Notes under the pieces: model-generated
Database searches by the model: none
What the model saw: only the letters and a program-made list of their open reading frames with translations
What the model was told of the DNA's origin: nothing
Shown here: positions 1 to 21,185 of the stretch, one piece after another
How positions within the stretch are numbered: position 1 is the first letter of the stretch
Layout of the letters: each line of letters opens with the position of its first letter
Made by a program: the position numbers and the translations under genes
Origin: a virus
Virus record (IMG/VR): IMGVR_UViG_3300027870_000021
Coordinates: 1 to 21,185 of that record
DNA: 21,185 bases
Reading direction: 5' to 3' (one strand)

Positions 1-185
1 ACGGGGTAGAAGAACTCGTGCGGGTTGTCCTTGAGGTTGACCAGCTGCTCCCGGAGGGAGAAGGCTTCGAAGCCACCAGGCCATGCGACACGGCCGGAGA
101 TGGTCACGCTGTTGCCGGACTGGTTGACTTCCGCGACGTTGGACTGATCGAAGTCCACGCCAACGCGTCCGATTGAGAGGCTCAT
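1..185 (-). CDS. Minor/distal tail protein, N-terminal part (cut by window edge)
   Basis: An ATG at 185 opens a frame that runs off the left edge after 61 codons. It begins MSLSIGRVGVDF and contains an LREQLVNLKDNPHEFFYPV segment. The start overlaps the tape measure stop as ATGA, the same coupling seen throughout this operon. The gene directly after a tape measure gene in siphophages usually encodes the distal tail (Dit-like) or first minor tail protein, which builds the tail tip. The visible part is soluble, with no signal peptide or membrane segment. The function is inferred from position; the sequence seen is too short to recognise a family firmly. Confidence 0.7.
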   Translation of the reverse strand, partial: MSLSIGRVGVDFDQSNVAEVNQSGNSVTISGRVAWPGGFEAFSLREQLVNLKDNPHEFFYP

Positions 186-3100
186 CGTCGTGCATCTTCC
201 TGAGTGCGGGCCGTCGTTACGAACTTACCGTAGTTCGAGCTGAAGGCCTTGGTGGCGCCGTCCTGGATCGCCTTGTGCAGCTGATCGACTCCGTACACCG
301 GCGCCATGATCTTGACCGTCACCATGGTGGCAGACTGCATCCCGGCTGCGCCACCAGATGCGCCGTAGGCCGGGCCAGGTCGATCCTTATTCTCCCAGCC
401 GAACAGCGGGGAGGTCTTCGGCATGACGGCCTTGACTCGCGAGTTCTTCCGAGCCTCGCCCGAGTCGTACAGATCCTTCCGCAGCTGAGGCAGCGAGTCG
501 TACCACGCCTTCTGCCGGCGCTCGACCTCGTCGTAGAGGTTCTGGAGGTCCTCTTCGCGCTGCTTCTTCACGGCTGCGATGAACTGCTGCTTGATGTCGG
601 CGCCACTGAGGCCCTTGCTGAAGTCGAGCACGCCCCCAGATGCCATCTTACGGGCCGGAGCGACCCGCATACCGTACCAACCTGCGGCCGTCTCGAGGAT
701 GCGACGCGAGCGACCAGCCTGGCCTCGACGCGGGATGAAGGCTTCTCCGCCCGTTGCCTTCTCTGCGTAGCGGATCCGCTCCCCGTGCTGCACGTGCGCC
801 TGGGTGCTCGTGCCACCGTTGCGGAACGAGTGGATGCGCCCGTGACGGTTCTGGCGCTCAGCGTTGACCATGCCGGGCGCAACGCCCGAGTCGATCATCG
901 CCTTGATGCGTGCGACCCGATCGCGGGCCACCTGCTGGAGCGCAGCCTCAGCAGCGTTGGTCTCTGCCACCGCGTCGACCGTTGCAGTCTTGTGGGTGGC
1001 GCCCCACTCGGTGGCCCAAGCGAAGAGCGTGGCGAAGTCCATCTCCGGGCCGAGCTTGTCAAGCTCAGCCTTGGCCTCCGGGCTGGTGCTCGCCCAGCCG
1101 AGGGCCAGCGCCTGGAGGTACTTCATGTTCTCTTCAGGGTTGTGCGTGTTGAGGTACGCCATCGCCTCAGGGTTGGTGGCAGCGTAGGCGAAGAGTCGAC
1201 CCTTCAGATCGTCGATCTTCTCAGTGGCAGGGTCGATGTTGAGGAACGCCTTGCCGTAGACGTCCCAGCCAGAGGCCGATGCGTCTCCACCAGCACCGTC
1301 GTTGATCAGCTTGAGTAGGTACGTGGCCTTCTGCTCAGCATCAAGCGTGTCGAAGTACGCCTTGGCTGTCGGGTTGGCGTTCACGTACTGCATGGCCAGC
1401 ACGTTCAGCTGGCCGAACTTCTGCACCGGGTCGTCGATGTTCGCAGCCACGGTGAACCGCAGGTCCTTGTGCATGCTGTTGACGATCGCCTGGTTCGTGT
1501 CGGCCAGCGTCTTCTGAACTTCCTTCGCCGACTTCTGGTCGATCTTGGGGTCGATCGTCTTGCCATTGAACTTGTCGACGACGATCCCGTACTCATCAGC
1601 GATCCGCTCGACGTCCGCCACCGGGATCCCGAGCTTCTTGGACAGCGACTCTGAGCTCGACGTGACGTCGGACTCGAGGGTCATCATCGAGATGCGTGAG
1701 GCGTTGGCCGCGTCCTTCACCATCTGCTGCGAGTCAGCGGTGGTGGCACGGTGGGTGATCCGCGCCATCTCCATGAGGCGGAGGTTCGCAGCAGCGAACG
1801 CGGCCTCACCCGCATTCAGCGTCTTGACGAGCGCACCGGTGGAGTCGTCGGCGATGTTCTTGAGGAGGCCACCAGCGGCTTCTGGGCCAGCGGTAGCGAT
1901 CCGGCCGATGAGCGCAGGGTCCACGCCCTTCTGGAGAGCGATGGCGATGCGGTTGGTGAAGTCCGTGGTCACCTTGACCTGATGGTCGTACCACTTGCCA
2001 AGGTCCTTGTTCCCAACGCCCTTCTCGCCGAACTTGCCGATGACGTCTTGCGTCTTCGACATGGCGTCCTGCACGGAGCCAAGGAACTTCACCTCAGCAT
2101 CCATCGCCTCCTTCATGTCATCTTCAGACATGATGGCAAAGTGCTTCATCTGCTGGCCGGTCATGCCAGCTTCATCGGCGGTCTTCTTGAGGCTGCTCTT
2201 CAGCTTCTTCAGGAAGATGTCACCCTGATCCGCGCCCTTGGAGAGGTCGACCTTCAGCTTGGTGGCGAGGTTCTTGACGTGCGTCTCCGAGAACCCGAGC
2301 TCGTTGGAAAGGTCCCGCACGTTGGACTTCAGCATGTTGCTGCGGTACACGGCGTCCGACTGGGCGGCCGTCAGCTCCTTCGTTCGGTCCTTGGCGCGCT
2401 CGATGCCGTTCGACTCGAACGGGTTGAGGATCTGCTCCGTGTTGTGAGCACGGCTGAGGAAGTTCTCATCACCCGCAGCGTTCAGATCCTTGATCTGCGC
2501 CTTGTACCGCTTGACCGCGTTGTCCCAGTCCGCCCCGTTGTTCGGGTCGATCTTCATCGACTTCGTCAGGTCGTCCACGTACTTCTTGGCCTTGGTGGAC
2601 TCGTCGCGGATGGCGCGCAGGCCGCCGAGGTACGCAGTCAGCGCGACCGCAGCGGCACCGACGGTGATCGCAGCTGCGCCGCCCGCAGCAGCGATGAAGG
2701 TCTCGACGGCGCCCGCAGCCTCGAGTGCGTACGTGGTCATCCCGCTGAGCATGGTGGAGAAGCCGCTGAGAGCGGCCGTCCCCAGCGTGACTGCCTTGTA
2801 CCCGATGAAGAGGAGCAGCAGCGCACTGAGCGCAGGACTCAGCGCGTCAGCAGCGGCGGCGGTGAACTTGAGCGCAGCAGCGAAGGCCTTGATGCTGACC
2901 ACGACTCCACCGAGTGCGAGGCCAGCCAGGGCCTTGATGAACGGGGCCACGTCCGCCCAGACGTCTCCAGCCGTCTTCTTCAGCGTGTCGAACGCCTCAG
3001 CGATGTCGCTGAACGCCGGGGCCAGCTCGGACCCGAGGGTCTTGAGGAAGTTCCCGATCCCGAGGAACAGCGTCTTCATGCCAGCGATCAGGCTGAGCAC

Positions 3101-4231
3101 CGCCGGCAGCATCTTGGAGCCGAGCGTGATCGCTCCAGCGTTGACCCAGTTGGTGAACAGCGTCCACTGCGTGGCCACCGACTTCATCTGCTCAGCCAGT
3201 GCAGCGTGCGCAGCGCCCTGGCCTTCATCGGCCTTGGCGATCGCCTCTGAGGTGCGACGGTAGTTGTCGCCATCGTTGGCCATCAGGGCGAAGGCACCAC
3301 GGGCGGCGCGGATCTGCGGGAACAGCTGGAGGAGGGTCGTGATGTTGCCACCGGTCGACTCGCGCAGCTTCTCCATGACGCCGCGCAGACCCAGCGCCTT
3401 GATGGCCGCCTCGCCGTTCTCGTAGCCCCAGGACCGGATCAGCGGGGCCAGCTGCTTGGACGGCTTGATCAGCGAGGCCATCAGCCGGTTCAGCGAGGTG
3501 GCCGACTCGTTGGCGCTGATGCCGGACAGGGTCATGGCTGCGAGGGCCGACGTGGTCTCCTCAATGCCGATGTGCGCAGCGGCTGCGGTGCCGACGAAGT
3601 CGCCGACGGTGCTGGCCAGCTCCTCGAAGGTCATGATGCCGACGTTCACGCCCTGGAAGAGGACGTTGTTCACGTGGGCTGCGTCACTGGCTGACATGCC
3701 GTACGCGTTCAGCTCAGCGACGATCGCCTTCGCTGAGACAGCGGTCGTGGATAGACCAGCCGAAGCGCCGACCGCAGCCTCGTTCAGGATGTTGAGCGCG
3801 TCCTTGCCCTCGAAGCCTGAAGAGACGATGTCGTACAGACCCTCGGCCAGCGTGTTCGCTGTCTGCGGCAGTCGTGTCGACATGTCCACCACGGCCTTGC
3901 CCATGGCGCCAAGCTGGGCCTCACTCATGTGAGCGATGGAGTTGACATTGCGCATGCGCTTGTCGAACTCGATGGCCTTGGAGATGGAGTAGACGAACGC
4001 AGCGCCGATCGCCAAGACGCCGACCTTGGCAACCTTGACGGCGTTCCCAACGCTCATCAGCGAGGAGCTGGCGGACTTCGACGACGCCGCGATCTTGCCG
4101 TTGGCGCTGGACACGCCATTGGCTGATGCCTCAAACGACTTGATGTCGCGACCCGCTGCGATCAGCGTGGATCGCAGCGAGGTCGCGTTGCCGGTGAGGA
4201 GGATGTTGATGGAGCGACTGCCAGCGATCAC
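182..4231 (-). CDS. Tape measure protein
   Basis: This 1349-aa protein is the longest in the window and lies right after the frameshifted chaperone pair, the classic tape measure position. It sets tail length, fills the tail tube and helps DNA entry. The start is GTG at 4231, overlapping the chaperone stop (GTGA). A hydrophobic stretch at about residues 67-83 and a cluster of hydrophobic segments at about 430-540 fit membrane-active tape measure regions. Residues about 88-370 resemble the PhageMin_Tail (TIGR01760-type) core, with repeated Ala/Ser helices such as SAKAIVAELNAYGMSASDAA. The middle and C-terminal parts are long charged helices. At roughly 0.15 nm per residue the tail would be near 200 nm, which is an estimate. 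No lysozyme or peptidase domain is evident. Confidence 0.95.
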   Translation of the reverse strand: MIAGSRSINILLTGNATSLRSTLIAAGRDIKSFEASANGVSSANGKIAASSKSASSSLMSVGNAVKVAKVGVLAIGAAFVYSISKAIEFDKRMRNVNSIAHMSEAQLGAMGKAVVDMSTRLPQTANTLAEGLYDIVSSGFEGKDALNILNEAAVGASAGLSTTAVSAKAIVAELNAYGMSASDAAHVNNVLFQGVNVGIMTFEELASTVGDFVGTAAAAHIGIEETTSALAAMTLSGISANESATSLNRLMASLIKPSKQLAPLIRSWGYENGEAAIKALGLRGVMEKLRESTGGNITTLLQLFPQIRAARGAFALMANDGDNYRRTSEAIAKADEGQGAAHAALAEQMKSVATQWTLFTNWVNAGAITLGSKMLPAVLSLIAGMKTLFLGIGNFLKTLGSELAPAFSDIAEAFDTLKKTAGDVWADVAPFIKALAGLALGGVVVSIKAFAAALKFTAAAADALSPALSALLLLFIGYKAVTLGTAALSGFSTMLSGMTTYALEAAGAVETFIAAAGGAAAITVGAAAVALTAYLGGLRAIRDESTKAKKYVDDLTKSMKIDPNNGADWDNAVKRYKAQIKDLNAAGDENFLSRAHNTEQILNPFESNGIERAKDRTKELTAAQSDAVYRSNMLKSNVRDLSNELGFSETHVKNLATKLKVDLSKGADQGDIFLKKLKSSLKKTADEAGMTGQQMKHFAIMSEDDMKEAMDAEVKFLGSVQDAMSKTQDVIGKFGEKGVGNKDLGKWYDHQVKVTTDFTNRIAIALQKGVDPALIGRIATAGPEAAGGLLKNIADDSTGALVKTLNAGEAAFAAANLRLMEMARITHRATTADSQQMVKDAANASRISMMTLESDVTSSSESLSKKLGIPVADVERIADEYGIVVDKFNGKTIDPKIDQKSAKEVQKTLADTNQAIVNSMHKDLRFTVAANIDDPVQKFGQLNVLAMQYVNANPTAKAYFDTLDAEQKATYLLKLINDGAGGDASASGWDVYGKAFLNIDPATEKIDDLKGRLFAYAATNPEAMAYLNTHNPEENMKYLQALALGWASTSPEAKAELDKLGPEMDFATLFAWATEWGATHKTATVDAVAETNAAEAALQQVARDRVARIKAMIDSGVAPGMVNAERQNRHGRIHSFRNGGTSTQAHVQHGERIRYAEKATGGEAFIPRRGQAGRSRRILETAAGWYGMRVAPARKMASGGVLDFSKGLSGADIKQQFIAAVKKQREEDLQNLYDEVERRQKAWYDSLPQLRKDLYDSGEARKNSRVKAVMPKTSPLFGWENKDRPGPAYGASGGAAGMQSATMVTVKIMAPVYGVDQLHKAIQDGATKAFSSNYGKFVTTARTQEDARR

Positions 4232-5207
4232 GTGCCCAGCCCCTGCTCCATCAAGGCGAGGCCAGCCTCGCGAGGCATGAGGCCCACGCGCACGTGGTCC
4301 GAATCCTTCTCGGTGATGTTGCGCTTCTCTTGTGCCACTCGCTTACATCCCTCACACCTGGTGATCCAGCCGATGTACGCATCTGGATCTTCATCCCATT
4401 CCTCATGCCGCGTACCGCAGCCTGAGCAGATCTTCGCCATCTCCCGTCGGTAGGCCAGAGCCTTCTCCCGGTCATCTTCGGACCAGGCTTCGAACTTGGA
4501 GTGCGGGATCCCGAGCGGGACGCAGTAGTCAAGCTCCTCTCGGAGCCGCTCGTTCACCCAGATGCTTTTCCCCACGAACGCACCTGCGTGATCGTGTTGA
4601 CGGTGACGGCGGCCATGAACAGCTGGAGGTACTCGTTGAAGTTCCAGTCCTCGGTGAAGTCCTCGACCTCGCTGGCTGTCAGCTTCGGCGCGACGAGGCA
4701 CTTGCTGATGAGGGCCGGCGGGTACGTGTCCCCGTTGTACTCGGGGACGTCGATGCCCGGGGTCCCATCTTCCTTGGGGTTGTCCTTCTGGAACTCAAGG
4801 ACCTGCGCGTCGGTCGGGGGGTGCTCCTCACGGAGCTTGTCGTACTTCTTGCGGCCGATCCCCTGGAGCCGCAGGTACACGGTCTTCTCAGCGACCTCGT
4901 CCTCGGCCTTCTCCAGCGCCTCGGTGGCGACCTCGAGCTCTGCGGTGACGTCGGCGACCCGCTTGGTGCGCAGCTTGACCAGCTGCTCCTTGGTGGGATC
5001 GCCGTCGGGAAGCTCCTCGGCGACGGTCAGCTCGAACTCCGCCTGCGACTTGCGCATGTCGATGGCGTCCTTGGCTGCCTCGAGCTCGTTCTTGGTCGTC
5101 TCGAGCTCGGGCTCGAGACAGATGTACACGTCTTGCGTCGGCTTGGTCTTCTTCTTGAGGTGGTCGGCCGTTGCGGGCTTCGGGCGAGGGCGGTGGGTTG
5201 CGGTCAT
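4228..5207 (-). CDS. Tail assembly chaperone, long -1 frameshift product (G-T type)
   Basis: This is the read-through form of the chaperone gene. Ribosomes starting at 5207 slip back one base at GGGAAAA (4572-4566), and the reading continues as ...SWGK-SIWVNERLREELDY to the stop at 4228, giving about 326 aa. Long forms of this kind bind the tape measure protein and recruit tail tube subunits, by analogy with lambda gpGT. The extension carries two Cys pairs, CSGCGTRHEEW and RCEGC, probably a zinc ribbon. A CGTRxxEW motif is common in small proteins encoded just before actinophage tape measure genes. The extension has no good start of its own: its frame upstream of the slip site does not look like real protein. 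Its stop overlaps the tape measure GTG. Confidence 0.88.
4554..5207 (-). CDS. Tail assembly chaperone, short form (G type)
   Basis: The zero-frame product is 217 aa, ending SWGKASG three codons after the slippery heptamer. It lies between the major tail protein and the tape measure genes, which is diagnostic for tail assembly chaperones. The N-terminal part is basic (KKKTKPTQ), followed by a long charged helix at about residues 30-105 that probably forms a coiled coil. A compact C-terminal domain, about 165-212, includes TASEVEDFTEDWNFNEYLQLF. The ATG at 5207 has only a weak Shine-Dalgarno sequence, and a strong hairpin separates it from the major tail gene, so it is probably expressed well below that gene. 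Confidence 0.9.
   Translation of the reverse strand: MTATHRPRPKPATADHLKKKTKPTQDVYICLEPELETTKNELEAAKDAIDMRKSQAEFELTVAEELPDGDPTKEQLVKLRTKRVADVTAELEVATEALEKAEDEVAEKTVYLRLQGIGRKKYDKLREEHPPTDAQVLEFQKDNPKEDGTPGIDVPEYNGDTYPPALISKCLVAPKLTASEVEDFTEDWNFNEYLQLFMAAVTVNTITQVRSWGKASG
4566..4572 (-). promoter_or_regulatory. -1 programmed frameshift slippery site GGGAAAA
   Basis: Read in the chaperone frame the sequence is TGG GGA AAA GCA, so G_GGA_AAA is a canonical X_XXY_YYZ heptamer (X = G, Y = A). After a -1 slip the next codon is AGC, and the frame stays open to 4228. The zero-frame stop follows four codons after the heptamer. Position, direction of shift and the product fit the conserved G-T frameshift of siphophage tail genes. 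I did not find a clear downstream pseudoknot by eye. Confidence 0.88.
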
Positions 5208-5244
5208 CGGTTCGTCTCAGTTCGTCTTGGTGTCGGGTGGAACA

Positions 5245-5282
5245 TCGAGCTCGCCACGGCGTCCTTTCCGTGGCGAGCTCGA
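5245..5282 (-). terminator. Strong hairpin after the major tail protein gene
   Basis: A perfect 14-bp inverted repeat (5245-5258 with 5269-5282, arm TCGAGCTCGCCACG) has a 10-nt loop. It lies 17 bp past the major tail protein stop. No U-tract follows, so it could be a partial terminator or an mRNA-stabilising end. It is well placed to lower expression of the chaperone and later genes relative to the tail tube gene. Confidence 0.75.
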
Positions 5283-5298
5283 CAACTGCTGCGGCTGC

Positions 5299-5766
5299 CT
5301 ACGGGAAGGTGGGCAGGACCGCGTTCTGGGTCGGCGTCGCCGTGATGGCGAAGCCGGCGACGGCGGTGGCCGGATCGTTGCCGGTCGAGTACACGTCGTT
5401 GAAGCCGGTGACCTTCACCGGCCAGACCTCACAGCGCTTGGCCGTGACCTTGCCGTACGGCATCAGCACGATGTAGCCGGCCGTGCCCTTGGTGAGGGCG
5501 GTCCGGATGGTCGTGAGGCTGTTGTCGTCGTTGAAGGTCAGGGTGCTGTCGTCGGTGGTGTCCTCGCCGTCGATCTGGGACGTGAACACCTCCGCGAGGT
5601 TGGGCACCGGGATCGGGCTGTTGTTCAGCATGAACCCCGCGATGTCGTTGATCGCGGGGGACAGGTCGGTGCCCGCCGTGATCTCGATGGTCGTGGGTGC
5701 GGTCTTGACCGCGATGGTGGGCACGAAACAGATCTTGCTGACTCCGCGCCGGAAGAAGTTCGACAT
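5299..5766 (-). CDS. Major tail protein (tail tube subunit)
   Basis: The 155-aa product is beta-rich, with short Thr/Val/Ile strands such as KTAPTTIEITAGTDLS and AGFAITATPTQNAVLPTFP. It lies just before the frameshifted chaperone genes and after the tail terminator and one small gene, the expected place for the tube protein. The ATG at 5766 has an excellent Shine-Dalgarno (AGGAGG about 8 nt upstream), the strongest in the tail block, which fits a protein needed in many copies. The gene is followed by a 14-bp hairpin. It is shorter than many tube proteins and has no Ig-like C-terminal domain. The assignment rests mainly on position and composition. Confidence 0.85.
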   Translation of the reverse strand: MSNFFRRGVSKICFVPTIAVKTAPTTIEITAGTDLSPAINDIAGFMLNNSPIPVPNLAEVFTSQIDGEDTTDDSTLTFNDDNSLTTIRTALTKGTAGYIVLMPYGKVTAKRCEVWPVKVTGFNDVYSTGNDPATAVAGFAITATPTQNAVLPTFP

Positions 5767-5806
5767 GTGGGTTCCTCCTCAGGAATGGTCGAACGGGTGG
5801 GTGGTC

Positions 5807-6097
5807 TCAGGCCTGCGCGTCGTGGTAGGCCTTGACGATGGAGTCGACGTCGTCGACGTCCGTGTCGGGGTCGATGGTGAACCCCTTGTCCTTGTACACC
5901 TCCTCGAACTGCCGGCGCGTGACGACGGCGGGGAGCTTGATGTCCTTGTGCCGGATGACGATCTTGTCGTCCAGCGACTCCCCCTTCTTGAGCGTGACGT
6001 CGGCCGCGTCGGCGGCAGCGCGCTGCGCGGCTTCCTCGGCCGCCGCAGCCTCGGCTGCGGCCTTCTCTGCGGCCTTCTGTTCGGCTGCGGTGGTCAT
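5807..6097 (-). CDS. Ala-rich small protein between tail terminator and tail tube genes
   Basis: I do not recognise a named family for this 96-aa protein. Residues 3-32 are almost only Ala, Glu, Gln and Lys and should form a helix or coiled coil. Residues 35-96 are mixed, with KKGESLDDKIVIRHKDIKLPAVV followed by an acidic stretch (DPDTDVDDVDSIVKAYHDAQA). The ATG at 6097 overlaps the preceding stop as ATGA, so it should be translated with the tail terminator. Position suggests a minor tail or assembly role, but nothing in the sequence proves it. Confidence 0.75.
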   Translation of the reverse strand: MTTAAEQKAAEKAAAEAAAAEEAAQRAAADAADVTLKKGESLDDKIVIRHKDIKLPAVVTRRQFEEVYKDKGFTIDPDTDVDDVDSIVKAYHDAQA

Positions 6098-6570
6098 GGC
6101 GTGTCTCCCTGCGTGGATACGACTCGGATGATGTATCTCTCGACGATCGTGAACACTCTATCGGGCGGCTGGCCCTCCGGGCTGGGAGGCATCGGACCGG
6201 ACTGATGCGCCCGATCCGCGACCCTCCATCCATTGAGCTCGGCGTCCGCGTCGTGCGTGAACGTCCCTTCCGAGTCGCGCTCTAGGAGCGCTTCTCGTGC
6301 ACGGTCTGAGAGGTACCGCGCTTGGTCCACCCGACGCCCAACGGCGTCGAACTGGACTGTGAGGTCTAGGTTGCCATCCGGGTTCGCGAAGAACGCGCCC
6401 CAGCGGGTAGCTGTGATGTGGTGGAGGACGCCGTACGGGTACGGATCGCTGTCCTCAGCATCAGACGCAGCGGGCGGCGCTTGGCCGTCACCCACCGGGT
6501 TGCTGGTGTGAGTGAAGATGAGCTTGGCTGCCCAGTCCATGACGGGCTGGACACGTGCGATGCCAGTCAT
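6094..6570 (-). CDS. Tail terminator protein
   Basis: This 158-aa protein sits between the HK97-gp10-like gene and the tail tube gene, where the tail terminator is normally encoded. It has an N-terminal helix (VQPVMDWAAKLIF), a central strand-helix unit (LDLTVQFDAVGRRVDQARYLSDRAREALL), then GWRVADR and a Pro-rich loop (GPMPPSPEGQPPDRV) leading to a final strand, FTIVERYIIRVV. This layout is what I expect for actinophage tail terminators, which cap the tube and join it to the head. The stop overlaps the next ATG by 4 bp. The ATG at 6570 overlaps the upstream gene's end in the same way. Confidence 0.75.
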   Translation of the reverse strand: MTGIARVQPVMDWAAKLIFTHTSNPVGDGQAPPAASDAEDSDPYPYGVLHHITATRWGAFFANPDGNLDLTVQFDAVGRRVDQARYLSDRAREALLERDSEGTFTHDADAELNGWRVADRAHQSGPMPPSPEGQPPDRVFTIVERYIIRVVSTQGDTP

Positions 6571-6977
6571 ACGATCAGCCCCTTGGTGACGCCCTCGAGC
6601 GCCGCGTAGAACTCCGGTTCGAGCTCAGCACGCGCCGGCTCGATGTGCGGGAAGGGCGGCTGGCTGTAGCGGCGTCCGATCGAGTCAACACCGTTGAACC
6701 CGAACTCCAAGCGCTCGACCTGGGGCTCGTCGTTCTCGATGGACGCCTGTGTGTACATCCCCTCCATGGAGAAGACGACGTGCCACCCGCGTCGGTACTC
6801 GCCGGTGATGATGTCAGGGCCTGGCCGGCCAGACGCGTGCTGCTGGATCTTGAGCACGCCCAAGGCGCCGAACGTCCGCGTGACGGCGTTCACACGAAAC
6901 GGGAGGAAATACGCAGCACGGTCGAACGCACCAGCCAGCGCGTCGCCTCCGATGATCTCGATCGCCACGGTGGTCAC
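6567..6977 (-). CDS. HK97 gp10-like neck / head-tail protein
   Basis: This 136-aa protein starts at GTG 6977, overlapping the previous stop as GTGA. It opens with a strand (VAIEIIGGDALAGAFDRAAYFLPF), then a helix and the segment SGRPGPDIITGEYRRGWHVV, and later FPHIEPARAELEPEFYAAL. A xGRPGPxxxTGxYRxS/G-type motif followed by hydrophobic strands and a FPHIxPA region is typical of the HK97 gp10 family, which acts at the head-tail junction. Its place between the head-closure and tail terminator genes agrees. The family call is by eye. Confidence 0.75.
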   Translation of the reverse strand: MTTVAIEIIGGDALAGAFDRAAYFLPFRVNAVTRTFGALGVLKIQQHASGRPGPDIITGEYRRGWHVVFSMEGMYTQASIENDEPQVERLEFGFNGVDSIGRRYSQPPFPHIEPARAELEPEFYAALEGVTKGLIV

Positions 6978-7450
6978 GCCTGCCGCCCGAGCTCTGCGAA
7001 GTTCTCCATGACCAGCGTCCGCTGGATGAGGAACGACGTCCGCAAGACCTCACGGACCTTCCAGATGGGCCCGACCAGCGCAGGGTCTCGCAGCGAGAAC
7101 GTGATCTCTGCGTAGTCGCCTCGAGCAGGGACCGGGGCATCCCAGGGGATGTTGAGCTCGTAGAGCCGCTGCCCGATCTGCCGTTCACCTAGCGGGTGGG
7201 CCGTCGGGTCTGCCTCGCTACGCATCTTCATGCGGCAGCGACCCTCGAGCGGTCGGCTCTCGCTGCCCTGAGAGCTTGCGTCGTAGACGACGACGTCGTT
7301 CCCCGGCGGTCGCACGAGTCGACCGGTGACGGGGTCGAGAGCCTCATCTAGAGTCCCGCCGGCGTCGTGCCAGATGCGACAGGCGTCCGTCATCAGCTCT
7401 TCGACGGCTTCGCGGCCGTCTGAGAGGTCAGGTTCCTCCGGCAGAGGCAC
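6974..7450 (-). CDS. Head closure protein (head-to-tail stopper), DUF6093-like
   Basis: The 158-aa product begins MPLPEEPDLSDGREAVEELMTDACRIWHD and continues with DPVTGRLVRPP, a Cys-containing EGRCRMKM segment, RQIGQRLYELNIPWDAPVPARGDYAEI and a C-terminal VREVLRTSFLIQRTLVMENF. This order (ELMxDxCRI, TGxLxPP, CRxK, Y-x-L-x-x-P, GDxxE) is what I know from DUF6093-type stopper proteins of actinophages, which close the head after packaging. The start is GTG at 7450, overlapping the previous gene by 23 bp. A later ATG at 7393 is possible but would remove the conserved beginning. The stop overlaps the next GTG. Confidence 0.72.
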   Translation of the reverse strand: MPLPEEPDLSDGREAVEELMTDACRIWHDAGGTLDEALDPVTGRLVRPPGNDVVVYDASSQGSESRPLEGRCRMKMRSEADPTAHPLGERQIGQRLYELNIPWDAPVPARGDYAEITFSLRDPALVGPIWKVREVLRTSFLIQRTLVMENFAELGRQA

Positions 7451-7793
7451 CGGCCCACTCCTTCAGGACGTCGAGCGCGGTCATGACGGGGTCCTTGCTG
7501 GTGAACGTCGACGGGCGGTCGAGCACCGTCTGTGAGAGGACGCCCTCGTCGATGGCGTTCAAGAACGCCAAGACGACCTGCCGCTGATCGAGGTCACGCG
7601 CGACCTGCACGACGCCGATGCCTTCGATGAGGGCCTCGCCCGGCAGCATCTCCAAGCCGATCACCGAAGGATCCGGTCCGGAGCGAGCCTCGAAGACGAT
7701 GCGGGAGACGCGATCTTCGACGTGCTCCCCGTTCACCACGATCTCCGTGGCTCCGGCTCGGTTGGTCTTGATGCTGAAGTCAGCGAGTTCCAT
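7428..7793 (-). CDS. Unknown head-tail region protein
   Basis: This 121-aa protein begins MELADFSIKTNRAGATEIVVNGEHVEDRVSRI, a run of beta strands. Similar openings (xLxDFSIxTN...V.G..I.D.V) are familiar from small unnamed proteins between the connector and stopper genes of actinophages. The C-terminal half is helical (VQVARDLDQRQVVLAFLNAIDEGVL and DPVMTALDVLKEWAG). The ATG at 7793 follows the upstream stop after 9 bp. It may be a minor head or neck component; there is no direct evidence for a function. Confidence 0.75.
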   Translation of the reverse strand: MELADFSIKTNRAGATEIVVNGEHVEDRVSRIVFEARSGPDPSVIGLEMLPGEALIEGIGVVQVARDLDQRQVVLAFLNAIDEGVLSQTVLDRPSTFTSKDPVMTALDVLKEWAGASAGGT

Positions 7794-7802
7794 CGTTACG
7801 TC

Positions 7803-8138
7803 CTAGCGTCGGTTCTTGCGTCGGATGACCTGCACGCCTCGGTAGAGCGTGTCACTGGTCGGGATCAGCCCGGAGAGATCGTCGGTGTAGCCCTCGAGCT
7901 TCGTGAGGGTCTTCTCCAGGCTCTGGATGTTGGCGGCCCGCGTCTGTGAGTAGTCGCCGGGGACGGCGAACTGGGCGGGCTTCTCTTGGAAGGTGGCGAG
8001 ACGCTTGCGGAGGACCTCCTGGACCGTCCCCTTGAGCGTGCCCACCCGGCTGAAGATCGCGCCCAGGTCGTTGTCGGTCGGTGGCGACTTGTCGCTGACC
8101 CAGGACCGAACGACGACGAGCTGGTCGGAGGAGATCAT
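7803..8138 (-). CDS. Probable head-tail adaptor, family uncertain
   Basis: The 111-aa protein begins MISSDQLVVVRSWVSDKSPPTDNDLGAIFSRVGTLKGTVQEVLRKRLATF. It is helical and basic at the C-terminus (VQVIRRKNRR). The layout, a short acidic start, a loop with Pro, then a helical bundle, is compatible with small connector proteins that bind under the portal. It lies two bases after the stop of the previous gene with only a weak Shine-Dalgarno, so it is probably coupled to it. The role is inferred from position alone. Confidence 0.7.
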   Translation of the reverse strand: MISSDQLVVVRSWVSDKSPPTDNDLGAIFSRVGTLKGTVQEVLRKRLATFQEKPAQFAVPGDYSQTRAANIQSLEKTLTKLEGYTDDLSGLIPTSDTLYRGVQVIRRKNRR

Positions 8139-8140
8139 GA

Positions 8141-8503
8141 TCAGTCGTCGAGCTTGTGCTTCATGGCCGCGATGATGGTCTCCTTGCCGGCGGACTTGTT
8201 GAAGTCCTCGCCGGCGACGAGGCCGATGTTCGCGGCGATGAGGATCAGCTCATCGCGGGTCTTGGAGAGGTCGTTCTGCGCGACGACATTGAACGCCACC
8301 TCGAGCGCGGCATCCTTCTCCTCATCGCTGAGGACCGAGGCCGGCTCGACGGCGACGACGCTGTCCTCGCCGTCGTCCACCCACGCGGCGGGGTTGGTGA
8401 TCAGGGCGGCGACATCCTCGGGGACGTCGTCATCGGGGCCGTACGAGACGATCTCCCGGGTCTCCGGGTCCATGACGTTCACCACGGCTGCGAGCTTCTT
8501 CAT
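8141..8503 (-). CDS. Small head-region protein with YGPDDDVPxDVAxxITNPxAW motif
   Basis: I place the start at the second ATG (8503), giving 120 aa from MKKLAAVVNV. The Shine-Dalgarno AAGGA lies 8 nt before it, whereas the first in-frame ATG at 8512 sits directly on that site. Residues about 20-45 (SYGPDDDVPEDVAALITNPAAW) match a motif I know from small unnamed proteins that follow capsid genes in many actinophages. The C-terminal 40 residues (TRDELILIAANIGLV...KETIIAAMKHKL) look like a short helix-extension-helix (HeH/SAP-like) unit, a fold that can bind DNA or protein. Its role in the head is unknown. Confidence 0.75.
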   Translation of the reverse strand: MKKLAAVVNVMDPETREIVSYGPDDDVPEDVAALITNPAAWVDDGEDSVVAVEPASVLSDEEKDAALEVAFNVVAQNDLSKTRDELILIAANIGLVAGEDFNKSAGKETIIAAMKHKLDD

Positions 8504-8539
8504 CGTGTCCATCCTTTGTTTGGGCTTGTCAACCCCGAA

Positions 8540-8561
8540 GGCGGGGGCCGAAGCCCCCGCC
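8540..8561 (-). terminator. Hairpin with UUCG tetraloop after the capsid gene
   Basis: A perfect 9-bp stem (GGCGGGGGC / GCCCCCGCC) is closed by a TTCG loop in the minus-strand RNA, a C(UUCG)G tetraloop of exceptional stability. It lies 26 bp past the capsid stop and about 36 bp before the next start. No U-tract follows. It probably acts as a partial terminator or a 3' end stabiliser for capsid mRNA. Confidence 0.75.
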
Positions 8562-8587
8562 GTTCGCCGTGTCGGGCGGATGTGGTC

Positions 8588-9655
8588 CTAGAAGGTCTGG
8601 ACGATGGCACCGGAGTTGGTGCCGGCGTCGACCTTCATGGTGTACATCAGCTCGGGGTTGGGCACGACCGGGAGGGCCACGCCGGTGCCGAGGGTGAAGG
8701 TCTGGACCGGGGTCTCGTTCTGCGAGACGACGGCGACCAGGCCGGGGGCCTTCTTGGCCTTGATGTACCCCTTCTCCGCGAGCAGGACGGCCTCGGCGGT
8801 GGGCCCGTACAGGGTCACACCGAAGGGGTCGGACGGCAGGCAGAGGACGTACTCCGGGGGGAGCACGCGACGCTGCATGCCGTTGTCCCGGATCTGGACG
8901 TCGTAGAACTCGATGGGCGGCAGCCCCTGGTCCTCGAGGACGCCCTGCACGTCGGCCAGCCGGAGCCGGATCGGCGTGAGGTTGCTGATGGAGCCGGCGT
9001 AGGCCAGGACCTCGTCGTTCACCAGCAGCGCGGGGAGGCGCTGCTTGCTCATGACGAACTTCCCGATGGAGCCACCCTGCGCCTCGACCGCCGCCTGGGC
9101 GATGAGCATGTCGGTGATCGGGAGGGCCGTGGCCTTGTTGCCGATGGTCCAGGCGACCGGCGTGACGACCTTGTGGTCGGCCGGCATGCCGTAGTCGGCC
9201 TCGAGCTCCAGGCCGTTCTCGTGCAGGGTGCAGACCCCGTCGATGAGCGTGTCGAAGCGCGCGACCTCGATGCGCCCTTCGACCGAACGGATCATCCGCT
9301 CGACGTCGTCGAAGATCGCATCGATGAGCGGGTTGTTCACCTTCTGGCCGAGGCCTCGGAGCCGGAGCCCCTCCTCCTCGCCCAGGGCGATCTGCCGGCT
9401 GACCGGAGCGATCTCGCCGCGCACGCGGCTGATGCCCGGGCGACCGGTCATCGGGGGCTGCGTGTCCCAGCTGCGGTACTTGGCGATGTCGACGTCGGTG
9501 AGGCCGAGGCGCTTGAGGGCGTACTCGATGTCATCGACGTATCGGTTGGGCAGGTACTGGTTGCCGGTGAACCGGTTGTTCAGCACCTCGTCGGCGTAGG
9601 TCCGGGCGAAGCCCACGAGCTCGGACGGATCGACCAGGTCGTACAGGATGCCCAT
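8588..9655 (-). CDS. Major capsid protein (lambda gpE-like family)
   Basis: The 355-aa protein starts at ATG 9655 (MGILYDLVDPSELVGFARTY). The open frame extends further upstream, but that part overlaps the decoration gene and does not look like protein. Features of the E-type (PF03864-like) capsid family include an N-terminal helix, FVMSKQRLPALLVNDEVLAY in the middle, then PPIEFYDVQIRDNG with VLPPEYVLCLPSDPFGVTLYGPTAEAV, the P-domain strand and loop region near the C-terminus. It builds the icosahedral shell. The start overlaps the decoration gene stop as TGATG, with a GAGGGGG Shine-Dalgarno. A UUCG hairpin follows the gene. Confidence 0.92.
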   Translation of the reverse strand: MGILYDLVDPSELVGFARTYADEVLNNRFTGNQYLPNRYVDDIEYALKRLGLTDVDIAKYRSWDTQPPMTGRPGISRVRGEIAPVSRQIALGEEEGLRLRGLGQKVNNPLIDAIFDDVERMIRSVEGRIEVARFDTLIDGVCTLHENGLELEADYGMPADHKVVTPVAWTIGNKATALPITDMLIAQAAVEAQGGSIGKFVMSKQRLPALLVNDEVLAYAGSISNLTPIRLRLADVQGVLEDQGLPPIEFYDVQIRDNGMQRRVLPPEYVLCLPSDPFGVTLYGPTAEAVLLAEKGYIKAKKAPGLVAVVSQNETPVQTFTLGTGVALPVVPNPELMYTMKVDAGTNSGAIVQTF

Positions 9656-10356
9656 CAGGCTGCCCCCTCGAAGCGGATGTGCGGGACCTCGGACTTCGAG
9701 GCCTCGGGGATCGGGAAGGGGAGGCGGGTCTCGTCCACCACGCCCATCCAGAAGAGGGCCGAGGCGGCGCGGCCGGTGGCGTTGCCCTCCTTGACCTGGA
9801 CCGCGTTGAACAGCAGCCCTTCGAACTTCTGGCCCGAGTTGGCGTCGGCATCGCCCTGGGTGGTCGTGGCGACCACGACGGTGCCGGAGCCGCCGGTCGG
9901 CGCGGTGGTGATCGTCGGGATGTTCTCGCCGGCGAGCTCGCCGACCCCGAAGTTCACCGTCATGGCGATCGGGTTCGTGGTGCCGGTCACGGCGACGTTG
10001 CCGTCGCCCACCAGCGCCTCGAACGCGTCCTGCACCTGGCCGATGGTCGCATCGTCGTCCAGCGACGGCGTGGAGCCGAAGCCGGGGATCGTCGCGATCC
10101 ACGAGGTCAGGCCGGAGCCGCCCTCGGTGAGGGTCTGCACCTCGTTGGTCGGGGGGTCCAGCGGGCCGTAGCGACCCGTGCCGCTGATGAAGGTCAGCGG
10201 GGTTCCCGTGGGGATGTACCCGGTCTCCGCGTAGTAGGCGGAGCTGAAGAGGGAGAGGTCCAGCGTGATGGGCCGGCACTGGTCGAAGCCGAGACGCGAC
10301 TTGGGCCAGGAACGGTCCTCGTTGCCGAAGCTCTCGCTCACCTGCTTGAGATCCAT
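9655..10356 (-). CDS. Head decoration protein with an inserted domain
   Basis: The gene encodes 233 aa and lies directly before an E-type capsid gene, the usual place for the decoration protein that stabilises the expanded shell. Residues about 30-73 and 171-233 read as one decoration-type beta protein (GTPLTFISGTGRYGPLD; later KFEGLLFNAVQVKEG). Between them, about residues 74-170, is a region with the pattern TIGQVQDAFEALVGDGNV followed by VTG, TVNFG and LAGENIPTIT. I know this pattern as a repeated domain (ATAxxVQxALEAL...GNVxVTG...VxFxG.LAGxxVP) found in phage virion and bacterial surface proteins. The ATG at 10356 has an AAAGGA Shine-Dalgarno. The function is known family knowledge; the domain split is my reading. 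Confidence 0.82.
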   Translation of the reverse strand: MDLKQVSESFGNEDRSWPKSRLGFDQCRPITLDLSLFSSAYYAETGYIPTGTPLTFISGTGRYGPLDPPTNEVQTLTEGGSGLTSWIATIPGFGSTPSLDDDATIGQVQDAFEALVGDGNVAVTGTTNPIAMTVNFGVGELAGENIPTITTAPTGGSGTVVVATTTQGDADANSGQKFEGLLFNAVQVKEGNATGRAASALFWMGVVDETRLPFPIPEASKSEVPHIRFEGAA

Positions 10357-10381
10357 GGGATGGATCCTTTCCTTGGTGGGG

Positions 10382-11146
10382 TTAGGGCTTGGGGGTTCCG
10401 TGACGTTCCGCGACCCGTGCCTTGGCCCGGGCTTCGGCGTTGTCGGTGGAGGGGCGCTTGCGGCGCCCGCCTCCCGACGTGTGGCCGGTGTCCGGGGCGA
10501 GGTCGTCGTCGTCGTCTTCGTCGTCGGGATCGTCGGTGGACTTGAAGAGGTTGGCCCAGCGCTTCTTGAGGGCGTCCACCGCGTCGGCGATGTCGTCCTC
10601 GTCGGCGTCCTCGTCGACCTTCACCATCGCGGTGAGGTCGGCGAGCTTGTCCTTGTCCGCCGGCGCACCGGCGGCGATCAGCGCGCTGCGGATGTCCGCA
10701 GCCTGGGCCTTCGCGTTGGCCTTGGCCTCGGCCTCCTCCAGGTTCCGCTCCCGCTCGTCCAGCTTGCGCTGGCGCTCGGTGGCGTCCCCGTCGTCGGTCT
10801 CGACCTTGGCCCTGGCGTCCTTGATGAACTGCTCCGCTTCCTCGGCGGTCTTGAAGCCGAACTTCTCCATCAGCTCCTTGGTCGCAGCACGCTTGCCCCG
10901 GGAGTGCTCCCGGGTGGCGTACTTGTCCAGGTCCTTCTGGGTGAACTTCGACTCGTCCTCGGGCTTCACCTTCGGCTTGCCGTCTTCGTCGAGGTCGTCA
11001 TCGTCCTCGTCGTCCGGATCGGGATCACCGGTGGCACCACCACGGACCTGGGGCAGCCAGCGGCTGTCCTCCGTGAGGTACCAGAACCGGTGACGTCCGA
11101 GTCGGACATCGATGGCGCTGACGTTGGTTTCGAGCAGGTCTTCCAA
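10382..11146 (-). CDS. Capsid scaffolding protein
   Basis: The 254-aa product lies between portal and decoration/capsid genes and has scaffold composition: an acidic linker (DPDPDDEDDDDLDEDG), a long charged helix at about residues 100-150 (ERQRKLDERERNLEEAEAKANAKAQAADI), a second acidic tract (DDPDDEDDDDDL) and a basic C-terminus (GGGRRKRPS). Scaffolds guide capsid assembly and then leave or are cut. The start is TTG at 11146 with AGGAGA 7 nt upstream, giving MEDLLETNVSAIDVRLGRH. The first 35 residues are not disordered and may hold a small domain that touches the shell. No protease active site is visible in it. Confidence 0.88.
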   Translation of the reverse strand: MEDLLETNVSAIDVRLGRHRFWYLTEDSRWLPQVRGGATGDPDPDDEDDDDLDEDGKPKVKPEDESKFTQKDLDKYATREHSRGKRAATKELMEKFGFKTAEEAEQFIKDARAKVETDDGDATERQRKLDERERNLEEAEAKANAKAQAADIRSALIAAGAPADKDKLADLTAMVKVDEDADEDDIADAVDALKKRWANLFKSTDDPDDEDDDDDLAPDTGHTSGGGRRKRPSTDNAEARAKARVAERHGTPKP

Positions 11147-11225
11147 GGGTCTCTCCTGGGTCTTCCGATCCTGCGTTGCATCGGTGCAGGTCCCGATCTG
11201 AGAGGCGGCTCAGTCCGACAGGTCC

Positions 11226-12965
11226 CTATGATACCACAGGGGGCTGGTCAGGTCGCGGCGGAGGCGGGTTGCCTGCGTCGGGTCCTGGCTGATCGGCCAG
11301 GGCAGCCTGCTTGGCTGCGGCCTGGCGATCTGCGATCTGTCCCGGAGTCTCGTAGTCCGCCGGGACTTCGAGGCCCAGGTACTTGAAGGCCTCACGGGGG
11401 TCGCCCGTGGCCTTCTGGAGCTTCTCGGCGCCGTCGAAGTCGTTCTTGACGATGCGCTTGACTTCCTCGGCTGCGTCTTCGATGGGCAACCCTGCATTGA
11501 TGAGCATCTGGATCGCCGTCTCGAGGCTGATGCTGCGGGGGCGCGTCTGGAGCATCTTGCTCACGGCGTTGATCGTCGTGTCGATGTCGGACGGGAGGAA
11601 GCTGCCAGGCGTGAACGTTGGCCAGTTGAAGTCGTCGGCCTCCTCATCGAACTTGGGTAGCCCCGGGAAGCCGGCGGCCTGGTGCATCCGGATCATGAAC
11701 TTGGTGATGAGGGGGTACTTCTCCTCACGCACCAGGCGCATCTTGTAAATCATCGCCTGGAGCGGAGCGAAGCCGAGGGCGAAGGCCAGACCGGACGGAA
11801 CCTCCGACGGCTTGATGCGACCGATCGCGGACTCGGGCAGGTGGCTGTTGACGCTGAGTCGCTGGAGCAGCTGGTCGAGGTACTTGAGCAAGGCGTCCAG
11901 CGCCTTGCTGGTGTCGAGGCTCGACAGCTTGCCACCGAAGACGGTGCCCGGGCCGTACGAGTCTACCGTCTGCCCGTCTGCCGTGGCAAGCGAGCCTTCA
12001 CTCGCCAGCGGCGGGAAGCCGGCGATGGATGCGCTCTTCGCGAGGTCGGAGTCGGTGGCTTGGATCTCGTCGATGATCTGGAGGATCGTGGCCAGGCTCG
12101 ACTGCCCGAAGTGCTCATCGTCGTCCACGCTGGTGTTCGGGATGTGGACGACAGGGATGAAGTCGAGCTTGGTGTCGATGTCATGGAGCTCCTCACCCTT
12201 CGCGTTCTTGTACCAGTGGGCCAACTGCTTCGGCAGTGTGTCGTAGTCGACGCCCAGGGGCAGGTCGTCCCGCAACCACTCGCCATCCGAGTAGTAGCAC
12301 TTGCCATCTCGGAGGTCCCAGGTCTTGCGGCGGATCCAGATGGTGGTGTCGATGCTCGAGGTCGGGTTCGGTCGCAGCCGCTCGAACTCCCACGCGATGT
12401 GGACCCGCGTCGGGAACTCGAGGTCGTCTGCACCGTCGAGCACCGGGAAGTAGAACCCGGGGTCGTACACCTTCATGTCGATGCGCTTCTTCACCGTGTC
12501 GGTGAAGAGAGCGATGACGCCGTCGCCCTTGAGGATGGCGTGGTCTTCGGCGTTGAACAGCTTGCGGATGGCGCGGGCCTTCTTGGCCCACTTCTGCGCG
12601 AACTTCTCGAGCGCCTCGTTGCCATCGCAGGTGACGGTGACGTCGTTGCCCAGCAACGCGGCCAGCGTCGTGTCGACGATGACACGCGAGTCGCCCAGCT
12701 CCCGTCGGTCGTCCCGCAGGTCGTGGAGCTCCTCGACGGTGATGTCGAGATCGCCGTTCATGAAGAACCGGCTCACGTTGCGGTCGTACGAGTCCAGGAG
12801 GATGTACGCGTTCAGCCGCCGACGTGCATCACCGACCCAGGTCGCGATGAGGTCGGAGTTGGTGGGCAGCGCTGGCGTCTTGAAGTCCAGCGCCGACCAC
12901 GTGTCAAGCGTCAGCTGGTCGTCCACATCGGAAGACTCTAGCTTACGCCGGGCAACGTGCCACAC
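11226..12965 (-). CDS. Portal protein
   Basis: The 579-aa protein has the expected size and features of a siphophage portal: N-terminal SDLIATWVGDARRRLNAYILLDSYDRNVSRFF, a central helical and strand core (HIPNTSVDDDEHFGQSSLATILQIIDEIQATDSDLAKSA), a segment VPSGLAFALGFAPLQAMIYKMRLVREEKYPL typical of portal stem and wing helices, and a Pro-rich disordered tail. Portals form the dodecameric DNA gate and bind terminase. The start is uncertain. GTG at 12965 overlaps the esterase gene end by 23 bp. GTG at 12926, 13 codons later, lies 8 nt past a repeated TAGAGT element. Neither has a good Shine-Dalgarno. The stop and identity are firm. Confidence 0.9.
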   Translation of the reverse strand: MWHVARRKLESSDVDDQLTLDTWSALDFKTPALPTNSDLIATWVGDARRRLNAYILLDSYDRNVSRFFMNGDLDITVEELHDLRDDRRELGDSRVIVDTTLAALLGNDVTVTCDGNEALEKFAQKWAKKARAIRKLFNAEDHAILKGDGVIALFTDTVKKRIDMKVYDPGFYFPVLDGADDLEFPTRVHIAWEFERLRPNPTSSIDTTIWIRRKTWDLRDGKCYYSDGEWLRDDLPLGVDYDTLPKQLAHWYKNAKGEELHDIDTKLDFIPVVHIPNTSVDDDEHFGQSSLATILQIIDEIQATDSDLAKSASIAGFPPLASEGSLATADGQTVDSYGPGTVFGGKLSSLDTSKALDALLKYLDQLLQRLSVNSHLPESAIGRIKPSEVPSGLAFALGFAPLQAMIYKMRLVREEKYPLITKFMIRMHQAAGFPGLPKFDEEADDFNWPTFTPGSFLPSDIDTTINAVSKMLQTRPRSISLETAIQMLINAGLPIEDAAEEVKRIVKNDFDGAEKLQKATGDPREAFKYLGLEVPADYETPGQIADRQAAAKQAALADQPGPDAGNPPPPRPDQPPVVS

Positions 12966-13608
12966 CGTCCCACATCATCTTCGCCCAGGCGTTGGCCGCA
13001 GCCGGGTTCGCCAGGTCACCTGAGAGCTTGGCATCGCTCGCCAGGTGGATCCCATCGGGACCGATGATGGAAGGGTTCGCGGAGATGATCGCCTGCCAGT
13101 CGACGACGATCGTGCGTGGTCGCTGCGCAGCCTTGGCCTTCATGGCCTCGTGGGCCTGGTGCATGGAGTACTGCGTGAGGAGGTCCGGGGTGTTGGGGCC
13201 ACGGACGATGTAGCCCGGGAGGATCACGACGACGCAAGCGCTGGAGCTCGGCGTGAAGAGGAGCCGGTTGAAGTCGGCCTCGTCGTCGGGGCCCCAGCCG
13301 CTGGAGTACGCACCAGCGTTGTTCGTCCCGAGCGCGATGACCATGATCGCAGGCCGGCCGTCAGCGGCCCGCTGGGTGGCGGCGGGCTGCGCATCGGCGA
13401 AGACACGGCCGGCCCACTCGTCGTGGAGCACGTCGGCGTTGGCTGGTCGGCCCTGCGCGTCGTACTCGGCGCTGCGGCCCCAGTACGCCTGGGTGCTGAT
13501 GGAGTCGCCCACGATGTCGATGGTGTTCGGCTCGGGGGTCGGCACGCAGCCGATGCAGCCGAGGATGGCGACGAGCGCGGTTGCTGCGATGGCGATGAGT
13601 CGGTTCAT
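12943..13608 (-). CDS. SGNH/GDSL-type esterase lipoprotein
   Basis: The 221-aa protein has the SGNH hydrolase blocks: GDSIS with Ser36 (residues 34-38), GTNN (94-97) with the block III Asn, and DGIH (185-188) with catalytic Asp185 and His188. Block II is not obvious. An N-terminal signal of a basic start, a hydrophobic core and a lipobox-like ILGC at 15-18 suggests a secreted lipoprotein. Such enzymes cut ester or acetyl groups from carbohydrates or lipids, so a role in cell wall or surface modification is plausible; substrate unknown. The ATG at 13608 has GAAGG upstream. The longer open frame upstream is not protein-like. It lies between an acidic unknown gene and the portal gene, an odd place for an enzyme. 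Confidence 0.85.
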   Translation of the reverse strand: MNRLIAIAATALVAILGCIGCVPTPEPNTIDIVGDSISTQAYWGRSAEYDAQGRPANADVLHDEWAGRVFADAQPAATQRAADGRPAIMVIALGTNNAGAYSSGWGPDDEADFNRLLFTPSSSACVVVILPGYIVRGPNTPDLLTQYSMHQAHEAMKAKAAQRPRTIVVDWQAIISANPSIIGPDGIHLASDAKLSGDLANPAAANAWAKMMWDGVARCPA

Positions 13609-13645
13609 GTCATGTCCTTCCGTCTGTGGTTTAGACCTGACCGTA

Positions 13646-13678
13646 GCCCGCCCGTGAGCAACGTGCAAACGGACGGGC
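13646..13678 (-). terminator. Hairpin between the acidic gene and the esterase gene
   Basis: Arms 13646-13655 and 13669-13678 form a 10-bp stem with one G-U pair and a 13-nt loop. It lies 6 bp after the preceding stop and 37 bp before the esterase start. No U-tract follows. TTGCAC in the loop, followed 17 bp later by TACGGT, could be a weak promoter for the esterase. The hairpin is clear; the promoter is only a possibility. Confidence 0.6.
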
Positions 13679-13684
13679 CGATCG

Positions 13685-13975
13685 TCAGCCGTCGGTGGGC
13701 TCGGGGCCGGTGTCGTCGGTGATGCCGGCGAACGAGTCGGTCTGGAGGTCGACGACGCTGGAGGCCACGTGGATCTCGGAGACCTCGATCTCCAAGATGC
13801 TGGCGAGGGACTCGAGGTAGGTCCGGGTGGCATCGCCCAGCGCCTGGCCCTTCTCGCCGCCGAGCTTGGTCTTGTCGACGTCGCGGGCGACGAACAGGCC
13901 GATGTACTCGTCCTGGTCGTCCTCACGAGCGGGGATCCCGCTGAGATCCAGGTTGGACAGGTCTTCGAGCTGCAT
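13685..13975 (-). CDS. Acidic unknown protein
   Basis: This 96-aa protein starts at ATG 13975 (MQLEDLSNLDLSGIPARED) with a good Shine-Dalgarno (AAAGGA, 6 nt away); the longer open frame upstream overlaps the fibre gene and is not real. It is strongly acidic, with a helical middle (KGQALGDATRTYLESLASILEIEV) and an acidic disordered end. No family is recognised. Its place after the fibre-like gene would allow a chaperone role for that fibre, but this is speculation. Confidence 0.75.
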   Translation of the reverse strand: MQLEDLSNLDLSGIPAREDDQDEYIGLFVARDVDKTKLGGEKGQALGDATRTYLESLASILEIEVSEIHVASSVVDLQTDSFAGITDDTGPEPTDG

Positions 13976-14025
13976 GGGTCTTCCTTTCGTGACCGCCACG
14001 ATGACGGGCAGTGGAGACCCTAGCT

Positions 14026-15897
14026 CTACACGGCGTAGACCGCGAGCTCGGTGAGGAAGCGGGAGCCGAACCCGCTGTACCCGCCGGCGGCGTTGCTGAG
14101 GAGGTGGCGCCACTTCCATCGGTACGAGACACCGGGCGTGACGGGGATGATGATCTCCAGCTGGCGCTTGGTGCGCTCCTTGGAGTTGATCACGACCGTG
14201 CGGGGGTTGCCGGACGGGAAGGCCTCGCCGGGGCTGCCCGGGGCTGCGGCCAGCGACCACTGGAGCTGGGCGCCGAACTGGAGCACGTCGTCAGCGGGGC
14301 CGGGGTCAGCTTCGGAGGTCCACACGAACCCCTGCATGACGACCTTGACCCAAGGCGTGGTGGCGGTGAAGTTGATCCACCCGACGTCGAAGCTGGCGTC
14401 CGCCACGTTCACCAGCGGGACGTCCCAGTCGCCTTGGGCGTCGTGGTCGTGCACGCCAGCGACCGTCTCGCCGATGTCTGAGCCGTCGTAGTTCCCGGCG
14501 TACAGCATCCGGCCCGCGTCGCCCTCCGAGGTGTACACCGCCGTCATGTACGCCTGGGAGGTGTCGGCGTCGATCCCGAAGACGTCAGCTCGGTAGACCG
14601 TGATCCCGCCTCGGACCTTGCCCGGCTGTGCGGGAACGACCTCGGTGGTGTTGGGCACGTAGGTGATTGCGGCATCAGCAGCCTCCTCCATCAGGAGGTT
14701 GGTGATGGCGATGGTGTACGACTTGTACCCGCCAGCGCCCGGGTTCGGGAAGTTGATGTTGACGACCGGCGCGCCAGGCCGCAGGTTGAGCTTCGTCACC
14801 ATGTTGTTGCCAGTGATGTTCAGCTGCGGTACGTCGTCGACCGTGGACAGCTCGTTGCTCTCGAACGCCAGCTCGGCGTCGGTCCACGGCGACTGCCCGC
14901 CCTTGGAGTCGACGTAGCGCTTGGTGGCGAGGTCGGCGGGGTGCTGCGGCTCCCAGGTCGTACGGGTGGGGCCGATGCGCAGCCGGTAGCGGTCGTCGCC
15001 GTCACCGGCCTCGGTGTCCTTGGAGAGGTCGGTCTCGATGCCGACGACGCCGGCGGGCTCGATGCCGCTGAGCAGATCGGCCGGCGTCGGGCTGTTGAAC
15101 CTGTAGAAGTTGATCACCGCTGGTCCGACCTTGAGGGTGTGGACGTCGCTGTCGCCGCCCCACTGCTCGGACCAGAGGCTCGACTCGAGGCGCGGCTTGT
15201 TCAGCCCGACGAGGTTCTTGGCGGAGGTCACCGGGACGGCTGCGGTCGTCCCTTCGTAGACCGACACCCGTGTGTTCATGAAGAAGAGGCCCTGGACCTG
15301 TTCAGATGGCGTCGGCCCGAGGAAGACTGGCGTCTCAGTGTCGGGGTCGATGACCACGACGACCAGCCCAAAGAGGATGTCGAATCCGGCGGGCCGCTCC
15401 GGCATCGGGATGGCGTGCGCGGTGATGGCGGCGTTGATGATCTCTGGGGTGGGCAGCTGGTTCGTGACCAGCTCGTTGATGGAGAACGACGCGGCACCGA
15501 ATCCGGGGGTGTTGCCGCCGAGCCCGGTCTCGTTCGTAGAGGCGTTCCCCCAGAAGGGCGCCACCCCGACGATCCACGAGTCCTTGCCGGTGGGGCCAGC
15601 GAGCCCGACCATGAGCCCTTCGATGCCGAGCATCAGGTCTTGACTGCTGGGGCTCAGCAGCAGAGGCTCGCCCGGTTCGCCAACCTCCGGAGAGGTCGCA
15701 GCCGGCGCCATCGCGGAGAAGGGACCGAGCTGCCGGCCGCCGAACGACGTCGCGATGATCTCCTGCCCGCCCTGCCACCAGCCGGACCACGGCAGGTGGC
15801 GGGAGATGGGCAAGCTGAGCAGCTCGGCGGGTCCGGTCGGGCCGGAGACCTCGCCAGCGACGGCGACGCTGTCGCGGATGATGATCCGATCGGTCAT
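14026..15897 (-). CDS. Fibre-like virion protein, probable receptor-binding or head fibre
   Basis: The 623-aa protein starts at ATG 15897 (MTDRIIIRDSVAVAG), overlapping the previous stop by ATGA; the longer upstream frame is antisense-like junk. Residues 321-330, ADLATKRYVD, are a motif very common in phage tail fibres just before the shaft or tip domain. The N-terminal 290 residues look like a beta-rich particle-binding region with Gly and Pro turns. The C-terminal 290 residues are beta-rich, with repeated strand-turn patterns (FPNPGAGGYKSYTIAI; PGVSYRWKWRHLL), as in carbohydrate-binding or jelly-roll domains. The position between terminase and portal is unusual; it could be a head fibre or a displaced tail fibre. 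Confidence 0.75.
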   Translation of the reverse strand: MTDRIIIRDSVAVAGEVSGPTGPAELLSLPISRHLPWSGWWQGGQEIIATSFGGRQLGPFSAMAPAATSPEVGEPGEPLLLSPSSQDLMLGIEGLMVGLAGPTGKDSWIVGVAPFWGNASTNETGLGGNTPGFGAASFSINELVTNQLPTPEIINAAITAHAIPMPERPAGFDILFGLVVVVIDPDTETPVFLGPTPSEQVQGLFFMNTRVSVYEGTTAAVPVTSAKNLVGLNKPRLESSLWSEQWGGDSDVHTLKVGPAVINFYRFNSPTPADLLSGIEPAGVVGIETDLSKDTEAGDGDDRYRLRIGPTRTTWEPQHPADLATKRYVDSKGGQSPWTDAELAFESNELSTVDDVPQLNITGNNMVTKLNLRPGAPVVNINFPNPGAGGYKSYTIAITNLLMEEAADAAITYVPNTTEVVPAQPGKVRGGITVYRADVFGIDADTSQAYMTAVYTSEGDAGRMLYAGNYDGSDIGETVAGVHDHDAQGDWDVPLVNVADASFDVGWINFTATTPWVKVVMQGFVWTSEADPGPADDVLQFGAQLQWSLAAAPGSPGEAFPSGNPRTVVINSKERTKRQLEIIIPVTPGVSYRWKWRHLLSNAAGGYSGFGSRFLTELAVYAV

Positions 15898-16211
15898 GGT
15901 GCGCTTCCCTTCACGATCGCAGCAGAGCCGGCGATCAGACGTTCGATGGTGCCATCGTCGTCGGTGACGACGAGGTCGTACTGGGCAGCCCCGGGGACGA
16001 GCACCTGGAGGCTCGAGCGTGGGACGTTCACGATGATCCACGAGCCGGCCTGCTCGATGCCCTCTCCGAGGTTGGCACTGATGGTCGTGGAACCCTGCGT
16101 GATCCCGAAGCTGGCGGCGCTCAGGGTGACTGGCACGTTGTCTCGGGTCCACATGACGGCGATCCGCCACGGAGCGTTCAGTGCGATCTCGGTGCTGTGC
16201 TGGACGGTCAT
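15894..16211 (-). CDS. Small beta-sandwich protein, LtfC/BppU-like
   Basis: This 105-aa protein starts at ATG 16211 (MTVQHSTEIALNAPWRIAVMW), which overlaps the terminase stop as ATGA. The longer frame upstream overlaps terminase and is discarded. The pattern of WRI, VPVTLSAASFGITQG, EGIEQAGSWIIVNVP and QYDLVVTDDDGTIERLIAGSAAIV fits the small beta-sandwich domain seen in LtfC/p132/Gp6-type and BppU N-terminal proteins, which occur in phage fibres and attachment proteins. It sits directly before the fibre-like gene, so I infer it is a fibre or attachment partner. The fold call is by eye. Confidence 0.7.
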   Translation of the reverse strand: MTVQHSTEIALNAPWRIAVMWTRDNVPVTLSAASFGITQGSTTISANLGEGIEQAGSWIIVNVPRSSLQVLVPGAAQYDLVVTDDDGTIERLIAGSAAIVKGSAP

Positions 16212-17773
16212 CGACGACCCTTCCCTCGGCGGTCCCTCATCTTGGAGACGGTACCACTGACGATGCTGGGGACCATGAGCTTCGTGACCGCCCAGACCAG
16301 CGCATCCAGCCGGTCGGGTGAGGGCTCGTTGCCCTCGGGGTCCCACGTGGTCATCTCTTCCTCGAGGTCGGGCAGCGCTCGTCCGAGGTGGTGGACCTTG
16401 CCCTGCTGGTAGAGGGCAGCGACCGGCTCGGCCCGCAGCACCTTCCCCTTAGAAGCCCGCACGGGGTCGATGGGGAGGCCATCCTGAATCGCGCGGAGAT
16501 TCGCTATCACGAGATCTCCGCCCTGGTTCACCTCGGGGATGATCCAGTTGGCTTGCCAGTCGTTGAACGCCTTGATGACGGTCTTGCCCCACTCCAGCGG
16601 CGTGCCCTTCATCGTCCGATCGTCGATGACGAGAGCGTGGGCGCCTTGGGCGTCGTGGCAGAACGGGCAGGGGCTGACCGTCTTGGCGACGACGACGATC
16701 CCGGTGGCGTCGCTGCCCTCGTTCGACGTGACGGCGGGGTCCACGCCGATGACGATCTGGTTGACGACGTTGTAGAGCTCGGGGACGAGGTACTCCTGGA
16801 GCCGGGCGTCGTTGATGTCCTTCATGGAGAAGAGGGCGCCCTCGACATCGTCGAGGATCTCCGCGTTCAACTCCTGCCGGCCGAGGCGGGTCCCCTCGTA
16901 GGCGTTCTTCAGCTCTTGCAGCGCAGCACGTGCCAGGTTCTTGGCGTTCTCGTACATGGAGCCGGTGGTGATGATCACCCCGCCCGATGGCTCGGCGGAT
17001 CGCTTGACGAGGTTGCGGATGAACTTCAGCGGCTTGGGCGTGGTGGTGATGATCACCTGCGGGTTCTCTCCGAGCCGCAGGCCGAACATCATCATGTCCC
17101 ATGTGTCTTGCAGGTACTCCCAGGCGGCCAGCTCGTCTGCCCAGGCGCGGTGGTGCTGCGGACCACGTAGGCGCTCGGGTCGCTCCGCAGTGAAGATCTT
17201 CATGCGGGACCCGTTCGTCAGCACCAGCTCGCCGATGCTTCGGTTCCAGTCCTCGAGGAGGCTGGAGGGGAGGATGCCGAGGATGCCGGACTCGCCCTCC
17301 ACCATGGTGTCACGACCATCAGAGAAGGTCGGGGCGACGAGGGCGGTCCGGCTGCCGGGATGCTCGAGGGCGTACTTGACGACGTCCTCCGCGCCGGTGC
17401 GGGTCTTGCCCCAGCCACGGCCGGCGAGGATCATCCAGATCAGCCAGTCCCAGTGGCCGCGCTCGGCCAGCCAGTGCGCACGAATCGGGGCGATGGCGTC
17501 TTCGTCTGGGTGGACCTCGAGATCCGGGTGCTGCTCGAGGTACTCGAGGAGGGACGGGTCGTCCTCAGGCAGGGTCTTGGGGAAGAGGAGCTCGACTTCG
17601 TGAAGAAGCGCTTCGCACTCCTTCACCTCGTTGGTGCACAGGTGGTGTCGGCCAGGCGTCAGCTGCTTGGGGCGGGCCTTCAGACGCCAGCGCAGCCGGA
17701 CCTTCGCAGGGATCGACATCTGGGCGAGGGCCTCCCGGCTGAGGGGAGGGAGGGGCTTAGGTCCGGACGACAT
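16208..17773 (-). CDS. Terminase large subunit
   Basis: The 521-aa protein has the packaging ATPase signature: Walker A AGRGWGKT at 117-124, Walker B RAWADE ending D213-E214, and the coupling motif TTTPKP at 243-248. The RNase H-type nuclease follows with VIGVDPAV (Asp345), IIPEVNQGGD (about 411-420) and SPDRLDALVW (Asp487, Asp490). It cuts concatemers and drives DNA into the prohead through the portal. An odd point is CPFCHDAQGAH at 369-379, inside the nuclease, where C369, C372, H373 and H379 could bind a metal. The ATG at 17773 overlaps the previous stop as TGATG. The stop overlaps the next ATG. Confidence 0.96.
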   Translation of the reverse strand: MSSGPKPLPPLSREALAQMSIPAKVRLRWRLKARPKQLTPGRHHLCTNEVKECEALLHEVELLFPKTLPEDDPSLLEYLEQHPDLEVHPDEDAIAPIRAHWLAERGHWDWLIWMILAGRGWGKTRTGAEDVVKYALEHPGSRTALVAPTFSDGRDTMVEGESGILGILPSSLLEDWNRSIGELVLTNGSRMKIFTAERPERLRGPQHHRAWADELAAWEYLQDTWDMMMFGLRLGENPQVIITTTPKPLKFIRNLVKRSAEPSGGVIITTGSMYENAKNLARAALQELKNAYEGTRLGRQELNAEILDDVEGALFSMKDINDARLQEYLVPELYNVVNQIVIGVDPAVTSNEGSDATGIVVVAKTVSPCPFCHDAQGAHALVIDDRTMKGTPLEWGKTVIKAFNDWQANWIIPEVNQGGDLVIANLRAIQDGLPIDPVRASKGKVLRAEPVAALYQQGKVHHLGRALPDLEEEMTTWDPEGNEPSPDRLDALVWAVTKLMVPSIVSGTVSKMRDRRGKGRR

Positions 17774-18057
17774 CAGACCTCGTCAGCCACGACGTCGATG
17801 AGCCCCTTGGAGATGTGGGGCGCCTGGCTGCCGCCGGAGAACCCGTGCCAGTACGTGGTCTGCTTGGGGGAGGTGGGATCCTGGGCGGCACCAACGATCA
17901 GCCAGTCGCCGATGAAGTGGCTGGGCCCAATCAGGTCGAAGGCATCGGCCCACACCTCGATCGCAGACTGGAGGGCGACCTGAGCTGCGAGCTGCTCGGT
18001 CGTCGGAGGGAGGTCGTCGTCTTCCACAGGAGGAGACTCTAGCTGCGGGAGGTTCAT
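17773..18057 (-). CDS. Unknown protein in small-terminase position
   Basis: From ATG 18057 this encodes 94 aa (MNLPQLESPPVEDDDLPPTTEQ). TTG at 18066 or GTG at 18027 are other possible starts. An acidic, Pro-rich N-terminus leads to a helix (LAAQVALQSAIEVWADAF), then GDWLIVGAAQDPTSPKQTTYWHGFSGGSQAPHISKGLIDVVADEV. The last part resembles small unnamed actinophage proteins with a TxYW...GGSQxxHIxxGL pattern. It overlaps terminase by one base, so it is in the small-terminase position, but I see no helix-turn-helix, so I do not call it that. Confidence 0.7.
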   Translation of the reverse strand: MNLPQLESPPVEDDDLPPTTEQLAAQVALQSAIEVWADAFDLIGPSHFIGDWLIVGAAQDPTSPKQTTYWHGFSGGSQAPHISKGLIDVVADEV

Positions 18058-18098
18058 CCCGGGCAAGTTCGGGAATTTCTACAATATATCCCGGGCAA
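18056..18098. repeat. Two 11-bp direct repeats before the packaging operon
   Basis: ATCCCGGGCAA occurs at 18056-18066 and again at 18088-18098, 32 bp apart, about three helical turns. The stretch between them (AATTTCTACAATATAT) is clearly more AT-rich than its surroundings. The repeats could be operators or packaging recognition sites, or part of a promoter for the terminase operon. TATATT and TAGAAA are -10-like, but I find no matching -35 at a standard distance. Confidence 0.55.
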
Positions 18099-18172
18099 CC
18101 TGGGGACCGACCGATACAGACACCGTCGAGGAGTCGCGCACGCACGCCATTCTCAGACTGGCCGGGGTAGTT

Positions 18173-18203
18173 GTGGGGGCCGCCGCATCGCGACGACCCC
18201 CAC
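18173..18203 (-). terminator. Terminator after the lipoprotein gene
   Basis: A 14-bp stem (18173-18186 with 18190-18203) with two G-U pairs and a 3-nt loop lies 20 bp past the stop of the lipoprotein gene. No U-tract follows, which is common in actinobacteria. It closes the seven-gene array and separates it from the packaging operon. The 75 bp from here to the 11-bp repeats hold nothing else I can support. Confidence 0.8.
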
Positions 18204-18222
18204 TACGTGCTAGATGCTGATC

Positions 18223-18513
18223 TCAGACGTGGTACGTCTTGGCGCCGACGGCGCAGGCGCGCGTGGTGTAGATGATGCTGTCCTCCTCTTGGGCGTAGCC
18301 CAGGACTCCCGCGTCGCTGCCGTCTGCGTCCTGCGCGATCCACTTGCCCGGGTTGCCCCCGACGTAGTCGCTCCCTGCGGGGATCGTCTTGTACGGGACG
18401 ACGGTGCAGCTCTGCATGGTGTACGGCTGGCAGGCGCTCAGCGCGCCGGCCAGTACGAGCGCCCCCGCGAGCAGGAGCGCCTTGATCTTGTTGGTGGCGT
18501 GGTTGGTTTCCAT
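18223..18513 (-). CDS. Small lipoprotein, leaderless gene 7 of the array
   Basis: The 96-aa product starts METNHATNKIK, then a hydrophobic core (ALLLAGALVLAGA) and a clean lipobox, L25-S26-A27-C28. The mature part is about 69 aa with three more Cys and no recognised fold (SDYVGGNPGKWIAQDADGSDAG). The first eight residues are the array's shared leader, so here the leader doubles as the n-region of a signal peptide. Phage lipoproteins of this size often act in superinfection exclusion; that is a possibility only. Its own promoter lies just upstream with a 6-nt gap to the ATG, and its own hairpin follows. Confidence 0.85.
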   Translation of the reverse strand: METNHATNKIKALLLAGALVLAGALSACQPYTMQSCTVVPYKTIPAGSDYVGGNPGKWIAQDADGSDAGVLGYAQEEDSIIYTTRACAVGAKTYHV

Positions 18514-18564
18514 GAACTAATCGTACACTATTCCCGTGTAGATGTCAACAAATTCTTACGAAAG
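18514..18564 (-). promoter_or_regulatory. Leaderless promoter of the lipoprotein gene
   Basis: On the minus strand the upstream block AAGAATTTG is followed by -35 TTGACA (18543-18548), a 17-bp spacer and -10 TACGAT (18520-18525). TAGTTC then leads directly to ATG. Transcription would start at or next to the A of the ATG. The 39 bp from 18491 to 18529 are identical to 18833-18871 at the next gene. Confidence 0.85.
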
Positions 18565-18581
18565 ATTTCACGCATTAGAAA

Positions 18582-18601
18582 GGCCGCCCCTCAGGGCGGC
18601 C
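18582..18601 (-). terminator. Terminator after leaderless gene 6
   Basis: An 8-bp perfect stem (GGCCGCCC / GGGCGGCC) with a 4-nt loop is followed on the minus strand by TTTCT. It lies 20 bp after the stop at 18622. This is the most classical intrinsic terminator of the array. Confidence 0.88.
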
Positions 18602-18621
18602 GATCTAGCGGGTGCGTTATC

Positions 18622-18855
18622 TCAACGCATCTGGTCGTCTTCCATCTGGTCGTTGTACGCCTGGAGCTCGGCCTCGGTGGGGAGGCTGTGGCGACGGCAG
18701 GGGTGCGCGAGGTGGTCAGCGTCGCAGCCCGCATCGTGGCACGCCTGGATGAGGATCAGCCCGAGGGCCAACTTCGTGAAACGCTCGGGTCGGGCGACAC
18801 CCGCAGCACGGGCCTTGGCGACGAGTTCGGACTTGGTGGCGTGGTTGGTTTCCAT
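18622..18855 (-). CDS. Small Cys/His-rich protein, leaderless gene 6 of the array
   Basis: The 77-aa product starts METNHATKSELVAKARAAGV. After the shared leader, SELVAKARAAGVARPERFTKLAL resembles a short SAP-like helix-turn-helix segment. C39, H40, C44, H48, H51, C53 and H56 cluster in CHDAGCDADHLAHPCRRH and could bind zinc. The C-terminus is acidic and Gln/Met-rich. A nucleic-acid or host-regulator-binding role is plausible but unproven. It has its own promoter and terminator. Confidence 0.82.
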   Translation of the reverse strand: METNHATKSELVAKARAAGVARPERFTKLALGLILIQACHDAGCDADHLAHPCRRHSLPTEAELQAYNDQMEDDQMR

Positions 18856-18905
18856 GAACTAATCGTACACTGGATCCTCCCTAGTGTCAACAAGTTCTTA
18901 GGAAA
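18856..18905 (-). promoter_or_regulatory. Leaderless promoter of gene 6
   Basis: The upstream block TAAGAACTTG is followed by -35 TTGACA (18885-18890), a 17-bp spacer, -10 TACGAT (18862-18867), then TAGTTC and the ATG at 18855. The design is the same as at 18514. Confidence 0.85.
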
Positions 18906-18929
18906 TTACCCGCCCTGCGCGAGGGGGCT

Positions 18930-18962
18930 CTAGAAGGGGCCTTCGCCAGGGGCCCCCTCTAG
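18930..18962 (-). terminator. Terminator after leaderless gene 5
   Basis: A 12-bp stem (18930-18941 with 18951-18962, one G-U pair) with a 9-nt loop begins 8 bp past the stop at 18971. The segment 18921-18928 (GAGGGGGC) can also pair with 18952-18959 (GCCCCCTC), an alternative fold of the same site. Confidence 0.8.
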
Positions 18963-18970
18963 CAGCGGCT

Positions 18971-19261
18971 CTAGTCAGTGATCCGCTTGGCGATCATCTC
19001 GAGCATGGCCAGCGCGTTCTTGGCGGCCTCCAGCTTGGCGACGTCCATGTCGATCGCCGAACCGCGTGCCTGTACGACACCGCATGCGTTCGGCGTGCGG
19101 CCGCGATCCATGTCTTCCAGCGAGCGGGCCAGCTCTCGCGACAAGCTCTCCATGTTGGACTTGAGCGACTTGGTGTGCCGCTCCACGTCGTGTCGTGCGG
19201 ACGAGATCGCGAACTCGAGCTCGGTGCCGTTGGTCTTGATTGCGTTGGTGGTTGTTTCCAT
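18971..19261 (-). CDS. Helical coiled-coil protein, leaderless gene 5 of the array
   Basis: The 96-aa product starts METTTNAIKTNG and is predicted almost wholly helical: a long charged helix from about residue 14 to 52 (ELEFAISSARHDVERHTKSLKSNMESLSRELARSLEDM), a break with one Cys, and a second helix (DVAKLEAAKNALAMLEMIAKRI). This looks like a helical hairpin that could dimerise. No family is recognised. It has its own promoter and terminator. Confidence 0.82.
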   Translation of the reverse strand: METTTNAIKTNGTELEFAISSARHDVERHTKSLKSNMESLSRELARSLEDMDRGRTPNACGVVQARGSAIDMDVAKLEAAKNALAMLEMIAKRITD

Positions 19262-19312
19262 GAACTAATCGTACACTGATTGTGCCCGCATGTCAACAAG
19301 TTCTTGGGAATT
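19262..19312 (-). promoter_or_regulatory. Leaderless promoter of gene 5
   Basis: The upstream block CAAGAACTTG is followed by -35 TTGACA (19291-19296), a 17-bp spacer, -10 TACGAT (19268-19273), then TAGTTC and the ATG at 19261. Confidence 0.85.
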
Positions 19313-19323
19313 CTTTCGGGAGA

Positions 19324-19363
19324 CCGCTGAGAGGCCCCCTCCGAAGAGGGGGCCCTCGAGCGG
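19324..19363 (-). terminator. Terminator after gene 4 and its small basic ORF
   Basis: A 9-bp GC stem (19333-19341 with 19346-19354) has a TTCG loop in the minus-strand RNA, extended by a second 5-bp stem (19324-19328 with 19359-19363). It begins directly after the stop of the 26-codon ORF at 19364, which places that ORF inside the transcript. Confidence 0.82.
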
Positions 19364-19444
19364 CTATCGCCTCGGCTTGCGCTTCCCGGGGTTGTACGCG
19401 GGACTCTGCCGGGGTGCCTTGGGCTTCTGCGGCCGGCGGCTCAC
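19364..19444 (-). CDS. Possible 26-aa basic peptide coupled to gene 4
   Basis: GTG at 19444 overlaps the stop of the preceding gene as GTGA and opens 26 codons ending at TAG 19364, right before the terminator hairpin. The peptide is MSRRPQKPKAPRQSPAYN plus PGKRKPRR; ten of its 26 residues are Arg or Lys and six are Pro. The GTGA junction, used several times in this genome for coupled genes, and the fit between stop and terminator argue for translation. The high GC of the region could also produce such an ORF by chance. If real, it could bind nucleic acid or an acidic partner. Confidence 0.42.
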   Translation of the reverse strand: MSRRPQKPKAPRQSPAYNPGKRKPRR

Positions 19445-19812
19445 CGGAGCGCGTCCTTCACCCATCGGCGCTGCGCGTCGAACACCGATCGCCGGAGATC
19501 GTTCGCACGACCGGACCAGGTGTCGTCAGCACCGGAGTCCAGCAGCGTCTCTCGAGCGTACTCAGCGACCTCTCGTCGGCACTCATCTTCGGTGCGATCT
19601 TCGACGTCGTACTGGATGCACATGACCACCTGCCACTCGAGAGCGATGATGGCCTCTTGCTGCGCGATGGACTGCACGAGATCGTGCAGCGACGTGGCGC
19701 GGTCTTGCGACGTGGTCGCATCGACGAGCCGCTTGCGGATCGTGTCCATCATGGCCTCCGCTGCGGTGTGCCGCTTGGTGGTCGGTTGGTTCGTGTCGTG
19801 GTTGGTTTCCAT
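19441..19812 (-). CDS. Helical acidic protein, leaderless gene 4 of the array
   Basis: The 123-aa product, the longest of the array, starts METNHDTNQPTTKRHTAAEAMMDTI. The rest is a series of amphipathic helices (SLHDLVQSIAQQEAIIALEWQVVMCIQYDVED, then EDECRREVAEYARETLL) and ends with an Arg/Trp-rich helix (RANDLRRSVFDAQRRWVKDALR). No family is recognised. It has its own promoter, and the terminator lies beyond the small basic ORF. Confidence 0.82.
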   Translation of the reverse strand: METNHDTNQPTTKRHTAAEAMMDTIRKRLVDATTSQDRATSLHDLVQSIAQQEAIIALEWQVVMCIQYDVEDRTEDECRREVAEYARETLLDSGADDTWSGRANDLRRSVFDAQRRWVKDALR

Positions 19813-19869
19813 GAACTAATCGTACACCATTGTGCGGTCGAAGTCAACCATTTCTTACAAATTCTTTCG
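19813..19869 (-). promoter_or_regulatory. Leaderless promoter of gene 4
   Basis: The upstream block GTAAGAAATGG is followed by -35 TTGACT (19842-19847), a 17-bp spacer, -10 TACGAT (19819-19824), then TAGTTC and the ATG at 19812. It is the only member with TTGACT. An inverted repeat (TTTCGT / ACGAAA, 19865-19880) and a copy of the 22-bp repeat lie directly upstream, so it may be controlled differently. Confidence 0.83.
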
Positions 19870-19870
19870 T

Positions 19871-19892
19871 TCCCACGAAACTGCCCTATTTC
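19871..19892 (-). repeat. 22-bp repeat, copy 1
   Basis: The minus strand reads GAAATAGGGCAGT, four variable or partly conserved bases (TTCGT-type) and GGGA. Copies 2 and 3 lie at 20903-20924 and 20999-21020. This copy is upstream of the gene 4 promoter and shares about 35 bp, including a flanking AAATTCTT, with copy 2. Confidence 0.75.
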
Positions 19893-19955
19893 ATCATCGA
19901 CGGGAAATGCCTGTGCCCCGTGCTGCCACCATACTGCACCGCACGCACAAGACGA

Positions 19956-19979
19956 AGAGCGGGCCTTTCGGCCCGCTCT
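19956..19979 (-). terminator. Terminator after leaderless gene 3
   Basis: A perfect 10-bp stem (AGAGCGGGCC / GGCCCGCTCT) has a GAAA tetraloop in the minus-strand RNA and is followed by TCGTCTT. It lies 26 bp past the stop at 20006. The stretch 19893-19955 between it and the 22-bp repeat shows nothing I can support. Confidence 0.87.
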
Positions 19980-20005
19980 CTCGAGACGACGGGATGAACC
20001 CGCGG

Positions 20006-20266
20006 CTACCGCTTCACGTAGAGCACGTACTGCTGGTGCCGGTTCTCCCGCCACACCCTCGGGTCGGCGTCGGCAGCGTCGATGCCCGCGTACGCCCGGG
20101 CGCCATCCCAGTCGTAGTCGAAGTACTTGCGGACGCCCTCCGCGTTCCAGGCCTCTACGGCCCCGAGCATGACCTCTTGGATCGCTCGACGGTGGGCGCG
20201 CGTGGGCTTCATCTTGCGGGCGCCCTTGAACGGGTGGACGGGTCGGGGCTTGGTGGTTGGTTCCAT
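20006..20266 (-). CDS. Small basic protein, leaderless gene 3 of the array
   Basis: The 86-aa product starts MEPTTKPRPVHPFKGARKM, a variant of the array leader with one base triplet changed. A basic N-terminal third (KMKPTRAHRRAIQEVMLGAVEAW) is followed by aromatic segments (KYFDYDWDGARAYAG) and a basic end (RENRHQQYVLYVKR). No family is recognised. It is driven by a promoter whose -35 lies inside the preceding gene's hairpin. Confidence 0.8.
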   Translation of the reverse strand: MEPTTKPRPVHPFKGARKMKPTRAHRRAIQEVMLGAVEAWNAEGVRKYFDYDWDGARAYAGIDAADADPRVWRENRHQQYVLYVKR

Positions 20267-20315
20267 GAATACATCCTACCAAATCGATGGGGGATGTCAA
20301 CAAATTCTTGCGAAA
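20267..20315 (-). promoter_or_regulatory. Leaderless promoter of gene 3
   Basis: The upstream block CAAGAATTTG is followed by -35 TTGACA (20295-20300), a 16-bp spacer, -10 TAGGAT (20273-20278), then GTATTC and the ATG at 20266. The spacer and -10 differ from the other units, so it may be weaker. The -35 sits in the 3' arm of the hairpin at 20289-20329. Confidence 0.8.
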
Positions 20316-20329
20316 TGTTGACATCCCCC
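20289..20329 (-). terminator. Hairpin that ends gene 2 and contains the next -35
   Basis: Perfect 14-bp arms (GGGGGATGTCAACA at 20289-20302 and its complement at 20316-20329) flank a 13-nt loop. It starts 5 bp past the stop at 20335. Both arms contain TTGACA or its complement, and the downstream arm supplies the -35 of the gene 3 promoter. It is not followed by a U-tract. Confidence 0.8.
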
Positions 20330-20334
20330 GAGCG

Positions 20335-20541
20335 TCAGTCGTGCGGAAGGTAGATGAACTCGGGATCGAGTTGCTTGATGCGCTGGACAGCGGCCTCGAG
20401 CAGCTCGAACAGATCTTCTGCGTCGATCGCCTCGAACTCAGGCGCTTCTTGCAACGCGGTGTGGACCGAAGCGCCGAGCTGGGCGCGGTGGACCAGGTAG
20501 TCGAGCTGCGAGTTGGTGGTTGGGAATCGGTTGGTTTCCAT
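20335..20541 (-). CDS. Small acidic protein, leaderless gene 2 of the array
   Basis: The 68-aa product starts METNRFPTTNSQLDYLVHRAQL. It is acidic and mostly helical (HTALQEAPEFEAIDAEDLFELLEAAVQRIKQL) and ends DPEFIYLPHD. Small acidic phage proteins often bind host regulators or mimic DNA, but no family is recognised here. It has its own promoter and a composite terminator. Confidence 0.8.
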   Translation of the reverse strand: METNRFPTTNSQLDYLVHRAQLGASVHTALQEAPEFEAIDAEDLFELLEAAVQRIKQLDPEFIYLPHD

Positions 20542-20590
20542 GAACTAATTGTACCCGACTACTTGGCGGATGTCAACAAATTCTTGTGAA
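20542..20590 (-). promoter_or_regulatory. Leaderless promoter of gene 2
   Basis: The upstream block CAAGAATTTG is followed by -35 TTGACA (20571-20576), a 17-bp spacer, -10 TACAAT (20548-20553), then TAGTTC and the ATG at 20541. Its boxes are the closest to sigma70 consensus in the array, so it may be the strongest promoter. The -35 lies in the downstream arm of the hairpin at 20564-20607. Confidence 0.85.
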
Positions 20591-20607
20591 TTTGTTGGCA
20601 CCCGCCA
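20564..20607 (-). terminator. Hairpin that ends gene 1 and contains the next -35
   Basis: 20-nt arms (20564-20583 and 20588-20607) with a 4-nt loop give 18 standard pairs, one G-U and one mismatch in the minus-strand RNA. It begins 7 bp past the stop at 20615. The downstream arm contains GAATTTGTTGACA, the upstream block and -35 of the next promoter. This is the same design as at 20289 but with different outer bases. Confidence 0.8.
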
Positions 20608-20614
20608 GCAGCCG

Positions 20615-20833
20615 CTAGATCGCGGCGAGTCGGTACTGCCACCCGTTCATGCCGTTGGCCAGTACGAAACCTTCGAGGGCACCAGAGGCCGTCTCGTAGC
20701 CACCGGACCAACCGAGGAGTTCGTTGCCGCCGTCCCAGATCCACGTTCCGTCCGGCTGACGTTCGACGGTTGCGGTCAGCGGCAGCAGATCGGCGGTCGT
20801 GATCTTGATGGTGGTTTCGGTGGTTGCTTCCAT
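20615..20833 (-). CDS. Small beta-rich protein, leaderless gene 1 of the array
   Basis: The 72-aa product starts MEATTETTIKITTADLLPLTATV. It is beta-rich, with two or three strands (TATVERQPDGTWIWDGG) followed by a helix (ETASGALEGFVLANGM) and a last strand (WQYRLAAI), a small alpha/beta fold. No family is recognised. Its leader is the most diverged of the seven, but the promoter geometry is identical. Confidence 0.8.
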   Translation of the reverse strand: MEATTETTIKITTADLLPLTATVERQPDGTWIWDGGNELLGWSGGYETASGALEGFVLANGMNGWQYRLAAI

Positions 20834-20884
20834 GACTACATCTTATCGTCTTTCGTCTGATCTGTCAACCAATTCTTACGAAAT
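20834..20884 (-). promoter_or_regulatory. Leaderless promoter of gene 1
   Basis: The upstream block GTAAGAATTGG is followed by -35 TTGACA (20863-20868), a 17-bp spacer, -10 TAAGAT (20840-20845), then GTAGTC and the ATG at 20833. An extra copy of the upstream block (GAAATTCTTGTG on the plus strand, 20889-20900) lies just beyond. Confidence 0.83.
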
Positions 20885-20902
20885 ACGAGAAATTCTTGTG
20901 TT

Positions 20903-20924
20903 TCCCGCTAGACTGCCCTATTTC
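20903..20924 (-). repeat. 22-bp repeat, copy 2
   Basis: The minus strand reads GAAATAGGGCAGT, then CTAGC and GGGA. The flanking AAATTCTT and TTTCCC match copy 1. It lies upstream of the gene 1 promoter, as copy 1 does for gene 4. Confidence 0.75.
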
Positions 20925-20998
20925 ACTTGTCAAGATGATTTGCTGCTTCGCCGCTACGATCTACCAGCCGCACGTGCGAGAGAGTGTTTGAGCGGTGC

Positions 20999-21020
20999 TC
21001 CCTACAAACTGCCCTATCTC
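20999..21020 (-). repeat. 22-bp repeat, copy 3
   Basis: The minus strand reads GAGATAGGGCAGT, then TTGTA and GGGA. It has one change in the 13-bp core compared with copies 1 and 2 and no AAATTCTT flank. It lies in the gene-free region. Confidence 0.7.
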
Positions 21021-21126
21021 GTCTTCTGTTCTTTGCGGACCCGCTTTAGGTAGACACCCTACCTACGTGTTTCTGGCGGAGGACTACAAGACGAAATAGA
21101 CCGGTTCGACCGCACAATAGCCCGTG

Positions 21127-21166
21127 ACGATAAGACAAGTAGTTGCACGTGCAACAAGTTCGTAAG
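21127..21166 (-). promoter_or_regulatory. Diverged promoter with palindrome over the -35
   Basis: The minus strand has GAACTTGTTG, as in the array promoters, then -35-like TTGCAC (21149-21154), a 16-bp spacer and -10-like TATCGT (21127-21132). The 14-bp palindrome GTTGCACGTGCAAC covers the -35. No start codon lies 6 nt after the -10, so any transcript would have a leader or be noncoding. Confidence 0.45.
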
Positions 21167-21185
21167 CGGCGAAATGCCCGCCGTC

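Follow-up and report, generated by a model that had tools for sequence, protein, structure and literature searches.

Seven consecutive small genes of a phage contig share a promoter-abutting header predicted to give leaderless mRNAs

Can a run of small phage genes be expressed one by one from promoters that abut their start codons? The question is raised by seven consecutive small ORFs on the minus strand of IMGVR_UViG_3300027870_000021, which adjoin a packaging gene; the whole 21,185-nt stretch was analysed and is called the window below. The portal-like protein matches exclusively Streptomyces and Gordonia phages (34 of 34), which points to an actinobacterial host affinity of the phage, and the array genes are coding-like (GC3 0.77–0.93). 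The upstream end of the contig, a 21-kb fragment, is ~350 bp from gene 1, which leaves the full extent of the array and its regulators outside view. The best explanation, which we consider probable from the sequence, is a moron-like accessory array of an uncultured tailed phage of an actinobacterium, in which each gene is transcribed singly by the host housekeeping RNA polymerase into a leaderless mRNA. The features are as follows.

20813..20887, minus: unit 1 header, -54 to +20 (-35 20868-20863, -10 20845-20840, ATG 20833)
20615..20833, minus: gene 1, 72 aa, no family
20556..20614, minus: hairpin 3' of gene 1 (-40 kcal/mol, z -8.9)
20521..20595, minus: unit 2 header (-35 20576-20571, -10 20553-20548, ATG 20541)
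20335..20541, minus: gene 2, 68 aa, no family
20289..20329, minus: hairpin 3' of gene 2 (-29.2 kcal/mol, z -4.2)
20246..20319, minus: unit 3 header (-35 20300-20295, 16-bp spacer, -10 20278-20273, ATG 20266)
20006..20266, minus: gene 3, 86 aa, homologues in Gordonia phages and IMG/VR contigs
19956..19979, minus: terminator-like hairpin 3' of gene 3 (AGAGCGGGCC-GAAA-GGCCCGCTCT, then TTCGTCTT)
19792..19866, minus: unit 4 header (-35 TTGACT 19847-19842, -10 19824-19819, ATG 19812)
19441..19812, minus: gene 4, 123 aa, no family
19364..19444, minus: possible second ORF of unit 4, 26 aa and basic, across the gene 4 stop (GTGA)
19324..19363, minus: hairpin 3' of unit 4 with a CUUCGG loop (-36 kcal/mol, z -3.3)
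19241..19315, minus: unit 5 header (-35 19296-19291, -10 19273-19268, ATG 19261)
18971..19261, minus: gene 5, 96 aa, no family, weak coiled-coil-like Pfam matches under the cut-off
18921..18959, minus: hairpin 3' of gene 5 (z -0.9, no stronger than composition predicts)
18835..18909, minus: unit 6 header (-35 18890-18885, -10 18867-18862, ATG 18855)
18622..18855, minus: gene 6, 77 aa, no family
18582..18601, minus: intrinsic-terminator-like hairpin 3' of gene 6 with a T-rich tail
18493..18567, minus: unit 7 header (-35 18548-18543, -10 18525-18520, ATG 18513)
18223..18513, minus: gene 7, 96 aa, putative lipoprotein (signal peptide, lipobox LSAC read from the translation)
18173..18203, minus: hairpin 3' of gene 7 (GTGGGGGTCG...GGCCCCCAC)
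16208..17773, minus: terminase large subunit, context (packaging and structural genes downstream of the array)

All seven promoter–ATG sites of the initial annotation are present, with ATGs at 20833, 20541, 20266, 19812, 19261, 18855 and 18513; the strand, which it had left unstated, is minus throughout. The -35 box is TTGACA in six units and TTGACT in one (at 19847), and a spacer of 17 bp separates the boxes in every unit but one, where it has 16 bp (at 20300). The -10 box is TACGAT in four units and TACAAT, TAGGAT or TAAGAT in one each (all TANNAT), and it is separated from the ATG by exactly 6 nt in all seven. In the window, the pattern TTGAC[AT]-N16/17-TANNNT-N6-ATG matches seven times on the minus strand and never on the plus strand, and the same-geometry control gave 0 matches in 300 dinucleotide shuffles, which bears out the box pattern and fixed gap described earlier.

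The A of each ATG is the predicted +1, because only then do the boxes fall at canonical -35 and -10 positions. Every unit has an in-frame TAG or TAA within the -10 box or the discriminator, the latter reading TAGTTC, GTATTC or GTAGTC. Shine-Dalgarno (SD) sites upstream of the array genes are weak or absent, with at most a 3–4-nt chance match that falls inside the promoter, outside the expected transcript; several structural genes of the contig have AGGAG-type SD sites. Together with the spacing at gene-3 homologues, the geometry, in-frame stops and weak SD sites strongly support, at the sequence level, the earlier proposal that the array is built for leaderless translation. In the proposed mechanism, a SigA-type sigma factor with host RNA polymerase would initiate at the A of every ATG and so yield leaderless mRNAs, whose 5' AUG would recruit host 70S ribosomes with no need of an SD site, and the hairpin 3' of every gene would limit read-through, giving independent expression per gene. 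We infer the start sites, termination, timing and protein functions of the array from the DNA.

The common block spans about -54 to +20 and is hence longer than first described. Its proposed order would be a UP-like AAGAA, -35, 17-bp spacer, -10, 6-nt discriminator, ATG and an A/C-rich 5' coding stretch with CAACCAC. The header holds 1.9 bits of information in the -35 box, 1.6 at -12 to -1, 1.2 at -60 to -36, 1.3 at +3 to +20 and 0.58 in the spacer. All seven genes start with ATGGAA, and the seven copies of CAACCAC on the minus strand of the window lie one near each array gene start, at +8, +9 or +20 and in two reading frames. Compared with 16 other ORFs, codons 2–8 of the array genes are richer in A+C (0.86 versus 0.60; Mann-Whitney p 1e-4) and the first 40 nt are less structured (MFE -1.9 versus -8.0; Mann-Whitney p 5e-4). 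The A/C-rich start may keep the 5' end unstructured or aid ribosome loading. No sequence preference was seen in mycobacteria for the 6 nt that follow the ATG of leaderless genes (PMC4633059), which weakens a translational role of CAACCAC. The unit 4 spacer also has a perfect 14-nt inverted match, possibly due to chance, in the region that precedes gene 1.

The initial annotation gave each gene its own hairpin, and hairpins are present within ~70 nt of all seven (MFE -28.5 to -40), six with z-scores between -3.2 and -8.9 and that of gene 5 at -0.9. The gene 1 hairpin shares its 3' arm with the UP-like element and the -35 box of unit 2, and the gene 2 hairpin with the -35 region of unit 3. A U-tract is present in few hairpins, one or two have the look of a classical intrinsic terminator, and a consensus terminator scan, at chance level overall, detected one of the seven; given the scarce U-tracts and the scan result, the hairpins themselves hold while their role as terminators is presumptive. 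The description of all units as monocistronic needs one reservation, given that the 26-aa ORF (19444-19364) overlapping the gene 4 stop, with a stop codon that touches the hairpin, makes unit 4 possibly bicistronic.

No array gene could be credibly placed in a family by searches of PHROGs, Pfam, NCBIfam, PADLOC and Rfam. Gene 3 has homologues in the Gordonia phages Phendrix (gp13) and Vine (gp33) and in two IMG/VR contigs; its AlphaFold model is of low confidence (mean pLDDT 62.7). The 6-nt gap is kept in Phendrix gp13 (TAGGAT-GAATGC-ATG) and Vine gp33 (TATGGT-TTTCTC-ATG), and the surrounding DNA differs. More distant homologues (L159 and L160) have SD-like leaders, which indicates that leaderlessness is not intrinsic to gene 3.

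The headers could instead form an operator array, in which a phage repressor or activator at AAGAANTNGTTGAC and/or around TTCATGGAA/CAACCAC switches the seven promoters and the leaderless geometry is secondary, a reading we regard as possible but doubtful. Header conservation does exceed the needs of a sigma factor, given that AAGAA is invariant at -44 to -40 and the odd palindrome TTCATGGAA is exact in six of seven headers, and three extra GAAATAGGGCAGTYT repeats lie in the array and upstream. A precedent exists in the asymmetric stoperators of Cluster A mycobacteriophages, which have been proposed to serve termination and silencing (PMC4351075). Unlike stoperators, however, the upstream element with 0–1 mismatch is absent away from the seven promoters, and exact copies of AAGAANTNGTTGAC occur at these promoters only within the 21 kb, without the dispersal of Cluster A stoperators. 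Furthermore, AAGAA sits at the position of a proximal UP element, and no regulator gene is visible in the fragment.

Alternatively, one gene start may recently have been duplicated in tandem and its copies may have captured ORFs, making header likeness a product of descent or recombination and not of function. Units 6 and 7, identical over 22 nt from the ATG, fit this history, but between the conserved boxes the 17-bp spacer is no more alike than background, which calls for selection on the boxes and disfavours recent duplication. The proteins likewise retain no residual similarity (no pair is similar past residue 12), and we consider this origin improbable. That seven mutually unrelated proteins stand behind one header is compatible with the idea, put forward in the initial annotation, that genes could be gained, lost or shuffled with no harm to expression. 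Very unlikely is SD-dependent translation of leadered mRNAs from start codons inside the genes, with the ATG 6 nt past the -10 box by coincidence: gene 3 does have a conserved internal Met19, but ATGGAA lies within the header conservation of all seven units, the gene 7 signal peptide requires the first ATG because no other precedes the lipobox, and the gene-3 homologues start at the matching position too.

The proposed array of leaderless, singly transcribed genes is partly like morons, phage accessory genes that come with a promoter and a terminator of their own; the seven genes, too, are small and bear no relation to adjacent ones. Lipoproteins, such as the putative product of gene 7, are a common moron product. 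Each of the seven units has a promoter and a hairpin, albeit with few U-tracts and perhaps two ORFs in unit 4. Morons, however, are single insertions with unrelated promoters, whereas here seven stand in tandem under one uniform leaderless header. In Cluster O mycobacteriophages, the promoters PL1, PR2 and PL2 are predicted to be SigA-like and to place +1 on the first start-codon base (PMC4351075), but only a few promoters per genome are of this kind, whereas in the array all seven consecutive genes have one, and a 5' coding element is common to them. Many middle and late genes of Thermus phage phiYS40 are expressed from leaderless transcripts (PMC3594737); in this different host they are scattered over the genome, and the header pattern gave 10 scattered matches across its 152 kb. 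The SAS/ESAS of Cluster K mycobacteriophages are short repeats at the start codons of many unrelated genes (PMC3203893). SAS precedes the start codon and has a presumed role in translation initiation, whereas the array promoter abuts the ATG and the header reaches into the coding region; the 13-bp SAS GGGATAGGAGCCC was not found directly upstream of the array start codons.

If transcripts confirm the predicted starts, seven unrelated genes under one standard leaderless header would form a natural set and a clean system in which to ask what leaderless translation requires besides a 5' AUG, and whether header repeats aid small-gene exchange among phages. Annotation pipelines that seek SD sites may mis-start or miss genes in such arrays. 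More tentatively, the frame-independent CAACCAC element and the promoter might act as a portable start module that drives leaderless translation or co-regulation, and such arrays might be recurrent, undescribed phage carriers of exchangeable host-takeover or accessory genes.

No DNA match to the whole window or the array was found in INPHARED, the exact header patterns had no match in viral contigs, and we found no relative with the array or its flanks, nor a published description of such arrays in the literature searched. The initial annotation had proposed searching related phages for the same promoter–ATG spacing; the 6-nt gap recurs at the gene-3 homologues of Phendrix and Vine. The array is absent from the 57.6-kb contig of the nearest terminase relative, whose locus (L007, 72%) ends 489 bp upstream of the terminase gene, with other sequence there. 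In the left arms of the Arthrobacter phages SilentRX and Odyssey395, genes are closely packed or overlapping and leaderless promoters were not found. A looser header pattern gave 13 single matches in genome contigs and 68 in viral contigs, the latter deemed chance save for one unrelated array. This array, in IMGVR_UViG_3300006916_000083 (absent among relatives of this phage's terminase), has 8–9 consecutive small ORFs, each preceded by TTGAC-N16/18-TANNNT with 6 or 7 nt to the ATG, much like the array here, although it has 47% GC and lacks a common CAACCAC-type 5' coding motif. In Phendrix, several genes of a small-gene run have promoters of their own, some of them leaderless, and T4-like contigs hold several units of such leaderless geometry. 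Hence, the layout is not unique, the earlier view that it is not a standard one is right only in part, and its recurrence across contigs of unrelated phages points to a general arrangement.

In this 21,185-bp fragment of an IMG/VR virus, seven consecutive small genes lie directly upstream of the terminase gene, close to the contig end and all on the minus strand, and each starts exactly 6 nt after a promoter -10 box.

20833, 20541, 20266, 19812, 19261, 18855 and 18513, minus strand: start codons of array genes 1 to 7
16208-17773, minus strand: terminase large subunit

The -35 box is TTGACA in six units and TTGACT in one, the spacer is 17 bp (16 in one unit) and the -10 box reads TANNAT. The combined pattern has seven matches on the minus strand, none on the plus strand and none in 300 dinucleotide shuffles. 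The seven cassettes with a fixed 6-nt gap described in the initial annotation are exact. Third-position GC of the seven genes (GC3 0.77-0.93) matches the expectation for real genes, given that the phage has 65% GC. Leaderless expression, with the mRNA beginning at the A of the ATG, is the best reading of the array and one that we consider probable. The array would work like a string of morons, accessory genes with their own promoters and terminators, under one standard leaderless header. Such a layout might serve gene shuffling, as initially proposed. Structural genes follow downstream of the terminase large subunit; among them an ORF at 12943-13620 (minus strand) encodes, by reading only, a lipoprotein-like product with a GDSL/SGNH-hydrolase-like start, DIVGDSIS. 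The host is likely an actinobacterium, given that all 34 isolate-collection records matching the portal-like protein are Streptomyces or Gordonia phages.

The conserved block extends further than initially reported. Information content, numbered from the A of the ATG as 0, amounts to 1.9 bits at the -35 box, 1.16 bits across -60..-36, 1.59 bits across -12..-1 and 1.29 bits across +3..+20. The spacer has 0.58 bits, and values past +20 drop to background. AAGAA at -44..-40 and GTTGAC are invariant across units, and the position of AAGAA would fit a proximal UP-element subsite. Recent duplication as the simple cause of this similarity is disfavoured, because the spacer is at background conservation while the boxes on both sides are conserved. 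An in-frame stop codon falls within the -10 box or the discriminator of all seven units: five have TAG two codons ahead of the ATG, and two have TAA or TAG at a distance of four codons; hence upstream in-frame translation would halt just before the ATG, and no alternative upstream start codon is usable in that frame.

The array coding starts also carry a nucleotide-level element. CAACCAC has seven copies on the minus strand of the window, one per array gene, at +8, +9 or +20 (A of ATG = 1). It is read in two different frames, giving NH or TT depending on the gene. Compared with 16 other window ORFs, hand-picked from the ORF list and some with uncertain starts, codons 2-8 are richer in A+C (86% versus 60%; Mann-Whitney p 1e-4) and the first 40 nt fold less stably (-1.9 versus -8.0 kcal/mol; p 5e-4). 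Work in E. coli (PMC9031893) bears on these values; against it, a randomised 6-nt block following a leaderless ATG in M. smegmatis gave no preference (PMC4633059), so CAACCAC may act in translation, as an operator or by keeping the 5' end unstructured.

A hairpin follows every array gene, as initially claimed, but the one after gene 6 alone fits a consensus terminator scan. A T-containing tail is also present after gene 3. For gene 5, the hairpin is no stronger than composition predicts. After genes 1 (20556-20614) and 2 (20289-20329; both minus strand) the 3' arm coincides with the next unit's UP-like/-35 region, which may thus double as terminator arm and promoter. Not every unit need be monocistronic: unit 4 may hold a second ORF of 26 aa that ends at the hairpin and whose start overlaps the stop of gene 4 in the sequence GTGA.

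A slightly looser pattern, run against 14 genomes of isolate phages, revealed no comparable cluster. The highest count among them was 10, scattered across 152 kb, in Thermus phage phiYS40, for which leaderless middle and late mRNAs are reported (PMC3594737). An unrelated contig (L133, IMGVR_UViG_3300006916_000083, 47% GC) does hold an independent array.

L133, 9000-22000: leaderless-spaced array of 8-9 consecutive small ORFs with 6- or 7-nt geometry

Repeated GTCCCATAAGGACTTA-like segments precede several promoters there. The AT-rich contigs L188, L189, L217, L219, L268, L256 and L247, of which some at least read as T4-like from their proteins, also have many small genes with a -10 box exactly 6 nt from the ATG. 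Of 40 distances to the first ATG, 32 are exactly 6 nt; since these contigs were fetched for having at least one such site, about seven of the 32 were selected for. At the other 204 loci, selected sites excluded, strong promoters lie mostly 24-34 nt from the first ATG. The layout, initially judged non-standard, is therefore not unique. No published description of such arrays was found in the paper library searched, which covers few subscription journals. The three predicted leaderless SigA promoters of Cluster O mycobacteriophages (PMC4351075) and the start-associated repeats upstream of Cluster K start codons (PMC3203893) are both arranged differently.

No similarity between any two array proteins was found beyond residue 12, and no credible family for any of the seven; the gene 7 product reads as a putative lipoprotein with an LSAC lipobox. 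Two Gordonia phages, Phendrix (gp13) and Vine (gp33), encode homologues of gene 3; the matching ATG of each again follows its -10 box by exactly 6 nt, in otherwise different DNA. Two more distant homologues on IMG/VR contigs have Shine-Dalgarno (SD)-like leaders, so expression mode goes with the phage, not the gene. The Phendrix homologue sits within a run of small genes, several with their own TGATACGAT-type promoter; among these, leaderless genes occur alongside genes that have an SD site and a short A/C-rich leader.

A further repeat lies upstream of units 1 (two copies) and 4 (one copy), in the same orientation; three matches occurred in 0 of 100 shuffles.

19878-19892, 20910-20924 and 21006-21020, minus strand: repeat GAAATAGGGCAGTYT

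The roughly 300 bp upstream of unit 1 (20900-21185, minus strand) have no clear gene. They contain a perfect 14-bp palindrome, GTTGCACGTGCAAC, and a degenerate header-like site, ACGAACTTGTTGCAC-N16-TATCGT, without an ATG at +6; a promoter that drives a leadered or a non-coding RNA may lie here.
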